NCBI RefSeq assembly: GCF_026419855.1
Contig: NZ_JAOAKP010000003.1
Coordinates: 1 to 61,950 of the forward strand
Source of the DNA: Methanothrix sp.
Lineage (GTDB): Archaea; Halobacteriota; Methanosarcinia; Methanotrichales; Methanotrichaceae
Reading direction: 5' to 3'
Length of the DNA: 61,950 nt
Each line of letters opens with the position of its first letter. Position 1 is the stretch's first letter. Made by a program: the position numbers and the translations under genes. Shown here piece by piece: positions 1-61,950 of the stretch. Under the pieces are notes generated by a model, which was given only the letters and a program-made list of their open reading frames with translations, was not told the DNA's origin and did not search any database.

Positions 1-117
1 TGCTGTGTTGTATAAGTCTTTAAAATCCGCAAGCAGAAGACGATTCCAGGAATGCGTGGAGAGTAGATCAGAATCAATATCTAGAGACGTTATCACAAAA
101 GGTTATCCAACACAGCA
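1..117. mobile_element. Miniature inverted-repeat element, family A copy 1
   Basis: This 117 bp non-coding unit is bounded by 15 bp terminal inverted repeats: TGCTGTGTTGTATAA on the left and the complement of TGCTGTGTTGGATAA on the right, with one mismatch. Nearly identical copies lie at 23760-23876 and 24116-24231. It has no open reading frame, so it would have to be moved by a transposase encoded elsewhere. The left flank is outside the window, so a target duplication cannot be tested here. Confidence 0.8.
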
Positions 118-143
118 ATTTCGAGACGCTTTCATGCCGATCC

Positions 144-1304
144 TCAGAACACAGCCTTTAGGATCGCTCTGATAAAAGAGAGATCACACGCCAGCACCGG
201 CAGAAGCCGGAGCATCACACGGCTCGGCCTGTCGATATCGCCATGCTCCTCGATCGCTCTTATTGCCTCCGGCGTGGAGGCGATCTTTCTTATCATCATA
301 TCGATCTCCTCATCGGTCATCCGCCTCAGGATATCATTGACCTTCATGCCCAGAGAGATCTCTCTGCCGATAGCTGACCTCCATTCGCGCTCGTATCTCT
401 CAAGCGGCCTGCCACACAGAACGTGCTCAGCTGCAACCCTTCCTGCGATTCGTCCGCATATGAGTCCAGGATACACGCCGCCGCCGGATGTGGGCTTCAC
501 CTGAGCCGCAGCATCCCCGACGGCGAGCATTCCATCTGTGCATGCCCTCTCCGGAGGACCGAGCGGGAGGCCCCCGACAACAAGCGAAGCTGGAGAGCCG
601 CGAATTCTGTCTTTTATCCTCTCTGAGCGCAGGAATCTTTTGAGGTGATGGCAGGCGCTCTCTGTGGCGCAGAGGCCTATCCTCGCTGAGCTCCCGGATA
701 TCGGGATCACCCATGCGAAGAGGCCTGGCGCGATCTCTCTGCCGATATGCACCTCCACCAACTCAGTATCCCCGACATCGAAAGGCACCTCAACCTGGGC
801 GCCGGAGAGCAGGCATTTTGGAGGGGGGATGCCGGAGCGTCTCGCTAGCGATGCCCTCACACCCTCAGCAGATATAACGGCGCGCGCTGCGATCTCTTTA
901 TCGCTGAGATTCAGAATCATGAGGTCGCCGGATCTTCTCATGGACCTCACATGCGCGCCGAGCATGATCTCAGCCCCGTGACGGACTGCGGCCACAGCCA
1001 TGCTCCTGTCGAAGAGCCTCCTGTCGACAGCCCACGCACGGATGTCCGATGACCTGAAAGAAAGCCTGGAGCCGTCCGGGGAGACGATTACAGCACCCCT
1101 GAAGGGATTCAGAAGGAAGCCCTCTGCCTGAATTTCTGAGGCCTCAAGCGCTCTGACGCCTAGAAGGCCCGCGCACTGAACAGGGTACCCTATGGCCCTG
1201 TGCTCCTCCAGGACTACAGTGCTGGCTCCACAGATGGATGCATGCTTCGCTGCCATGAGCCCCGCAGGACCTGCACCTATCACAGCCACATCATAGCGAT
1301 CCAT
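144..1304 (-). CDS. Geranylgeranyl reductase family FAD protein
   Basis: A 386-residue flavoprotein of the geranylgeranyl reductase family. Such enzymes saturate isoprenoid chains; in archaea the best-known role is reduction of the membrane lipid digeranylgeranylglycerophospholipid. The N-terminus has an FAD-binding Rossmann motif (VIGAGPAG, residues 9-16), then the family-typical YPVQCAGL segment near residue 41. A second FAD motif (GDAAAQVKPTSGGGVYPG) lies near residue 270. Length fits the family. The ATG start immediately precedes the first beta strand. It is divergent from the cyclodeaminase gene at 1359 across a 54 bp gap. The natural substrate cannot be read from the sequence; archaea carry several paralogues, so a lipid role is likely but not proven. 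Confidence 0.82.
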   Translation of the reverse strand: MDRYDVAVIGAGPAGLMAAKHASICGASTVVLEEHRAIGYPVQCAGLLGVRALEASEIQAEGFLLNPFRGAVIVSPDGSRLSFRSSDIRAWAVDRRLFDRSMAVAAVRHGAEIMLGAHVRSMRRSGDLMILNLSDKEIAARAVISAEGVRASLARRSGIPPPKCLLSGAQVEVPFDVGDTELVEVHIGREIAPGLFAWVIPISGSSARIGLCATESACHHLKRFLRSERIKDRIRGSPASLVVGGLPLGPPERACTDGMLAVGDAAAQVKPTSGGGVYPGLICGRIAGRVAAEHVLCGRPLERYEREWRSAIGREISLGMKVNDILRRMTDEEIDMMIRKIASTPEAIRAIEEHGDIDRPSRVMLRLLPVLACDLSFIRAILKAVF

Positions 1305-1358
1305 CGCACAGAGCTAAGATTATCTTCCATAACATCTTTTTGTGTGCCGGTGTTGAGC

Positions 1359-2333
1359 TTGGAGATACTCTGGCTTTCAGAAGACGACGTGAGATCTGTT
1401 CTGGCCATGGAGGAGGCGATCCCCGCTGTGGAATCTGCATTCGCAGAGCATGGCATGGGGAATGTTCAGATGCCACCGAAGTCGTATCTGTACTACGAGC
1501 ATGGGGATCTCAGAACGATGCCTGCATACATCAAAAAGCTCAAGGCGACGGGGGTCAAGATCGTAAACTCCCACCCCCTAAACCCGGAGAGGGGGCTTCC
1601 CTCGGTTATGGCAGTGGTCATTTTGAATTCTGTCGAGACCGGCGCCCCACTGGCCCTGATGGGCGGCACGTATCTCACAGCGGTGCGCACTGGTGCCGCA
1701 GGCGGGATCGCGGCGAAGCACCTGGCACGCCGGGATTCGAGCGCTGTGGGCATCATCGGCGCCGGAGCGCAGGCGAGGACCCAGATCATGGCTCTATCAA
1801 AGCTCTTTGATCTTGAGGTTGTGAGGGTCATGGACAAGAGCCAGGAGCGCGCGATGGCATTCGTCTCAGATGTGATGTGTTTCCTGGATTGCGATTGCGT
1901 TCCTGTGCGCGATGGAAGAGATGCGTGCGACTGCGATATACTCGTCACAGCCACCCCCTCAAGGACGCCTGTTGTTCTCTCGGACTGGGTGAGGGATGGC
2001 ACGCACATCAACGCGATCGGCGCTGACGCTCCGGGAAAGCAGGAGCTCGACCCGAGACTACTCAGGCGCGCGAAGGTGGTCGTCGATGATCTCCTCCAGG
2101 CGATCCACTCCGGTGAGGTGAATGTCCCGATATCCAGAGGAGAGTACAGCAGCGATGAGATACACGCCCAGCTTGGAGAGATAGTTGCCGGGAAGAAGCC
2201 AGGAAGAGAAAACGACAGAGAGATAACGATCTTCGACTCCACAGGCCTGGCCATACAGGATATCGCTGTGGCCAGCTTTGTTTACAGAAGGGCAAGAGAG
2301 CTCAATATCGGCACCGTGCTGGAGTTCATGTGA
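1359..2333 (+). CDS. Ornithine cyclodeaminase / archaeal alanine dehydrogenase family protein
   Basis: A 324-residue member of the ornithine cyclodeaminase/mu-crystallin family, the family that includes archaeal alanine dehydrogenase. These NAD(P)-dependent enzymes act on amino or imino acids. A Rossmann nucleotide-binding motif, VGIIGAGAQARTQ, lies near residue 130, and the substrate-side segment with ATGVKIVNSHPLNP lies near residue 65. I chose the TTG at 1359, which gives MEILWLSEDDV, matches the usual N-terminus and length, and has a GGTG just upstream. In-frame GTG 1350 and TTG 1353 are alternatives. Cyclodeaminase and dehydrogenase activities cannot be separated from sequence alone. Confidence 0.8.
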   Translation: MEILWLSEDDVRSVLAMEEAIPAVESAFAEHGMGNVQMPPKSYLYYEHGDLRTMPAYIKKLKATGVKIVNSHPLNPERGLPSVMAVVILNSVETGAPLALMGGTYLTAVRTGAAGGIAAKHLARRDSSAVGIIGAGAQARTQIMALSKLFDLEVVRVMDKSQERAMAFVSDVMCFLDCDCVPVRDGRDACDCDILVTATPSRTPVVLSDWVRDGTHINAIGADAPGKQELDPRLLRRAKVVVDDLLQAIHSGEVNVPISRGEYSSDEIHAQLGEIVAGKKPGRENDREITIFDSTGLAIQDIAVASFVYRRARELNIGTVLEFM

Positions 2334-2394
2334 GGTGCGGGATCGTCAGCTACTTCTGAGAGGGTTTCTCCACCCCTTCACACCAGGAGGTTCT

Positions 2395-2985
2395 ATGAGC
2401 ACCACTGAGTACTCCATGATCGCATGCGGCGTCTTCAGAAAGGAGATCGAACGGATCGCCGGAGACCTGGAGTTCTCATTCGATCCCGTCTATCTGGATC
2501 CAGGTCTGCATGTCGATTTCGATGAGCTGGCACTCAGGCTCAGGGAGGCGCTGGAATCCTGTAGGGATAACAGGATCATCGTGGTCTATGGCGTCTGCCA
2601 TCCAAAGATGAACGATCTTCTCAGAGGCTACAGCGCTGAGCTGATAGATTGCCAGAACTGCATAGACGCGTTCATAACAAGGCGTGAGGTTGAGAGAATC
2701 GCATCAGAGGGGCTCTACTTCTACCTGACCCCGGGATGGATCGAGTGCTGGCGCGATATATTCCGACGGCTCGGCTGGGGCATGGAGGAGGCCCGCCTCG
2801 AGATGGGATGCTTCAAGGGCGTTATGTTCATTGACACGCTCGGAAATGCAGACGCCTACGAGAAGGATCTCCTTGAGTTCATGGACTTCACGCTCCTCCA
2901 GTACCACATAATCCCTGGAAAGCTTGATCACTTCAGATCGCTCATATCTGATGCGGCGAAGAGGCTGGAGGTTCGTTATGGATGA
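2395..2985 (+). CDS. DUF1638 family protein
   Basis: A 196-residue protein resembling the DUF1638 family found in methanogens and some bacteria. Conserved-looking features are an N-terminal IACGVFRKEIERI segment, a central VYGVCHPKMNDLL segment and DCQNCIDAFI, so three cysteine-bearing motifs could form a metal or cofactor site. The ATG follows a strong AGGAGG at 2386-2391. It overlaps the next gene (thioredoxin) by 8 nt, so the two are translationally coupled and probably related by redox or cofactor chemistry. The biochemical function of the family is not established. Confidence 0.72.
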   Translation: MSTTEYSMIACGVFRKEIERIAGDLEFSFDPVYLDPGLHVDFDELALRLREALESCRDNRIIVVYGVCHPKMNDLLRGYSAELIDCQNCIDAFITRREVERIASEGLYFYLTPGWIECWRDIFRRLGWGMEEARLEMGCFKGVMFIDTLGNADAYEKDLLEFMDFTLLQYHIIPGKLDHFRSLISDAAKRLEVRYG

Positions 2986-3400
2986 GCTGGATGAGATAAG
3001 AAGAAAGAAGCTCGAGGAGCTGAAGCGCGAGCTGGCCGCGAAATCGCCTGTAGCGAGTGAGCCCAGAATAGAGTACCCGGACAGGCCGGTTCTGGTGACT
3101 GACAGCAGCATGGATTCCGGAATAAAGCAGTATCCTGTATTCGTGGTTGACTGCTGGGCCGAGTGGTGCGGGCCGTGCAGGGCCATAGCGCCTGTGATAG
3201 ACGAGATGGCGCGCGAGCTGAAGGGGCGCGTGGTGTTCGGAAAGCTGAATGTTGATCAGAACCCGTTCACATCGAGAAAGTATGGCATCACCGCGATACC
3301 AACGCTTCTGGTCTTCAGGAACGGCAGGCTTGTCGACAGGCTTGTGGGAGCGTACCCCAAGCAGATCCTGATGAGCAGGATTAAGAAATATCTGGAGTAG
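2978..3400 (+). CDS. Thioredoxin-fold protein with WCGPC site
   Basis: A 140-residue thioredoxin. The redox motif WCGPC is at about residues 63-67, and the cis-proline signature AIPT with the final KYLE helix follows at the expected distance. About 45 residues of charged, partly coiled N-terminus (MDELDEIRRKKLEELKREL) precede the thioredoxin fold, longer than a minimal thioredoxin. No signal peptide is present, so it should act in the cytoplasm as a disulfide reductase or electron donor. The ATG overlaps the end of the DUF1638 gene. Which reductase recharges it is unknown; none is encoded nearby. Confidence 0.9.
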   Translation: MDELDEIRRKKLEELKRELAAKSPVASEPRIEYPDRPVLVTDSSMDSGIKQYPVFVVDCWAEWCGPCRAIAPVIDEMARELKGRVVFGKLNVDQNPFTSRKYGITAIPTLLVFRNGRLVDRLVGAYPKQILMSRIKKYLE

Positions 3401-3428
3401 CCCAAACCGAGCACCTAGAGGCTGAACG

Positions 3429-3496
3429 ATCGCACCGGTGCGATATCACGCATCTCCATTAAAAGGAGCGCCAGCAGAGCGCTGATTTAGCAGCGC
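3429..3496. terminator. Two hairpins between convergent genes
   Basis: The 168 bp between the convergent thioredoxin and thyA genes contains a perfect 16 bp palindrome, ATCGCACCGGTGCGAT (3429-3444), and a second stem-loop, GCGCTG-atttag-CAGCGC (3479-3496). Neither is followed by a clean T-run, so termination or transcript protection is an inference; archaeal terminators usually need a T-tract. Confidence 0.4.
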
Positions 3497-3568
3497 GATA
3501 TGACGGATGAATGTCTTCAAAAGTGGCCAGACGCACAGTTGGGGGTAAGGCTGGTGCGGTTGCAAACT

Positions 3569-4228
3569 CTAAAGGCCAGCCTGCTGCTCCCCCACTCCAA
3601 TGATCATGCTCTCCACCCACTCCCAGTCGTGCTCATAGATGTGGGCGGATGCGCTCAGCGTGGTGATGCTCCCCGGTGCCGTCCCGGTCTCCTCTGAGAC
3701 ATATCGGAGGAGTTTTGTAAGAGCATACACGTTCGCCGGATACGCTCCGGCGAAGTCATGGCTCCTGAACATCACGGTCAGGTTGAGCCTGCTGGATCTT
3801 ATTTTGAAATCACAGACGACCATGCACGGCACCTCCTCTCTTTTGTGATCCACAGGAGGAATCCATGTCACAGCGGTCGCCCTTCTCGTTCTGGGATTTC
3901 TCGTAAGGCGATTTATGATCTCAGCGATCTGGTCGACCTCCCCATTCCAGGACCTGAGCCTCTCCCCGTAGGTGTACTCGAAGCCGGGGTTCTCAGGGGA
4001 AAGAAGCTGTGATGCATACTCATCCAGACGGTCCTCTGTCCACGGGTACTCGCGAGGAGCAATGCAGGAACTCGCATCCTCTATGACGACCAGGAGGTTC
4101 ATCAGCTCCTTGGTCCTCGAGCCCCTCTCATCCTCAATCTCAGCGCCCTGCCGCCATATGATGTTCAGGCCGCGCCGCCACGCTTCATCCGCTGCTTTTG
4201 CACGAACATGCCGACCGATGTTATTCAT
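3569..4228 (-). CDS. thyA: Thymidylate synthase, archaeal ThyA type
   Basis: A 219-residue thymidylate synthase of the short archaeal type, which makes dTMP from dUMP. The catalytic cysteine is in the EVPCMVVCDF segment, and the nucleotide-binding region RSHDFAGAYPANVYALTKLL follows, as in the family. The ATG at 4228 gives the usual archaeal length; an in-frame TTG at 4246 would add six residues. A TATA-like AT stretch near 4268-4278 is positioned for transcription to start close to the TTG, so the mRNA has little or no leader. The gene is single and convergent with the thioredoxin gene. Confidence 0.85.
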   Translation of the reverse strand: MNNIGRHVRAKAADEAWRRGLNIIWRQGAEIEDERGSRTKELMNLLVVIEDASSCIAPREYPWTEDRLDEYASQLLSPENPGFEYTYGERLRSWNGEVDQIAEIINRLTRNPRTRRATAVTWIPPVDHKREEVPCMVVCDFKIRSSRLNLTVMFRSHDFAGAYPANVYALTKLLRYVSEETGTAPGSITTLSASAHIYEHDWEWVESMIIGVGEQQAGL

Positions 4229-4388
4229 GATGCAGATCCCGAACAAGCAGAGGTTAGCAAGAATCGATATATAATTGGCTACCTGAGACCATCACCTGTT
4301 ATCATTGATTGCTCCCTGAACCATGAGTTCAACGATACCATTGGGATAACAATGAAACAAAGCTATGTACAATCAAGCCCCTGAACTC

Positions 4389-4550
4389 TCAGCTCTTCTT
4401 CTCCAGCTCCGCCAGCGCCTCTGGGGGGAGCTGCTTGACGATATCTATCTTCTTAACACATCGTGTCGGGATCCCGTACTTCTTGGCTATCGGCCTGAGA
4501 TCCTTCATGGTGTACTTTGCCGCTATCTCCTCCAGGTCCAAGAAAATCAC
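4389..4550 (-). CDS. Small basic/acidic helical protein, 53 aa
   Basis: This short reading frame begins with GTG after AAAAG and encodes 53 residues starting MIFLDLEEIAAKYTMKDL and ending PEALAELEKKS. The KDLRPIAKKYGI...KKIDIVKQL segment looks like a helix-extension-helix fold of the SAP or Rho-N type, which often binds nucleic acid. Codon usage and the coherent helical pattern support a real gene; the opposite strand gives no sensible product. It is divergent from the nuclease-like gene at 4612. The function is unknown and the nucleic-acid-binding idea is only an inference from shape. Confidence 0.6.
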   Translation of the reverse strand: MIFLDLEEIAAKYTMKDLRPIAKKYGIPTRCVKKIDIVKQLPPEALAELEKKS

Positions 4551-4611
4551 CTTTTCATTTTTCGATCACAAGAATCATAAACATATCGATTATCCCTTCA
4601 CAGGGGTCTGC

Positions 4612-5106
4612 TTGGCTGAGTTCGAATGGGAGATTGTGAGGGCATTCAACACGTTCTTCGAGGAGGAGGGGATCGAGGCAATCGCGTACAGGCTCAGGCA
4701 GGCCAGGTTCTCAGCACAGCACATGGACGTGCTCGTCGACTCCAGATACCCTGAGTACTACCTAGCTATAGAGTGCAAGAGCCTCGCCACAGAGAGCCCA
4801 CTGTATTTCAAGCAGCACTTCTCCCCAGACCAGATCGAGAGGGAGAGCAGGTTCATAGAGCTCTCAGGTCGCACAGGGGTGCTGGCGGTTGAGTTCCGGG
4901 GAGGGAAGGGCAGATCGAAAAGCGCACATCTGATACCCTGGTCTGTCTTGAAGGAGATCCGCGACTCGGGCGCTTCCTGTCTGAGCATTGAGACGGTCGA
5001 GAGCTATCCGGAGATTCCCAGAAGCATGGGATGCTACAGGCTGAGCCACAGGATCATCTCAGAGGTGTATAATGCATGCCGATACAGATATGGAAACCGC
5101 ATCTAA
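4612..5106 (+). CDS. Hjc-like PD-(D/E)xK nuclease
   Basis: A 164-residue protein with the layout of an archaeal Holliday-junction-resolvase-type nuclease. It has an N-terminal helix with a conserved Glu (AEFEWEIVRAF), an Asp strand (MDVLVDS), then the E-x-K strand (YYLAIECKS), followed by a core strand TGVLAVEFRGG. Those acidic and lysine residues match the metal site of the PD-(D/E)xK fold. I start at TTG 4612, just after GGGGT, because the residues upstream do not look protein-like. Whether it resolves four-way junctions or is a relative with another DNA substrate cannot be told. Confidence 0.6.
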   Translation: MAEFEWEIVRAFNTFFEEEGIEAIAYRLRQARFSAQHMDVLVDSRYPEYYLAIECKSLATESPLYFKQHFSPDQIERESRFIELSGRTGVLAVEFRGGKGRSKSAHLIPWSVLKEIRDSGASCLSIETVESYPEIPRSMGCYRLSHRIISEVYNACRYRYGNRI

Positions 5107-5234
5107 ACACAAAATCTCTGTGCCAAAGTGTGCAGGTTGCATTCGAGTGTCTACTTCTGGTTATGCCAATAACTTAAAATGCAATCCCAACACAGAGAGT
5201 GTGGAGCTCTGAAGGTGCTCATTTCAGGTAAGAG

Positions 5235-5576
5235 GTGAGTCAGTTGCCTCCTGTCAACAAGGCGATAGTCTTCCTTGGGCCTGAGGACTGCTATGGCCCG
5301 TGTGGCTGCGGGATGGACATGGCCATTCTGCCTGTGCTTGTGCCAAAGGACTGGTACCTTGAGGAGTGTCCTCCTGAGGTGGCGAACGATTTCTTCTGCA
5401 TGGGTGAGGACTTCAGAAGGATATGCGGCTTCACAATAAACAATGTGTTTGAATATGAGATGAATGGCGTCGAGTACTTTGCAAACTTCTCATGCTGCAG
5501 GGAGTGCGCAGAGCGTGCGGTGAACCAGGGATATGCCATCTGGGCTGACAGGGATTATCCCATGTCTCTGAGGTGA
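5235..5576 (+). CDS. Cysteine-rich hypothetical protein, 113 aa
   Basis: I do not recognise this 113-residue protein. It has two cysteine clusters, CYGPCGCG near residues 19-26 and CCRECAE near residue 88, plus two lone cysteines (EECPPE, RICGF), so a metal or redox centre is plausible. There is no signal peptide or membrane segment. It starts at GTG in AGAGGTGAG, and its stop is 3 nt upstream of the preferred start of the glutaredoxin-like gene, so the two form an operon. Linkage to a glutaredoxin suggests it is a redox partner or thiol protein; that is inference. Confidence 0.6.
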   Translation: MSQLPPVNKAIVFLGPEDCYGPCGCGMDMAILPVLVPKDWYLEECPPEVANDFFCMGEDFRRICGFTINNVFEYEMNGVEYFANFSCCRECAERAVNQGYAIWADRDYPMSLR

Positions 5577-5581
5577 GGTGT

Positions 5582-5818
5582 TTGGCATGCAGGATCTATA
5601 CAACGCCTGACTGCCCGAGATGCGAGCTGCTGAAGGCGTTTCTCCAGAGCAGGGGCTTGAGCTTCGAGGTTGTTGACATGACCACAGCCGAGGCGCTAAC
5701 AGAACTCAGGGTCAATGGAGTGTTCACGATGTCGGCGCCTGTGCTGGAGATGAACGGCAGATTCTACACGACAGGAGATCTCTTCGATGGGGATCGGCTC
5801 AAGGAGCTGAAGCTCTAG
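5582..5818 (+). CDS. Glutaredoxin-like protein
   Basis: A 78-residue glutaredoxin/NrdH-like protein with the active-site motif CPRC immediately after the first strand (RIYTTPDCPRCE) and a later SAPVLEMNGRFY strand holding the cis-proline position. It would act in the cytoplasm as a small dithiol carrier. TTG 5582, preceded by GAGGTGAGG, gives a normal short N-terminus; GTG 5573, which overlaps the stop of the preceding gene, would add three residues including an extra cysteine. The 3' end overlaps the convergent ACT-domain gene by 4 nt. Confidence 0.78.
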   Translation: MACRIYTTPDCPRCELLKAFLQSRGLSFEVVDMTTAEALTELRVNGVFTMSAPVLEMNGRFYTTGDLFDGDRLKELKL

Positions 5819-6495
5819 AACTCCATGCCCCTCACCCTGTTTATATCGAACACAGCCGTCTTGGCGACGTGCATGACCGCAAAGGTGCCCGCCTGAATCG
5901 GGTCTGTGACTACAAGGTCTGCCTGCTTGGGAACAGTGCCCGCCATCTTCAGGGCTATGACTGGTATACCCTCCTTCTGGAGCTTAGCCACCTCCTCTGT
6001 TATGCGCCCACCCATCAGTGCGCCGGCCAGAATCAGTATTGAGGCTCTGTGAAGCCGGCTTACAGCGCTCACTGCGTCAGCGATCGCATCCTCTCCCACA
6101 AGCGGGATCGTGTCGACGCTTATCCTCTCCCCCCGCAGGTTGTGCCTGTCTGCCTCGCTGACCGCTCCGACAGCAGCCTGGGCGACCTGGGCGCCACCTC
6201 CTATTATTATGACCCTCGAGCCATAGATCTGGTTGAATGAGGGATGCACTGTGACTTCATAGACCATTGGCATCGATCTGAGTGCCTCAACAACTCCCTC
6301 GACACCACCACGCACATCCCCCTCGATCTCCATGTACACCGTCCCCTTCCCCCTGTTCACGCCCCTGTCCAGAACGAACTGCTGTGTGTAGACGATGTTG
6401 CCGCCGTGCTCCGCCACCACGCCCGCTATATCGCGCAGCATCCCGGGCCTGTCCTCGCATATTATGTTTATCGCAAAGCTAGTCTTATCCCCCAT
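5815..6495 (-). CDS. ACT-domain regulatory protein (DUF5612 type)
   Basis: A 226-residue protein with an N-terminal ACT domain (residues 1-80, beginning AINIICEDRPGMLRDIAGVVAEHGGNI, the classical small-ligand-binding pattern). The C-terminal half begins VIIIGGGAQVAQAAVGAV and contains an EGIPVIALKMAGTV segment. This arrangement matches a methanogen family annotated as ACT plus DUF5612. ACT domains commonly bind amino acids and regulate metabolism; the C-terminal half may bind a nucleotide or a second ligand. It is divergent from pstC. Ligand and target are unknown. Confidence 0.72.
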   Translation of the reverse strand: MGDKTSFAINIICEDRPGMLRDIAGVVAEHGGNIVYTQQFVLDRGVNRGKGTVYMEIEGDVRGGVEGVVEALRSMPMVYEVTVHPSFNQIYGSRVIIIGGGAQVAQAAVGAVSEADRHNLRGERISVDTIPLVGEDAIADAVSAVSRLHRASILILAGALMGGRITEEVAKLQKEGIPVIALKMAGTVPKQADLVVTDPIQAGTFAVMHVAKTAVFDINRVRGMEF

Positions 6496-6718
6496 GATCT
6501 CAGACCTCCATCAGACCTCAGTGTGATAAGCACCAAATGAATCTTTAGCTCATACATCTATGAGGATGTTTATCACGGGCCAGGCGCCTGGTAACCATGC
6601 AATCCAGCTCTCGTTCTGGAGCCTGAATTAGCGGTCTGAAGAGGCATCTGAAATCGAGGCCATCTATATACTGAATATAGACAAGGTCTTTATGCTGCAC
6701 ATCGATCTCTGGGGTTGT

Positions 6719-7624
6719 ATGAGTGTCTTGCCTCCCGCTCTTAGAAGGCTGCCCGAGAGGATCATAGAGTCCATGCTCCTGATTACAGCAGTGACTTCCA
6801 TCGCTCTCATGATACTCATCTTCGCATACCTCATAAGGGAGAGTTTGCCCGCCCTCTCTGAGGTCGGGGTGCTGAACCTGGTTCTGGGCGAGAAGTGGCA
6901 TTCCTCTGGAAACATCTTCGGAATGCGCCCGCTGATAGTGAACACGCTCCTGGTCGCGGTCCTGGCCCTAGCGATAAACATGGCGGTGGGCATACCCCTT
7001 GCCATATATCTGGCAGAACTCTCCGGACCCAGGAGCAGAGCCGTGCTGAAGCCGGCTGTGGAGCTGCTCGCCGGCGTGCCATCGATAGTGTATGGATTTC
7101 TGGGCATCATAATTCTCGTCCCGTACCTGGGGAACACCTTCGATATGCTCACAGGCAGATCAATACTGGCTGGCGCAATACTGCTGGGCGTGATGTTCAT
7201 ACCCTCGATAACAACAATATGCGAGGATGCGTTGAGGGCGGTGCCGACCGAGTTCAAGGAGGGCTCGATGGCTCTGGGAGCAACGAGATGGCAGACGATA
7301 AGGTATGTTGCGATCCCGGCTGCCTCCTCTGGCATAACAGCGGCCGTGCTTCTGAACATAGGCAACATAATCGGCGAGACGATGGCTGTGCTGCTGGTTG
7401 TCGGGAACATCGCCAGAATTCCCAAACCGATATACGATGTCTTTGATCGTGGAGCGACGTTCACATCTGTCATAGCCGGGGAGATGGGCGAGGTGGCACA
7501 CGGCTCACTGCACTACCACGCGCTCTTCGCTGTTGGGCTGATGCTTCTCATAATAGTATCGATACTTAGCGTGATAGGAGATCTCGCTCGCGAGCGCATC
7601 AGGAGGAGGTTCGGTGGCTACTGA
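6719..7624 (+). CDS. pstC: Phosphate ABC transporter permease PstC
   Basis: A 301-residue integral membrane protein with six predicted helices, homologous to PstC of the high-affinity phosphate importer. The EAA-type cytoplasmic loop that docks on the ATPase is visible as FKEGSMALGATRWQTIRYVAIPAA near residue 190. ATG 6719 is chosen. ATG 6692 would add nine residues and lies about 25 nt past a TATA-like CTATATACT (6664-6672), so a leaderless longer form is possible. The gene overlaps pstA by 11 nt. No periplasmic binding protein (PstS), ATPase (PstB) or PhoU is encoded next to it. Confidence 0.86.
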   Translation: MSVLPPALRRLPERIIESMLLITAVTSIALMILIFAYLIRESLPALSEVGVLNLVLGEKWHSSGNIFGMRPLIVNTLLVAVLALAINMAVGIPLAIYLAELSGPRSRAVLKPAVELLAGVPSIVYGFLGIIILVPYLGNTFDMLTGRSILAGAILLGVMFIPSITTICEDALRAVPTEFKEGSMALGATRWQTIRYVAIPAASSGITAAVLLNIGNIIGETMAVLLVVGNIARIPKPIYDVFDRGATFTSVIAGEMGEVAHGSLHYHALFAVGLMLLIIVSILSVIGDLARERIRRRFGGY

Positions 7625-8843
7625 TAAAAGAACTGACGCGGTCACCGCCACAGGCGCAATCCTGCTTCTCACATCCCTTATGGCGCTGGTCATTCAGCCA
7701 CCGCTTGGACAGCTTCTGTTGCTCTGGATATCCCTACTTCCAGTTGCTACGCTCATGCTCATCCTGCTGGCTCTCAGGCTGAAAACCAGAAGTGGGATTG
7801 TTGTGTACATTGATGCCCTGATTCTCATCGCTATCGAGATCTTTCTGCTCTTTTCACGCCCCGATCTTGTCATAAGCCCCCCGAACCTGGGGGCATCATT
7901 CAGTTACAGGCTTCTTGTACCTTCAGCTGTGTTCATCGCGGGAGTTTTGATACTAAAAGACGCGATCAACATACACTACGGATTTGGCGCAAAGGCGAGG
8001 GAGGTTCTGGCTTTCACGCTTATCAGAGGCTCAGCGGTGCTGGCCATTCTGATACTCGGCGGCATATTATCGGTGATCGTTTACAACGGCATTGGAGCCA
8101 TAAGCATCGAGTTTCTGACAGAGCCGCACAGGAACCTCGGGCAGGAGGGCGGCATTGTGACGTGCATCGAGGGCACGATGTGGCTTGTCCTCGGCGCCAT
8201 GCTCGTCTCAGCCCCGCTCGGCATAGGCGCGGGGATATACCTGAACGAGTATTCGAGGAGCCACACGCTCAATCGCATGATCACGATATCGATAAGCTGC
8301 CTCAACGGGGTTCCATCCGTCGTCTATGGCCTCTTCGGGCTTGCATTCCTCGTCTCCACGGTCGGAATATCACTGCTTGCGGGATCTGTGATCCTGGGGC
8401 TCATGAACCTGCCCACGATAATTCTGACGACGCAGGAGGCGCTGAGAGCGGTTCCTGACTCCCTTCGCGAGGGAAGCATGGCCCTGGGGGCCACAAAGTG
8501 GCAGACGATAATGAGGATAGTCATTCCATCAGCGCTTCCAGGCATACTCACAGGTCTGATAATTGGCGTGGCCAGGGCAGCTGGAGAGACCGCACCGATA
8601 ATGTGGACTGCTGTGACCTTCACTCCGGTGTATGTGAATAAGATGTATGGCGTTGTTCCGGATGTGTATCAGCCTGTGAACAACCTGTGCTATCATCTTC
8701 TGCAGCTGATATACTTCCTCGGAGCATGGGATGTAGAGAAAAGGGCGTGGGGAACGGCTCTGGTTCTCATGGGCCTGGTGCTGGCGATGAATTTCCTGGC
8801 GATAGCTGTAAGAAACCACTACAGAAAGAAGGTAAGGTGGTAG
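7614..8843 (+). CDS. pstA: Phosphate ABC transporter permease PstA, N-terminally extended
   Basis: A 409-residue permease. The last ~280 residues are a standard PstA with the EAA loop LREGSMALGATKWQTIMRIVIPSALPG. The first ~125 residues add several hydrophobic segments (for example LLLLWISLLPVATLMLILLAL) that are absent from typical PstA of about 280-300 residues. The start is GTG 7614, directly after an AGGAGGAGGT that lies in the 3' end of pstC. It should pair with PstC to form the phosphate channel. The extra membrane domain may anchor a partner or regulate transport; I do not recognise it. Confidence 0.86.
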   Translation: MATDKRTDAVTATGAILLLTSLMALVIQPPLGQLLLLWISLLPVATLMLILLALRLKTRSGIVVYIDALILIAIEIFLLFSRPDLVISPPNLGASFSYRLLVPSAVFIAGVLILKDAINIHYGFGAKAREVLAFTLIRGSAVLAILILGGILSVIVYNGIGAISIEFLTEPHRNLGQEGGIVTCIEGTMWLVLGAMLVSAPLGIGAGIYLNEYSRSHTLNRMITISISCLNGVPSVVYGLFGLAFLVSTVGISLLAGSVILGLMNLPTIILTTQEALRAVPDSLREGSMALGATKWQTIMRIVIPSALPGILTGLIIGVARAAGETAPIMWTAVTFTPVYVNKMYGVVPDVYQPVNNLCYHLLQLIYFLGAWDVEKRAWGTALVLMGLVLAMNFLAIAVRNHYRKKVRW

Positions 8844-9117
8844 GTGCTGCAGCCCTGATATCCCCGGTTCCACTGCTCAGAGCGATGCTGCGCCCATCAC
8901 GGCGCGCACAACTTTGACCTCCGAGCCTACGCCGGATGCGTGCCAGGCGAAAAACGCTCTCAAGGAGCACATCCTGGCCGTTCCCATCAGAGCTACAGCA
9001 AGAAATAATTGTAGTTATTAATACTTATAGATTTTGGTCGGTAGGAGCTGAACCTATGCGTACTGGATGATTCTGCGGTTTGCTCACGTGCTCGCATCAA
9101 AGGGCAGTTCACCACAT
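8844..9117. other. Gene-free gap between convergent pstA and feoB
   Basis: No gene can be supported in this 274 bp gap. It holds one AT-rich promoter-like stretch (9009-9034, TAGTTATTAATACTTATAGA), but no convincing reading frame follows on either strand. No feoA or feoC candidate is visible here. Confidence 0.5.
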
Positions 9118-10836
9118 TCAAAGAAGAACAACTCTGAGCAGGCCCCCAACCATAGCAGCCGCGGTCAGGCGGAACAGCAGCGCTCTGAGCGTATCATATG
9201 CTCCGAGCTCCTTCAGCAGCACAGTCAGGGTTGCTACGCATGGGAAGTACATCGCAAGCACAGCTGCCGCTATGACGAGCTGCTCCGGTGAGAGACCAAG
9301 GGGGACGAACATGCCTATGCCAATATCCTTTCTCAGAAATCCCAGAATGAGGGCTGTCGCAGCTTCCTCTGGAAGGCCGAGAATGCCTGATACGACCGGC
9401 CTCGCCAGCTCCCCGATGCTCATCATTAAACCCGTTATCTCGAAGACGTTCATCACAACTATGCCGATTCCTATGTAAGGAACAGCCTCTGATATGAAGG
9501 TCCTGATGCGCAGAAATGTCTTCTTGAGCAGCGCACCAAACACAGGCATCCTGTACTGAGGGATCTCCATGAATATCTCAGGCGACTCCTCGCGAATCAG
9601 CCTGTGAAGAAGCATGCCCGAGATGATGAACACTCCCAGTAGAGTTGCATAGACTGCGAAGATGTATCTCAGGCCGTATGGGGCCAGGATTCCGAATATC
9701 ATCGCGGTCTGCGACGCGCATGGTATGCTCATGGTCATGAGAGTTGCAGCGAGGAAGCGCTGCTTCGAAGACTCCAGAACACGCAGGCCCAGAACTCCAG
9801 GAACACTGCAGCCCATCCCGAGCACGCATGGTATTATCGCAGCGCCGTGGAGACCAAGCCTGTGCATGAGAGCGTCCATGAGCACGCTCACCCTAGGGAG
9901 GTATCCCAGGTCCTCAAGGAACCCCAGCACAAGATAGAAGGGCACGAGAAACGGCAGAACGATGCCGAATGGTATGTAGAGTCCTGTTGTCAGGAGGCCG
10001 AACGACTCGAGCAGCTCCGGAGATCTCCCCACAAGGATGTCATGCGCGAAACCTGATGTGTATCTCCCAACCAGCGAGTAGATCCAGTAGCTGTACCTGA
10101 GGAAGAGAGGATCGCTCACTCTATCCATGAAGAGTTCTCCGGCTCCCACGATCAGGCTGAATGAGATGTAGAGAACCATGAGCGCCACTGGTATCCCTGT
10201 CCACGGCTGTATCGTGAGGTCCTCGAGCCGCTCGAGGTGAGAGGGGTGCCGGTGATGGACCTTCTGCACCCTAGATACGATCTCACCAACCCTCTGCCAC
10301 CTCTCTGTGGGATCGAGGCTCATAGCAGGCGGTTTTGAGTTCATGGAGCTCTCAATCGCCTCGACGAGATCGCGTATCCCCAGGCCGCTTGCAGCAACCG
10401 TGGGCACTACCCTTATGCCCAGCTCCTCTGAGAGCCTCTTTACATCTATCTCAAGCCCCTTCCTCACAGCAACATCCCACAGGTTGAGGGCGACCACCAT
10501 CGGGATTCCGCGCTCCTGCAGCTCTAAGGTTAAATTCAGGTTCCTTTCCAGGTTCGTTGCGTCCACAACGTTGACTATGAGATCAGCGCCCTGATCCAGT
10601 ATGAGGTTCGCGACCTCCTCCGCCTTCGAGCTCGGATCCAGTGAATACACGCCGGGCACATCTATCAGCGCGGCGCTCCTCCCCAGCACATTTATGCTGC
10701 CCTCTGTGTAGCCCACAGTTGTTCCTGGATAGTTCGAGGAGATGGCATCTGCTCCTGTCAGCCTCGAGAATATCACGCTCTTGCCCACATTCGGGTTGCC
10801 CATGAGAAGGATCTTGAGCGGCCTATCTTCCTGCAT
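9118..10836 (-). CDS. feoB: Ferrous iron transport protein B
   Basis: A 572-residue Fe(II) transporter. The N-terminal GTPase domain shows G1 GNPNVGKS (residues 12-19), G2 in NYPGTTVG, G3 DVPGVYSL and G4 NLWD. The membrane part has the two Gate regions, visible as GLYIPFGIVLPFLVPFYLVLG with CVLGMGCSVPGVLGLR, and GAYDTLRALL near the C-terminus. I start at ATG 10836 (MQEDRPLKILLMGNPNVGKS); frames upstream are not protein-like. No FeoA is adjacent, which is unusual since feoA normally neighbours feoB. It is divergent from the RlmJ-like gene. Confidence 0.93.
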   Translation of the reverse strand: MQEDRPLKILLMGNPNVGKSVIFSRLTGADAISSNYPGTTVGYTEGSINVLGRSAALIDVPGVYSLDPSSKAEEVANLILDQGADLIVNVVDATNLERNLNLTLELQERGIPMVVALNLWDVAVRKGLEIDVKRLSEELGIRVVPTVAASGLGIRDLVEAIESSMNSKPPAMSLDPTERWQRVGEIVSRVQKVHHRHPSHLERLEDLTIQPWTGIPVALMVLYISFSLIVGAGELFMDRVSDPLFLRYSYWIYSLVGRYTSGFAHDILVGRSPELLESFGLLTTGLYIPFGIVLPFLVPFYLVLGFLEDLGYLPRVSVLMDALMHRLGLHGAAIIPCVLGMGCSVPGVLGLRVLESSKQRFLAATLMTMSIPCASQTAMIFGILAPYGLRYIFAVYATLLGVFIISGMLLHRLIREESPEIFMEIPQYRMPVFGALLKKTFLRIRTFISEAVPYIGIGIVVMNVFEITGLMMSIGELARPVVSGILGLPEEAATALILGFLRKDIGIGMFVPLGLSPEQLVIAAAVLAMYFPCVATLTVLLKELGAYDTLRALLFRLTAAAMVGGLLRVVLL

Positions 10837-10907
10837 ATCCGGACTCCGGACAAGGAGGTCATCGAAGAGAAAGATATAGCTTCCCTGAGAGATCTGGTGA
10901 TGTACTG

Positions 10908-11654
10908 ATGACCTACGACCACAGGGAGCATGCAGGAAATGCCGGAGATCTCTGGAAGCATTTTCTGCTATCAGAGGCGGCTGCTTATCTTCTCTCAGAC
11001 TTGGATCACCTGGTTTATGCAGAATCACATGCCGGCTACCCGGAGTACAGGCTTGATCCCGAGGGTGAATGGAGATGGGGCATCGGAAGATGCTGGCATG
11101 TGAGATCATTGATCAAAGGCCCGTACTTCGCGATCCTGGAGGAGATGAACGGGGATCAGCTCCTGCGGTATCCTGGCTCTGCACAGCTCGTCCTCAGGCT
11201 CGGCAGAGTTTTCGGGCGGAGAATTGTGGCCGAGCTCTGGGACATCAGCGAGGACGTCGAGAAGAGCTGGCGTGGCTGCCCTGGCATACATTTCCATCTC
11301 GGCGATGGCTTCTCTGGCGTCATAGATCTCATTAGGAGAAGCGATCCAGGGCTTCTGCTCATCGACCCTCCATACCCAGAGGATCACGACATGGCCATCG
11401 ATCTTTTAAAAGAAGCGTCTGATCGTGGCTGGACTGCGATGAGCTGGCACATCATGAACAGCGCGACTTTTCCGGAGGGCCTGGACCTGCATCCCCTGGT
11501 GTTTCACGATGTGGGCCTCGAAGGGGGAAGGTGGCGGGGATGCATCGTGGCTGTATCATCCGGTGACGCACGTCTCAGGAGACACCTGAGGCTGCGCTCC
11601 GATAGGTTCAGATCTGCACTGAAACTATCAGCAGCTGGAGAGGGTGTTGTTTGA
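10908..11654 (+). CDS. RlmJ-like rRNA adenine-N6 methyltransferase
   Basis: A 248-residue protein that resembles bacterial RlmJ (YhiR), which methylates A2030 of 23S rRNA. The N-terminal YDHREHAGNAGDLWKHFLL motif parallels the YRHxFHAGNxADVLKH signature of RlmJ. The catalytic N6-methyltransferase motif DPPY appears in LLLIDPPYPEDHD at about residue 150, and HAGYPEYRLD resembles the SAM-side loop. It is somewhat shorter than bacterial RlmJ (about 280 residues). ATG 10908 follows GGTGATGTACTG. Such proteins are mainly bacterial, so lateral acquisition is plausible. Target RNA is unproven; a different adenine substrate is possible. Confidence 0.7.
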   Translation: MTYDHREHAGNAGDLWKHFLLSEAAAYLLSDLDHLVYAESHAGYPEYRLDPEGEWRWGIGRCWHVRSLIKGPYFAILEEMNGDQLLRYPGSAQLVLRLGRVFGRRIVAELWDISEDVEKSWRGCPGIHFHLGDGFSGVIDLIRRSDPGLLLIDPPYPEDHDMAIDLLKEASDRGWTAMSWHIMNSATFPEGLDLHPLVFHDVGLEGGRWRGCIVAVSSGDARLRRHLRLRSDRFRSALKLSAAGEGVV

Positions 11655-11726
11655 GGCATGCGCTCTGTGGGGCATGCATCTGAAAGATGCCACCGAAATC
11701 AGCACTCTGGAGACAAACGGTAGAAA

Positions 11727-11864
11727 CCTGAGCTCCTAATCATTTAGGCAAGGTGGACGGAAATGTGGCGAATGATGCTGCTTTTCTTGGAAGATAACTG
11801 TGCCATTACCCACAAATAATCAGTATGCTGCGGATCCACATGCCTAAATTATGGGGATCTTAGG
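11727..11864. mobile_element. Miniature inverted-repeat element, family C copy 1
   Basis: A 138 bp non-coding unit with imperfect terminal repeats of about 24 bp: CCTGAGCTCCTAATCATTTA on the left, and a right end whose complement begins CCTAAGATCCCCATAATTTA. The flanks carry GGTAGAA on both sides, a probable 7-8 bp target duplication. A related copy in the opposite orientation lies at 57980-58096, and a third runs off the window end from 61862. It contains no reading frame. Confidence 0.75.
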
Positions 11865-11870
11865 GTAGAA

Positions 11871-11932
11871 CGCTCTTGTGCGCTCAGCAACTTGGATGTC
11901 GTACAGATCGGCTGACGAATGCACTTATTCAC
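11871..11932. repeat. Degenerate partial family B element
   Basis: The stretch starting CGCTCTTGTGCGCTCAGCAA and continuing to GAATGCACTTATTCACC resembles the first half of the family B element in the orientation seen at 28779 (CGCTCTTGTGTTTTCAGCAA ... GGATGCATTCATTCGCC). The other half and the second terminal repeat are not recognisable, so this is an old, decayed copy beside the family C element. Confidence 0.5.
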
Positions 11933-12076
11933 CCGCCTGAAGCGCATGGCCGGATCAATGTATCTGTGGGCAAGTTATCATATGGAGAGAGCTGATAGGG
12001 TATCAGGACTCCAACTCCAAGCTCTGTAGAAAGCCCGTACGAAGGAAATAAATGCAAGATGGATTATGAGGGTGGG

Positions 12077-12130
12077 ATGAACAATGCTTACAGGTTTCGG
12101 TTGTATCTGACGGAGGATCAGGTCATTTGA
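12077..12130 (+). pseudogene. TnpB (IS200/IS605 OrfB) N-terminal remnant
   Basis: An 18-codon reading frame reads MNNAYRFRLYLTEDQVI then stop. It is preceded by a GGGTGG ribosome-binding site. This matches the highly characteristic start of IS605-family TnpB proteins (M-K/N-x-A-Y-K-F-R-I/L-Y-P-T-x-x-Q). No further TnpB sequence follows; the ABC transporter ATPase starts 4 nt later. It therefore looks like the 5' stub of an excised or deleted insertion sequence whose promoter and start region were left in front of the ABC operon. Confidence 0.6.
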
Positions 12131-12133
12131 GCC

Positions 12134-13063
12134 ATGAATGATGCGGTTCGTGCTTCGGGAATATGCAAGGGCTTCAACACGCTGTTTCGGCGGAAAAAAG
12201 AGGTTCTCAAGGACATCAATCTTCTGATAGATGGAGAGGAGATATTCGGCATACTCGGTCCGAACGGCTCCGGTAAGACCACCCTGCTCTCGATATTTTC
12301 CACTCTGATATACCCTGATAGGGGCGAGCTCACGATCCTGGGGATAGATGCCCGGAGGAACACACACGAGGTCAGGAAGCTCATAAACATAAGCACAGGC
12401 AAGCCGAACTTTCCCTGGAGTCTTACCGTCAAAGAAAACCTGCGCCACTCAGGGATGCTCTATGGGCTCCACGGAAGAGAGCTCGAGAAAGCGGTGGACT
12501 GGTCGATGGAGAGCTTTGATCTATATCAGTATCAGGACACCCGCTTCGAGAACCTATCGACTGGCGTGAAGCAGAGATTATCGCTTGCAAAGGCGATGCT
12601 GAACGGGCCGAAGCTACTGTTCCTGGATGAGCCAACGACCGGCCTGGATCCTCAGATGGCCCAGAGGACGAGGGCACTGGTGAAGAGAATCCACAGGGAG
12701 ATGGGCGTCTCTGTTGTCATGACCACACATTACATGCCAGAGGCGGAGGAGCTCTGCGGGATGATAGCGTTCCTTAAGGAGGGGCGCATCGTCGCTCAGG
12801 ATACACCGGCAAGGCTGAAGAGGGACCTGAAAATTGGTGAGCGACTGATGATAAGATACAGGGGAGATATAGACGGGAATACCCTGAGATCGATTCCAGG
12901 ATTGATATCAGCGGATCTTTCAGCTGGCAGAGCTGATCTTGTCATCGATAAAAACGAGGCGACCTTCAGCAGAGTCATGCGCACATTCCAGAGCGCTGAG
13001 ATTCTTGATCTGAGTGTCGAAGAGCCGGATCTGGAGGATGTCTTCATTGAGCTTGCAGGGTGA
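12134..13063 (+). CDS. ABC-2 type exporter ATPase
   Basis: A 309-residue ABC ATPase of the ABC-2 drug/lipid-export type. It has Walker A GPNGSGKTT near residue 43, a signature loop in the variant form LSTGVKQRLSLAKAML, Walker B LLFLDEPTTGLD and the switch histidine in VVMTTHYMPEAEE. The C-terminal ~80 residues are the extra domain common to DrrA/NatA-like ATPases. It overlaps the membrane gene that follows, so the two form one transporter. The substrate is not evident. The start lies just 4 nt after the TnpB stub, so transcription may use the old element's control region. Confidence 0.88.
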   Translation: MNDAVRASGICKGFNTLFRRKKEVLKDINLLIDGEEIFGILGPNGSGKTTLLSIFSTLIYPDRGELTILGIDARRNTHEVRKLINISTGKPNFPWSLTVKENLRHSGMLYGLHGRELEKAVDWSMESFDLYQYQDTRFENLSTGVKQRLSLAKAMLNGPKLLFLDEPTTGLDPQMAQRTRALVKRIHREMGVSVVMTTHYMPEAEELCGMIAFLKEGRIVAQDTPARLKRDLKIGERLMIRYRGDIDGNTLRSIPGLISADLSAGRADLVIDKNEATFSRVMRTFQSAEILDLSVEEPDLEDVFIELAG

Positions 13064-13832
13064 GATAAACAAGTGCCTCTCTGCAGCATACAAGAACTGG
13101 ATAATATCAAGGAGGAACGTGTTCACGGTCTTCGAGCTCGTATTCTGGCCGCTGATCAGCCTTCTCTCCATCGGTCTGATGACCCGGTTCCTGGGTATAG
13201 GAGGAGATACAGTCGCGTTTCTCCTCGTGGGAGCGATCGGGCTGACGATCCTCCAGATATGCCAGATAGATGTCGCCTACGTTCTGCTCTTCGACATGTG
13301 GTCGAAGAGCATAAAGAACACGTTTGTATCTCCTGTGCGTGGGTACCACCTCGTGCTCGGCGCCCTCCTCTTCGGGATGGTGAGGGGAACTTTTGCATTC
13401 ACGATACTTGTTGTTATCAGCAGGATCCTCTTCGGCTTTGATTTCCTCGCAGGAGGGGTCCATACAGTTGTGATATTTCTGGCAGGGGTCTTCGCAGTCT
13501 CGGCCATAATAGGGATGATAGTCTGCATATCGATACTCCTCTTTGGGCAGAAGGCAGATGTGGCGGCATGGAGCCTGAGCGGGGTGATAATGCTCATAAG
13601 CGGGATATACTATCCGGTCAGTGTTCTTCCGGAGCCGCTCCAGCTCATGGCGCGTGCCGTGCCGCTGACGTATTTTCTGGAGTACTACAGATCCGCCTAC
13701 GGCTTTGGGGATCACAGTATAATGACAGGAGTGGTGATGGTGGCTGCATACATGATCGCGGGTCTGATCGCCCTGGAGATAACGATCGAGCGGGCGAGGA
13801 ACACGGGCATACTCCTGCGCCTCTCTGAATGA
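13041..13832 (+). CDS. ABC-2 type exporter permease
   Basis: A 263-residue membrane protein with about six hydrophobic helices, the ABC-2 permease partner of the preceding ATPase. The helix VFELVFWPLISLLSIGLMTRFLG and the ISGIYYPVSVLPEPLQLMARAVPLTYFLEYYRSA segment are typical of this family. The 5' end overlaps the ATPase gene; ATG 13041 is taken, but TTG 13053 and TTG 13059 are also possible and give a shorter cytoplasmic N-terminus. Exported substrate is unknown. Confidence 0.84.
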   Translation, partial: SSLSLQGEINKCLSAAYKNWIISRRNVFTVFELVFWPLISLLSIGLMTRFLGIGGDTVAFLLVGAIGLTILQICQIDVAYVLLFDMWSKSIKNTFVSPVRGYHLVLGALLFGMVRGTFAFTILVVISRILFGFDFLAGGVHTVVIFLAGVFAVSAIIGMIVCISILLFGQKADVAAWSLSGVIMLISGIYYPVSVLPEPLQLMARAVPLTYFLEYYRSAYGFGDHSIMTGVVMVAAYMIAGLIALEITIERARNTGILLRLSE

Positions 13833-13885
13833 GCATCTGGAAAACACAGCGATTTGTCGGCTCGATTCATCGAGATCAACTGTAT

Positions 13886-14009
13886 CGCTCTTATCCATTT
13901 AATGACTTGCTTGGAGAGGCACTGTTCCCGTTATGTGCTCCTGGTGAATGAATGAGTACATCCAGCAACCGGTGCGTTTGCCCCCTGAGTTGCTGAACAC
14001 ACAAGAGCG
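13886..14009. mobile_element. Miniature inverted-repeat element, family B copy 1
   Basis: A 124 bp non-coding unit beginning CGCTCTTATCC and ending AAGAGCG, giving 7 bp terminal inverted repeats. The flanks carry AACTGTAT on the left and AACTGCAT on the right, an 8 bp target duplication with one mismatch. Other copies are at 14061-14185, 26653-26775 and (inverted) 28779-28898. Confidence 0.8.
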
Positions 14010-14060
14010 AACTGCATTTGCTCCCGCAGGCTCTGTGAGGTAATGTGCGATAGATACGAT

Positions 14061-14185
14061 CGCTCTTATCCATTTGATGACTTGTTTGGAGAGGCACTGT
14101 TCCCGCTGTGTGCTCCTGGCGAATGAATGGGTGTATCCAGCAACCAGTATGCGTTGCCCTCTAAGTTGCTGAACACACAAGAGCG
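14061..14185. mobile_element. Miniature inverted-repeat element, family B copy 2
   Basis: A second 125 bp copy, 51 bp from the first and in the same orientation. It is flanked by a perfect 9 bp direct repeat, AGATACGAT (14052-14060 and 14186-14194), which marks a separate insertion and not a tandem duplication. It lies about 150 bp upstream of the transporter gene at 14343. No coding capacity. Confidence 0.85.
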
Positions 14186-14342
14186 AGATACGATTTCGTG
14201 GTTGGCTGCAGTGATCCGGCTGCACAATCCCGGCAGTGAAGACCGGGTACCCATCCGGGCGGATCGTGCTCCAGCGCGCCCCTGCTGGAGTAAAGGATAT
14301 ATACGATGAGGTAGATGGGAGTCGCTTCTGTCCAGAAATTCG

Positions 14343-15608
14343 ATGTCAGAGGATGACCCACAGTTGCTCTCGCCAATTATTCTCGTTCTCGTTCTCGTGC
14401 TCATAGCGTTCAGACAGGTCGGCGGACTCAGGCTGAAGATCTGGCAGATAATGACAGGAGGAGCGATCGCTGTAGTCGCGCTCGGCGAGATATCCCCAGT
14501 GGATGCCATAAGAGCGATCAACATCGATGTCATGGTCTTTCTCGCAGGCATGTTCGTAGTTGGGGAGGCGATGCGGCAGAGCGGCTATCTGTTCCATCTC
14601 ACGCACCGGCTCTTCGGCAGAGCTGACAGCACAGATGAGCTTCTCATAGTGCTGCTCTTCGGGATGGGAATGCTCTCCGCGTTTCTGATGAACGACACGA
14701 TAGCGATAATAGGCACCCCTGTGGTGCTTTACCTCTCCAGACTCCACAGTGTTTCGCCCAAGCTCATGCTTCTCTCGCTTGCATTTGCTGTCACCATAGG
14801 AAGCGCGATGAGCCCGATAGGAAACCCCCAGAACCTACTCATAGCGATCGACGGTGGTCTGGAGAATCCATTTGTTGATTTCTTCAGCAATCTCTTCATA
14901 CCGACATGCATCAACCTCTTCATAGTCTATCTCCTGATGAAGATCTTTTACAGGAGCGAGTTCAGGAGGCTGGAGCAGATACAAGTGAATGATGCGCTCA
15001 GGGACAAGCATCTCGCAGGAGTGTGCAGGATTTCGCTCGCCATGATAATAGTCCTCATAATGCTGAAGATGGGAGCTGTGATATGGGGCACCGGAGAATC
15101 ATTCAGGCTGACATACATCGCCGTGGCAGCAGCTCTCCCGATTATCGCCCTCAGCAGGCGCAGATGGGAGATACTCCGGGGTATAGACTGGGAGACGCTG
15201 ATATTCTTCGCATCGATGTTCGTTCTCATGGAGGCTGTGTGGAGATCGGGGTTCATCCAGGGGTCGCTGAATCTGGAGAGAGATGAGATCGCCTCCATAC
15301 CAATGGTCCTCGGGCTGAGCGTAACACTGAGCCAGCTGGTCTCGAATGTGCCTTTCGTCGCCCTGTACCTACCGGTGCTCAATCAGATCGGTGCCACAGC
15401 CCAGGCGATGGTTGCGCTGGCTGCCGGTAGCACGATAGCAGGCAACCTCTCGATACTCGGGGCCGCGAGCAACGTCATAATCATTCAGAATGCAGAGAAG
15501 GACGGAGCCACGATAACGTTCATGGAGTTCGTGAAAGCAGGAATTCCGCTCACAGCAGCGAACCTTGCCGTGTACTGGCTCTTCCTGGAGATCCAGCCTG
15601 CTCTTTGA
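14343..15608 (+). CDS. ArsB/SLC13-type ion transporter
   Basis: A 421-residue polytopic membrane protein of the ion-transporter superfamily that includes ArsB, CitMHS and SLC13/NhaD carriers. About eleven hydrophobic segments are seen. The paired family signatures are present: FLMNDTIAIIGTPVVLYL in the first half with SPIGNPQNLLIA, and QLVSNVPFVALYLPVL with AGNLSILGAASNVII in the second. The ATG start gives a short acidic N-terminus. The transported ion (arsenite, dicarboxylate, sulfate, Na+) cannot be told from sequence; no arsenic or sulfur genes are adjacent. Two family B elements lie upstream. Confidence 0.82.
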   Translation: MSEDDPQLLSPIILVLVLVLIAFRQVGGLRLKIWQIMTGGAIAVVALGEISPVDAIRAINIDVMVFLAGMFVVGEAMRQSGYLFHLTHRLFGRADSTDELLIVLLFGMGMLSAFLMNDTIAIIGTPVVLYLSRLHSVSPKLMLLSLAFAVTIGSAMSPIGNPQNLLIAIDGGLENPFVDFFSNLFIPTCINLFIVYLLMKIFYRSEFRRLEQIQVNDALRDKHLAGVCRISLAMIIVLIMLKMGAVIWGTGESFRLTYIAVAAALPIIALSRRRWEILRGIDWETLIFFASMFVLMEAVWRSGFIQGSLNLERDEIASIPMVLGLSVTLSQLVSNVPFVALYLPVLNQIGATAQAMVALAAGSTIAGNLSILGAASNVIIIQNAEKDGATITFMEFVKAGIPLTAANLAVYWLFLEIQPAL

Positions 15609-15627
15609 TGTGCGCACAGAATGACTC

Positions 15628-15870
15628 TCAGAACGCCCATCCCATGATATGAAGCGCTATCACCATCAGGGCGCCGAGCGCTCCGCCAAACGCGCATATC
15701 AGAACTACAGGCCAGTCGTATCCTATGCCGAGACCAGCAGCTGCATTCGCAAGGTACATGACAAAGAGGCCTATAAGCGCGTTGACCACAAACGTCCTGA
15801 GCGACCTGAGGATCACAAGGATGCCAATAACGACTGCAATCAGCAGCAGTACCATGCCGAGCTCGATCAC
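15628..15870 (-). CDS. BofA-like small membrane protein
   Basis: An 80-residue protein consisting of two or three hydrophobic helices (MVLLLIAVVIGILVIL; FVVNALIGLFVMYLANAAAGLGIGYDW; VLICAFGGALGALMVIAL). The NALIGLFVMYLAN...GLGI pattern is that of the pro-sigma-K processing inhibitor BofA family. Archaea have no sigma-K, so the bacterial role in controlling a membrane protease cannot apply directly; a protease-modulating or membrane scaffold role is conceivable. It is convergent with the transporter gene. Confidence 0.75.
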   Translation of the reverse strand: MIELGMVLLLIAVVIGILVILRSLRTFVVNALIGLFVMYLANAAAGLGIGYDWPVVLICAFGGALGALMVIALHIMGWAF

Positions 15871-15957
15871 ATCACCATCTCCAACTCCTCATTTCCGCGC
15901 TCCTCGGTCTTAACCATTTTGAGCTGAGAGAGGACTGCTGCCCTCAGGGTCACATTG

Positions 15958-16662
15958 TCATCTCTTCTGGAGGGTGCCTTGGTACTGGCCGTATCTCCTG
16001 AGGTACGACTCGATGTACCTCCTTGCCTTCTCTCCCCTGTAGACGCCGGCATGCCCCTCACAGAGCACATCGATGTCGAGCGAGAGGAGCTTCTCCATCG
16101 ACTCCCTCCACCTCACCAGATCCGAGCCCCATTTTGGTGAGAACGGCCCGTGGATGTCCTGGCCGAAGAGGACCCTGCCATCATCTGTGTTAATGAAGGG
16201 AGATAGGGATCCTGGAGTGTGTCCAGGCGTGTGGATCATGTGGAAATCGAGATCTCCGATGCGTATAACCTCATGCTCGCCCTTCAGGGATATGTCCACT
16301 TTCGTCGGCGTGTATTCAACGCCGTAAAGATCTGCCGCAGTGAGATCATCATGTACCTCCTCTATGCCCCTCCGGTCCAGCTCATGCGCAATGACCTTGG
16401 GGCCATAGAGGTTCACAATCGGCGATATACCTCCGATGTGATCGATGTGGCAGTGTGTCGCTATGATGTACTTTATGCAGTACGGCTCGTATCCTGCGGA
16501 CTGAACGTTTCTCAGAATATTATCAACACTCATCCCGAGGCCTGCATCGATGAGGACAAGATCAGCACCGCAGTCGACAAGATAGACGCAACAATCATCG
16601 CCGCCTGTGATGCCAGGGCCTCCAACCGCATAAACCCTGTCGCACACGCTCATGTGTCGCAT
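15958..16662 (-). CDS. Metallo-beta-lactamase-fold hydrolase
   Basis: A 234-residue MBL-fold enzyme. The metal motif THCHIDHIGG is at about residues 69-78, followed by the second-sphere histidine in HTPGHTPGSL, the aspartate in LFGQDIHGPF and the final histidine in LCEGHAGVY. This resembles glyoxalase-II-like hydrolases, but the HGPF insertion and lack of flavodoxin or rhodanese domains leave the substrate open. No signal peptide, so cytoplasmic. The start MRHMSVCDRVYAVGGPG is supported by the first beta strand. Confidence 0.82.
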   Translation of the reverse strand: MRHMSVCDRVYAVGGPGITGGDDCCVYLVDCGADLVLIDAGLGMSVDNILRNVQSAGYEPYCIKYIIATHCHIDHIGGISPIVNLYGPKVIAHELDRRGIEEVHDDLTAADLYGVEYTPTKVDISLKGEHEVIRIGDLDFHMIHTPGHTPGSLSPFINTDDGRVLFGQDIHGPFSPKWGSDLVRWRESMEKLLSLDIDVLCEGHAGVYRGEKARRYIESYLRRYGQYQGTLQKR

Positions 16663-16802
16663 GGCAGCATCTTGTGTGAGCAGATACTTAACCGGATCGG
16701 ATGTTGAGGCTGGAGGATCTCCCAGCCGTGGATTCCGCAGATAGAATCAATGAACATCACAGAATCTGCGTTTGCCACTGATTTGCATGGCTGCAAGCCC
16801 AC

Positions 16803-17324
16803 CTACAGTACCCGTATCGATCTGAAGAGATCGATGGTACGGTTGCCCCATATCGTTGAGCGCGCTACGATAATATCCCGCCCCCACCCATCGTCGCCAT
16901 CGGGGCTGAAGCATATCAGGCGCATCTTCGGATAGTACAGATCTGTCGCATTTATGAGGACGCCGCTGTGACCATTTACCTCAAAAACCGCATGCTCTGT
17001 GCTCCATTCCTGGGGAACAAGATGCTCGACGAACGGCAGCATCTTCTCAACGCTCACGTTCATCTCCATATCCAGCCTGTGAAGCTCCATGATGACTTCA
17101 TTCGCATGGCCAATGGTGGTGGAGTGAAGCGTGCAGCCGATCTGCTCTGACCCGTGCGTCTCGCAGATCGCGTTACGGGTTACAACATACGGATCCGGCA
17201 CACAGCTCATATCGATGTAAATGGTCAGCGGTCCCAGAGTGATCATCTCTGCGCCTGCATCACAGCACAGCACGCTCAAAATCATGCATGCGAGAAACAG
17301 ACATGCCGCCCGCATATCACTCAT
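16803..17324 (-). CDS. Secreted hypothetical protein
   Basis: A 173-residue protein with a clear N-terminal signal peptide (hydrophobic ACLFLACMILSVLCC followed by DAGAEM). The mature part has four cysteines (SCVPDP, AICETH, IGCTLH, LICFSP) that could form disulfides outside the cell, and one likely N-glycosylation sequon, NRT, near the end. I do not recognise the family. It overlaps rimI by 4 nt, so it is co-transcribed with it, though no functional link is obvious. Confidence 0.65.
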   Translation of the reverse strand: MSDMRAACLFLACMILSVLCCDAGAEMITLGPLTIYIDMSCVPDPYVVTRNAICETHGSEQIGCTLHSTTIGHANEVIMELHRLDMEMNVSVEKMLPFVEHLVPQEWSTEHAVFEVNGHSGVLINATDLYYPKMRLICFSPDGDDGWGRDIIVARSTIWGNRTIDLFRSIRVL

Positions 17325-17752
17325 ATCTCCTTCCAGAGCCTGACGGCATCTTTACCATAGCCGTAGTAGTTCCTTAGCACCTCTCCCTCAACGTATCCAG
17401 CCTTTCGGTATAGGTTCAGCGCGGCCCTGTTCGAGGTATCGGCCTCAAGCCTGAACCGCCTCGCACCAGCAGCCTGCATCTCTCTTTCGATGGCATCCAG
17501 CAGCGCTGATCCCACGCCCTTCCGTCTGTGATCAGGATGCACATCGATCGTGTATATCACCCCTGTCCTGCCTGTCAGGTATCCTATCACAAAGCCCACG
17601 ATATCATCGTTATCGCAGGCCACAAGGGCCGTCGCGTTTCTCAAAAGAAATGAAAATAGCCCCCTTGTGAACAGGACATCCTCCGGGAAACAGAGCCTCT
17701 CGATCTCCACGATCCTGTCGAGATCCTCCATACAAGCTCTGCGGATCTGCAT
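17321..17752 (-). CDS. rimI: RimI-type N-terminal acetyltransferase
   Basis: A 143-residue GNAT acetyltransferase. The acetyl-CoA pyrophosphate loop is visible as RRKGVGSALLDA (R/Q-x-x-G-x-G/A), preceded by VIYTIDVHPDHR and followed by RLEADTSNRAALNLYRKAGYVEG, the signature of RimI/Ard1. These enzymes acetylate N-terminal residues of proteins using acetyl-CoA. Length is standard. It sits between the secreted protein and a DUF2111 gene in the same direction. Confidence 0.85.
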   Translation of the reverse strand: MQIRRACMEDLDRIVEIERLCFPEDVLFTRGLFSFLLRNATALVACDNDDIVGFVIGYLTGRTGVIYTIDVHPDHRRKGVGSALLDAIEREMQAAGARRFRLEADTSNRAALNLYRKAGYVEGEVLRNYYGYGKDAVRLWKEI

Positions 17753-17756
17753 GCGC

Positions 17757-18140
17757 TCAGGGCTTCCTGTGCTCAGAGACCTGTCTCACCACATCCACGT
17801 ATGCCCCGAAGATCTCAGGGATATCAATCGTTCCAACAACATCCACCACGCCGACAGCAGCAAGAACACGATTTCCGAGACGGATCGGCGCGACAGATAC
17901 CGGAATCCCCTTGAAGGCGCCGCTTGAGGGTATCGTTCTCACAGCCTTTCCGGATCTGAGAACGTCCTCAAGGACAGGCCCTGTATAGTCATCATCCACC
18001 ACCCGGCCCCTCTCTACCCTCACTCCCCTGGCTCCGGCGCTTCTCATCGTGACTGGAAGATTCAGTATTTCGTTTATGGCGATTGCTATGGGTGCCAGCT
18101 CCTCAGCACCTGAGTTTTCTGATATCTCTATCCTGGGCAT
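17757..18140 (-). CDS. DUF2111 family protein
   Basis: A 127-residue protein starting MPRIEISENSGAEEL, matching the methanogen DUF2111 family. The GAFKGIPVSVAPIRLGNRVLAAVGVVDVVGT segment is a repeated small beta unit rich in glycine and valine. A longer reading with an upstream start at 18245 is not protein-like. An AT-rich AAATTTTTA directly precedes the ATG. The family is conserved in methanogens but has no assigned function. Confidence 0.72.
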   Translation of the reverse strand: MPRIEISENSGAEELAPIAIAINEILNLPVTMRSAGARGVRVERGRVVDDDYTGPVLEDVLRSGKAVRTIPSSGAFKGIPVSVAPIRLGNRVLAAVGVVDVVGTIDIPEIFGAYVDVVRQVSEHRKP

Positions 18141-18354
18141 AAAAATTTCTATTGTGCTGCATGAAGATAAGCATTGCTTACGAACCATTCTCGCAATATC
18201 AGCATCATCGAGAAGTCGCATGTGTGTTCGCGGATTGCGGCGCATTACGATCTATCGCAATCTATTGCTGATGCCTGGAGACGACTTCTGTGGTGAGCGC
18301 TCAATCCAGCGTTAGCGCAACTTGTAAACTTCTATAATAAAACTGTTCAGTATC

Positions 18355-18372
18355 CATATGTTTTTATATGAT
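18355..18372 (+). promoter_or_regulatory. Promoter of the CODH-FDH operon
   Basis: A TATA-like GTTTTTATATGATAA forms part of an inverted repeat CATAT-gttttt-ATATG (18355-18370). Transcription would begin near 18395, leaving a leader of about 70 nt before cooS. The palindrome overlapping the TATA box could be an operator for a repressor; that is inference. Confidence 0.45.
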
Positions 18373-18464
18373 AAACAAAGGCGTGTCACATACACGCATA
18401 CATATCGCAAATCTGCCCTGCAGAATGTGCAAGAGCAGATCTGTGATAGAAGGGTGGATCAGAC

Positions 18465-20336
18465 ATGGCGAACAAACCTGCCACTGAGAGCACCGATCCA
18501 GCCACCACGAAGATGCTGCTCGAGGCACGCAGGGCTGGACTTGAGACTGCCTGGGATCGTTTTAATAAACAGCAACCTCAGTGTGGATTTGGACAGCTCG
18601 GCATATGCTGCCGCAACTGCAATATGGGGCCGTGCAGGATCGACCCCTTCGGAGAGGGGCCTGAGAAGGGCGTGTGTGGTGCGACAGCTGACATCATTGT
18701 CGCGCGCAACCTCCTGAGAATGATAGCCGCAGGCGCTGCAGCACATGCAGACCACGCAAGGGATGCTGTCATTGTTTTCAAGGAGGCATCGGAGGGAAGG
18801 GCGAGAAGCTATCAGATCAAAGACGATACGAAACTCAAAGCGCTTGCAGCCGAGTACAACATCCCGAGCAGGGGGGAGCGTGGAGGCGCAGCAGATCTCG
18901 CAAACGCCCTGCTCTCAGATTTCGGAAGGCAGCAGGGATCGGTGACATTCACGCGCAGAGCGCCGGAGAAGCGCCAGAAGATCTGGGAGAGGCTGGGAAT
19001 AATCCCCAGGGGCATCGACAGGGAGATCGTGGAGTGCATGCATCGCACAAACATGGGCGTTGACAACGACCCGCTTCACATCCTGCTCCAGGGGCTGAGG
19101 ACCGGCCTCGCCGACGGCTGGGGCGCGTCTATGATCGCGACAGATGTGCAGGACATGCTCTTCGGAACACCATCTCCAAAGAGATCAGAGGCAAACCTGG
19201 GCGTGCTCAGGGAGGACGAGGTGAACATAATCGTCCACGGCCATGAGCCCATCCTCTCGGAGATGATCGTTGAGGCCGCTTCAGATCCTGAGATGATCAG
19301 GCTCGCGGAGAAGCTTGGAGCGAAGGGTATCAACGTCGCCGGAATATGCTGCACCGGAAATGAGGTGCTGATGCGCCATGGGATTCCAGCTGCCGGAAAC
19401 TTCCTCCAGCAGGAGCTTGCTGTGATCACAGGTGCTGTTGAGGCAATGGTGGTTGATGTGCAGTGCGTCATGCCGTCGCTCGGAGGCCTCGCCGCATGCT
19501 ATCACACGAAGTTCATCTCAACATCCCCCAAGGCAGAGTTCCCTGGAGCTATCAGGATGGAGTTCAGCGAGGATAGAGCAGCGGAGATAGCAAGGGAGAT
19601 CGTGAGAACAGCGGTCGAGAACTACAGGAACCGGGACATGAGCAGGGTCGTCATACCAAGAGAGAAGAGCGAGTGCATGGTCGGGTTCAGCGTCGAGGCG
19701 ATACTGAATGCTCTTGGAGGATCACCACAGCCGCTTATAGATGCTGTGGTAAATGGATCAATAAAGGGCATCGCAGCAGTCGTCGGCTGCAACAATCCAA
19801 AGGTCCAGCATGATCACGGTCATATCAACCTTGTCAGAGAGCTGATCAGGAACAGCATACTCGTCGTGACTACCGGATGCAACGCGATCGCATGCGCTAA
19901 GGCAGGTCTGCTCAGGCCTGATGCTGCTAGGGAGGCTGGAGACGGACTGAGGGGTGTGTGTGAATCCCTTGGTATTCCACCGGTCCTCCACATGGGCTCT
20001 TGCGTTGACATCAGCAGGATTCTTGTGGTGGCGGCTGCGATCGCGAACAGGCTTGGCGTGGACATAAGCGATCTTCCGGTTGCAGGCGCCGCTCCTGAGT
20101 GGATGAGCGAGAAGGCGGTCAGCATCGGGGCATATGTTGTGGCCTCCGGAGTGTACACAGTCCTGGGCACTGTGCCACCAGTTCTCGGAAGCCCTGTCGT
20201 GACAAAAATCCTGACGAAGGACATTGGCGATGCTGTCGGGGCGACGTTCGCGGTCGAGCCGGATCCATCAAAGGCGGCCAGGCTCATAATAGAGCACATA
20301 GAGGGCAAGAGGAAGGCGCTGGGGCTGAAGGTGTGA
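18465..20336 (+). CDS. cooS: Anaerobic Ni carbon monoxide dehydrogenase catalytic subunit
   Basis: A 623-residue monofunctional CODH, which interconverts CO + H2O and CO2 + 2 e- + 2 H+. The D- and B-cluster cysteines are C40, C48, C49, C52, C57 and C71. The Ni-Fe-S C-cluster ligands are all present: His in IIVHGHEPI, and cysteines in GICCTGNE, DVQCVMPSL, VVGCNNPKVQHDHGH, TTGCNAIACAKAG and HMGSCVDI. It is therefore expected to be active. It belongs to the CooS class and not to the archaeal CdhA acetyl-CoA synthase class. It is the first gene of a five-gene operon; the next gene starts 3 nt after its stop. ATG follows a GGGTGG site. Confidence 0.95.
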   Translation: MANKPATESTDPATTKMLLEARRAGLETAWDRFNKQQPQCGFGQLGICCRNCNMGPCRIDPFGEGPEKGVCGATADIIVARNLLRMIAAGAAAHADHARDAVIVFKEASEGRARSYQIKDDTKLKALAAEYNIPSRGERGGAADLANALLSDFGRQQGSVTFTRRAPEKRQKIWERLGIIPRGIDREIVECMHRTNMGVDNDPLHILLQGLRTGLADGWGASMIATDVQDMLFGTPSPKRSEANLGVLREDEVNIIVHGHEPILSEMIVEAASDPEMIRLAEKLGAKGINVAGICCTGNEVLMRHGIPAAGNFLQQELAVITGAVEAMVVDVQCVMPSLGGLAACYHTKFISTSPKAEFPGAIRMEFSEDRAAEIAREIVRTAVENYRNRDMSRVVIPREKSECMVGFSVEAILNALGGSPQPLIDAVVNGSIKGIAAVVGCNNPKVQHDHGHINLVRELIRNSILVVTTGCNAIACAKAGLLRPDAAREAGDGLRGVCESLGIPPVLHMGSCVDISRILVVAAAIANRLGVDISDLPVAGAAPEWMSEKAVSIGAYVVASGVYTVLGTVPPVLGSPVVTKILTKDIGDAVGATFAVEPDPSKAARLIIEHIEGKRKALGLKV

Positions 20337-20338
20337 TC

Positions 20339-20842
20339 ATGAGGGAAATACTGGTGCGCCCGGAGAGATGCATGGGTTGCAGGTCATGCGAGATCGCATG
20401 TGCCGTTGAGCACTCCCGGAGCAGGGATCTCTTCGGGGCGTTATCAGAGATGCCGCAGAGGCGGCTATACGTGGAGCATGTTCCTGAGTACTCCCTGGCT
20501 GTGCCCATACTATGCAGGCACTGCGAGGATGCGCCTTGTGTTGCAGTCTGTCCGACAGGGGCATTGACTCAGGACGCTCTCACAGGAGTGGTGCGTCATA
20601 ACAGGGATATCTGCATAGGGTGCTGGACCTGCGCCTCTGTCTGCACATACGGAGTGATAGGTAGGGACAGGAGGGCGCGTGTTGCGATAAAATGTGACAG
20701 GTGCCCGGATCTGGATGTTCCTGCGTGCGTCAATGCCTGCCCAACCCGCGCCCTGATCTACGGAGAGGTGGAGGAGCTCTCGGAAGCGAGGAGGGCCGCG
20801 TCCGCTCTAAAGCTCGCGCGGGGCGTGGCTGCCAGCCGGTGA
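20339..20842 (+). CDS. Four-cluster [4Fe-4S] ferredoxin, CooF/HycB type
   Basis: A 167-residue electron-transfer protein with four cysteine groups arranged as in CooF, HycB and DmsB: CMGCRSCEIAC, CRHCEDAPCVAVCP, CIGCWTCASVC and CDRCPDLDVPACVNACP, enough for four [4Fe-4S] clusters. It begins 3 nt after cooS and its stop lies 5 nt upstream of the preferred fdhA start, so it very likely carries electrons between CODH and formate dehydrogenase. In bacterial systems CooF takes electrons directly from CooS. No membrane anchor or export signal is present. Confidence 0.9.
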   Translation: MREILVRPERCMGCRSCEIACAVEHSRSRDLFGALSEMPQRRLYVEHVPEYSLAVPILCRHCEDAPCVAVCPTGALTQDALTGVVRHNRDICIGCWTCASVCTYGVIGRDRRARVAIKCDRCPDLDVPACVNACPTRALIYGEVEELSEARRAASALKLARGVAASR

Positions 20843-20847
20843 TCGGG

Positions 20848-22842
20848 ATGATCTCCAGGATCCCCACAGTCTGCCCCTACTGCGCTGTGGGATGCGGGTT
20901 TTACCTCACCCGGAGCGGCATGGAGTACATGCAGGACCACCCTGTAAATGAGGGCTCACTCTGTCCAAAGGGAAACGCAGCCCTCGATGTTCTGAATCAC
21001 GTGGAGCGGCTGCGGTATCCCATGATGAGAGTTGGTGGGGACTGGATCAGGGTATCCTGGGGTGAGGCGCTAGACAGGATCGCAGAGGAGATGGATAGAG
21101 CTCTGCGGGAGAGAGGGCCAAAATCCATCGCATTCCTCGGATCTGCGAAATGCACCAATGAGGAGAACTATCTTTTCCAGAAGCTCGCGCGCCTGATGGG
21201 GACGAACAGCATCGATAACAGCGCAAGACGCTGCCACTCGCCGACGATCATCGCGCTGCGCCGGATTCTTGGAACCCCTGCGATGACCAATCCGATAACA
21301 GATCTTGCTCTCTCTGACTGCATTCTTGTTTTTGGATCAAACCTCGCAGAGAACCATCCTGTGGTCGCCAGGTGGATCCTGAGAGCGAAGGACAGGGGCG
21401 CAGCTGTGATCGTTGCAGATCCGAGGGTGACGCCGACAGCGTGGCTCGCAGATCTGCATCTTCAGCTCAATCCGGGCACAGATATCGCGCTCATCAATGG
21501 CATGATCAATGTCATACTGAGGGAGGGGCTGGAGAGCAGGTCTTTCATAAAGGATAGGACAAAAGGATTTGAGGAGCTCGATGTCAGCGATTACACTCCT
21601 GAGAGGGTATCATCCATAACAGGCCTTAGTGCCGGAGATATTGTCAGAGCTGCGAGGCTTTATGCGAGAGCGCGTGCATCCGCAATAGTTTACTGCATGG
21701 GCATAACCCAGCACTCATGTGGAACAGATAACGTGACAGCATGCGCGAACCTCGCCCTCGTCTGCGGGCAGATTGGAAGACCCGGGTCTGGCATACTTCC
21801 ACTCCGCGGGCAGAACAACGTCCAGGGGGCGTGCGACATGGGGGCTCTGGCCGATTTCTACCCCGGATGGAGATCTGTTGACGATCCCATGGCGATCGAT
21901 GAGCTCAGGCGTCTCTGGAATGCGGGCACGCTTCCTTTGGGGCGTGGTCTGACCGCTGATATGATGCCGGACGCAGATCTGAGGTTTCTCCACGTGATGG
22001 GCGAGGACATCGTGAACTCAGATCCCACTGTATCCAGGAGGAGGGAGAAACTTAGGAGAGGCTTCATGGTCGTTCAGGATATATTCATGACCGATACAGC
22101 AAAGCTTGCGGATCTTGTGCTGCCGGCTGCTGCATGGGCCGAGAAAGAGGGCACCTTCACATCCACAGAGCGGAGGGTTCAGTGGATATCCAGGGCAAGA
22201 GAGCCTCCTGGAGAGGCGCGGCCTGATCTCTGGATTCTAGCAGAGGTGGCAGCGCGCCTCGGATTCGAGCTCCCCTCTGACCCAGAGGAGGCCCTGGCGG
22301 AGATAAACCAGGCGGTCCCCGCATACCGTGGCATCAGCAGGAGCAACGCCGGAGCACGCGGCGGGATCATATGGCCGTGCCCGCATCCAGACCATCCAGG
22401 AACTCCTGTTCTCCATACAGAGAGATTCTCCACTCCAGAGGGAAGGGCAAGAATCACCCCAGTCCATCACACTCCGCTGGAGCGGGGCTCTCCGGAGCAT
22501 CCTATGATCCTCCTCACAGGGCGTGTGGTCCTTCACTACAACTCAGGATCGATGACCATGCGGAGCGAAGGGCTTGTGAAACGAGATCCTGAGAGCCACG
22601 TCGATGTGCATCCGGAGGATGCCGAGCAGCTCGGCGTGGCTGATGGAGATGCAGTCGTGGTCGAGACAGAATGGGGCAGAGCGAGGGCGCGAGCGAGGGT
22701 CACCCCAAGACAGAAGCGCGGGACCCTTTTCATGCCATTCCACTTCCCCGAGACGAACATGATAGCATCAGAGCTTCTTGACAGGAAATCGCTGATGCCC
22801 GAGCTCAAGGTCGCTGCGTGCAGAATCTGGAGGGGTGAATGA
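20848..22842 (+). CDS. fdhA: Formate dehydrogenase catalytic subunit (molybdopterin)
   Basis: A 664-residue molybdo- or tungsto-bis-pyranopterin oxidoreductase. The N-terminal [4Fe-4S] ligands are C9, C12, C16 and C39. The active-site Cys-His pair is C129-H130 in NSARRCHSPT, the pattern of formate dehydrogenases, with Cys and not selenocysteine. The middle holds LVFGSNLAENHPVV, and the C-terminal domain has the pterin-binding segment LLTGRVVLHYNSGSMTMRSEG. This is FDH-H-like: no NAD(H) or F420 subunit (FdhB) is encoded beside it. ATG 20848 is used; GTG 20839 overlapping the preceding stop is an alternative. It reduces CO2 or oxidises formate. Confidence 0.9.
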   Translation: MISRIPTVCPYCAVGCGFYLTRSGMEYMQDHPVNEGSLCPKGNAALDVLNHVERLRYPMMRVGGDWIRVSWGEALDRIAEEMDRALRERGPKSIAFLGSAKCTNEENYLFQKLARLMGTNSIDNSARRCHSPTIIALRRILGTPAMTNPITDLALSDCILVFGSNLAENHPVVARWILRAKDRGAAVIVADPRVTPTAWLADLHLQLNPGTDIALINGMINVILREGLESRSFIKDRTKGFEELDVSDYTPERVSSITGLSAGDIVRAARLYARARASAIVYCMGITQHSCGTDNVTACANLALVCGQIGRPGSGILPLRGQNNVQGACDMGALADFYPGWRSVDDPMAIDELRRLWNAGTLPLGRGLTADMMPDADLRFLHVMGEDIVNSDPTVSRRREKLRRGFMVVQDIFMTDTAKLADLVLPAAAWAEKEGTFTSTERRVQWISRAREPPGEARPDLWILAEVAARLGFELPSDPEEALAEINQAVPAYRGISRSNAGARGGIIWPCPHPDHPGTPVLHTERFSTPEGRARITPVHHTPLERGSPEHPMILLTGRVVLHYNSGSMTMRSEGLVKRDPESHVDVHPEDAEQLGVADGDAVVVETEWGRARARARVTPRQKRGTLFMPFHFPETNMIASELLDRKSLMPELKVAACRIWRGE

Positions 22843-23276
22843 TGGCGAAGATATACCTTGACCCGGAGAGGTGCATCGGCTGCCGGGCGTGCGAGCTCGC
22901 ATGCGAGAGGGAGCACGGGCATCCACGCATATCCGTGGGCACCGTGAGCGATCTGGCAGCTGTGCCCCTCTACTGCCACCAGTGCGACGTGGCGCCATGC
23001 GTCGCCATCTGCTACACCGGCTCGCTGAGGCAGGATGGCGATATGGTCAAATTTGATTCGGATCTCTGCACCCTCTGCGGTCTGTGTTTAGTTGCGTGCC
23101 CCTTTGGAGCGATAGAACTCGATTCAAAAATACAGAGATGTGATCTGTGTGGAAGTGGTACACCGGTCTGCGTCATGACATGCCCTGCAGAGGCACTTGT
23201 GCTTGAAGATCTCGATACAGTCACCAGATCCACCAGAGGAAGGGCTGCAGGCCTCCTTGCAGCCAGGCTGAGGTGA
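22839..23276 (+). CDS. Second four-cluster [4Fe-4S] ferredoxin, HycB type
   Basis: A 145-residue protein with four cysteine groups, CIGCRACELAC, CHQCDVAPCVAIC, CTLCGLCLVACP and CDLCGSGTPVCVMTCP, so four [4Fe-4S] clusters are expected. It is a paralogue of the ferredoxin at 20339 but shorter. The ATG overlaps the fdhA stop (ATGA), indicating tight coupling with FdhA. By analogy with the HycB-like pair in hydrogen-dependent CO2 reductase, it may form the electron wire in a complex with FdhA; this is inference from organisation. Confidence 0.88.
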   Translation: MMAKIYLDPERCIGCRACELACEREHGHPRISVGTVSDLAAVPLYCHQCDVAPCVAICYTGSLRQDGDMVKFDSDLCTLCGLCLVACPFGAIELDSKIQRCDLCGSGTPVCVMTCPAEALVLEDLDTVTRSTRGRAAGLLAARLR

Positions 23277-23281
23277 GCAGG

Positions 23282-23671
23282 ATGAAGATAGATGAGAAGG
23301 TATGCATCGGCTGCCGGGCGTGCTCCGCGATATCGAGCAGCATATCGATATCAGAGGAATCAGATGTGCGCAGCATAACGTTTCATCCACATGATGAATC
23401 CATGACGGACAGTCTCATCGAGGCCTGCCCTGCTGGTGCAATATCATCGGGCCTCACAGCTGAGAGCATCACGCTCATCTTCAGGATGAAGCGGTGCAGT
23501 GTCTGCGGGGAGCCCTTCGCCACGGAGCGTGAGATCGAGCATGTTGCAGCTCGCATCTCTCAGATGCAGGACTTCCAGAAGAGATGGCTCGATCTCTGCC
23601 CGGAATGCCGCAGAGACGGGCAGCGCAGGTCGCATGCTGTGCCCTGCATCCGGATCAGGGGGAGAAGGTGA
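23282..23671 (+). CDS. Small Fe-S / zinc-ribbon electron-transfer protein
   Basis: A 129-residue protein starting MKIDEKVCIGCRACSAI. The N-terminus holds four cysteines for one cluster (CIGCRAC and EACPAGA). The C-terminal part has CSVCGEPFATEREIEHV and LCPEC, a pattern like the C-terminal extension of HycF/HyfH-type subunits of formate hydrogenlyase. Thus it looks like a linker subunit and not a plain ferredoxin. It closes the operon, beginning 6 nt after the previous stop. Downstream is a 1 kb stretch with two miniature elements and no genes. Confidence 0.75.
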   Translation: MKIDEKVCIGCRACSAISSSISISEESDVRSITFHPHDESMTDSLIEACPAGAISSGLTAESITLIFRMKRCSVCGEPFATEREIEHVAARISQMQDFQKRWLDLCPECRRDGQRRSHAVPCIRIRGRR

Positions 23672-23759
23672 AGCGGTCGAGGTGGAATGTGTCAGTGATC
23701 TCACCCAGGTCTCCAGCAACCTGAAGAACATGGAGGCTGGTTTTGGGAGCGCTAATTCG

Positions 23760-23876
23760 TGCTGTGTTGGATAAGTCTCTAAAATCCGCAAGCAGAAGAC
23801 GATTCCAAGAATGCGTGGAGAGTAGATCAGAATCAATAGCTAGAGACGTTATCACAAAAAGTTATCCAACACAGCA
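23760..23876. mobile_element. Miniature inverted-repeat element, family A copy 2
   Basis: A 117 bp copy with perfect 15 bp terminal repeats, TGCTGTGTTGGATAA. Both sides carry CTAATTC (23752-23758 and 23877-23883), so the target was probably duplicated on insertion. It lies 88 bp past the CODH-FDH operon. The sequence directly right of it (TTCATTCGCCAGGAG) resembles a piece of family B, suggesting insertion near older debris. Confidence 0.85.
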
Positions 23877-24115
23877 CTAATTCATTCGCCAGGAGGGGCA
23901 TGCCTATAAGGCTACAGATGTATGATGGCGAACCCGCTGAATCAACTGAGGGGCACATAACTTCGGTCACTCCTGCTAACAGTCTGTGAGATCCCGCCAT
24001 GAGATGCGATTTGTCATGGCTCATGTCAGTGAGTTATCGGTGATGATGAGTTCGATCCATCCTTCTCGTTCATCATCCGGCTCATCCAGGTGAATTAGAG
24101 GAGTTGTGAGAGTGA

Positions 24116-24231
24116 TGCTGTGTTGGATAAGTCTTAAAATCCGCAATCAGAAGACGATTCCAGAAATGCGTGGAGAGTAGATCGGAATCGATAGCTTGAG
24201 ACGTTATCACAAAAAGTTATCCGACACAGCA
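24116..24231. mobile_element. Miniature inverted-repeat element, family A copy 3
   Basis: A 116 bp copy in the same orientation as copy 2, 239 bp away. The terminal repeats differ by one base (GACACAGCA on the right). The flanks GAGAGTGA and GAGAAGGA match at six of eight positions, a weak sign of a decayed target duplication. Confidence 0.82.
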
Positions 24232-24672
24232 GAGAAGGACGAAAAAAGTATGCTTCACCGACCCATAAAATCCATCTCCCCGATAATTCGCAGCGATGAG
24301 CTTGAATGATATGGACGCCTTCAGCGCCTCAGCAACGCAACTCGGGCATCTAACCGTGCTAATTCGTCTGCTACCCTTCCTGCGGTAGTCTACCTACGAC
24401 GTGTGGATAAGTGCAAAAGCAATAGCTACAGGAGATTCATGGCCATCAACAGCGCTGTAAGGCGTCGGACAAGTGTTAACAGGTCCAGGATGTCGATTTT
24501 CATGTCGGCAGCGTTCGAAATAAACACATCTCAAGGAGCCTGCCATCGAGATCAACTCAACGAAGGTAGACTACCCCTTCCTGCACCGGGCTTGAAAAGT
24601 GGTTTATAGGAAATGTATACACAGATTGTAAGCTGCGTCCAGGGTGTGCAGCATAAAAATAAACTGTGAATT
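24232..24672. other. Gene-free region before the sensor gene
   Basis: No supportable gene is found here. An 11 bp inverted pair, GGTAGTCTACC (about 24383-24393) and GGTAGACTACC (about 24564-24574), each lies beside CCTTCCTGC, which could be the ends of another decayed element. The last 60 bp are AT-rich and should hold the promoter of the sensor gene at 24673. Confidence 0.45.
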
Positions 24673-26586
24673 ATGAAGATTAGATCGCCCGTATCTTTGA
24701 CTCTGATCATGCTCATGGTGATTGCAGCAGTGGTACCTGCAGCACTTATGGGGCTGCTTTTTCATACGGAGGTCAGCAGGATATCGGGATCGATCCAGGC
24801 CCAGCTCGGAGACATAAACAGCACCGTGATCAATTACTCAACGAGCGCAACCGATCAGGAGCTTCTTGTCTCCTCTAAGGCCCTGCAGTACGAGGAGTTC
24901 TTCAGAAGGATCGCGGAGAGCAACCAGTTCGTGGCGGATTATGTTGCTTCCGGTTTCTCAGATATTGATCGCGTGGCAGATCCGAACAGCTCCCTCTCTC
25001 TGACTCTGAGGAGAGCGATGAAGAGAAACAGCGCGATCGAGCGCGTATACCTGGCGACCGCTGATGGAAGGTTGGCCTCATGGCCGGAGATGGATGGTAC
25101 CAGGAACACTGCCAGGAGTTCATCCGATATCCATTCACTGAGATGGTACACCGCAGCACAGGCTGCCGGAGGGACTGTGTGGATTCCCGGAGATGAGATG
25201 CACATGATATGCGCAGCACCTTCCTACCGCAATATAACACTGTACTGCGTTGCTGCATCGGAGGTATCTCTGTCAAATATCTACTCAGATCTCTCAGGAC
25301 TGAGAGGCAGCGGCTATCCGTTCATAGTTAACAGAACCGGCGATCTTGTGATGATGCCCAAGGTCAGGAGAGGAGACGCTCCGTGGGACGGCCTTCTCAT
25401 CTCCGGAAATCTATACAGATCCAACATCTCTGCATTCGCAGAGCTTGGGGATCACATATCAAAGGGGAAGAGCGGATCTGATTTTCTCACCATAGATGGC
25501 CGCGGCTGGTTCGTGGTTTATTCGCCCGTGAAGAGCGTCGGCTGGACTGTTGTTGTTGCATACCCCTCCGAGCAGATGATGGTGCCTCTAAGCCTGATGG
25601 AGAGCAGCGTGAACTCCATCAGCCAGAGGTCAGCGGAACTGATGCGCAGCAGCTCGACAGCGATCTTCGCGAAAGGGCTTATTCTGATAGTCATCTCCGG
25701 CGCGGTATTCGGATTTATAGGAATAACCGTCCGGAGGCGATTCAGAAGATCTGCAGAATGCATATCAGAGGCGCTGAGGCGCATCGGTGAGGGTGACCTT
25801 GATAAACGCCTGCCTGCAGACTGCGATATCGCGGGGATCGCAGAATCCATGGAGTCCATGCGCCAGTCTCTCAGAATGCTCATCGACAGGGCCAGAGCTG
25901 ATGGGTATGAAAGGGGGGCTCAGGATCGGGAGAGATCTGTATTAAAAGCATTTGACCGGTTCCTTTTCGCAGACTCCATGCCACCCATCGAGGGATACGA
26001 TCTCTGCGTTCGCCAGATATCTAGAGGTGGCGCGTTTTATGATATTCAGGAGATTCGGCCTGGAAGGGTCGCTCTGTGCATGGGCAGAGCAGGTGGGGAT
26101 TTCATGGACTCTGCTGTCCTAGCAGCCACCGCCAGGATGGTTATAAGAGCGCTCCTGTCTTCGCAACCTCATGATGTGATAAAGCGTGCAAATGGTATAC
26201 TTGCACGGAGCTCATCGCTCCCCATCTCCTGCTTCTATGCAGTCCTCGATTACAGCTCAAGAGAGATGATGTACTCAAACGCAGGACACGCCCCGCCATT
26301 TGTGGTTGGCCAGGACGGATCTGTGGATACGCTCTGTGGCGATGGGATACCCATGGCGATCAGGGACGGTCTTGATCTCGGGTACGAGCGGCGATCCATC
26401 TCAGAGGGAGATGTTCTGGTGATATACTCGGAGAGCATGATCGAGGCGCAGGGCTTCGACCTGGAGCATCTAATTGGGGTTGTGCGCGGATCCAGAGCGA
26501 AGAGCGCCTCAGAGATAGCCGATGATATTGAAAGCGCAGTCCCGAGGAGGGATGGGCTGGCGGTTATTGTGATGAAAGCAATTTGA
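24673..26586 (+). CDS. Membrane sensor with degenerate SpoIIE/PP2C domain
   Basis: A 637-residue signalling protein. It has a membrane helix (residues 9-30), an extracellular double-Cache-like sensor (about 31-330), a second helix (332-353) and a HAMP-like segment (354-405). The C-terminal domain has the SpoIIE/RsbU serine phosphatase fold (about 425-637). The fold is recognisable (MYSNAGHAPPFVV at 533-545), but the metal-binding acidic residues are changed: GGDFYD has become GGAFYD (454), the DVSGxG loop reads GRAGGD (471-476), and TDGxxE reads SESMIE (586-591). It may therefore be a pseudo-phosphatase that binds partners without catalysis. No anti-sigma-factor partner is encoded nearby. Confidence 0.8.
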   Translation: MKIRSPVSLTLIMLMVIAAVVPAALMGLLFHTEVSRISGSIQAQLGDINSTVINYSTSATDQELLVSSKALQYEEFFRRIAESNQFVADYVASGFSDIDRVADPNSSLSLTLRRAMKRNSAIERVYLATADGRLASWPEMDGTRNTARSSSDIHSLRWYTAAQAAGGTVWIPGDEMHMICAAPSYRNITLYCVAASEVSLSNIYSDLSGLRGSGYPFIVNRTGDLVMMPKVRRGDAPWDGLLISGNLYRSNISAFAELGDHISKGKSGSDFLTIDGRGWFVVYSPVKSVGWTVVVAYPSEQMMVPLSLMESSVNSISQRSAELMRSSSTAIFAKGLILIVISGAVFGFIGITVRRRFRRSAECISEALRRIGEGDLDKRLPADCDIAGIAESMESMRQSLRMLIDRARADGYERGAQDRERSVLKAFDRFLFADSMPPIEGYDLCVRQISRGGAFYDIQEIRPGRVALCMGRAGGDFMDSAVLAATARMVIRALLSSQPHDVIKRANGILARSSSLPISCFYAVLDYSSREMMYSNAGHAPPFVVGQDGSVDTLCGDGIPMAIRDGLDLGYERRSISEGDVLVIYSESMIEAQGFDLEHLIGVVRGSRAKSASEIADDIESAVPRRDGLAVIVMKAI

Positions 26587-26652
26587 TGCCTCCAGCATCA
26601 TCCACCATTGTGACCTGAGCCCACCATTGCTTCGGCAGGCAGACAAATGATA

Positions 26653-26775
26653 CGCTCTCATCCATTTGATGACTTGCTCTGAGAGGCACTGTTCCCGCTG
26701 TGTGCTCCTGGCGAATGAATGAGTGCATCCAGCAACCAGTACACTTGCCCCTAAGTTGCTGAACACACAAGAGCG
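26653..26775. mobile_element. Miniature inverted-repeat element, family B copy 3
   Basis: A 123 bp copy, CGCTCTCATCC...AAGAGCG, flanked by perfect 8 bp direct repeats AAATGATA (26645-26652 and 26776-26783). It sits between the sensor gene and the convergent helical-repeat gene. The left terminal repeat has one change, T to C. Confidence 0.88.
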
Positions 26776-26824
26776 AAATGATATTCTACAGAGAAAGCTG
26801 TGCCACCAGCCGCTGCTGAGACCA

Positions 26825-27439
26825 TCAGCAGAACCGGTCTCCATCGATCCCATCCTCGTCTCTTCTGAGCCTGGGTCTGGTTGCGGGCGGAGACGTCACA
26901 TCAACTGAGCTGCGTTTCCTTTCCCTGTCAAGCTCATCCTGTATCGCTTCCATGAGCTCTTTCTTCATATCCTCATCGGTCTCCAGCATCGCAACCGCAG
27001 ACATCATGCTCTCCAGAGCCGCATGTGCTCTGCTCAGATCCATGCTCTTGCTCTCGAATGCGATGCCCTCCCTGTAAAGGGCGTCTATCTGATCCGGAGG
27101 CAGTTTCAGGGCTGTGGCAGCACTTATCGCCCTTCCGTACATCTCCATCGATATGTAGTACTCGAGACCGCTGCGCAGCAGCCGCTCCGCCTCCTCGGGG
27201 AAGCCTGCGCTCTTGGTGAGCTGAGCGGCCCAGAGGTAATCTCCAGCATCCACCAGAATATCGACCGCCCTCTGGATCATGCCATGCTCCCTGCATAGCA
27301 CCACCGCGTATTCGATCTCGTTTGCCCTCAACAGGAGGTCTATCGCAGGCTCCACAAGCTCATCCGGAAGGCTTCGCAGATTATTTATTACATACTCAAG
27401 CCTCTGCCCAGGCTCCATCTCATCAAAACTCTCTCTCAT
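26825..27439 (-). CDS. Alpha-helical repeat protein
   Basis: A 204-residue, almost entirely helical protein. Segments such as AIDLLLRANEIEYAVVLCREHG, AVDILVDAGDYLWAAQLTKSAGF and AERLLRSGLEYYISMEMYGRAISAATAL repeat about every 30-35 residues, as in TPR-like or clathrin-type helical solenoids used as protein scaffolds. The C-terminus is charged and probably disordered (RKRSSVDVTSPPATRPRLRRDED). No catalytic motif is visible. It lies 47 nt downstream of the FBP aldolase/phosphatase gene and may be co-transcribed with it. Confidence 0.65.
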   Translation of the reverse strand: MRESFDEMEPGQRLEYVINNLRSLPDELVEPAIDLLLRANEIEYAVVLCREHGMIQRAVDILVDAGDYLWAAQLTKSAGFPEEAERLLRSGLEYYISMEMYGRAISAATALKLPPDQIDALYREGIAFESKSMDLSRAHAALESMMSAVAMLETDEDMKKELMEAIQDELDRERKRSSVDVTSPPATRPRLRRDEDGIDGDRFC

Positions 27440-27486
27440 TTACAGCTCCTGAAGAAAATGGCTCCTGCTGGAGCCATCTCTCAATA

Positions 27487-28602
27487 TCACTCCGCAGGCT
27501 CAAACCTGTCCGCGAGCCTCTTCATCACATGAGGCAAGGTTGTGTACTCCATATCCTCAAGCGGCAGCCTGTGCGGCTCAAACGGGCCATGCGCCCTCAT
27601 GTAGTCTGTGATCTCCAGCACCCTCATACGGGTGAGATCGAACGCGACATCTGCGAAGAGATCCACAGGACCGATGAGGAGACCGTTGCATAGCTGGAAT
27701 CCAGCTGCGATCACCCTCGGCGGTCCGTCGAATCTTGTGGGATGCGCATCCTCAAAGGCGCATGGCATCAGCGGGCCATTGTGTGAGCCGCGCATCCATC
27801 CTGAGACAAGATGGCCCAAGGCGAAAGGCTCCAGAACCTCTCCGAGTGCTGGAAGCCCGGACTGGGCTCTGACAAGCGCGACCGGGTCGTCCTTTCCGAC
27901 GTATGTCCCCGCGGTCTGGTACAGCTTCTCGGTGCTCACAACCGCCACAGGCTCCTCGGAGGGGAGCTTGCCTCCGGGCTTGGGGTAAACCCTCTTTATC
28001 ACGTACCGGCTCTTTGCCCCTATGAGCGCCAGGATGTCATACATCTCCTCCGGACTGGACATGAAGACCTTCTTGTGATCTATGATATCCCATATCTCGA
28101 AGACGAAGCCGTGGTGGAGCGATGGATCTATAACGAGACCAGCCGTGTTGAAGGGATCCGCAAACATCCTGAAGATGGGAAGGTTGAACGCCCCAGGCTC
28201 GGTCTTGTCCATCATGAACGCGACCAGCGGTTCGGCTCCGCGCTCCGTGAACTGCATCTCCGCAACACCTGGCCCCATCCCTCGGATGTTGCCGGAGAAT
28301 GCATCGCAAAGAAGATCCTGCCCCGCGCCGTAGAGCTTCAGGCTCTTTGCCTCTGCGGTCGCCTTCTCAAACGTCTCCCAGGCGATCGCATGGATCTCAG
28401 CCTCATCGGTTCCAAGCCTGTGTGTCATCAACAGCTCGAGATCGTCGCCACATGCCATGACCTTGAAGTCTATGAGTGTGCCCGCGGATTTTGCCTCAGA
28501 TAGAACCTCCTCAGCCTTGTCGATCAGCGCTGGATGCACAGAGGCGTGCCCGGGCCAGCCGCCCACATCAGCCTTGATAAGGCTCACAGTTACCTTGCTC
28601 AT
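27487..28602 (-). CDS. fbp: Fructose-1,6-bisphosphate aldolase/phosphatase
   Basis: A 371-residue bifunctional type V enzyme of archaeal gluconeogenesis; it condenses dihydroxyacetone phosphate with glyceraldehyde phosphate and dephosphorylates the product to fructose-6-phosphate. Family hallmarks seen are KADVGGWPGH at the N-terminus, ACGDDLELLMTH, the metal/substrate region DAFSGNIRGMGPG, the aldolase loop VIKRVYPKPGGKLPSEEP (Schiff-base lysine and tyrosine region) and the DGPPRV segment. ATG 28602 gives MSKVTVSLIKADVGG. It supports the gluconeogenic carbon flow expected of an acetate-using methanogen. Confidence 0.92.
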   Translation of the reverse strand: MSKVTVSLIKADVGGWPGHASVHPALIDKAEEVLSEAKSAGTLIDFKVMACGDDLELLMTHRLGTDEAEIHAIAWETFEKATAEAKSLKLYGAGQDLLCDAFSGNIRGMGPGVAEMQFTERGAEPLVAFMMDKTEPGAFNLPIFRMFADPFNTAGLVIDPSLHHGFVFEIWDIIDHKKVFMSSPEEMYDILALIGAKSRYVIKRVYPKPGGKLPSEEPVAVVSTEKLYQTAGTYVGKDDPVALVRAQSGLPALGEVLEPFALGHLVSGWMRGSHNGPLMPCAFEDAHPTRFDGPPRVIAAGFQLCNGLLIGPVDLFADVAFDLTRMRVLEITDYMRAHGPFEPHRLPLEDMEYTTLPHVMKRLADRFEPAE

Positions 28603-28778
28603 GATCAGCACCAATGCTACAAAAGGGAGCGGGACATAAAAAAGTAATCCACGGCCCTTGCACCACCGTGCTGTGGGGATCTCGAAGATGCTGCCGGCGA
28701 CCTCCCCCGGTCTGAAGACAAGGGTTCAGCCCTGCTGCTCTCCATCGGGTACGGCTTCCGTTATAGACATCTTCGGTT

Positions 28779-28898
28779 CGCTCTTGTGTTTTCAGCAACT
28801 TAGGGGGCACGCATACTGGTTGCTGGATGCATTCATTCGCCAGGAGCACATAGCGGAAAGAGTGCCTCTCCACGCAAGTCATCAAACGGATAAGAGCG
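28779..28898. mobile_element. Miniature inverted-repeat element, family B copy 4 (inverted)
   Basis: A 120 bp copy in the opposite orientation, starting CGCTCTTGTGTT and ending GGATAAGAGCG. It is flanked by perfect 8 bp direct repeats CTTCGGTT (28771-28778 and 28899-28906). The clean duplication indicates a comparatively recent insertion upstream of the FBP aldolase/phosphatase gene. Confidence 0.88.
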
Positions 28899-28999
28899 CT
28901 TCGGTTTTGCATCGCATCACTGAGATCTGCAGTGGCGCCAGATGATGAAAGCACAGATCATGAGATCACATTCACGCGTCGATATACCTAACACATCTG

Positions 29000-29326
29000 T
29001 CACTTCAGATGCATCATCGGGTAATCTTTTTCAGGATCGTATTCAAGAACAGCCCTCACGCGTGCCCCCTCGTAGACGATCTCGATCTCAGCCCGGATCA
29101 TATTCCCGGAGAGCTCTGAGTAGCCGAATATGTTCCCCCTGAGCATGCTTCTGTCTATGTCCACGCTCACCGATTCCACATACGGCTGCAGGGATACAGA
29201 TTGCTCGATCGCCCGCTCCAGCGAGTCCACGGTCTCCTCGCTAACGGGCGTTCCGACGAACTGATGGTACAGAGCGCCCAGCTTTATCCCTGCTTCGAAT
29301 GCAGCTATCTCTCTTGAGGTGTACAT
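29000..29326 (-). CDS. mptD: Archaeal dihydroneopterin aldolase
   Basis: A 108-residue protein matching the archaeal MptD family, which cleaves 7,8-dihydroneopterin to 6-hydroxymethyl-7,8-dihydropterin and glycolaldehyde in methanopterin synthesis. The signature AFEAGIKLGALYHQFVGTPVS is at residues 9-29, and AIEQSVSLQPYVESVSV plus GYSELSGNMIRAEI follow. It is unrelated to bacterial FolB. The gene overlaps the 3' end of the archaetidylserine synthase gene by 22 nt, so it is the last gene of a four-gene operon that otherwise concerns lipid synthesis and archaeosortase. Confidence 0.8.
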   Translation of the reverse strand: MYTSREIAAFEAGIKLGALYHQFVGTPVSEETVDSLERAIEQSVSLQPYVESVSVDIDRSMLRGNIFGYSELSGNMIRAEIEIVYEGARVRAVLEYDPEKDYPMMHLK

Positions 29327-29946
29327 GGCCTCACCACCGGCATCATCAGATAAAATGCCATTGAAACCAGGATCACGATCGCTGAGGCCTTCACGCCTGA
29401 AGCGTAAAGCGCTGAAAGCGCGAGAGCCCCAACCATCAAAGATACAGGAACCATCCTGGGATCTCTAAGCTTTGGATATGGCACCCTGCTCACCATGAGA
29501 GCCGAGAGAATGATCATCAGAAAGGATGTGAACGGGAGCGAATCCAGAGGCAGGCTGACGCCAAGTATCAGTCCTGCAGCTGTTATGGGGAGCCCCTCGA
29601 AGTGAGTCCACTCCGCTGGAGAGATGTTGTACCTTGCGAGCCTGAGCATCCCGCAGAGCATGTAAAGGGCGCATATGATGAGAAGATACGGTTCGCGGTG
29701 GATGAAGAATGCCATAGCAGCGGGAGCAACCCCAAAAGATACCAGATCCGCGAGCGAATCCAGATGGGGGCCAAGCTCGCTCTGCTCGGATCTTCTGGCG
29801 ACAATGCCATCAGCTCCATCGAAGAGCACAGCTGCCAACAGCATGAGCACAGAGAGGTCCCGGAGCTCAAGATGCGCTGAGATCATGGCGCTGAAACCTG
29901 ATATTGCGTTCATAAGTGAGAGAAAATCCTGCGCTCTGAGCCTCAT
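29305..29946 (-). CDS. pssA: CDP-alcohol phosphatidyltransferase, archaetidylserine synthase
   Basis: A 213-residue membrane enzyme. The catalytic CDP-alcohol phosphatidyltransferase motif, D-G-x2-A-R-x8-G-x3-D-x3-D, is complete in DGADGIVARRSEQSELGPHLDSLAD (near residues 43-67). Six hydrophobic helices follow. It should transfer serine onto CDP-archaeol to give archaetidylserine. The following enzyme in the pathway, the decarboxylase, is encoded immediately upstream with a 4 nt overlap, which supports a serine specificity. Confidence 0.85.
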   Translation of the reverse strand: MRLRAQDFLSLMNAISGFSAMISAHLELRDLSVLMLLAAVLFDGADGIVARRSEQSELGPHLDSLADLVSFGVAPAAMAFFIHREPYLLIICALYMLCGMLRLARYNISPAEWTHFEGLPITAAGLILGVSLPLDSLPFTSFLMIILSALMVSRVPYPKLRDPRMVPVSLMVGALALSALYASGVKASAIVILVSMAFYLMMPVVRPCTPQER

Positions 29947-30530
29947 TCACTTCGCTCCGCTATCACAGTCTGGCCGGCGCGGACGCGCTCCCCCCTGCGT
30001 GCAGTGATCCTGTATCCTGGCGGGGCTGTGACTATGACCCCTGATCCAAATCTGATCATGCCTATCCTCTGGCCGCGCTTCAGCCTGTCGCCGGGCGATA
30101 CCCAGCAGACCACCCTCCTGGCGGCCATCCCTGAGATCTGCTTCAGCGTGAAGCGCCCTGTCTCACTCTCAATATCAATAATGCTGTGTGCGTTCTTGAG
30201 CGGATGACGGAACGCAGGAGAGTGCTCTCCGCTTCTAAACTCCACGCTTCTCACAACCCCATCCAATGGAGATCTGTTTACGTGAACATCCATCGGCCCC
30301 ATGAATATGTAAATGTGTTTTTCATCTGCATCCACTATTCTGCCATCTGCAGGCGATACCATGCCATCTCCCTCAGGAAACCTCTCAGGATCACGGTGGA
30401 AATGGATCATGAAAGCTGTCACGAGCAGCAGGATCAGTGAAAGCGCACTGCTCATGGGATAAACCAGAACGGATGCTGCAAATGGCGCCGCGACCCATGG
30501 CAGAGATCCAGGGGCGAGCCTGAAGCTCAA
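29943..30530 (-). CDS. Archaetidylserine decarboxylase proenzyme
   Basis: A 195-residue short-form phosphatidylserine decarboxylase homologue (PssD/Asd), which makes archaetidylethanolamine. Two N-terminal hydrophobic helices precede the catalytic domain. Motifs include DGMVSPADGRIVDAD, the MDVHVNRSPLDG histidine region, SARRV-like GMAARRVV and the self-cleavage site in IRFGSGV, where the serine would become the pyruvoyl group. Length is right for the short archaeal/bacterial form. It overlaps both pssA and the archaeosortase gene by 4 nt. Confidence 0.85.
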   Translation of the reverse strand: MSFRLAPGSLPWVAAPFAASVLVYPMSSALSLILLLVTAFMIHFHRDPERFPEGDGMVSPADGRIVDADEKHIYIFMGPMDVHVNRSPLDGVVRSVEFRSGEHSPAFRHPLKNAHSIIDIESETGRFTLKQISGMAARRVVCWVSPGDRLKRGQRIGMIRFGSGVIVTAPPGYRITARRGERVRAGQTVIAERSE

Positions 30531-31288
30531 ACCTCCGGCCTCCTCGATGCCCTTAGCTCGGCGAAGAGATCATCTATCAGCACGAGCAGCTCCGGGAGGA
30601 TCGCAAAGACGATGTACGCTATGAGGAGCAGCGCCAGGGTTGAGCCCACCTTGGCGATCACGTTATGAGCCAGATAGAAGCTGTCCTGCCCGAACCACTC
30701 CTCTCCGTAGGCGAGGAGGACGAAGGCGTTCCTGCCGATATTGAGAATGTATATCGCCGCAGTGGATAGTATGAGAGCTCCAAGCCTTCTCGCCCTCGGG
30801 GCTCTGACCGAGAGGATGACGCCTGCGAACAGCGCGATGCTCTCTATTGCGGTGCAGGCGAGCACGATCTCAACGGACCGACCGTTGAGCGCCAGCATGT
30901 TCCAGCTATCCATCGAGACGGGAACGTTCAGCCCGGCAAGCAGCCAGAAGGTCAGAAGCGTTGTGTATCTTATCAGGATTTCTGATAAGCTCTGGACCTC
31001 TGCAAATGGGAAGTACAGGAGACCACAGACAGCGGCTGCCATGCTGATCCATTCGGCTGTGTCAGACATCCCGCCGGAGAGAATCCTCCAGCAAAAGGAG
31101 AATGAGATCGCAGCAGCTCCGACGACCACCATCACGTTGAAGTAATCCCGTATCGACATGTAGTGCCAGGCCTCCGTGAGCCAGTAAGCCCCTAGAAACA
31201 GCCAGCCAAAGCCCGAGATCACGGAGCGTCTGGTGATTGAAGAGATGAGAAGCAGTATCAAGCTGAGCCAGAGAATGCCGCCTGTCAT
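30527..31288 (-). CDS. Archaeosortase (ArtA-like transpeptidase)
   Basis: A 253-residue protein with about seven membrane helices. The exosortase/archaeosortase triad is visible: Cys145 in LACTAIES, Arg186 in IGRNAFVL and His208 in YLAHNVIAKVGS. Archaeosortases cleave surface proteins near a C-terminal tripartite signal and attach a membrane lipid. Here it is the first gene of an operon with PssD and PssA, the same association reported for haloarchaeal ArtA, where archaetidylethanolamine synthesis is needed for lipid attachment. No protein encoded in this window shows an obvious PGF-CTERM-like tail. Confidence 0.85.
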   Translation of the reverse strand: MTGGILWLSLILLLISSITRRSVISGFGWLFLGAYWLTEAWHYMSIRDYFNVMVVVGAAAISFSFCWRILSGGMSDTAEWISMAAAVCGLLYFPFAEVQSLSEILIRYTTLLTFWLLAGLNVPVSMDSWNMLALNGRSVEIVLACTAIESIALFAGVILSVRAPRARRLGALILSTAAIYILNIGRNAFVLLAYGEEWFGQDSFYLAHNVIAKVGSTLALLLIAYIVFAILPELLVLIDDLFAELRASRRPEV

Positions 31289-31408
31289 TGTTATGATCTT
31301 GAAGGGCAGGTTTATTTAGCATTATCTCTCAGAAGGTGTGAGAAGCGGGATGGTTCCAACCACCCGTAACTGATGGAGATGTCTCCGTCCACGCGCCCTG
31401 GAGGAGTT

Positions 31409-32221
31409 ATGAGACGTGAGCCTCTTGTGTTCGCTCTCGCTGCAGCCCTTCTGCTATCCATGCAGTTTGCGCATACCGAGAGCCCGAAGATCGATCCCGC
31501 GGTCGAGCGTATGATGAGCAGCAGTGATTTGGTACCGGTGATAGTGATTTTCAGAGATGGATGCTCCCCAGATCTGGGTGGTATAAATGTTCGGTACAGA
31601 TACCATCTCATAAACGGGATCTCCGCCATCTGCGAGAGGGATGAGATAAAAAGGCTCGCTGAGGATGATGGTGTGGAGGGGATATACCTGGACGGAGATG
31701 TTAGCGTCACAGCCCCTGTTTCCTCACAGGGCGGAGATTCTGTCTGTCCATCAGAGATGGTAGATGCTGAGAGGGTGTGGGCAGAGGGCATAGATGGCTC
31801 GGGGGTGATCGTTGCCATCATAGACTCGGGGATCGATAAGAACCATCCAGACCTTGTGGGAAAGATCATCGGCGAGAGGAACTTCGTGGAGGGTGAGGAC
31901 ACGACAGAGGATCTTGTCGGGCACGGAACGCTCTGCGCGGGCATAATCGCTGGCTCTGGAAAGGCATCCGGTGGGAGATACAGGGGGATAGCACCCGGAG
32001 CGCTTCTTCTGAACGTCAGGGTCATAGGGAGCGATGGCAACGGAAAGGTCTCCGATATAATCGCAGGGATCGAGTGGTCTCTGGATAACGGCGCAAGGGT
32101 TCTGAGCCTGAGCCTGGCGGGGCTTAACCTGGGCGAGACTAATCCTCCAGTCACGATGGCAGCGGACAAAGCGATGGATGCCGGAGCGGTGGTCTGTGTT
32201 GCAGCCGGAAACAACGGTTAA
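31409..32221 (+). CDS. Subtilase (S8) N-terminal part, interrupted by a stop
   Basis: A 270-residue N-terminal part of a secreted subtilisin-like protease. ATG 31409 follows GGAGGAG and begins a signal peptide (PLVFALAAALLLSM). An inhibitor-like propeptide (VPVIVIFRDG...) is followed by the catalytic Asp in AIIDSGIDKNHPDL and the catalytic His in GHGTLCAGIIAG. The frame runs into TAA directly after the substrate-pocket motif AAGNNG, the point where an intact subtilase would continue. The catalytic Ser is in the next reading frame (32226-34718). It is either a pseudogene or one half of a split protein. Confidence 0.75.
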   Translation: MRREPLVFALAAALLLSMQFAHTESPKIDPAVERMMSSSDLVPVIVIFRDGCSPDLGGINVRYRYHLINGISAICERDEIKRLAEDDGVEGIYLDGDVSVTAPVSSQGGDSVCPSEMVDAERVWAEGIDGSGVIVAIIDSGIDKNHPDLVGKIIGERNFVEGEDTTEDLVGHGTLCAGIIAGSGKASGGRYRGIAPGALLLNVRVIGSDGNGKVSDIIAGIEWSLDNGARVLSLSLAGLNLGETNPPVTMAADKAMDAGAVVCVAAGNNG

Positions 32222-32225
32222 ATTA

Positions 32226-34718
32226 ATGGCGTTCTTTGTTCTGCTGCTCGCCCTAAGCGGATGCATCGACTCCCCAGGAGATGGCGTGAAGGTCATAACT
32301 GTGGGAGCCACAGATTGCAGGGGTCATATAGCAGACTTCAGCGGATCCGGGCCCACCAGGGATGGCAGAACTAAGCCGGATATCGTCGCCCCGGGGGTCA
32401 ACGTCATAGCATCAGCTCCTCTGGGGCTGAAGGATCTCAAGTATGTGGATACATACTATGCAAGATCATCGGGAACCTCGCTTTCAACGCCAGCAGTTGC
32501 AGGAGTTGCTGCACTTCTTCTCCAAAAGAATCCGTCGCTGAGCCCTGCCGGCGTGAAGGCTGCTCTGTTGAGGGGCGCGGTCCGTCTGAACAACACGCTC
32601 GGAGAGGAGTACGAGCCCTACTACCAGGGAGCTGGGCTTGTGAACGCCTATAACTCATACAGACTCCTGAGCGATGATCTGTGCGGTGTGATGCCGGACC
32701 GCTGGATTGTCGGTAGATGGGCGTTCATGAGCGGTGGGAAGGCGGTCTCTGCGGGTCTCGACTCGGGCGCTGACAGGCCGCAGAAGAAGATATATGCGCT
32801 CGCGCCGGGCGACGAGGACTGGACCACAAGGTTTGTGTTCTTCACAGATAGAGCGCGCGAGAACCTGAGCGTTTCTGTGACAGGGGATGTCAAGGGGTGG
32901 ATAACAGTCATGGATCTGCCGGAATCTCTGGCGGAAAACAGCCATGCCGTCTTTGGAGCTAGCATAAAGGTGCCTAACGGGACCGCAGCCGGGGTTTACA
33001 CCGGTTCGGTGGAGATCTGCGAGAAGGGCAAACCCATAATCTCGGTGCCAGTGCGCGTTGAGATCGCAGCGCCCCTGATCATGGTGATGGGAAGTGCATC
33101 CGTGGCTGATGAGATCTCGCCCGGATCCTGGCGATACTACTATCTTGATGTGCCGCTCGGGACGCAGCAGATCAGGAGCAGGCTGAGCTGGTCAGGCAGC
33201 TCAGACATGGATCTGTTCCTCCTCGCGCCAACGAGCGAGTACTATCATGAGAATTCTCTGAATGGCATGGAGGAGTCTGTTCTCAGCAACCCTGCCTCAG
33301 GCAGATGGATCCTGGCGGTGCATCAGAGGAATGCAAGCTCCCCTGAGAGATACCTGCTCAGGGTCGAGAGGTCTTTTGTGAGGAGCGAGCCGGGTGCATG
33401 GAATGCTGGCACTGTGGTGCCCGGCGGAGAGGCATATGCTACGATACTGCTCCAGAACGAGGGTCTTCCGCTCAAAAATATCAGCTACAGCGGCATCGTG
33501 GAGAACAGCACATCGTTCAGCATAGAAGGTTACGTGAGCGAGAGGCTCTCCTGGACCGCAAAGTTCGATGTCCCTGAGGATGTGAGGCGGCTCTCTCTCA
33601 GACTGCTCTGGGATAATCCGGAGAGCGATCTCGATCTCAGGCTTTATGCGCCGAACGGGAGGCTTGCGGCGCGATCAGAGGGCTATGAGAGCACCGAGGA
33701 GATCCAGGTCTACGATCCCCCTCCTGGAAGCTGGACTGTAGTAGTCATAGGCTATGATGTATTCTCCGATAAACAGAACTTCGAGCTTGTAACAACGCTG
33801 CACACCAGGGAGCCATGGGGATGGCTCGATGTCCTGGGCCCTGACGAAATTCAGCCTGGTACTGCCGCAAACGTAAACCTCACGCTCAGAGTGCCTTCGG
33901 ATGCACCAGGAAAAGAGGTCCGCGGATACCTAGAAATTCGAGGGGATAACAGCTCACTCGAGATACCTGTCGTGGTCACGGTCGCAGGCGCCTCTGTGGT
34001 GGGTGTGGACGGCATCAGCTTTGAAGATGATGATAACAATGGATTTATAGATACTCTCTCTATAAAGATCGCGTTGAACGCTTCTGTTCCGGGCGTTTAC
34101 AGAGCTGAGGGCGGGCTCTTCGACTGCTCTGGCAGGATGATAAAATGGATGAGCGGATCTGCGTCGGTCCGCGGCACCGGCAGCATCGAGCTCAGGGCCA
34201 GCGGCAGAGATATATGGAAGAGCGGTGGCTGTGGCCCTCTCCACCTCAGAGATATCATCCTCTACGGCGAGGATGGCGATGTTTTGGAGGAGTACAACCA
34301 GACGACGATCATCGAGAGAAATCCGTCTGACTTCCAGCCACCTAAGGCATACTTCAGCATGAGCTTTGCAGATATGAGCGAGCGTGCTGCGGGGAGGATA
34401 AGCAGCATCATTATCGGTGTCGGGGTGACGGTCAACGTCCCCGGAACCTACACGATCACAGCCAGGCTCAGGAACGACGATGGCGATGTGATAGGTGAGG
34501 TCGCGAACACCACATCACTGAGAAAGGGAAACAGCACCGTCGCTCTCAGGTTCAACCCGACAAAGTTCGTCATGCTCGGAGAGCGCTCACGCATTCATCT
34601 GACAGATCTCACCCTCAGCTCAGGAGATGAGGTGCTCGACAGGATCGATGAGGCCTGGTCAAGCAGCCCGATGGATCCAGCGGATTTCACGAGCGAGAGG
34701 GCGATGGTCTCGATCTGA
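32226..34718 (+). CDS. Subtilase (S8) C-terminal part with pre-peptidase-type domains
   Basis: An 830-residue continuation of the protease in the +1 frame. VKVITVGATD and the catalytic Ser in SSGTSLSTPAVAGVAALL complete the S8 core. Downstream are two beta-sandwich domains of the PPC type (SDMDLFLLAPTSEY..., SDLDLRLYAPNGR...) and a further segment with an acidic DDDNNGFIDT motif. From ATG 32226 the first residues read MAFFVLLLALSGC, which by chance or design looks like a lipoprotein signal with a lipobox. At least one frame change separates it from the N-terminal part. The C-terminus lacks a sorting signal. Confidence 0.72.
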   Translation: MAFFVLLLALSGCIDSPGDGVKVITVGATDCRGHIADFSGSGPTRDGRTKPDIVAPGVNVIASAPLGLKDLKYVDTYYARSSGTSLSTPAVAGVAALLLQKNPSLSPAGVKAALLRGAVRLNNTLGEEYEPYYQGAGLVNAYNSYRLLSDDLCGVMPDRWIVGRWAFMSGGKAVSAGLDSGADRPQKKIYALAPGDEDWTTRFVFFTDRARENLSVSVTGDVKGWITVMDLPESLAENSHAVFGASIKVPNGTAAGVYTGSVEICEKGKPIISVPVRVEIAAPLIMVMGSASVADEISPGSWRYYYLDVPLGTQQIRSRLSWSGSSDMDLFLLAPTSEYYHENSLNGMEESVLSNPASGRWILAVHQRNASSPERYLLRVERSFVRSEPGAWNAGTVVPGGEAYATILLQNEGLPLKNISYSGIVENSTSFSIEGYVSERLSWTAKFDVPEDVRRLSLRLLWDNPESDLDLRLYAPNGRLAARSEGYESTEEIQVYDPPPGSWTVVVIGYDVFSDKQNFELVTTLHTREPWGWLDVLGPDEIQPGTAANVNLTLRVPSDAPGKEVRGYLEIRGDNSSLEIPVVVTVAGASVVGVDGISFEDDDNNGFIDTLSIKIALNASVPGVYRAEGGLFDCSGRMIKWMSGSASVRGTGSIELRASGRDIWKSGGCGPLHLRDIILYGEDGDVLEEYNQTTIIERNPSDFQPPKAYFSMSFADMSERAAGRISSIIIGVGVTVNVPGTYTITARLRNDDGDVIGEVANTTSLRKGNSTVALRFNPTKFVMLGERSRIHLTDLTLSSGDEVLDRIDEAWSSSPMDPADFTSERAMVSI

Positions 34719-34897
34719 GAACTCATGCGGACTGTCTCCTGAGCTCGTCACATCTGAGTCGAGAAGAAGCCCAGAATTCAACTCAAACACGATCTCACAT
34801 GTGACGACGACAAGCATCCTCTGCTCTTGTCCGCTGAGTCCAGATAGAGCCATTCATGTGTTCCTGGCGGATGATCTACAAACAGATCAGAGCATAA

Positions 34898-35047
34898 TCA
34901 CTTCTTGAACTCGGTGTAGCCGCATCTGCCACAGCTCATCCTGTCCTTGTGCTCCGCGAGAAAGACGCCATTACCGCACCTCGGACAGATGGGCTTTCGT
35001 GCCTTTATGGTCTCCCCGCTGAGCTGGTAGTATCTGTGCACAGCCAT
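34898..35047 (-). CDS. rps27ae: Ribosomal protein S27ae
   Basis: A 49-residue zinc-ribbon ribosomal protein of the small subunit. The four zinc cysteines are in PICPRCGNG and [11 protein letters not shown], and the N-terminus [11 protein letters not shown] is typical. It is encoded with no gap after S24e (next upstream gene on this strand) and is the last gene of the aIF2-gamma operon. Confidence 0.92.
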
Positions 35048-35347
35048 CTAGCTGGCCTCCTTCTGCTCTGAGAAGACGTTTCTCTTCACTATATGCGGAT
35101 TCTCCACCTGCCTCATACGCTCCTCGGTCTCGTAGATCCTCGCATGGGCTATGCTCTCCCTCTTTCCGAACAGGCTGTTCATCTTTCTTATGACAACCAG
35201 TCCCGGCCTCGAGTCCTTTATGGCTGCAAGCCTCTCCAGGACGCTCTTCCTTGTTGGCGTCGAACCCTCACTGTGTATAACCTTAAGCACGATCTCCCGT
35301 CTCTTCAGCAGCGGATTCTCGCGCTCGCTCAAGATCTCTATATCCAT
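35048..35347 (-). CDS. rps24e: Ribosomal protein S24e
   Basis: A 99-residue small-subunit ribosomal protein. It starts MDIEILSERENPLLKRREI, then has the signature STPTRKSVLERLAA and VIRKMNSLFGKRESIAHARIYET. ATG 35347 is chosen over an upstream in-frame start because it gives the conserved N-terminus. The C-terminus KRNVFSEQKEAS ends next to S27ae, and the two proteins are commonly paired in archaea. Confidence 0.92.
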   Translation of the reverse strand: MDIEILSERENPLLKRREIVLKVIHSEGSTPTRKSVLERLAAIKDSRPGLVVIRKMNSLFGKRESIAHARIYETEERMRQVENPHIVKRNVFSEQKEAS

Positions 35348-35373
35348 AATCGGATCACCTTCCTCCACATCTC

Positions 35374-35910
35374 TTAAACCTTTTCTTTAACGATCATTCT
35401 TTCAAGAATGCCCTTAATCTCACTCTTCTTCTCAGGTGTGACCATGACAAGAACACTTCCCACAGACGGCTGGCCGTAAACGACAGCAGATCCGAGTGGT
35501 GCGTAGAGTATCGCGGGCAGGGCCGCCAGGTCCTCCTCGCCATCGACTATGATCTCGGTGGGCGTGCATCCATTCAGCGATTCCCGCACTGCCTCCAGAA
35601 GATCATCTGTGATGGTACCAGGCGGATTCTCGACCGTCACAACCCTGTAGCTTCCCTCGAGATGCCTCCGCTTGATGCTGTCCTCGACAGGGGACCTCTT
35701 GGTCTTGTGATCGACTATCATCAGGTCAGGCGTGAAGGACGCCTTGAGGATGTAGAACGTGGTTATATCCCCAACCGCGATCAGCCTCTTCGCGCCTCTA
35801 AGATGCTCTGCCATCCTCTCGACGCACTCGACCCCCTGGCACCGGTAGAGGATTCCAAGAGGCTCCTTCAGCTCCTCGCGCATCTCCGCGGGAAGTACAA
35901 GAACTCTCAA
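35374..35910 (-). CDS. GTP-dependent dephospho-CoA kinase
   Basis: A 178-residue protein of the archaeal DUF359 family, shown in other archaea to be the GTP-dependent dephospho-CoA kinase that completes CoA synthesis. Typical segments are LIAVGDITTFYIL, LMIVDHKTKRSP and IIVDGEEDLAALPAILYAPLGSAVVYGQP, the last being the signature for nucleotide binding and catalysis. It follows spt4 by 1 nt in an operon of transcription and translation genes, the usual archaeal setting. Confidence 0.88.
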   Translation of the reverse strand: MRVLVLPAEMREELKEPLGILYRCQGVECVERMAEHLRGAKRLIAVGDITTFYILKASFTPDLMIVDHKTKRSPVEDSIKRRHLEGSYRVVTVENPPGTITDDLLEAVRESLNGCTPTEIIVDGEEDLAALPAILYAPLGSAVVYGQPSVGSVLVMVTPEKKSEIKGILERMIVKEKV

Positions 35911-35911
35911 G

Positions 35912-36097
35912 CTATCGCACCTTCAGAGCGTATCTTCCGGGCAGCGTTATGCCCAGCTTTGCGGCAACCTCCGAGCCCTTCGGATCTATGACCACGACGT
36001 ATCCTGCCCAGTCCTTGCTCAGCGAGGACGATCCGCAGATCGGGCAGACCAGCCCCTCCACGATCCTGTGACACTCACGACATGCCTGCTCGGTCAT
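35912..36097 (-). CDS. spt4: Transcription elongation factor Spt4 (RpoE2)
   Basis: A 61-residue zinc protein. The zinc site is CRECHRI...CPICGSSS, followed by LSKDWAGYVVVIDPKGSEVAAKLGI, the surface that pairs with the NGN domain of Spt5. With Spt5 it clamps RNA polymerase for processive elongation. It overlaps the rpo7 gene by 4 nt, as is usual in archaea. Confidence 0.93.
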   Translation of the reverse strand: MTEQACRECHRIVEGLVCPICGSSSLSKDWAGYVVVIDPKGSEVAAKLGITLPGRYALKVR

Positions 36098-36708
36098 TCA
36101 GCCTCCGCCTTCTGCTCAGCGCTCTCGCTCTTCTTCACAGGCTCCTTTGCCTCCTGTGCCTCGCCACGCCGCAGTGCCTCGAGCCACTCGATCTTTCCCA
36201 GGCCTATCTGGCGCATCGTGAGCCCGATCTTGCTCCCCCTGGGATCCTTCTCGTTCAGGCTCACAGCGATTATCCTCGCGCGGACCCTGTCGCCCTCGGC
36301 CAGGAACTTGTTTGTGTCCTTGCTCACAAGCCTGGCGTTCTTCTCATCGTAGGCCATGTACTCGTCCGTGATCTGGCTCACGTGGAGCAGACCATCGAAC
36401 GGCCCTATGCTCACGAACGCGCCGAACTTGACTATCTCGACGACCTCCCCCTCCACGACCTCCTGCATCTCTGGCTTGAAAACAATAGCATCGAACACAA
36501 CATCATAATACACAGCGCCGTCGCCAGCTATTATGCGACCCTCTCCTATGCTGTCAACGCCGAGGATTGCCACGATGGCGCCCAGCGTCCTGTCGACCCT
36601 CGCCTCGTACTTGGTCCGTAGGGCCATCTCCACCGCGTCATTCAAGGGGTTGCCCATATCCTCAGGGGGTATCCTCACTACACCCTCAAGCTTCATCCTT
36701 CTGTACAT
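36094..36708 (-). CDS. rpo7: RNA polymerase subunit Rpo7 (RpoE)
   Basis: A 204-residue stalk subunit of archaeal RNA polymerase, partner of Rpo4. The N-terminal RNP-like domain runs to about residue 80 and the S1 RNA-binding domain begins VEGEVVEIVKFGAFVSIGPFDGLLHVSQI. The last ~25 residues (ALRRGEAQEAKEPVKKSESAEQKAEAE) form a charged tail longer than in most homologues. It overlaps spt4 downstream and the PIN-domain gene upstream by one base. Confidence 0.93.
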   Translation of the reverse strand: MYRRMKLEGVVRIPPEDMGNPLNDAVEMALRTKYEARVDRTLGAIVAILGVDSIGEGRIIAGDGAVYYDVVFDAIVFKPEMQEVVEGEVVEIVKFGAFVSIGPFDGLLHVSQITDEYMAYDEKNARLVSKDTNKFLAEGDRVRARIIAVSLNEKDPRGSKIGLTMRQIGLGKIEWLEALRRGEAQEAKEPVKKSESAEQKAEAE

Positions 36709-37091
36709 CAGAACCTCCCCTGCGCATCGATCTCGAGGTACTGGCTCTGGCGCAGGTAGATAACCGTGATGCCTCTCTTAGATAACCTTTTCCTGAGATC
36801 CTTATCTCCCGTGAGCACTGCGGCTCCGGTCTCTGATGCGAGCCTCTCCAGGACATCATCCGCATCTCCATCAGCATCCAGGATTCTGCATCTGGAGAGG
36901 AGACCGAGCGCCACGCTTGCAGCGCGCTTGTCTCTTCCTTTGTCTGCAAGCTTCGCGATCGCCTTGAGCTCCTTGATCACAGCTGTGGGAACCAGGTACT
37001 CGAAGTACCCCAGCCTCTCGAGCTCGGAGAATATATCAACACCGAACTGCTCGGGCATCATCAGAGCGTTTGTATCCAGGAGGACCTTCAA
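36708..37091 (-). CDS. PIN-domain ribonuclease, Fcf1/Utp24-like
   Basis: A 127-residue PIN domain with the acidic metal site: Asp6 in LLDTNALM, Glu in VIKELKAIA, and Asp residues in DADDVLERLA and LTGDKDLRKRL. In archaea this gene often lies between rpo7 and aIF2-gamma, and relatives (Fcf1/Utp24, Nob1-like) cleave pre-rRNA. No antitoxin gene is adjacent, so a rRNA-processing role is preferred over a VapC toxin; this is inference from context. Confidence 0.8.
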   Translation of the reverse strand: MKVLLDTNALMMPEQFGVDIFSELERLGYFEYLVPTAVIKELKAIAKLADKGRDKRAASVALGLLSRCRILDADGDADDVLERLASETGAAVLTGDKDLRKRLSKRGITVIYLRQSQYLEIDAQGRF

Positions 37092-37104
37092 ACACCCTCT
37101 ACCT

Positions 37105-38334
37105 CTAGGAGACTATGGTTCCGACGCCGATCAGACGCCATCTGGCCCCGATGCGCCTGCTGACCGCAACCCTGTCCCCCACCTCTGCGCACACCGGCCT
37201 CTTGAGCTGTACCTGGACCTGGCCGCTCTCCCTCGCGCTCGTAACAACTCCGACGGTCGTCGCTGTGCCCACGTTGAGCATAAGTGGCTCGCTTGTGTGT
37301 ATCGGCTCGACAGCTGCCTCCTCCATGGACCCAACCACCCTGTCCAGGAGCTTCATGTCCATGACGAAGCTGTGCCAAACGGGAGGAAGCTTCCCAGGAG
37401 CCCCCGCGACCTGTCCAACCAGGTTATCGCTCTTCGTTATCGCAGGGTCAAGGTTTGTCCCGACGCCGATCAGACCTCCTGGGGTGACCTCTGCGACGTC
37501 CTCACCGCCTGCTCTCAGGTTCGTTACCTTGGTCTGTATCGGAACCCACTGCTTCTTGCCCTCCGCCTCGACCAGCCTGCCGGGGACGATCTCAAGCTTG
37601 TCGCCCTTCCTAAGGACGCCCTGGCTCAGGGAGCCACCGACGACTCCGCCAACCAGGTTCTCGACCGATGCTCCGGGGCGATTGACATCGAACGATCTCG
37701 CGATCTTAAGCAACGGCGGCTTCTTGGTGTCCCTGGATGGCGTGGGGATGACCTCCTCTATCGCCTGGATCACCATGTCTATGTTTATGTTCTGCTGAGC
37801 CGATATCGGCACCACAGGAGCGTTCTCAGCAACCGTGCCCTTGACAAAGGCCTTTATCTGCCTGTAGTGCTCCAGCACCTCCTCCTTTGAGACGAGGTCT
37901 ATCTTGTTCTGCACGATGACTATCTTGTCTATCCCTGTTATGTTCAGGGCCATGAGATGCTCCTTCGTCTGGGGCTGGGGGCATGGCTCATTGGCCGCTA
38001 TAACCAGTACTGCCCCGTCCATTATCGCAGCCCCACAGAGCATCGTGGCCATGAGAGTTTCGTGCCCTGGGGAGTCCACGAAGGAGACTGTTCTTAGAAC
38101 GTTGGTCGGGGATCCGCAGTGCTTGCATACCTCGTCCACTGTGTAGCAGTCTGGCGCTGGGCAGTTCGGGCACCTCCTGAAGGTAGCATCTGCATAGCCA
38201 AGCCGTATCGATATGCCTCTCTTTATTTCCTCGCTGTGCTGATCGGTCCATACGCCGGACAGTGCCTTTACCAGTGTGGTCTTCCCATGGTCCACATGGC
38301 CGACCATGCCTATGTTAACTTCCGGTTTTGGCAA
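37105..38334 (-). CDS. eif2g: Translation initiation factor aIF2 subunit gamma
   Basis: A 409-residue GTPase that carries initiator Met-tRNA to the ribosome. The G1 motif [10 protein letters not shown] lies close to the N-terminus, G3 is DSPGHE, G4 is NKID, and the zinc knuckle is CPNCPAPDC...CKHC. I start at TTG 38334, which gives [17 protein letters not shown] and has a strong GAGGAG 8 nt upstream; a GTG at 38379 would be longer but overlaps the promoter. It is the first gene of the operon reading to S27ae. Confidence 0.93.
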
Positions 38335-38379
38335 TTTTGGATCTCCTCGAGTATCGATGATGCTCCCTACAGCATACAC

Positions 38380-38390
38380 TATATAAATAC
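38380..38390 (-). promoter_or_regulatory. TATA box of the aIF2-gamma operon
   Basis: On the minus strand this reads GTATTTATATA. Transcription should begin about 25 nt downstream near 38355, leaving a short leader with the GAGGAG site before TTG 38334. This supports the shorter aIF2-gamma start. Confidence 0.6.
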
Positions 38391-38404
38391 TTCACGAACA
38401 GCTC

Positions 38405-39208
38405 TCAGGCGTAGCCTGCGTATGCGTCTCTAATCTTGCTCCTTATCTCGGAGACGAATATCCTGTAGCTGTTCTGCGTGAACCCCTTCCATCCGACGAA
38501 CTCCTCATAGAGGCCTGCACCGAACGCCTCCTCATCCGCAGTGGTGCTTGGGGTCCCGAAGCGTCTCAGGATCGAGAAGTTCTCCTCAAGATACAGCAGA
38601 AGGGCCATCTCCAGGTACGGTCTGGGCAGCAGAGGCTGCGTCTCGATCAGCTCCAGAAAGAGCCTTTCGTCCTCTCTCAGATCATCTGGGGTGATGTTCA
38701 GCCTTCCAATGCGCTCTGAATCGTAGGTCCTGATCTCTGAACCCAGATCTCTTGTTATATCCTCGAATATCCTGGCCACCTCTAGCTCGTGCTCAAGTGT
38801 GAATAAAAGCATCTTCTCCGTTGCCCTCTCAGCATAGCTTTTGTTCAGAGAGATCATCGAGAACCAAAGACCCCTGTAGTACATCCGCCTGCTCATCGAG
38901 ATCGAAAAGTCGAGCGCATTGCTCCTTTCACCAAGCGAGGGAAAGAAATTTATCGTGTCTGTCTCTAAAAATATGTGCTTGTCCATATCCTCACGCTGCA
39001 GTCTCTTCATACGATCGATGGTGGAGAGCTCGCGAAACACCTCCAGCGGGTCCTCGAGCCTGCTATACTCGCCCAGCAGACGATCCCGCTCAGGCTTTGA
39101 CAGGCGTGCCATCCTGCCGCCGACCTTTCCTGCAACAGACCGTATCCACTTTATGTACTCCATCTCGAAGAGTGCTCTGTCCATGCTCACATCTCGCAGG
39201 TTTCTCAT
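38405..39208 (-). CDS. Conserved-looking helical protein, unknown function
   Basis: A 267-residue protein I do not recognise. It is mainly helical, with acidic and arginine-rich stretches. Notable segments are MYYRGLWFSMISLNKSYAERATEKMLLFTLEHELEVARI, whose HELE may be a metal or ferritin-like helix, and the C-terminal FVSEIRSKIRDAYAGYA. No signal peptide or membrane helix. ATG 39208 lies about 25 nt past a TAAATACTT box, so the mRNA may be leaderless; ATG 39184 is an alternative. It is divergent from the PC4-like gene. Confidence 0.65.
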   Translation of the reverse strand: MRNLRDVSMDRALFEMEYIKWIRSVAGKVGGRMARLSKPERDRLLGEYSRLEDPLEVFRELSTIDRMKRLQREDMDKHIFLETDTINFFPSLGERSNALDFSISMSRRMYYRGLWFSMISLNKSYAERATEKMLLFTLEHELEVARIFEDITRDLGSEIRTYDSERIGRLNITPDDLREDERLFLELIETQPLLPRPYLEMALLLYLEENFSILRRFGTPSTTADEEAFGAGLYEEFVGWKGFTQNSYRIFVSEIRSKIRDAYAGYA

Positions 39209-39265
39209 TCTGTACACGCACAAAGTATTTAGCACGAGCGGAGATCTTGGTCTGAGGTGAATTAG

Positions 39266-39487
39266 GTGGAGGAGGAGATCGGGAGGATCAGAAAGAACGA
39301 TAGCACGGAGGTCGTGATCAGGAAGACGGAGTTCAGGGGGTCTGTGGGAGTGGATATCAGGGAGTACCTGACCTCCGAGAGATACACTGGATGGTCTAAG
39401 AACGGCGTGCGAATACCCATAGAGCTGTGGGCAGAGTTCAAGGCGATCCTGGACAGGGTCGGGGCTGGAGCTGAGGGGAAGGCCTGA
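39266..39487 (+). CDS. PC4-like ssDNA-binding transcription coactivator
   Basis: A 73-residue protein resembling the PC4/p15 (SUB1) family, a single-stranded-DNA-binding fold. Strands read IGRIRKNDSTEVVIRKTEF, VGVDIREYL and GWSKNGVRIPIELWAEFKAILDRV, matching the core beta sheet and final helix. It is the length of a minimal PC4 core, without the serine-rich tail of eukaryotic PC4. GTG start after GGTGAATTAG. Likely to act at open DNA during transcription or repair. Confidence 0.72.
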   Translation: MEEEIGRIRKNDSTEVVIRKTEFRGSVGVDIREYLTSERYTGWSKNGVRIPIELWAEFKAILDRVGAGAEGKA

Positions 39488-39664
39488 GTCCGCATGCTTA
39501 ACCCCACTAATGGATGGCACCTTCCAGGAATCCGCAGTGCTCTCTGCCTGCTGTGTTGTTCATGGAGATTCCCAGGCCAGCTGGTCGATGGCTCGAATGG
39601 CCGGCCAAAGTCCCCTCCGTCGATCGCAACTCTTAAATCGGAATCTTCCTCAACACCATCCTGT

Positions 39665-39759
39665 GCCGCCGTGGCTTAGCCCGGTTAGAGCGGCTGATTC
39701 GTATGAGCCTCTGGCTCCGGTATATCAGCAGTTCATGGGTTCGAATCCCATCGGCGGCT
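39665..39759 (+). tRNA. tRNA-Thr(CGT) with 20-nt intron
   Basis: The acceptor stem is GCCGCCG/CGGCGGC with discriminator T, the archaeal threonine pattern. D-arm GCTTAGCCCGGTTAGAGC, anticodon stem GCTGA/TCAGC and T-arm TGGGTTCGAATCCCA are all present. The anticodon CGT is followed by A37 and then an inserted TGAGCCTCTGGCTCCGGTAT before position 38, the canonical archaeal intron site. The intron contains a GAGCC-tct-GGCTC hairpin suited to the splicing endonuclease. Splicing needs RtcB ligase, which is encoded at 59632 with archease. A TATA-like TCTTAAAT lies about 30 bp upstream. Confidence 0.9.
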
Positions 39760-40206
39760 TTATTCAGCACGTGATACGGATTTTCTGTGCTATTATGGCC
39801 TCAAGCATCATTTTCGGAAAGTTTATACCCTAAGAGCACAGAATGGAACATGGATGGGTAGCACTGAAGGGTAACTGACAGCATTACCTCCACAGGTTTG
39901 CGCCTTTTAGCTGCGCAGATACTTTCCTTCAACAAACAGAATTAGCTTTGCTGTTCAGTTATGAATATTATATTATAATAGTATATGATTGATCATGTTA
40001 CAGCATGGTCAATTTTTGCTGTGTTCAGTCCTATCAGATGACCGATGCACTTATATTGATCAGATTTAATTGCCTGCGTGTGGTTAGATTCGTTTGATAT
40101 CCTTTTTATAATATATAACATGAACTTAAGAAAGTTACCAAAAAATATAAATAATTCCAAGTAGATTTACTCTTACATCTAAAGGATGTATGGGTGGTGA
40201 AAAAAC
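39760..40206. promoter_or_regulatory. AT-rich region with promoter for the secreted-protein genes
   Basis: This 447 bp stretch has no supportable gene and is much more AT-rich than its surroundings. Strong TATA-like sequences are TTTTTATAATATATA (40104-40118) and AAATATAAATAA (about 40143-40154), each able to drive the gene at 40207 with a leader of roughly 30-70 nt. A GGGTGGTG ribosome-binding site (40193-40200) precedes the start. The strength of these signals suggests high expression. Confidence 0.55.
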
Positions 40207-40623
40207 ATGAAAGGAGCGATATTGCTGGCTGTGACACTGGCGCTGTTGACCACTGCCATGGCCCAGGACTTTGCCCCGATGGCTGGGATGGGTACATCCC
40301 AGACAGCGTTCATAGCTGCCAATGGAGTTTACTCCGCCGGCGGCGCAGGCTTTGCGTTCCCGGTAATTCCAGGACAGAATTACAACTACGATGACATCTA
40401 CTCCGCAGCAGGCCCAGATGTAGCAGTTGCGGCGTTCGGTGCAGTTGCGGCAAACACAAAGACGGTGACGAAGAACCAGGATGCAAACGCATGCTGTGCT
40501 GTTGACAACGCTGCACCGACGATCAACCTCGAGAGGATCGGACTCCCGCAGCAGGTTGCCCTCGGCGCTGGTGCCGGCAGCAGAGCTACAAACACAGTCA
40601 CAATAACCACACAGCAGAAGTGA
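40207..40623 (+). CDS. Secreted low-complexity protein
   Basis: A 138-residue protein with a clean signal peptide (GAILLAVTLALLTTAMAQ, cleavage near AMA-QD). The mature protein is rich in Ala, Gly, Asn and Thr, has few charges and contains adjacent cysteines ACCAVDN. The composition suggests a structural or surface-layer/sheath-associated protein. I do not recognise a family. It is preceded by a very strong promoter region and ribosome-binding site and followed 21 nt later by a second secreted protein. Confidence 0.72.
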   Translation: MKGAILLAVTLALLTTAMAQDFAPMAGMGTSQTAFIAANGVYSAGGAGFAFPVIPGQNYNYDDIYSAAGPDVAVAAFGAVAANTKTVTKNQDANACCAVDNAAPTINLERIGLPQQVALGAGAGSRATNTVTITTQQK

Positions 40624-40644
40624 GCAGGGGAGTAGCAGGAGGTC

Positions 40645-41106
40645 ATGAACAATATGCAACCGCCCGTCAGCGTTCTTATTCTGCTGACGGGTGTTGCACT
40701 GATTTTTCTTGCAAACGCATCAGCACAGGAGAGCCTGCAGAGTCTCTCGATAGAGGACGTGAAGGCGTTCCATCAGGATTTTCTCCGGAAATCCAGCAAT
40801 TTGAGCCTCATGCAGGCTGATGTTCCTGAGATTCCGAGTGCGTCCTTCGCCAAGCTCGTGCCTTCAGGCACAGGAGATCTTGTTGCTCTGAACTCGAATA
40901 TGGAGAGGGATCTCTCATACGGCGGGGAGATCGCGGAGAGCGCGCCCAGGATAAACTACATGGACATCTCTCTGGACAAGATCACCGTCATAGCGATCAA
41001 CATGGGCAGGGGCGGAAGTGCCATCGCGACGTCAAACGTGATGATAACACCAGTACAGTCGCAGGGCGGATACCCATCATGCTCAGCACTGGACAAGCTG
41101 AGATGA
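40645..41106 (+). CDS. Secreted hypothetical protein
   Basis: A 153-residue protein with a signal peptide (VLILLTGVALIFLANASAQ) and a mature part of mixed composition. It carries two potential N-glycosylation sites near the middle and C-terminus (NLS, and NSNM is not one), and one cysteine (SCSAL). ATG 40645 follows AGGAGGTC. A perfect 9 bp stem-loop (40663-40691) lies within its first 16 codons. It is probably co-transcribed with the preceding secreted protein; the function is unknown. Confidence 0.65.
   Translation: MNNMQPPVSVLILLTGVALIFLANASAQESLQSLSIEDVKAFHQDFLRKSSNLSLMQADVPEIPSASFAKLVPSGTGDLVALNSNMERDLSYGGEIAESAPRINYMDISLDKITVIAINMGRGGSAIATSNVMITPVQSQGGYPSCSALDKLR
40663..40691 (+). promoter_or_regulatory. 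Hairpin at the start of the second secreted-protein gene
   Basis: CCCGTCAGC and GCTGACGGG form a perfect 9 bp stem with an 11 nt loop. It begins 18 nt after the ATG of the gene at 40645. In the mRNA it could slow translation or cause partial termination, lowering expression of the second protein relative to the first. That effect is inference. Confidence 0.5.
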
Positions 41107-41291
41107 GCTGTTTTTGGTTGTGATCCCGACATTCCATACGCTTTGAAGCGATCGAAGAGCACTGCGTTTGGGATCAGAGAACGTAATGGATTTTCTGGGT
41201 CTGACGCTCCGGCGGATCATTCTCAGCAAGGACTCAAATGCAGCCTCCTGCCTTGCCAAGTTTGTTATACCAGCTTGTATGATTTGATCAT

Positions 41292-43007
41292 GTGAGAAAC
41301 AAGGAGATCGCAGCCATACTCTATGAGATGGGGGAGCTGCTTGAGCTGAAGGGAGAGAACCGCTTCAAGGTGATAGCGTACAGCAAAGCTGCGAGAGCCA
41401 TCGAATCTCTCAAGGAGGACATCGAGGAGGTCTGGAGGCGCGGAGAGCTTGACAAAATACCTGGGATCGGGAAGGCGATAGCTGAGAAGATCTCAGAGTA
41501 CCTCACAACAGGTCACATAAAAGCGCATGATGAGCTTGTCTCCTCAACACCGCAGGGCATGAAGGAGCTGCTGCAGCTTCAGGGTGTTGGTCCCAAGACC
41601 GTTGCGCTCCTGCATGAGAAGCTTGGTGTGTCAACAATCGATGAGCTCGAGGCTGCTGCAAGGCAGCACAGAATCAGAAGGCTTCCAGGCATGGGACCGA
41701 CGAAGGAGACGAACATACTCAAGGCTATAGAGCGGTACAGGAGGAGATCCACACGAATACCGCTCAGCGCGGCTGCGCGCATCGTGGAGAGAATCATGCG
41801 GCACCTGGGAGGCATCGAGGGGCTGAGCAACATCACCGTCGCTGGGAGCTTCCGCAGGGGAAAGGAGACCGTTGGGGATATAGACATCCTGGCGACGTCA
41901 TCAAGGCCGTCAGACGCCATAGCTGCGTTCGTTCGCATGCCGATGGTCGATGAGATCCTCGGCCAGGGGCCGACAAAGGCCAGCATCATCGTTGAAGGCA
42001 CAGTTCAGGTCGATCTGAGGATCGTCGAGCCCAGATCCTACGGAACACTGCTCCAGTACTTCACAGGCTCCAAGGAGCACAACGTGAAGCTGCGCAGCAT
42101 AGCGCTCCAGCGCGGTTACTCTCTCTCCGAGTACTCCCTCAAGAGGCTGGATACCGGCGAGGAGCTCTTCTTCGATCGCGAGGAAGATGTGTACAGAGCT
42201 CTGGGCATGCAGTACATCCCTCCTGAGCTGAGGGAGGATCGCGGGGAGATAGAGGCAGCTCTTGCCAATCGACTTCCACATCTTGTGGATCTATCCAGCA
42301 TCAAAGGAGATCTCCATGTCCACAGCACATGGTCTGATGGCATCGGATCCATCGAGGATATGGTCTCTCAAGCAAGATCGCTGGGATACGAGTACATAGC
42401 GATCACAGACCACTCTCCGAGCGTCGGGATAGCTGGTGGTCTCTCCGATAAGAGGATACTGGAGAAGATAGAGACGATATCCAGGATGAACGAGAGGCTC
42501 GAGGGATTCAGGATACTCGCCGGCACTGAGGTTGACATAAGGGCTGACGGGAGCCTGGACTACGCGGATGAGATCCTGGAGATGTGCGATGTGGTGGTGG
42601 CTGCGATCCACATGGCGCAGAGCCAGAAGGAGCGAGAGATCAACAGCAGGCTGGTGGCCGCGATGGAGAACGAGCATGTCGACATAATCGCGCATCCCAC
42701 AGGGCGTATCCTGGGGAGAAGGGAGCCGTACCAGGTAGATATGGATCTCATCCTGGAGACGGCTGCGAGAACCGGCACGATCATGGAGATAAATGCCTAC
42801 CCGGAGAGGCTGGATCTCAGTGATGAGTGGGCGAGGCGCGCGAAGGAGATCGGGGTGAAGATGGCGATCAGCACAGACGCGCATTCGCCTGAGCAGCTCG
42901 GCTTCATGCGCTGCGGTGTCACGGTTGCGCGCCGGGGATGGCTGGAGCCACATGATGTGATAAACACCATGAGCATCGACAACCTCATGAAGCATCTCGG
43001 GGTATGA
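41292..43007 (+). CDS. polX: Family X DNA polymerase (PolX) with PHP domain
   Basis: A 571-residue repair polymerase. The N-terminal helix-hairpin-helix region contains LDKIPGIGKAIAEKI and LQGVGPKTVALL. The nucleotidyltransferase catalytic Asps are in GSFRRGKETVGDIDILA and the third in VQVDLRIV. The C-terminal PHP phosphoesterase domain starts GDLHVHSTWSDG and ends with DAHSP, giving likely 3'-exonuclease or AP endonuclease activity. Length matches bacterial and archaeal PolX. GTG 41292 gives MRNKEIAAILYEMGELLELKGEN. It probably works in base-excision repair. Confidence 0.93.
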   Translation: MRNKEIAAILYEMGELLELKGENRFKVIAYSKAARAIESLKEDIEEVWRRGELDKIPGIGKAIAEKISEYLTTGHIKAHDELVSSTPQGMKELLQLQGVGPKTVALLHEKLGVSTIDELEAAARQHRIRRLPGMGPTKETNILKAIERYRRRSTRIPLSAAARIVERIMRHLGGIEGLSNITVAGSFRRGKETVGDIDILATSSRPSDAIAAFVRMPMVDEILGQGPTKASIIVEGTVQVDLRIVEPRSYGTLLQYFTGSKEHNVKLRSIALQRGYSLSEYSLKRLDTGEELFFDREEDVYRALGMQYIPPELREDRGEIEAALANRLPHLVDLSSIKGDLHVHSTWSDGIGSIEDMVSQARSLGYEYIAITDHSPSVGIAGGLSDKRILEKIETISRMNERLEGFRILAGTEVDIRADGSLDYADEILEMCDVVVAAIHMAQSQKEREINSRLVAAMENEHVDIIAHPTGRILGRREPYQVDMDLILETAARTGTIMEINAYPERLDLSDEWARRAKEIGVKMAISTDAHSPEQLGFMRCGVTVARRGWLEPHDVINTMSIDNLMKHLGV

Positions 43008-43196
43008 AAATACAGCGCCCTTTTATGATGGGTATCCAGGGCGTAAATTCCTTAGGATTCCTGTTAACCTCCTGTTTGATGAGCTGCACATGTCACAGCA
43101 TGCTTATATCAAAGCAGATTTATATCAAAAAGCCGGGGTTTTAGGAGGACGCTCCTGTCTTCAGTCCGGCGAGAGGTCACCTGTATTTGCAGCCGA

Positions 43197-45131
43197 TTAT
43201 CCACCGCAGAACCTGCAGCCGTTCGCGAGAGCGTCGGGCTCTCCGAGGTAGAGGACCTGCTCCCTGGAGCCGTATCTGTAAACTGTGATCCCCTTGCAGC
43301 CCAGATCGTACGCCAGCCTGTACACCCTGATGACGTCGCTCACAGACGCTTTCTCCGGGAGGTTAACAGTCTTCGAGACCGCATTGTCTGTATGCTTCTG
43401 GAAGGCAGCCTGGATCCTGACGTGCTGCTCCGGGCTTATGTCCAGGGCTGTGAGGAACAGCTCCTTCAGATCCTCCGGAATCCCCGGAATCTCCTGTATC
43501 GAGCCCCTGCGCGCGACCTCTGCTCTAAGTGCTGGAGTCATTATGCCCCTCTCGGTTGCCATTCTCTCGAAGAGCGGCGAGCTCTCTATGAGCCTCGCTC
43601 CCTCCAGGACATGCCTGACAAAAGACACTGCGAAGAGCGGCTCTATGCCAGAGGATGTGCCGGCGATTATGCTTATTGTGCCTGTGGGGGCGATCGTGGT
43701 TACGGTCGCGTTCCTCATCGCATCCCATTTCTTCAAAGAAGACTCCTCGAATAGCGGGAACGATCCACGCTCCTGTCCAAGGGCGCATGACTCCTCGCGT
43801 GCTGTTTTTGTGATAAACGCCATCAGCTCCTCCGCGATCCTGAGGGCATCCTGGGATGCATACGATACACCTAGCTGAATCAGCATCTCGGCAAACCCCA
43901 TGACCCCCAGACCGATCTTTCTCGTGCGCAGGGTCGCATCCTCTATCTGCTTCAGCGGGAACCTGTTCGCATCTATGACATCATCGAGAAACCTGACCCC
44001 AAGCCGGACCGTCTCCTCAAGAATCTCCCAGGAGATCTCGCCCTTGTCAACCATCCTGCTAAGGTTCACAGAACCCAGGTTGCACGACTCGAAAGGCAGG
44101 AGCGGCTGCTCTCCACATGGATTCGTCGCCTCTATAACTCCCGGAACAGGATGCAGCGAGTTTATCCTGTCGATGAATATCACCCCCGGATCCCCGCGGC
44201 GCCATGCGTATGTCGCCATCATTACCATCAGATCCCTGGCGTTCATCTCACCGGTCGCCCCACCGGTTCTGGGGTTTATCAGCTCCACAGATCCATCTCG
44301 CTCGCACTGGCGCATGAACTCATCTGTGATCGCAACAGAGATGTTGAAGTTCTCCATGCCGCCGCGATCCTTGCATGCGATGAACTCTGTTATATCCGGA
44401 TGATCCACCCTCAAAACGCCCATGTTCGCGCCCCTTCTCCTCCCGCCCTGTTTTATGACCTCTGTCGCAGCGTCAAATATGCGCATGAATGATACAGGGC
44501 CGCTTGCGACTCCGCCCGTGCTCCTCACGACATCCCCCTTCGGGCGGAGCCGGGAGAAGCTGAAGCCGGTCCCCCCACCGCTCTGGTGTATGATCGCCAT
44601 GTACTTCAGAGCGTCGAATATACCCGCGATCGAGTCCTCCACAGGAACCACAAAGCATGCTGAGAGCTGGCCGAGTGGGAGGCCGGCGTTCATCAGCGTC
44701 GGGGAGTTGGGGAGAAAGCTTAGAGATCTCATCATCGAGAGGAACTTCTTCCTGGCATCATCAACATCTCCACCGTAGCGCTTCTCCACAGCGGATACAG
44801 CGGATGCAACGCGCTCGAACATCTCCCCGGGGGTCTCGATGACATTCCCAAACTCATCCCTTCGCAGGTACCTCTTCTTCAGAACCTCAACCGCGTTGAC
44901 GCTCAGCTTGAGATCGTCTGCAACTCCCAGGTAGTGCTTCGCCTCCCTTATCTCGGATCTCCTCTGCCTGTAGAGTATGTACGCCTTGGCGACCTGGGCG
45001 TAGCCGGCATCTATCAAAACCTCCTCAACGATGTCCTGGACATCCTCCACAGACGGTATTTTGTCCCTGAAGCGCTCGTCCACCACCTCCACAACCCTTC
45101 CGGCGAGCTCCACAGGTGTTCGCTCATCCAC
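43197..45131 (-). CDS. nrdJ: Class II (B12-dependent) ribonucleotide reductase
   Basis: A 644-residue enzyme that reduces ribonucleotides using adenosylcobalamin. Active-site features seen are SACFVVPVEDS, the catalytic ATNPCGEQPLLPFESCNLGSVNLS loop, NISVAITDEFM and the ATVTTIAPTGTISIIAGTSSGIEP segment; the C-terminal redox cysteines are in CRFCGG. GTG 45131 is the only standard start. However, the open frame continues upstream and encodes an ATP-cone (ELVEKIIKRDGRTVDFDPSR, to about 45233) without ATG, GTG or TTG. The true start may therefore be a CTG near 45230. It is divergent from cooC. Confidence 0.92.
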   Translation of the reverse strand: MDERTPVELAGRVVEVVDERFRDKIPSVEDVQDIVEEVLIDAGYAQVAKAYILYRQRRSEIREAKHYLGVADDLKLSVNAVEVLKKRYLRRDEFGNVIETPGEMFERVASAVSAVEKRYGGDVDDARKKFLSMMRSLSFLPNSPTLMNAGLPLGQLSACFVVPVEDSIAGIFDALKYMAIIHQSGGGTGFSFSRLRPKGDVVRSTGGVASGPVSFMRIFDAATEVIKQGGRRRGANMGVLRVDHPDITEFIACKDRGGMENFNISVAITDEFMRQCERDGSVELINPRTGGATGEMNARDLMVMMATYAWRRGDPGVIFIDRINSLHPVPGVIEATNPCGEQPLLPFESCNLGSVNLSRMVDKGEISWEILEETVRLGVRFLDDVIDANRFPLKQIEDATLRTRKIGLGVMGFAEMLIQLGVSYASQDALRIAEELMAFITKTAREESCALGQERGSFPLFEESSLKKWDAMRNATVTTIAPTGTISIIAGTSSGIEPLFAVSFVRHVLEGARLIESSPLFERMATERGIMTPALRAEVARRGSIQEIPGIPEDLKELFLTALDISPEQHVRIQAAFQKHTDNAVSKTVNLPEKASVSDVIRVYRLAYDLGCKGITVYRYGSREQVLYLGEPDALANGCRFCGG

Positions 45132-45251
45132 GATGCCCAGCGCATCGAATGCCTTGGATATCGCTCTGGATATCCTTGAGGGGTCGAAATCGACTGTTCG
45201 CCCATCCCTCTTTATTATCTTCTCGACCAGCTCGCTCCCCCCGGTGCAAAC

Positions 45252-45286
45252 AATATATACCTTTATCCTTTACGTGGATATAAATT
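45252..45286. promoter_or_regulatory. Divergent promoters of nrdJ and cooC
   Basis: A minus-strand TATA box (GTATATATT, 45252-45260) would start nrdJ transcription near 45230. A plus-strand box (ATATAAATT, 45278-45286) would start cooC transcription near 45308. Both predicted starts fall exactly where the non-standard first codons lie (CTG 45230 and ATA 45308), pointing to leaderless mRNAs. Confidence 0.5.
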
Positions 45287-45307
45287 CAGACTCTGGGGGT
45301 CGTCGCA

Positions 45308-46069
45308 ATAAAGCTCGCAGTCTCAGGAAAGGGCGGTGTTGGCAAGACAACTCTCGCCGGAACGCTTGCGCGTCTGTTCGCACGTGATGGCTACAGGGTT
45401 CTTGCGATAGATGCAGACCCTGATATGAACCTCGGATCGGCTCTTGGAATAGAAGAGAATCCGAAACCCATCACTGAATACAAAGAGCTCATCGAGGAGA
45501 GGGCGAGCATGCCGATGGGCATGTACCGTCTGAATCCAAAGGTGGATGATGTGATAGAGAGATGCGGATGCGTAGGTCCAGATGGTGTGAGGTTCGCTGT
45601 CATGGGCACCCTGGAGACGGGCGGGAGCGGATGCATGTGCCCTGCAAGCGCGTTCCTGAAGGCGCTTCTCAGGCATGTCATCTCCAGGGAGAAAGATGTC
45701 GTGATACTCGATATGGAGGCAGGCATAGAGCATCTCGGCAGGGGCACAGCTAGGGGTGTCGATGCGATGATAGTGGTAGTCGAGCCTGGCCTGCGATCCA
45801 TAGAGACCGTGGAGAGGATTAAAAGACTTGGGGAGAACATAGGAGTAACAAACCTCCTGGCCGTGATCAACAAAACCGACGATCCGGGCATAGTAAAGGA
45901 GAAGCTCGAGGAGATGGGGATACCTGTTCTCGGAACGATACCATTTGACAGAAATCTGATAGAGGCGGATCTTACAGGAAAGGCCCCCATAGATGTGGGC
46001 GGTCCAGCTGTCGAGGCCATTAAGAGGATCAAGGAAGAGCTGGTCAGGAGGTTTGAGAGGGCCTCATGA
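45308..46069 (+). CDS. cooC: CooC-type nickel-insertion ATPase
   Basis: A 253-residue P-loop ATPase of the MinD/CooC group that matures Ni-containing CODH. The deviant Walker A KGGVGKTTLAG is followed by IDADPDMNLGSAL and the nickel-binding CxC in GCMCPASA, then ILDMEAGIEHLGRG. Homology requires a start near IKLAVSGKGGVGKTT, yet the open frame back to TAA 45281 contains no ATG, GTG or TTG; ATA 45308, after GGGGT, fits best. The first ATG (45425) is past the P-loop. It is likely to serve CooS (18465) and other CODH in the cell. Confidence 0.85.
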   Translation: MKLAVSGKGGVGKTTLAGTLARLFARDGYRVLAIDADPDMNLGSALGIEENPKPITEYKELIEERASMPMGMYRLNPKVDDVIERCGCVGPDGVRFAVMGTLETGGSGCMCPASAFLKALLRHVISREKDVVILDMEAGIEHLGRGTARGVDAMIVVVEPGLRSIETVERIKRLGENIGVTNLLAVINKTDDPGIVKEKLEEMGIPVLGTIPFDRNLIEADLTGKAPIDVGGPAVEAIKRIKEELVRRFERAS

Positions 46070-46179
46070 AGAGGTATCCCCTGCCCTCAGCATTTTTAAT
46101 ATCCGCCCGTATCCATTCATCGACTAACTCTGAAGTCCGCAGTTTCCGCTGCCTGTGCACCCCAGCAGGTATATGAGCC

Positions 46180-46253
46180 TGTATCAAAAAGCCATTCACC
46201 CATGATGGGTCGCTGGAAGAGGCATCATCGATTGCCTATGCACTTTTGATGCG
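46180..46253. repeat. Family D repeat copy 1
   Basis: This 74 bp non-coding stretch starts TGTATCAAAA and ends TTTTGATGCG, so its ends are inverted repeats of about 10 bp. A related copy lies at 48173-48264. The two share TGTATCAAAA-A/C-GCCA near the left end and ATCGATTGC...TTTTGA near the right. No reading frame and no obvious target duplication. Confidence 0.45.
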
Positions 46254-46261
46254 AAATTCAT

Positions 46262-46549
46262 TCAGGGCAGGTTGTCCTCGCCCCGCAGGCCGTGCTGCCT
46301 CTGCAGGCTCATATCGATGAGTATTCTGAATATGCTTTTTATGCTCCCCGGATCGAGACCGAGCTCTGTGGCCATATCCACAGCTCTGCTGAGCACCAGC
46401 GCCTCCTGTTCCGGATCGGATATCGAGAGGCCAAGCGCAGCCTTATCCCTGTATATCTCCTCTGCGAGAGCCATACGCTTCTGTATCAGCCTCAGGATCT
46501 CCTCGTCGACCTTCTGAACCTCCATCCTATGCTCAACCAAGCCCATCAT
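46262..46549 (-). CDS. Chorismate mutase, AroQ type
   Basis: A 95-residue all-helical chorismate mutase, converting chorismate to prephenate for Phe and Tyr. Recognisable pieces are VEHRMEVQKVDEEILRLIQKRMALAEEI (first helix with the catalytic Arg and the DxxILxLIxxR pattern), then ISDPEQEALVLSRA. Two ATGs at the start overlap the stop of the shikimate kinase gene (ATGA), so the two are translated together. It is a free-standing enzyme, not fused to prephenate dehydratase. Confidence 0.85.
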   Translation of the reverse strand: MMGLVEHRMEVQKVDEEILRLIQKRMALAEEIYRDKAALGLSISDPEQEALVLSRAVDMATELGLDPGSIKSIFRILIDMSLQRQHGLRGEDNLP

Positions 46550-47412
46550 ATCCCCTCCTGAAAGAGATCTGCCTGCCCCATCCTGGCGCTTCTGTTCTCA
46601 ACCGCCGTCCTTATGATCCTTCCGCCGAGCGATGACCATGCATCAGCAACATCATCCCCTGAGTGATCATCGACAAGTGCAGCGTATGCGGGTCCGGTGC
46701 CGGAGAGCGTCGCTCCAGCAGCGCCCGCTCTGAGCGCGAGGACTATCGGCTCCGGAGATCTGCGAAGCGCTGTGCAGTAGAGAAGCCCGTTCAGCGTCAT
46801 GGCTCCTGCGTAATCCCCCTTCATAGCCATATCAAACACTACATCGGCAACTCCGGAGAAGAGCCTGCACCGCTCCACATCGACATCCCGGGAGAAGAAC
46901 CGCTCATCTGGAATGAGGAGCATCACCTCTGAGTACAGCACATCTCTTTTTAAGAGATCTCTCTTCATGTTGTCTGTCACCACAACACCCCCAAGCATGG
47001 AGGCGCAGGCGTCATCGAACGCGCCGGTCACCGTGACGCCTGCATCGAGAGCTGCCTCGACACCAATGCGCACCGCCTCTACTCTATCGATCTTCTCCCC
47101 CAGCGCATCCACCGTGGCGAGCACCGCAGCGTTCGCAGCAGCGCTGCTCGACTTCAGGCCGCTCGCAACCGGTATCTCGCTCCTCGTCCTCACAACGCCC
47201 CCGCAATCGTGGCCAAAGTGGCGCAGCACGCGCTCAACACATCTGACGATGAGTGTTGTGTCAACGCCTGATGCATCGCCCGTCACACCCTCAGAATCGT
47301 TGAGCACCACCTCTGCGGATGTTCTGAGCGATATTCCGAACGCTGAGCCCTTCCAGTTCGCGATGGCGTTCAGCACAGTTGCTGCGCCATATGCTGTGGC
47401 GTATCCTCTCAT
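46546..47412 (-). CDS. aroK: Shikimate kinase, archaeal GHMP type
   Basis: A 288-residue GHMP-superfamily kinase, the archaeal replacement for bacterial AroK. It phosphorylates shikimate at O3. The ATP loop is IPVASGLKSSSAAANAAV (P-x3-G-L-x-S-S-x-A), the N-terminus MRGYATAYGAATVLNA is typical, and the C-terminal motif is GAAGATLSGTGPAYAAL. It is translationally coupled to chorismate mutase, giving a two-gene aromatic amino acid unit. Confidence 0.92.
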   Translation of the reverse strand: MRGYATAYGAATVLNAIANWKGSAFGISLRTSAEVVLNDSEGVTGDASGVDTTLIVRCVERVLRHFGHDCGGVVRTRSEIPVASGLKSSSAAANAAVLATVDALGEKIDRVEAVRIGVEAALDAGVTVTGAFDDACASMLGGVVVTDNMKRDLLKRDVLYSEVMLLIPDERFFSRDVDVERCRLFSGVADVVFDMAMKGDYAGAMTLNGLLYCTALRRSPEPIVLALRAGAAGATLSGTGPAYAALVDDHSGDDVADAWSSLGGRIIRTAVENRSARMGQADLFQEGI

Positions 47413-47478
47413 GGTGATTTCCTCTTAGCCGGTAAGGTCCGGTCTCCCATGCTCCCCTCTGAGGCTTTCAGAAATGAT

Positions 47479-48003
47479 TCAAGCCAGACCGGTCTCTATC
47501 ATCTTTTTCAGCTTCTCGAGATCCTTCACGAACTCTGGCTTCTCCTCACGGGTGTACTTTGCCATGAGTTTATCCAAATAATCGAGCTCGCTGTAGGTAG
47601 ATGCAAATGCAGGCTCGTAGCTTCCCAGCATGTACAGCGGAATGACATCAACGCCTCCTCTAGATGTGATCTCCTGCAGATCCTTCACGACGATGACGAA
47701 GCAGTATCTCCTGTACCCCAGACCCCTCGCAATGTTCCTTGCCAGGCTGTCCATCTGCTGTATTCTTCTTGCTGAGAGGCCCTTGTATGCTGCCACAGAG
47801 TCCTTGTACTCCACGAACATAACCGAGTCCTCTGACCAGAGGATGGCATCGTACTCCACTATCGCCACGGAGTTCTTGAGAGCTACGACATTGAAGAGAA
47901 CACCCCTGCACCACCCGATGTTCAGATGCACCCTGAAATCGCTCTCCGTCGGGGGAGCCAGCCTCGGCTTGAGAACATAAGGATCGCTCCTGAGCTCGAT
48001 CAT
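47479..48003 (-). CDS. Putative PD-(D/E)xK nuclease-like protein
   Basis: A 174-residue protein. Its middle reads VALKNSVAIVEYDAILWSEDSVMFVEYKDS, with an Asp strand and an E-x-K strand at the spacing of a PD-(D/E)xK nuclease core. It then has a helix AYKGLSARRIQQMDSLARNIARGLG and a strand YRRYCFVIVV, as in NERD or restriction-like folds. The C-terminus is helical. No signal peptide. It is next to shikimate kinase but in its own short transcription unit; the DNA substrate, if any, is unknown. Confidence 0.5.
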   Translation of the reverse strand: MIELRSDPYVLKPRLAPPTESDFRVHLNIGWCRGVLFNVVALKNSVAIVEYDAILWSEDSVMFVEYKDSVAAYKGLSARRIQQMDSLARNIARGLGYRRYCFVIVVKDLQEITSRGGVDVIPLYMLGSYEPAFASTYSELDYLDKLMAKYTREEKPEFVKDLEKLKKMIETGLA

Positions 48004-48110
48004 GAACGGAGTCTGATCCGAGCTTTTATAAAGAAATTACCATCCGGATGCAGAACTTCAGGGCAACGTCAGGGCAACGAGAAATCACAGTTTTCTGATA
48101 GAAAGTAGCT

Positions 48111-48150
48111 GGGCGCAAACCCCGGCCTTCAGGCCGAAGAGGAGGTCACC
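48111..48150. mobile_element. IS200/IS605-type right-end remnant
   Basis: GGGCGCAAACCCCGGCCTTCAGGCC followed by GAAGAGGAGGTCACC resembles the right end (hairpin and tail) of IS605-family elements carrying tnpB. GGCCTTCAGGCC is the hairpin. No transposase or tnpB frame is next to it. A weaker relative lies at 58128-58167 and a TnpB start stub at 12077. Confidence 0.4.
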
Positions 48151-48172
48151 ACATGCGGTGTGACTCAGGACA

Positions 48173-48264
48173 TGTATCAAAACAGCCAGCCGCCTTCAGC
48201 GGGACCCTGAAGTTGAGCAGCGCTGTGTGAGAACCCATCGATTGCTCATACAGTTTTTGAGACA
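48173..48264. repeat. Family D repeat copy 2
   Basis: A 92 bp stretch beginning TGTATCAAAACAGCC and ending GTTTTTGAGACA, so its ends are near-inverted (TGTATCAAAA and TGTCTCAAAA). It shares its two ends and the ATCGATTGC core with the copy at 46180-46253 but has a longer middle. It lies between the IS605-like remnant and cooT. Apart from these repeats, 48004-48323 shows no gene. Confidence 0.45.
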
Positions 48265-48323
48265 ACCTCACGAGAAAATGAAGAGCAGAAACATCATGTC
48301 AAAAAGCTGCCGCATATACGTTT

Positions 48324-48509
48324 TCAGGCCTCTATGAGGACCTCCTGCGATAGTATGTTGATCTCCTTGAGCTTCCCATCGACCTCCCTCGATCCGCCAA
48401 GTATGCCCTCGAAGAGGATCCTGCCATCCATGACGACGATCCTGACCACGCTCTCCATTACGAGCTCCTTTTTGCCACCGGCAACCATGTATACCGACAG
48501 CTCACACAT
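48324..48509 (-). CDS. cooT: CooT-like nickel-binding protein
   Basis: A 61-residue protein matching the CooT family (small Ni-binding dimer linked to CODH maturation). The hallmark is an N-terminal Cys directly after Met (MCELSVYMVAGGKK), followed by VMESVVRIVVMDGRILFEGILGG and the final strand EINILSQEVLIEA. The length is that of bacterial CooT (about 66). It lies 2.3 kb from cooC and 25 kb from cooS in the window. The start is 19 nt from the tRNA-Arg 3' end. Confidence 0.75.
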   Translation of the reverse strand: MCELSVYMVAGGKKELVMESVVRIVVMDGRILFEGILGGSREVDGKLKEINILSQEVLIEA

Positions 48510-48528
48510 AGCATCACCGTGAATATGA

Positions 48529-48603
48529 CGGACCCGGCGGGACTCGAACCCGCGACCCCCGGGTTAGAAGCCCGGTGCTATATCCTGGCTAAGCCACGGG
48601 TCC
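48529..48603 (-). tRNA. tRNA-Arg(TCT)
   Basis: Read on the minus strand this gives acceptor GGACCCG/CGGGTCC with discriminator G, anticodon stem CCGGG/CCCGG around loop CTTCTAA (anticodon TCT, reading AGA) and T-arm GCGGGTTCGAGTCCCGC. No intron. It starts 8 nt after the prefoldin beta stop codon and may be processed from that operon's transcript. Confidence 0.93.
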
Positions 48604-48611
48604 ATTCGGTT

Positions 48612-48974
48612 TCAGCCACCCCTCGGCGGCATCTGGCCAAGCGACTGCCTCAGCTGGTCCTGAAGCTGGTTGAACCTTGCCTGTATCCTCTCCTCCTGCT
48701 TGGCGACAGTCTTCAGGCGGAGATCGAGGAGATCCACCCTCTCCTTCAGCTCGGTCATCAGCGTCGCCTTGTCGGACCTTAGCATGAGCTCTCCGACATT
48801 CTTGTAGACAACAACATCATCTGGAGACTTGTCCAGTTCCTTGATTGCAGCCTCAGCCTCCTTCTTGAGGAGCTCTATCTGGCTCTTCTGCGCAACCAGT
48901 GCCTGAGCCTGCTGCTGCAGCTGCTGCAGCTGAGCAAGCTGACTCTGCACCTGAGGGGGTAACTCTCCGCTCAT
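48612..48974 (-). CDS. pfdB: Prefoldin subunit beta
   Basis: A 120-residue coiled-coil chaperone subunit. The N-terminal coil (QVQSQLAQLQQLQQQAQALVAQKSQIELLKKEAEAAIKEL), the central beta hairpin (VVYKNVGELMLRSDKATLMTEL) and the C-terminal coil (DLRLKTVAKQEERIQARFNQLQDQLRQ) fit prefoldin beta. With alpha it forms the hexamer that hands unfolded proteins to the thermosome. It overlaps the pcc1 gene by 4 nt. Confidence 0.93.
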   Translation of the reverse strand: MSGELPPQVQSQLAQLQQLQQQAQALVAQKSQIELLKKEAEAAIKELDKSPDDVVVYKNVGELMLRSDKATLMTELKERVDLLDLRLKTVAKQEERIQARFNQLQDQLRQSLGQMPPRGG

Positions 48975-49198
48975 ATCTCAACCATCTCCACACATATCCT
49001 GACAAGCCGCAGCCAGGTGTTCAGGGCCGCTCTCAGGGATACCACGTCCTCACCCTCGACGATCAACTCCATTCCATTATCTCTGGCGCGGATCTCCACC
49101 TTACCACGATGTAGGTCGTCATCAAGCTCCGGTTCCAGTGCACTGAGCACAATCTCAGGATCCTGCAGCTCAAAGACTATCTCCGCACGGCCCCTCAT
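48971..49198 (-). CDS. pcc1: KEOPS complex subunit Pcc1
   Basis: A 75-residue protein of the Pcc1 fold: ABOUT RGRAEIVFELQDPEIVLSALEPELDDD, then VEIRARDNGMELIVEGEDVVSLRAALNTWLRL. Pcc1 dimerises within KEOPS, which makes threonylcarbamoyl adenosine on tRNAs. It sits between prefoldin beta and rpoP, the standard archaeal gene order. The small size matches the family. Confidence 0.85.
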   Translation of the reverse strand: MRGRAEIVFELQDPEIVLSALEPELDDDLHRGKVEIRARDNGMELIVEGEDVVSLRAALNTWLRLVRICVEMVEI

Positions 49199-49202
49199 AC
49201 AA

Positions 49203-49340
49203 TCAGATCGCCTTCATCCGCTTTACTGTGGTGGGCCGCTCCTTCATAAGTATTCTGTGTCCACAGTATGGACATCTCACGCCAGCGTACTCATAATCAA
49301 CTTCCACAGTCCTCTTGCACCTGGCACACTTGTAGGCCAT
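49203..49340 (-). CDS. rpoP: RNA polymerase subunit P (Rpo12)
   Basis: A 45-residue zinc-binding polymerase subunit. The zinc ligands are in YKCARCKRT and VRCPYCGHR, followed by a basic KRMKAI end. The start MAYKCARCK is directly adjacent to the L37Ae stop. The length is normal for archaeal RpoP. Confidence 0.93.
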
Positions 49341-49625
49341 CTACTCAGTCTCCATCGACCTCTTGATCATGGATCTCACAACAGATCTCCCAGCAGATGT
49401 CGCCGGAAGGTATGCGCCTCCTGCGAACTCATAGCCGCACTTTGAGCACTGCCATATCGCTGTGCCGATTCTCCTGACCCTGGTCCTGTTGCACCTAGGG
49501 CAGTCATACTTTGCCCTGCTCTTCTCCTCGATATCGGCTATGAGCTTCCTGACCTTCCTTCCATACCTGGGTCCGAATCTGGCCGCGGACCTGGTCTTTC
49601 TTCCCTTCTTGAATTGCTTGACCAT
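49341..49625 (-). CDS. rpl37ae: Ribosomal protein L37Ae
   Basis: A 94-residue large-subunit protein with a C2-C2 zinc site, [13 protein letters not shown] and [15 protein letters not shown], after a basic N-terminus ([22 protein letters not shown]). The position between exosome Rrp42 and rpoP is the usual archaeal order. Confidence 0.93.
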
Positions 49626-49631
49626 AACGCA

Positions 49632-50405
49632 TCATTCCAGAAACTTCTCTCGGATCTCCTTAGCATTCTCACATGCTATATCAACAATGCGGTACACCTG
49701 CTCCTCTGAGAGCATCCCAGGGCCGCTCTTCTGCATCCCGCATATCGTGCCGTCTGCCTTTGTTATCACTGTGAGCTTGGCATCTGCTATTGCCTCCTCA
49801 TCTATGTCCGGATCGAAGAGCACGACATCTCCGAATTCGACTGCAGTCGTGGCGATTGGTATGTCCCTCACCGGGAGCGGAAAATCATCACCGAGACCGA
49901 ACCGGCTCGCCGGAACGGTGGTGCCGAGAAGCGCTGCGATGGCACCTAGACTGGATGCATCCATGATGTTTCCGCAGTCGTCCAGTATGTGTATGTCTAT
50001 GAATATCACCCAGACCTTCTCCCCCGGAACGATGCAGAGCGCATCCAGGTCCACAGCGCCAGACTCGCGAACACCCCTGTCGACGACCCGCGCGAGCTCT
50101 ATTCCGTATTCATTCGGAGGCCCAGGCTCGAATATCGGAGATGCCAGAGGCACAAGCTCCGCGTTCGTCACTATCACACCACGGTTCGGAGCATCCGGGA
50201 ACGGCTCGCCCGGCTGTATCTTGATCCCGACCATGACCTGGGTTTTTCCGAGCTTGACGAGAGCGCTGCCCTCAGCCTTTTTTATTATGTTTCTCTCGAT
50301 TGTTATCGGCCTGTACTGGGTGAAGGATCTTCCATCCGCACGCTCGCCGCGCAGCAGCAGGTTGTACAGATAGTCCTTTCTTATCTCAGATATCACGCTG
50401 CTCAT
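49632..50405 (-). CDS. rrp42: Exosome core subunit Rrp42
   Basis: A 257-residue RNase PH-like but non-catalytic subunit of the exosome ring. It starts with [33 protein letters not shown] and contains [19 protein letters not shown] and the GFLL-type strands [26 protein letters not shown]. It forms a hexamer with Rrp41, which carries the phosphorolytic site. The gene overlaps rrp41 by 4 nt. Confidence 0.94.
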
Positions 50406-51139
50406 CTTCTGCTCCCCTCATCCTGAAGGTCCTCGAACTGGCTGTATCTGTCTATGAGCACCTTTCTCTGGATCCTGTAGATCTCCTGGCACCCTTTCTT
50501 CGCGAGCTCTATCGCCTGGCGGAACTCATCCCTGGTCATTATCCCATCCATCTGAAGTAGCGTGATCTCGCCGGTGGGAGTTATTGCGATCGGCATGTCC
50601 GCCTGGCCGAAGTTGTCCTCGTCCTTCATGGGATCCAGGACTATCTGGCCATCAACCTTGCCGGCTGCGCATGATGATACAAGGCTCCTCATAGGAATAC
50701 CCGCATCTGCGAGCGCGACAGATGCAGCATTTATCCCTGCCGTCCTGGTTCCGGCATCCGCTTGGAGCACCTCCACGAATATGTCTATAACAGACTTCGG
50801 AAAATACGATGTCAGTATCACAGGCTCCAGGGCCTCGCGGCTGACCTTCGATAGCTCATAGCTCCTCCTGTCCGGGCCGGGCCTCCTCCGCTCCTCCACG
50901 GAGAATGAGGCCATGTTGTACCTGTACCTTATTATGGCCCTGTTGACCTCCTGGAGGTGCCTGGGGTGGACCTCTCTTGGTCCGTACACCGCGGCTATGA
51001 CCTTGTTATCACCCATCTCTATGTAGCAGGAGCCATCAGCTCTTTTGAGCACGCCAACCTCCATCTTTATGGGCCGGAGCTCATCGAAGCGTCTGCCGTC
51101 AAGACGAATTCCATCTTTTATGAATACCCTCTCATCCAT
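50402..51139 (-). CDS. rrp41: Exosome catalytic subunit Rrp41
   Basis: A 245-residue catalytic 3'-5' exoribonuclease subunit. It has [13 protein letters not shown] at the N-terminus, the phosphate-binding [12 protein letters not shown] and the catalytic Asp region [14 protein letters not shown], with [17 protein letters not shown] after it. ATG 51139 gives [17 protein letters not shown]; an upstream reading at 51166 overlaps rrp4 and is less typical. Together with Rrp42 and Rrp4 it degrades or tails RNA. Confidence 0.94.
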
Positions 51140-51143
51140 ATAA

Positions 51144-51809
51144 TCATCCTCTGGCCCTTCTCGCATCCTTTATGTACTCAACAATCCTGTCTGTGAGGCC
51201 GTTCGTGTGGGCCTCCCTCTCGATCAGGAGTATGGTCTTCAAGGCCAGGTCCATATCCTCCTCGTTCCCGCTGACCCATATCCTGCCGTTCTGCCCGACG
51301 AATATGTTGCAGTTAAGCTCCTTCTTGAGCATGCTTATCATCGACCCGCCCTTTCCTATGAGCCTCGGGACCCTGGTGTGGCTTATCTCCACGACCCTTC
51401 CGGTCTTTATGACACCAAGCCTTCTGTCGTTCAGGGTAAGCTCAACCTTCATCGCGGGATCGACGTCCTTAACCCTGGCCATTACCGAGCTCCCTATGCG
51501 GAGATACTTCGACATATCCTCGACGTCGATCTTCTTCGGAAACTCGGAGATGTGAAGCAGCCCATCGTAGGGCGAGTTGATATCCAGAATCCAGTTCGAG
51601 AACGTTATGTCCTTGACAACTCCGATCACGTTATCCCCAACTGCAGGCAGATACTTGCCCGCCAGAGGGATCACGCTTATCTTATCCCTGAAGCTGGCAA
51701 TCCCGTAGAGAAGAGAGTACACCTTGCCGTTTCTCACGTATGTGCCTTCGCCCGCTCTCCTTGTGTCCTCAGAGAGCAGATCCCCGGGTATCACAATTTT
51801 CCTGTCCAT
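51144..51809 (-). CDS. rrp4: Exosome RNA-binding cap subunit Rrp4
   Basis: A 221-residue cap subunit with an N-terminal domain ([22 protein letters not shown]), an S1 domain ([34 protein letters not shown]) and a KH domain ([35 protein letters not shown]). ATG 51809 is used. It binds RNA entering the exosome ring and is encoded directly upstream of the ring subunits. Confidence 0.94.
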
Positions 51810-51819
51810 CACAAGATCC

Positions 51820-52518
51820 TCAGTGTTTCAGCAGCTTGGTCTCAGCGTCGCCCTTTGTGAGCCTGTTCACGAGGGTATAGAACTCGGTCTGCATTCCCGC
51901 AGGGATCCTGATAACCCCGATCCAGGAGCCGTCGTTCTGCCATGCCTCCCTCACGAGCTTGCCAAAGGTGGATATCTCGCCGTATGCCTTCGCGGCGTAG
52001 GTTGCAGGAACCTTCACCGCGACCTCGACCTCCTCAAACCTTATCGGTATTATGGGGCGTATCGCCTTCATCGTTATCGCGACAAGCTCCTCCAGAGACT
52101 TCGTCGGATCGATGTGAACCTTCGCCTCTGCCATCGCCTGCTCGATCCTCGAGGGAGGGTGTGGTGTCCTGGTCTGCGGGTTTATAGCATTCCTCGCGAT
52201 CAGCTCGATAACCTGCCGTCTCTTGGATTCTATGACCCTTCGCCGCTGCTCTGCTGTGAGGCTGATCTCGCCCTTCTTTATGATTATCTCCGCTATCGCA
52301 AGGGGATCTGTTGTGCCGAACGCCTTGAGGAGATCCTCCTCAGCGCTTCTGTCCCCCCTGCTCGCGTTCTCGAAGACATCCTCGACCGCCAGGATGTCCT
52401 CTATTCGGACATCCTCCCCGCGGCGCATCGCAAGGGCGCCATCTGGATCCACAAGAACCTCGAAGACCGCGCCGTGGCTCTTCAGCCTCGCGGGAACAGC
52501 CTCATCGAGCTTTACCAT
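51820..52518 (-). CDS. sbds: SBDS ribosome maturation protein
   Basis: A 232-residue homologue of the Shwachman-Bodian-Diamond protein, which helps release the anti-association factor aIF6 from the large subunit. Domains in order: FYSH (1-90, MVKLDEAVPARLKSHGAVFEVLVDP), a central three-helix domain (TAEQRRRVIESKRRQVIELIARNAINPQTRTPHPPSRIEQAM) and a C-terminal ferredoxin-like domain (IIPIRFEEVEVAVKVPATYAAKAYG). Typical placement beside the exosome and proteasome genes. Confidence 0.94.
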   Translation of the reverse strand: MVKLDEAVPARLKSHGAVFEVLVDPDGALAMRRGEDVRIEDILAVEDVFENASRGDRSAEEDLLKAFGTTDPLAIAEIIIKKGEISLTAEQRRRVIESKRRQVIELIARNAINPQTRTPHPPSRIEQAMAEAKVHIDPTKSLEELVAITMKAIRPIIPIRFEEVEVAVKVPATYAAKAYGEISTFGKLVREAWQNDGSWIGVIRIPAGMQTEFYTLVNRLTKGDAETKLLKH

Positions 52519-52519
52519 C

Positions 52520-53260
52520 CTAGGCCTCTCCTCCGAGCTGGGATTTCAGCACCTCGATGTACTCAGCGACCTCAGACTCCTCAAGCTTGCGGAACGTCTT
52601 GTCCTCCAGCATTATGACCCCTATCTCGGTCGTCGAGGCATCGAGCTTTCCCTCTGACGCCCTGTACAGGGCCTCAAGCCCGAGAAGTATCGCCTCCTTC
52701 ATGTTCATATCCTCACGGTACTTCGCCTCGAAGACCTCCATGACCGCTGCTCTTCCGGCTCCTATCCCTGTGGCCTTGTACTCGAGGAGCGCACCGCTGG
52801 GATCTGTCTCGAAGAGTCTCACCCTGTTATCCTCAGCCCCTATTATTAGCAGGGCTGTCCCGAATGGCCTGACACCGCCGTACTGAGTATAGGTCTGCTT
52901 GAAGTCGCATATCTTCTTCGAGAGGGCCTCAACGCCTATCCTCTCGTCGTAGATCAGCCTGTTTATCTGGCACTCAACCCTCGCCCTGTCGACCAGTATC
53001 CTGGCATCTGCCACAAGCCCGGATGTGGCGGCACCTATGTGAGTGTCTATCTGGAAGATCTTCTCTATCGACTCTGGCTCCATGAGCCTGCTTGTTATTC
53101 GTTTATCAACAAGAACCGCGACACCATCCGTGGCCTTTATGCCAACTGCTGTCGTGCCTCGCCTGACCGCCTCCCTCGCGTACTCAACCTGAAAGAGCCG
53201 GCCGTCCGGGCTGAACACTGTGATCGCCCGGTCGTACCCCATCTGAGGTGCCATCTGCAT
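52520..53260 (-). CDS. psmA: Proteasome alpha subunit
   Basis: A 246-residue alpha ring subunit of the 20S proteasome. The proteasome alpha signature [24 protein letters not shown] is near the N-terminus, and the pore-loop YDRA and KxxGTT-type [15 protein letters not shown] are present. The end [22 protein letters not shown] is acidic. ATG 53260 gives [12 protein letters not shown]; it lies within the 3' end of the RNase P gene in another frame. The beta subunit is not in this window. Confidence 0.93.
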
Positions 53261-53756
53261 AATCACATCCTCCTTCTAAGTCAAAATATGTAAGACCCAG
53301 ATATCTGGTATCCAGCCCCTCTATATGGTCATCCGGAGATACATCAATCTCATGACCGCGGGTGCTCACAATCACTCCAGAAATTCCCTTTAGGTCTACT
53401 CTTCTCCGATGCTCCTCGGGCTTTATGCTAGATTGCGGTATATACTTTTCTGTGGCGGTTTTGATCGTCCCGGAGACGCCACGAACCCTTATCGCAGCCC
53501 TGAATCCAGCAATTGTATGAACGGTCGCGAGAGCAGCTCTCAGCTCCTCAACATATCCATTTCTGCATCTCACTATGCCAAAGCGCCCGTCGAAGGAGAT
53601 GAGCCTGGGGCTGGCGCATCCTGAATCCCCGAAGAGGCTCAGGTAGGATGACTGAATCTCAACCGAGATATCCCGTGCATCGAGATTACCCTCCGACTCG
53701 AGCTCGAAGACTATGTAGCGTCGCCTGTCCCTCATCACCGGCAGTCTGCTTCTCAC
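53184..53756 (-). CDS. rnp2: RNase P protein component 2 (Pop5) with long C-terminal extension
   Basis: A 190-residue homologue of Pop5, a protein of RNase P, which trims tRNA 5' ends. The core (residues 1-110: [36 protein letters not shown]..., [38 protein letters not shown]) fits. About 75 extra residues (from [13 protein letters not shown]) follow that ordinary Pop5 lacks, and the last 77 nt overlap the beginning of psmA in another frame. GTG 53756 overlaps the rnp3 stop and follows GGGGATCT; ATG 53735 is an alternative. Confidence 0.82.
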
Positions 53757-54457
53757 TCAGATCCCCGCTCTTCATCCGAGTGTGTCTCCAGAACCTCCAC
53801 CCCGGGAGATGCCCATCTCCGCTGGTTCATATCAAGAACCCTGCCCGGCAGGCGGAGCGCCTCGAGCGCCTCCTGCCTGCTGATCCCAAGTATCTGAGCC
53901 ATGGCTATCATCTCCCTCGGCGCTCTGAGATCCAGATGCGACCTCGGGCTCGCTGTTATCATCATACTGATATTAAACTTCCTTGCAACCCGCACGTTGT
54001 ACCTCTGCAGATCCAGCCATCTCGACCTCGAGGCCCCCCTGAGCCTGATCATCGGCTGGAGGTCGATGGCGAGAGCCACCTGGTTCCTCTTCGCAGATCT
54101 GGCCTCTGGCACTGTGAGCCTGAATCCAGAATTCACGACGAGATCAACCCTGGGATCTTCAAGGGCCTCTCTTAGTACACACTCGCTGGTCGCATGAACT
54201 GCAAGAAACGGGTAGCAATCCCTGAGGGTGGCGATCCTGCCCTTCAGGCTCTTAGGATCCCTTGATGCGACCTCGACACCACTGGCGACGCTTATGCCTC
54301 CTATCCTCTGCGCCGCATTGAGCCCCTGTAGATCCCCAGATCCGTTGATGCTCATCACGATTATGCCGCTGAATCCCAGCCGTCGGGCGACAAGGGCCAT
54401 CCTGCTCGGGGATGATGAACCCTGGGGCATCACATGAACCCTTGGCTCGTAGCACAA
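53753..54457 (-). CDS. rnp3: RNase P protein component 3 (Rpp30)
   Basis: A 234-residue TIM-barrel protein subunit of archaeal RNase P. Segments include SRMALVARRLGFSGIIVMSING, GGISVASGVEVASRDPKSLKGRI, VDLVVNSGFRLTVPEARSAKRNQVALAIDLQPMIRLRG and FNISMMITASPRSHLDLRAPREMIAMAQILG, all typical of Rpp30. It starts at TTG 54457 after a GAGGGAT. It overlaps rnp2 by 4 nt; the two proteins act in the same ribonucleoprotein. Confidence 0.9.
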   Translation of the reverse strand: MCYEPRVHVMPQGSSSPSRMALVARRLGFSGIIVMSINGSGDLQGLNAAQRIGGISVASGVEVASRDPKSLKGRIATLRDCYPFLAVHATSECVLREALEDPRVDLVVNSGFRLTVPEARSAKRNQVALAIDLQPMIRLRGASRSRWLDLQRYNVRVARKFNISMMITASPRSHLDLRAPREMIAMAQILGISRQEALEALRLPGRVLDMNQRRWASPGVEVLETHSDEERGSE

Positions 54458-54467
54458 ATGCGATCCC

Positions 54468-54884
54468 TCAGAAAAGCTCCCTGAGCAGCCTCACAGCCTC
54501 CTCATACCTTGATGGATATGTTGCGACGTGCACCGACACATCTATAGCGTCGCCGGCATCAGAGAGTCTGATCATGCCCCTGTACGCTGCCTGTTTGTCC
54601 AGACGGAGATGCAGCTTGCAGTCGTCATCAACCCTCTCAGGGATCTCCCTGCGCAGCCTGGTGAGGTCACCGGCGGAGAGCTGCTCCTTGAGCGTGTGAA
54701 CGAACTCCAGACCCTCCTTTCTCCGCAGCTCTGCCTCCAGAATGGTTATCGGGTTTCCGTAGTAGCCTGTGGCCCTGGATGACCTGATGTACTCGAGGGG
54801 GACGAAGATCGAGAGGGCTCTCCTGACCCTCTCCTCATCCTCAGTAACCGACACGAAAGCTCTGAAGTGAACTCTGTGGATCAC
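54468..54884 (-). CDS. Archaeal RNA-binding protein (exosome-linked family)
   Basis: A 138-residue protein of the archaeal RNA-binding family typically encoded beside L15e and RNase P genes. The N-terminus [24 protein letters not shown], the [14 protein letters not shown] strand and [15 protein letters not shown] motif are typical. It is small, soluble and basic/acidic mixed. The exact RNA target is not established. It overlaps the L15e gene by 4 nt. Confidence 0.85.
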
Positions 54885-55468
54885 TTACCCCTACCGTGAT
54901 GAGCCCTTATGCTGGGGCGGGTCTTCTCCGTCCCGATTCCCTTCCTGCGCAGACCGCGTCCCTTCTTGCCTGCGCTGGTCTTGCCCCTTTCGGCCCTGCC
55001 TCTGTGAGAGCCGCCGCAGATCCAGTTGAGATCCTTGTCGCTCTTTATGGCAGGATGATGCGGATCGACCAGTATAACCTCAAACCACTTGTGCCTGCCG
55101 TCCTGCCCAACCCAGTACGAGTTCAGGACCTCCATGTTTCTGAAGCGCCTGGATGCCCGCTCCTCCGCAATCCTCTGGAGGCTCTTTCCCGGGTTCTGCC
55201 TGTGCATGGCCATGTGCTTAGTCCTTCTGTTCCTGACGTATCTGGACTTCCTCAGGGCACCCCTTCTCACCCTCACCCTGGCCAGCACTATACCCTGCTT
55301 CGCCTTGTATCCAAGCGCCCTAGCCCTGTCGAGTCTCGTCGGCCGCTCAATTCTCTGAACGCTCATCTCACGCCGCCAGGCTATCATCCTCTGCGCTCTG
55401 AGCCGTCCCACATAGCTCTTCGCGGGAGAGTTCCAGGCATCTCTTATGTATCCGTAGAAAGACCTCAA
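54881..55468 (-). CDS. rpl15e: Ribosomal protein L15e
   Basis: A 195-residue basic large-subunit protein. It starts [15 protein letters not shown] and contains [52 protein letters not shown] and a final arginine/glycine-rich tail [20 protein letters not shown]. The first gene of the RNase P/proteasome/exosome run on this strand. Length is normal. Confidence 0.95.
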
Positions 55469-55561
55469 TCAGTTCACCTCAGCCTGGTTCAACCTGCAGG
55501 TCACATCCCAGGCGTGATTGGCAAAAGTGCTCCTAGAAGATAAACCTTTTCGAGTGATCTC

Positions 55562-56242
55562 TCAGAGGAGGTCTGAGAGCACGTTCTTCCTCAGCTCCGA
55601 GTCCCTCACGAGAAACCTGATCCTCAGCCTCCCGCCCACCCTGACCTTGCTCACAAAGATCTGCTGCTCAGATCCGGCCTCTGCGATGATCTTCTCGACC
55701 TCAGACCTCAGGTCATCCGATATCTCCAGCTCCTCCTCCCGGGCTGTGATCCAGTTGTAGACGCGCACCCTGTTCCTCCTGCCCAGGGGTTTGAGCCAGC
55801 CCCATTCTGCATCCTCAAGAGCATATGCGACAGGCCATGATATCTCCCTGCATCGATCGTCAGGCTCGCAGTAGCTCAGCCCGCTGAGCCCCAGATCAGG
55901 GTAGCCCTTAGCCTTGCTCTTTATGGTGCGGCATGACGGACAGTGCATCCTGGCAAACCACTTCCTGAAAAGAGATTCGCTCAGGCCGGATCTCTCGGCA
56001 AAAATCTTCCAGAGCTGCAGGGCATCGTCTTCGCGCCAGCCGGCCTGGCCGAGGAAGGAGGCAAGAACTGCTCCAGCTCTATTGCTCCCCTCCTCAGATG
56101 CTCTGAGGAGCATGTTCCTCATGCACGGAGGAAACCGATCCTCCGGTATCCTCTCCATGGATATCCATAGGTATCTCTCGCGTGAATCCACCGAAATTAC
56201 AGATACCGGTACCTCCGAGCCCTCTCTCAGCTTGAGCCTCAT
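55562..56242 (-). CDS. Primase large-subunit-like Fe-S protein
   Basis: A 226-residue protein. Its middle part (PPCMRNMLLRASEEGSNRAGAVLASFLGQAGWREDDALQLWKIFAERSGLSESLFRKWFARMHCPSCRTIKSKAKG...SYCEPDDRC) has the pattern of the C-terminal [4Fe-4S] domain of archaeal/eukaryotic primase large subunit PriL, with the PPC-x-R start, N-R helix, CPSC and last cysteine. The N-terminus is a short beta domain and the C-terminus a small beta/alpha domain (FVSKVRVGGRLRIRFLVRD), so it is not PriL itself. It overlaps the marker-14 gene by 4 nt. Role unknown. Confidence 0.65.
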   Translation of the reverse strand: MRLKLREGSEVPVSVISVDSRERYLWISMERIPEDRFPPCMRNMLLRASEEGSNRAGAVLASFLGQAGWREDDALQLWKIFAERSGLSESLFRKWFARMHCPSCRTIKSKAKGYPDLGLSGLSYCEPDDRCREISWPVAYALEDAEWGWLKPLGRRNRVRVYNWITAREEELEISDDLRSEVEKIIAEAGSEQQIFVSKVRVGGRLRIRFLVRDSELRKNVLSDLL

Positions 56243-57753
56243 CTTCTCAGATGGCCCTCTGCGACATAATCGCTGACCACATCTCTTCTATCAACCTGCG
56301 GTATGCCTGCCATCGGGAGCTTGCTCTTCTCGTACTCAATTCTCTCCTTCAGTATGCACTTCCCTCCCCGGATCCCGCCCATTGGGTTCTTTGGTGTGCC
56401 CATCGAGTTCATGCATCTCGCCATGACAGCTGCGCCGCGTGCAAGCCCGTCGTCAACGAAGACTATATTCTTCTCAGGCTCATCATACAGGTCCAGACGG
56501 CCGATCTCCTCCAGGATCAGCTCCGGCTTGTTCCCCGATATTCCAGCTCTCCCTGTAACGCCTATGGCAGTCCTCTTTGTGACAAGCCCCTCCTCGATCG
56601 CGACCTCAACGAGCCTCCTGGCTATCTTCGCGCTCACAAGATCAAGTGTGGCAGAGAGCATCTTCAAACCATCTCTCCTGTAGATCTCCCCACCTATCTC
56701 AGATAGCTTGTTCAGCTTCGAGCCGTTTTCGCCGCAGTCGCAGCCTATCAGCACGACCCCAAGCTTCTGCGCTGCTGCGGCGTTGAGGGGAACATAGCCG
56801 TACCGTTTCATTCCAACAGGCACACGTTCCACTTTTATGAGATGGTCTATCTCCTCGGCATAGAGCCTCGCCTTCTTGTTCACACCAGAGTTCTTATCTT
56901 TAAAGAGATCGAGCGCTGTGCCTGTGGTCGGGTCAACAAGACCCGTCCCCCTGACCACAGCATCTGGTATTGCGCCTGCAATGCCGCAGAAGTTGCCTAT
57001 CGTCCTCGCGTATGGAATCTCCTCGCTGGTTATCCTCCCATCGAGGGTCGTGCCGAAGTCCATTGCGAGGCATGGGTTCCTGAAGTCGACGTCTGTCCAC
57101 TTTGCGCCCTGCTTTATTCCAGCGGTCGCAAGCTCACCCTCCATCTCGTTCGCCACGATCTCGACTCCAGTCGCGCCCATCGGCGGCCAGACCGATGCCA
57201 CCGGGCCGTTGAAAACGATCTTATCTATGAGCGAGTACCTGCGGAACCTCTCAGGGATGTTGTGTATGGACATCGCAGGAGTCATCAGCCTTGGAGGCAC
57301 TCCGGCATCGAGGCAACCCTGCGCCAGCGCCTGGATGAATATGCCAACCTCCTCTGGTGAGTCGAACTCGGCGACAACTCCTGTGGACCTCACAACGAAG
57401 TTGAGATCCCTTTCGATCAGGAGGCCGGCTGCCCGATGGCTCTCGAGCAGGGTATCCTTGACAAGCTCCGCGATCGATTCCTTTGTGAGTGGCGTGCCGC
57501 ATATGGTCCTGCCGAATATCTCCTCGCCAGGCTTCGGCGGCCTGACATCCCTCGTCATGCGGACGGTCTTGTTGACTATCTGCGTCTTGCCTGTGTCCAT
57601 ATCTGTGGCTGTGAGTATCGATTTTGTAGTTGTATTTCCCACCTCCACGGATGCCACCATGTAGTACGGCTTGCTCCTGAGCTCCAGCAGCTTCACCGGT
57701 GGGCTTTCAGCTATCCTTGGTTTTGGCCTGAAGAGACGACGGGAGATATTCAT
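56239..57753 (-). CDS. Methanogenesis marker protein 14
   Basis: A 504-residue protein of the methanogen-specific marker 14 family. It has an actin/ASKHA-like phosphate-binding start (VASVEVGNTTTKSIL), then LAMDFGTTLDG and VLIGCDCGENGSKLNKL and GVTGRAGISGNKPELILEEI; the C-terminus holds VFVDDGLARGAAVMARCMN. This pattern suggests an ATP-dependent activase-like role related to a corrinoid or methyl-coenzyme M reductase activation, but no function is proven. ATG 57753 (MNISRRLFRPKPR) is chosen; upstream reading is not protein-like. Confidence 0.9.
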   Translation of the reverse strand: MNISRRLFRPKPRIAESPPVKLLELRSKPYYMVASVEVGNTTTKSILTATDMDTGKTQIVNKTVRMTRDVRPPKPGEEIFGRTICGTPLTKESIAELVKDTLLESHRAAGLLIERDLNFVVRSTGVVAEFDSPEEVGIFIQALAQGCLDAGVPPRLMTPAMSIHNIPERFRRYSLIDKIVFNGPVASVWPPMGATGVEIVANEMEGELATAGIKQGAKWTDVDFRNPCLAMDFGTTLDGRITSEEIPYARTIGNFCGIAGAIPDAVVRGTGLVDPTTGTALDLFKDKNSGVNKKARLYAEEIDHLIKVERVPVGMKRYGYVPLNAAAAQKLGVVLIGCDCGENGSKLNKLSEIGGEIYRRDGLKMLSATLDLVSAKIARRLVEVAIEEGLVTKRTAIGVTGRAGISGNKPELILEEIGRLDLYDEPEKNIVFVDDGLARGAAVMARCMNSMGTPKNPMGGIRGGKCILKERIEYEKSKLPMAGIPQVDRRDVVSDYVAEGHLRR

Positions 57754-57952
57754 GGTTCCCGCATATGCATGAGATACATTAAAACCTTTGGAGAATTCCT
57801 CTGAACCTTTAGCTGCCCCTGGCAAGTGTCGATGCATATGAAATCCTAAGCTCTCCATAATTTATAGTACTCCGCATAAGTTTATATAATATTGCATATT
57901 ACATAAAATCGTGTATGAAGTGTGATATATCCAGAAGATTTTAAATTGGCTT

Positions 57953-58123
57953 ATATGAAGTGGCGCAAAGGACTATAGGCATATGGATCCGCAGCATACT
58001 GATTATTTGTGGGTAATGGCACAGTTATCTTCCAAGAAAAGCAGCATCATTCGTCACATTTCCGTCTCACCTTGCCTAAATGATGAGGAGCTCAGGATAT
58101 GAAGTGACGCAAAGGACTATAGG
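57953..58123. mobile_element. Family C element copy 2 inside 27-bp direct repeats
   Basis: The element (57980-58096) is family C in reverse orientation. Its right end CCTAAATGATGAGGAGCTCAGG is intact, but its left end stops after CATATGGATCCG, lacking about 20 bp of the other terminal repeat. It is bracketed by a 27 bp direct repeat beginning ATATGAAGTGGCGCAAAGG, at 57953-57979 and 58097-58123, with one mismatch. The 490 bp around it between the marker-14 and radical SAM genes contains no gene; an IS605-like end is visible at 58128-58167. Confidence 0.7.
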
Positions 58124-58245
58124 TAAAGGGGCGCAAACTCCGGCATCACGCTGGCACAAGGAGGTACCTGCCTGTAAATGCAGATCCAGCTTCTTCACAT
58201 TGTCCACCGAAAGCTTGATCGCCGAATATTCCCACATTGAAATAA

Positions 58246-59151
58246 GTGATACATTTGGCAGCCTACAACCGCATGCCTCCAGAGGAGCTTCAGTCCAGGG
58301 CAGAGGAGGCGATTCGCAGGCTCGAGCACTGCGAGATATGTCCCAGGAGATGTGGGGTGGATCGTGCTGGCGGAGAGCTGGGGTTCTGCAGGACAGGTCG
58401 CCTGGCGAAGGTGAGCAGCGCAGGTCCACACTACGGCGAGGAGCCACCGCTAGTCGGATACCACGGCTCGGGAACCATATTCTTCGCCGGCTGCAACCTC
58501 GCATGCGTCTTCTGTCAGAACTACGAGATAAGCCAGCTCGATATGGGGGTAGAGGTCACTGCAGAACGCCTTGCCGGCATAATGATGCATCTACAGCTAA
58601 CAGGATGCCACAACGTCAATCTCGTCACTCCAACACATGTTGTGCCGCAGATACTCGAGGCTCTGGTCATCGCACGTGAGATGGGTCTGAGCATACCTCT
58701 GGTGTACAACAGCGGCGGGTATGATTCCGTGGAGACGCTCCGCCTTCTCGACGGCATCGTGGACATATACATGCCTGACGCAAAATACGGCTCTGACGAG
58801 ATGGCAATCAGATACTCCAATGCTCCCGGATACGTGGAGGTCATGAAGGCTGCGATAAGAGAGATGCACCGTCAGGTGGGAGATCTTGTCATCGAGAACG
58901 GGATCGCAGTAAGAGGCTTGCTTGTGCGCCATCTGGTCCTTCCGAACAACCTGGCGGGCACAGAGGAGGTTGTGAGGTTCATATCAGAGCTGTCGAGGAA
59001 CACGTACATCAACATCATGGACCAGTACAGGCCTGAGTACAGAGCAGATCGGTACAACGAGCTCTCGAGGCGCATAACGCTGAGCGAGTACAGGGAGGCC
59101 CTGCGGCTTGCGAGATCTGCCGGCCTCTCGAGGGGCCTGGAGGATATTTAA
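58246..59151 (+). CDS. Radical SAM protein, pyruvate-formate-lyase-activase-like
   Basis: A 301-residue radical SAM enzyme. The [4Fe-4S]-SAM motif is C83-x3-C87-x2-C90 in AGCNLACVFCQN. A further N-terminal cysteine set CEICPRRCGVDRAGGELGFC (residues 29-48) resembles that of PFL-activase-like and AmmeMemo-type radical SAM proteins. A TIM-barrel follows (NVNLVTPTHVVPQ, VYNSGGYDSVETL). No obvious substrate protein is adjacent. GTG 58246 is the start, with TTG 58255 as an alternative. Confidence 0.82.
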   Translation: MIHLAAYNRMPPEELQSRAEEAIRRLEHCEICPRRCGVDRAGGELGFCRTGRLAKVSSAGPHYGEEPPLVGYHGSGTIFFAGCNLACVFCQNYEISQLDMGVEVTAERLAGIMMHLQLTGCHNVNLVTPTHVVPQILEALVIAREMGLSIPLVYNSGGYDSVETLRLLDGIVDIYMPDAKYGSDEMAIRYSNAPGYVEVMKAAIREMHRQVGDLVIENGIAVRGLLVRHLVLPNNLAGTEEVVRFISELSRNTYINIMDQYRPEYRADRYNELSRRITLSEYREALRLARSAGLSRGLEDI

Positions 59152-59194
59152 GGGCAGAGGGTCACGAGAGGGACTACGGTTTTGGAGGCAGAAA

Positions 59195-59620
59195 ATGCAA
59201 TATGAGTTTCTGGAGCACACCGCTGATGTCAAGTTCAGGGCCTATGGATCCAGCCCGGAGGAGATGCTGAGAAACGCGGCCCTGGCGATGTTCAGCGTCA
59301 TGATAGATACCGAGACCGTCAGGCCTGAGAGGATATGGGAGGTCGAGCTCGAGGCCGAGGATCTGGAGAGTCTCGCTTACAAATGGCTCTCCGAGCTTCT
59401 GTTCCTGTTCAGCGCAGAGGTCGCGGTCTTCAGCGATTTTGATATATCATTGAGCCATGATGGTGTATGGAGGATGAATGCCAGGGTTCTTGGAGAGAAT
59501 ATAGACAGGAAGAGGCACTCATTCGAGACCGAGATCAAGGCAGTCACGCTCCACCAGTTCGAGGTTAGGCCTGGGGATTCCGACAGGCCCTGGATGATGC
59601 AGGTTGTGCTCGATGTTTGA
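59195..59620 (+). CDS. Archease (RtcB cofactor)
   Basis: A 141-residue archease starting MQYEFLEHTADVKFRAYGSSPEEML, the characteristic family N-terminus with its metal-binding Asp. The later EIKAVTLHQFEV and final MQVVLDV strands match. Archease activates RtcB ligase for multiple-turnover tRNA splicing and RNA repair. GGAGGC precedes the ATG. It is followed 11 nt later by rtcB, the usual operon. Confidence 0.93.
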   Translation: MQYEFLEHTADVKFRAYGSSPEEMLRNAALAMFSVMIDTETVRPERIWEVELEAEDLESLAYKWLSELLFLFSAEVAVFSDFDISLSHDGVWRMNARVLGENIDRKRHSFETEIKAVTLHQFEVRPGDSDRPWMMQVVLDV

Positions 59621-59631
59621 GGGGTGGTCAC

Positions 59632-61053
59632 ATGCTAAAAAAGATAGATGAGAATATTTACGAGCTGCCGATAGGCTACAAGGAGGGAATGCGGGTCCCG
59701 GGCAGGATATTCATCTCCGAGTCTCTCCTGGAGATGGTGGAGCCGGGTACAGTGGAGCAGGTGGCGAACGTTGCCACCCTTCCGGGAATAGTTAAGTACT
59801 CAATGGCCATGCCGGATGCGCATCTCGGATACGGATTTCCTATAGGCGGCGTCGCCGCATTCCGGGAGGACGGCGGAGTCATAAGCCCCGGAGGTGTTGG
59901 GTTCGATATCAACTGCGGAGTGCGCCTCCTGCGCACAGATCTGACTGTTGAAGAGGTCAAGCCCGTGATATCTGATCTCATCGAGGCCCTTTTCAACGAG
60001 ATACCTTCAGGGGTTGGTGCCACAAGCAGGCTCCACGTATCAGACAGCGAGCTCACAGAGGCATTTATCGCGGGTGCGAGGTGGGCTGTGGAGCAGGGAT
60101 ACGGCACGGATGACGATCTGGAGCACTGTGAGGAGAACGGGTGCCTGAAGGGCGCTGACCCTGCGCAGGTCAGCACGAAGGCCAGAAAGCGTGGCAGGCC
60201 ACAGTTCGGGACGCTCGGCAGCGGCAATCACTTCCTTGAGGTCCAGTACGTGGGTGAGGTGTATGATGAGCGCATCGCCAGGCGCTTCGGGCTGTTCAAG
60301 GGCCAGGTCACTGTGATGATCCACTGCGGGTCCAGGGGGGCAGGGCATCAGATCTGCACGGATCATCTCGAGGTGCTCGCAAGAGCTGTGAAAAAGTACA
60401 ACATCGACCTGCCGGACAAGCAGCTCGCATGTGCGCCCATAGGAACCCCAGAGGCGACGAACTACTTCGGGGCGATGGCAGCCGCCGCGAATTATGCATG
60501 GGCAAACAGACAGATAATAGCACACTGGACCCGGGAGGTCTTCACCAAGTACTTCGGGGATGTGGAGATGCCTCTCGTATATGACGTGGCACACAACGTC
60601 GCAAAGATAGAGGAGCACATGGTTGATGGAAAGCTCGAGAGGCTCTACGTCCACAGGAAGGGCGCGACCAGGTCGTTCGGTCCATCCAGAAAGGAGGTGC
60701 CTCAGGACTACAGAGATGTCGGACAGCCCCTCTTGATCCCCGGGAGCATGGGCACACCATCGTATGTCCTCTGCGGCCAGGACAGGGCGCTGGAGCTCAC
60801 ATTCGGCAGTGCATGCCATGGCTCCGGCAGGATAATGAGCAGAAGCCAGGCGAAGAAGACCTACAGAGGATCTGATGTGAGGGCGAGCCTGCAGCGAGAA
60901 GGGATCAAGGTGATGGCAACAGAGCCCGCTGTGCTCGCAGAGGAGGCGCCGGAGGTCTACAAGCCCAGCCATGAGGTGGTCGAGGTCGTGCATGCGCTTG
61001 GGCTTGCGAAGAAGGTTGCACAGATGATACCTCTCGGTGTTTCAAAGGGATGA
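59632..61053 (+). CDS. rtcB: RNA-splicing ligase RtcB
   Basis: A 473-residue GTP- and Mn-dependent tRNA ligase that joins the halves of intron-containing tRNAs. Metal and catalytic features: AMPDAHLGYGFPIGGVAA, DINCGVRLL (Cys ligand), GTLGSGNHFLEVQ, MIHCGSRGAGHQ and the GMP-linking histidine in SACHGSGRIMSR. No intein is inserted. ATG 59632 is used. With archease it would splice the tRNA-Thr at 39665. Confidence 0.95.
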   Translation: MLKKIDENIYELPIGYKEGMRVPGRIFISESLLEMVEPGTVEQVANVATLPGIVKYSMAMPDAHLGYGFPIGGVAAFREDGGVISPGGVGFDINCGVRLLRTDLTVEEVKPVISDLIEALFNEIPSGVGATSRLHVSDSELTEAFIAGARWAVEQGYGTDDDLEHCEENGCLKGADPAQVSTKARKRGRPQFGTLGSGNHFLEVQYVGEVYDERIARRFGLFKGQVTVMIHCGSRGAGHQICTDHLEVLARAVKKYNIDLPDKQLACAPIGTPEATNYFGAMAAAANYAWANRQIIAHWTREVFTKYFGDVEMPLVYDVAHNVAKIEEHMVDGKLERLYVHRKGATRSFGPSRKEVPQDYRDVGQPLLIPGSMGTPSYVLCGQDRALELTFGSACHGSGRIMSRSQAKKTYRGSDVRASLQREGIKVMATEPAVLAEEAPEVYKPSHEVVEVVHALGLAKKVAQMIPLGVSKG

Positions 61054-61090
61054 GTTAGATTTAAGAACCCAAACGAACCCGCAACTGCGG

Positions 61091-61828
61091 ATGAAGCTGA
61101 GGGTGGTGCTTGTAGAGCCCAGGTATGAGGGCAACGTGGGCGCGGTCGCAAGGTCGATGAAAAACTTCGGCTTCAGCGAACTGGTCCTCGTCAGGCCCTG
61201 CGAGATCGGCTCATTTGGCATGGCCATGGCAGCTCATGCAAAGGACATACTGCAATCCGCCAAACACGTGGATCGCCTGGAGGATGCCCTTGACGGTGCA
61301 AATCTCATTGTTGGCACGACCGGAAAGCGTCTCTCCAGAGATCATCACCATCTCAGGCTCCACCTCCGCGTTCCCTTCCTCACACCATCAGAGCTCGCCG
61401 AGCGTTTGAGGGATAAGGACGGTACAGTGGCACTTCTGCTCGGCAGGGAGGACTGGGGGCTAACAAACGATGAGCTCATGATATGTGATGTGCTCGTGTC
61501 GATACCAACGAGCGATGAGTATCCGGTTATGAATTTATCGCATGCAGCAACTGTGATCCTCTACGAGCTCGGCCAGGTCGATTCCACGCTCGACGTCAGG
61601 CTGGCCGGAAGGGATATGCTGGAGAGGATATACGAGAGGACAGATCATCTCCTCAGGATCATAAATTATCCGGAGCACAAGATCCGCTATGTGGTGCTGA
61701 TGCTCCGCCGGATATTTGGAAGAGCGGAGCTGACAGAGCGGGAGGCGAACACTCTTCTCGGTGTGATAAAGAAGGCGATATGGAAGGTCGAGGGTGGGGA
61801 TGCGCAGGCCGAACAACCGGCTGACTGA
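61091..61828 (+). CDS. TrmJ-like SPOUT RNA methyltransferase
   Basis: A 245-residue SPOUT methyltransferase of the TrmJ/TrmH group, which 2'-O-methylates tRNA. The N-terminal part VVLVEPRYEGNVGAVARSMKNFGFSELVLV is motif 1, ALLLGREDWGLTNDEL is motif 2 and IPTSDEYPVMNLSHAATVILYEL contains motif 3, forming the SAM-binding knot. An extra helical C-terminal part is as in TrmJ. ATG 61091 lies about 30 nt past a TATA-like GATTTAAG, so a leaderless mRNA is likely. The substrate nucleotide is not determined. Confidence 0.88.
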   Translation: MKLRVVLVEPRYEGNVGAVARSMKNFGFSELVLVRPCEIGSFGMAMAAHAKDILQSAKHVDRLEDALDGANLIVGTTGKRLSRDHHHLRLHLRVPFLTPSELAERLRDKDGTVALLLGREDWGLTNDELMICDVLVSIPTSDEYPVMNLSHAATVILYELGQVDSTLDVRLAGRDMLERIYERTDHLLRIINYPEHKIRYVVLMLRRIFGRAELTEREANTLLGVIKKAIWKVEGGDAQAEQPAD

Positions 61829-61861
61829 GCTCAAAGGCGTGTGACCAGGGGATGTTAGGAT

Positions 61862-61950
61862 CCTGAGTTCCTCATCATTTAGGCGAGGTGAGACGGAACT
61901 GTGGCGAATGATGCTGCTTTTCTTATGAGATAACTGTGCCATTACCCACA
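61862..61950. mobile_element. Family C element copy 3, cut by window end
   Basis: The last 89 bp match the family C element from its left terminal repeat (CCTGAGTTCCTCATCATTTA) into its middle (GTGGCGAATGATGCTGCTTTTCTT...ATTACCCACA). It runs off the window, so the second end and any target duplication cannot be seen. Orientation is the same as copy 1. Confidence 0.8.

Follow-up and report, generated by a model that had tools for sequence, protein, structure and literature searches.

Why should the Fe-S motif of the primase large subunit (PriL) appear in a small protein encoded next to a methanogenesis marker gene? The question is raised by a 61,950-nucleotide stretch of DNA from Methanothrix, the whole of which we call the window. 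The Methanothrix branch consists of methane-making archaea that live on acetate. An ORF on the minus strand (55562-56242), with an ATG start and an open frame, encodes a 226-aa protein containing the motif FPPCMRNML...SNRAG...HCPSC...C...C. Upstream of it lies the gene for methanogenesis marker 14 / DUF2114 (56239-57858, minus strand; TIGR03285, 673 bits; PF09887, 764 bits). Downstream is the gene for ribosomal protein L15e (54881-55468, minus strand; PF00827), the first of an RNA-processing/proteasome cluster that continues with PF01877, PF01876, PF01900, and PF00227.

A PriL-type domain nested in a conserved host protein

The resemblance to PriL, which the initial annotation had proposed, was borne out by a profile search. 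The Pfam family DNA_primase_lrg (PF04104) matched residues 29-88 with 35.5 bits (E 8.7e-9) against a curated cut-off of 22.4 bits, which rules out a chance motif, and 23 of the 24 aligned relatives also matched it at E <= 0.01. Searches of PDB sequences were weak, with the best primase large subunit at E 0.8 for the single protein and at E 0.0088 for a 24-row profile of its family. The flanks, as also proposed, are unlike those of PriL: the best NCBIfam PriL model scored 27.1 bits, far below its cut-off of 339, the PriL N-terminal (PriS-binding) domain is absent, and the 28 residues that precede the Fe-S domain match another family. Neither a primase catalytic part nor a helicase is fused to the protein. 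The PHROG collection gave no match to it at E <= 0.5, and a pattern scan of the genome contigs found two close relatives only.

A split PriL was ruled out as well, as a full PriL is present elsewhere in the genome (335 aa; PF04104, 119.6 bits; contig C70, adjoining a PCNA_C gene). The 226-aa protein is therefore not the cell's PriL, and PriL annotations in Methanothrix genomes, which can fall on it, should be treated with caution. Nor is it a free-standing Fe-S protein. The view of a stand-alone carrier had to be given up, because the domain turned out to be an insertion inside a small protein found throughout the class.

This host protein belongs to an unnamed family of ~140-aa proteins. An insert-free profile found the family, counted with or without the insert, in 198 of 237 Methanosarcinia genomes and in 142 of the 150 genomes of good quality in the class; in a phylum-wide sample it occurred in 80 of 392 genomes, all 80 of them Methanosarcinia. 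Three insert-free members gave no match in Pfam or NCBIfam, and a search of PDB sequences with the insert-free host profile gave none either. We label the Methanothrix family f1, two of its genera g5 and g9, and other families f3 (which we take to be Methanosarcinaceae), f5, and f7. In g5 and g9, the same position between the marker-14 and L15e genes encodes a shorter protein, similar to the longer form at its ends only. In the alignment, the insert-free form continues through the point at which the longer form has ~110 extra residues.

Based on this comparison, residues 1-28 (56159-56242, minus strand) and residues ~142-226 (55565-55819, minus strand) of the window protein belong to the host family, and residues 29-141 (55820-56158, minus strand) form the insert, a PriL-CTD-type domain with a putative Fe-S cluster. 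The C-terminal flank matched insert-free relatives in hhalign at 99.4% probability (E 1.8e-21). The short N-terminal flank scored 37.1 against the same relatives, compared with 17.0 for the best of 100 column-shuffled controls. In an AlphaFold2 model of the whole protein (mean pLDDT 85.9), a strand spanning residues 10-28 is followed by helices within 39-141, strands within 148-174, a helix at 176-188, and strands within 193-214. Together with the alignments, this shows that the PriL-CTD-type domain is nested in frame within the host protein, between its strands.

The fold of the host part itself is less clear. In VIA, its best matches in the full model were SilF (Z 6.6), eIF5A (5.9), LEF-3 (5.9), and gp32 (5.6), which we take to be mainly OB folds, all below the Z of 8 under which a match may reflect just a common arrangement. 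A model of the insert-free form (pLDDT 75.2) gave a best VIA Z of 3.9, to folds other than OB, and Foldseek found nothing in the PDB at E <= 0.001 for either model. An OB fold is a five-strand barrel whose third and fourth strands are joined by a helix, and we tentatively describe the host part as OB-like in its predicted structure.

Of the 60 genomes searched (G000 and 59 relatives), 37 are from f1, and 25 of these have the full-length protein with the insert. With 13 further f1 genomes, the insert is present in 36 of 50, the insert-free form in 11 (one of which, G022, runs off the contig end), and neither form in 3 (G031, G226, and G234). We placed these states on a marker-14 tree of 41 rows, which covers 24 of the 25 insert loci (without L006) and 9 of the 11 insert-free f1 genomes (without G026 and G032). 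The 24 insert rows form one clade (support 92/88) and the nine insert-free f1 rows a separate one (100/97), with eight outgroup rows, whose genomes carry the insert-free form, falling outside. A single gain on the insert stem, which covers most of the Methanothrix family, is the simplest reading of this tree. Insert-bearing and insert-free genera share the same gene slot, and they provide natural with/without pairs for studying what the domain contributes.

The insert has also been maintained. In pairwise comparisons among five of the six members of the genus (L006 was omitted), its dN/dS was 0.06-0.24 in nine of ten pairs and 0.42 in the tenth, for which dS was only 0.027; the flanks gave 0.19-0.35 in all ten. 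These ratios show purifying selection on the insert within the genus.

The inserted domain and its mobile-element relatives

Profile-profile comparison connects the insert with two sets of proteins. Against 16 cellular PriLs, hhalign gave 97.4% probability (E 9.2e-12, 102 columns), and against 12 viral or proviral domains it gave E 1.9e-46 over 119 columns. The window domain is 31-43% identical to the six proviral domains of alignment A3. Scored against a domain profile to which inserts and also six proviral rows had themselves contributed, the inserts and the viral rows reached 140-176 bits, a second mobile-type group of domains (MG2) 31-101 bits, and cellular PriL 12-25 bits. In the inserts, the viral rows, and five of the nine MG2 rows, a long loop marked by GYP-LG separates the second cysteine from the third. 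Cellular PriL lacks this loop; the intervening segment has 20 residues in the window protein versus 8 in cellular PriL. We also built a tree from a 72-row domain alignment, for which nested hits (one sequence lying wholly within the other) were collapsed, and from which L006 (assigned to no group) and L153 (a partial domain match with one internal stop) were left out. PriL is split from the inserts, viral rows, and MG2 at 100/100 support. Judged by these comparisons, the insert is of a mobile-element subtype, much closer to the domains of viral and proviral primase-like proteins than to cellular PriL.

The carriers of these related domains are primase(-helicase)-like proteins. They are found in f1 genomes, in seven IMG/VR contigs, and in two circular Caudoviricetes records, vir525 and vir515, which have Methanosarcinales as their host; both records have tape-measure genes, and vir515 has a major head gene. 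A plasmid collection contained no matching record. Where not cut by a contig end, the carrier proteins are ~930-1290 aa long. PF04104 matches are patchy among the six large genome-encoded carriers, being above the cut-off in L045 and L047, below it in L046, and absent from the Pfam results for L048-L050, yet all six align with the inserted domain. A further carrier, L105, passes the PF04104 cut-off.

A D5_N match and P4-type primase C-terminal matches were found in four of the six large carriers scanned. In the N-terminal part of the carriers, AEP-like motifs could be seen by eye. A PDB profile search with this part found no primase. Its hhalign comparison with 12 PriS sequences gave 1.6% probability and a score of 23.9 (30 column shuffles reached at most 20.4), touching only a stretch that resembles AEP motif III. 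The term primase-like for these carriers is based on their matches to helicase/primase families, on how vir515 is annotated, and on the presence of the PriL-like domain.

Several features of the carriers deserve separate mention. The C-terminal halves of L045 (3636-6890), L047 (3591-7001), and L105 (5059-8547) have no Pfam D5/SF3 helicase match, and that of L045 has a weak match to sigma-70 region 4 / HTH. These three proteins may carry unrecognised helicases or DNA-binding parts. In the MG2-type sequences L144-L147, from f3 and f5 genomes, the domain ends ORFs of 448-544 aa, and L148 is a 138-aa fragment; a Pfam scan of L145 gave a sub-threshold PriL match only, and the N-terminal parts of L144 and L145 can be aligned to the corresponding parts of the viral proteins. 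In both circular viruses, the primase-like gene is immediately preceded by a gene for a protein of ~200 aa (L112, 18469-19068; L113, 18361-18954), which is possibly a nuclease paired with the primase.

We also considered whether an SSB-like gene beside a viral primase-like gene had supplied the flanks of the window protein, and we rejected this because the upstream genes gave no supporting match. Pfam gave no match for the gene upstream of the vir525 primase-like gene. For its vir515 counterpart, the Pfam matches were all sub-threshold, the stronger being with a type I restriction N-terminal family.

Origin and role of the insert

We propose that a cellular protein acquired a virus-type primase Fe-S module, which would serve it as a nucleic-acid-binding part; we hold this explanation with moderate confidence. 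On the evidence of the domain comparisons, we favour a primase(-helicase)-like protein, viral or from another mobile element, as the source of the insert, because the closest relatives that we found sit in such proteins and have the long loop in common with the insert. The domain would have been inserted once into the host protein and then kept by selection. In primases, the PriL C-terminal domain binds single-stranded nucleic acid or 5' ends. By analogy, the insert, possibly with the OB-like platform around it, may bind the same kinds of target. The charge of the domain lends this no support, since the insert is near-neutral, with a median net charge of 0.5 (compared with -3 for PriL, -3.5 for the viral domains, and +6 for MG2). 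The product would then be a non-catalytic nucleic-acid-binding accessory factor, and neither a second primase nor an enzyme of methanogenesis.

A PriX-like role is the alternative that retains most weight, and we regard it as unlikely on balance. Here the insert would dock on PriS/PriL or on the template and tune priming. The structural comparison gives this idea some footing. The predicted insert resembles primase large subunits, in agreement with the initial annotation, and PriX is among its best matches: VIA aligned it to yeast Pri2 with Z 6.8 (99 residues, 3.5 A, 22% identity), to PriX with Z 6.7 (4wyh) and 6.6 (5of3_F), and to human p58 with Z 5.7, all modest values in the range where a common arrangement could suffice. 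The genome, moreover, encodes both PriS and PriL for such a subunit to act upon. Against it, the gene is on contig C81, apart from priS (C60) and priL (C70), and the domain is of the mobile-element subtype rather than the cellular one. Genomes that lack the insert also conserve the host protein, whose basic role therefore does not depend on the Fe-S domain. A PriX-like role and the capture of a viral module are compatible and do not exclude one another.

Another alternative concerns the metal. The alignment suggests a [4Fe-4S] cluster on Cys40 (the FPPC cysteine, PriL ligand position 1; 56123-56125), Cys104 (position 2; 55931-55933), Cys125 (position 3, after the long GYP-LG loop; 55868-55870), and Cys131 (position 4; 55850-55852), all encoded on the minus strand like the extra conserved Cys101 (55940-55942). 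If the PriL-type cluster had been lost, the cysteines might instead hold zinc in a structural domain, and Cys101 does form a CPxC pair with Cys104, of a kind also common in zinc sites. We consider this improbable, because each of the 28 insert rows retains all four PriL ligand positions in the same order, the third being offset by the longer loop, and because the host organisms are strict anaerobes, in which Fe-S clusters are easily retained.

All five cysteines are invariant in the 28 insert rows, and the 16 viral rows keep them in 9, 9, 16, 16, and 15 cases, in the order 40, 101, 104, 125, 131. In the 19 cellular PriL rows, the columns of Cys40 and Cys131 are cysteine throughout, and Cys104 is cysteine in all 72 rows of the alignment. 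The Cys125 column is cysteine in 8/9 MG2 rows and 0/19 cellular PriL rows, because the third cysteine of cellular PriL is nearer the second (TYGNC) and falls in a different column; the Cys131 column is cysteine in 8/9 MG2 rows. Cys101 is matched in only 1/9 MG2 and 1/19 cellular PriL rows.

Some mobile-element members depart from this pattern. In one viral subgroup (L048-L050, L109-L111, and L113), WCP(F/L)Y replaces FPPC and the first cysteine is shifted by two residues, with Ser in place of the extra cysteine; the three members of this subgroup that come from whole genomes (G024, G028, and G030) are all in insert-free g9 genomes. In L047 (3591-7001), a Ser aligns at the place of the fourth cluster cysteine, so some members from mobile elements may have an altered cluster or none.

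Could the domain have travelled the other way, arising in the cellular protein and being acquired later by the primase-like proteins of mobile elements? In the 72-row tree, the viral rows (VIR) and MG2 are supported at 84/84 and 89/100, and the inserts (INS) need two changes. None of the AU tests rejected its topology: a single insert clade (p 0.51), INS with VIR (p 0.52), and VIR with MG2 against INS with PriL (p 0.40 and 0.36). The tree thus allows both a single insert clade and VIR with MG2 as one side, which is compatible with transfer from the cell, and since four tests reject none of three splits, neither the branching order of the groups nor the direction of transfer can be read from it. 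The contexts of the homologues speak against an origin in the cell. All of these homologues, whether viral, MG2, or cellular PriL, are primases or primase-like, so a primase context would be the simplest ancestral state; the insert arose within one family, while genomes of f3 and f5 contain MG2 relatives. We therefore judge an origin in the cellular protein to be as doubtful as the zinc site.

Less probable still is a redox- or oxygen-sensing regulator linked to methanogenesis through marker 14. The coupling to marker 14 noted in the initial annotation holds within f1: in the window the two genes overlap by 4 nt (56239-56242), and the genes are adjacent at 25/25 insert loci. They are equally adjacent at 9/9 insert-free f1 loci, so the adjacency is a trait of the family that is independent of the Fe-S domain. 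Outside f1 the coupling fails. At 13/13 f3 loci examined, the host gene is flanked by a rhomboid gene and an NYN-domain gene, and the fetched stretches of these loci contained no marker-14 match. Marker-14 linkage consequently says little about function, and we rejected the idea that a functional link with marker 14 is the leading clue.

In f3, the order rhomboid, host protein, NYN (L104, 4001-6128, and 12 other loci) constitutes an uncharacterised conserved module, with NYN proteins ~81-95% identical to that of L104. These neighbours were found at none of five host-gene loci from f5 and f7. In the window's genome, the rhomboid and NYN genes occur together on another contig, and thus the host gene seems to have moved.

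Finally, it is very improbable that the captured viral domain acts antivirally, as a copy that the cellular protein presents and that vies for the ends of primer or template, or for partners of the viral primase, and so blocks replication of head-tailed viruses with the related domain; models of defence families gave no match in the four proteins compared with them.

Relation to known primase systems

The capture of a virus-type module, our preferred explanation, places the window protein beside several described systems. The insert is like the C-terminal domain of cellular PriL in its profile match, the order of its four cysteines, and its predicted helical fold. It differs in that the window protein is without the PriL N-terminal domain, has the domain nested in another protein, and has an extra invariant cysteine. 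The viral and proviral primase-like proteins of Methanosarcinia have the same GYP-LG subtype of the domain. They also have a large N-terminal part and, in 4/6, D5_N and P4-type matches, whereas the window protein has neither.

PriX of Sulfolobus, a member of the PriSLX complex, is a diverged PriL-CTD that forms a separate small primase subunit and is not known to have a cluster. The predicted insert matches its fold at modest Z (6.6-6.7), and for the window gene no linkage to primase genes was seen.

Mobile elements provide two further points of reference. PolpTN2, from the Thermococcus plasmid pTN2, is described as a PriS-PriL fusion with a PriL-like Fe-S domain (PMC3973330). A second source describes PriL as nearly exclusive to chromosomal primases and PriCT as occurring only with the primases of mobile elements (PMC5862659). 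On these accounts, PolpTN2 and PriCT resemble the relatives of the insert in placing a PriL-like Fe-S domain on a mobile element (PMC3973330, PMC5862659). In both, the domain stays fused to a primase; the window insert, in contrast, sits in a cellular protein that is not a primase.

In the literature searched, mostly non-subscription, we found no report of a PriL-type domain inserted in a non-primase cellular protein. The PriL Fe-S domain is described in these two sources as tied to primases, whether cellular or mobile (PMC5862659, PMC3973330). Here, a virus-type form of the domain is nested in a conserved cellular protein of another family, and the window protein thereby offers a small carrier in which the domain can be studied apart from a primase.
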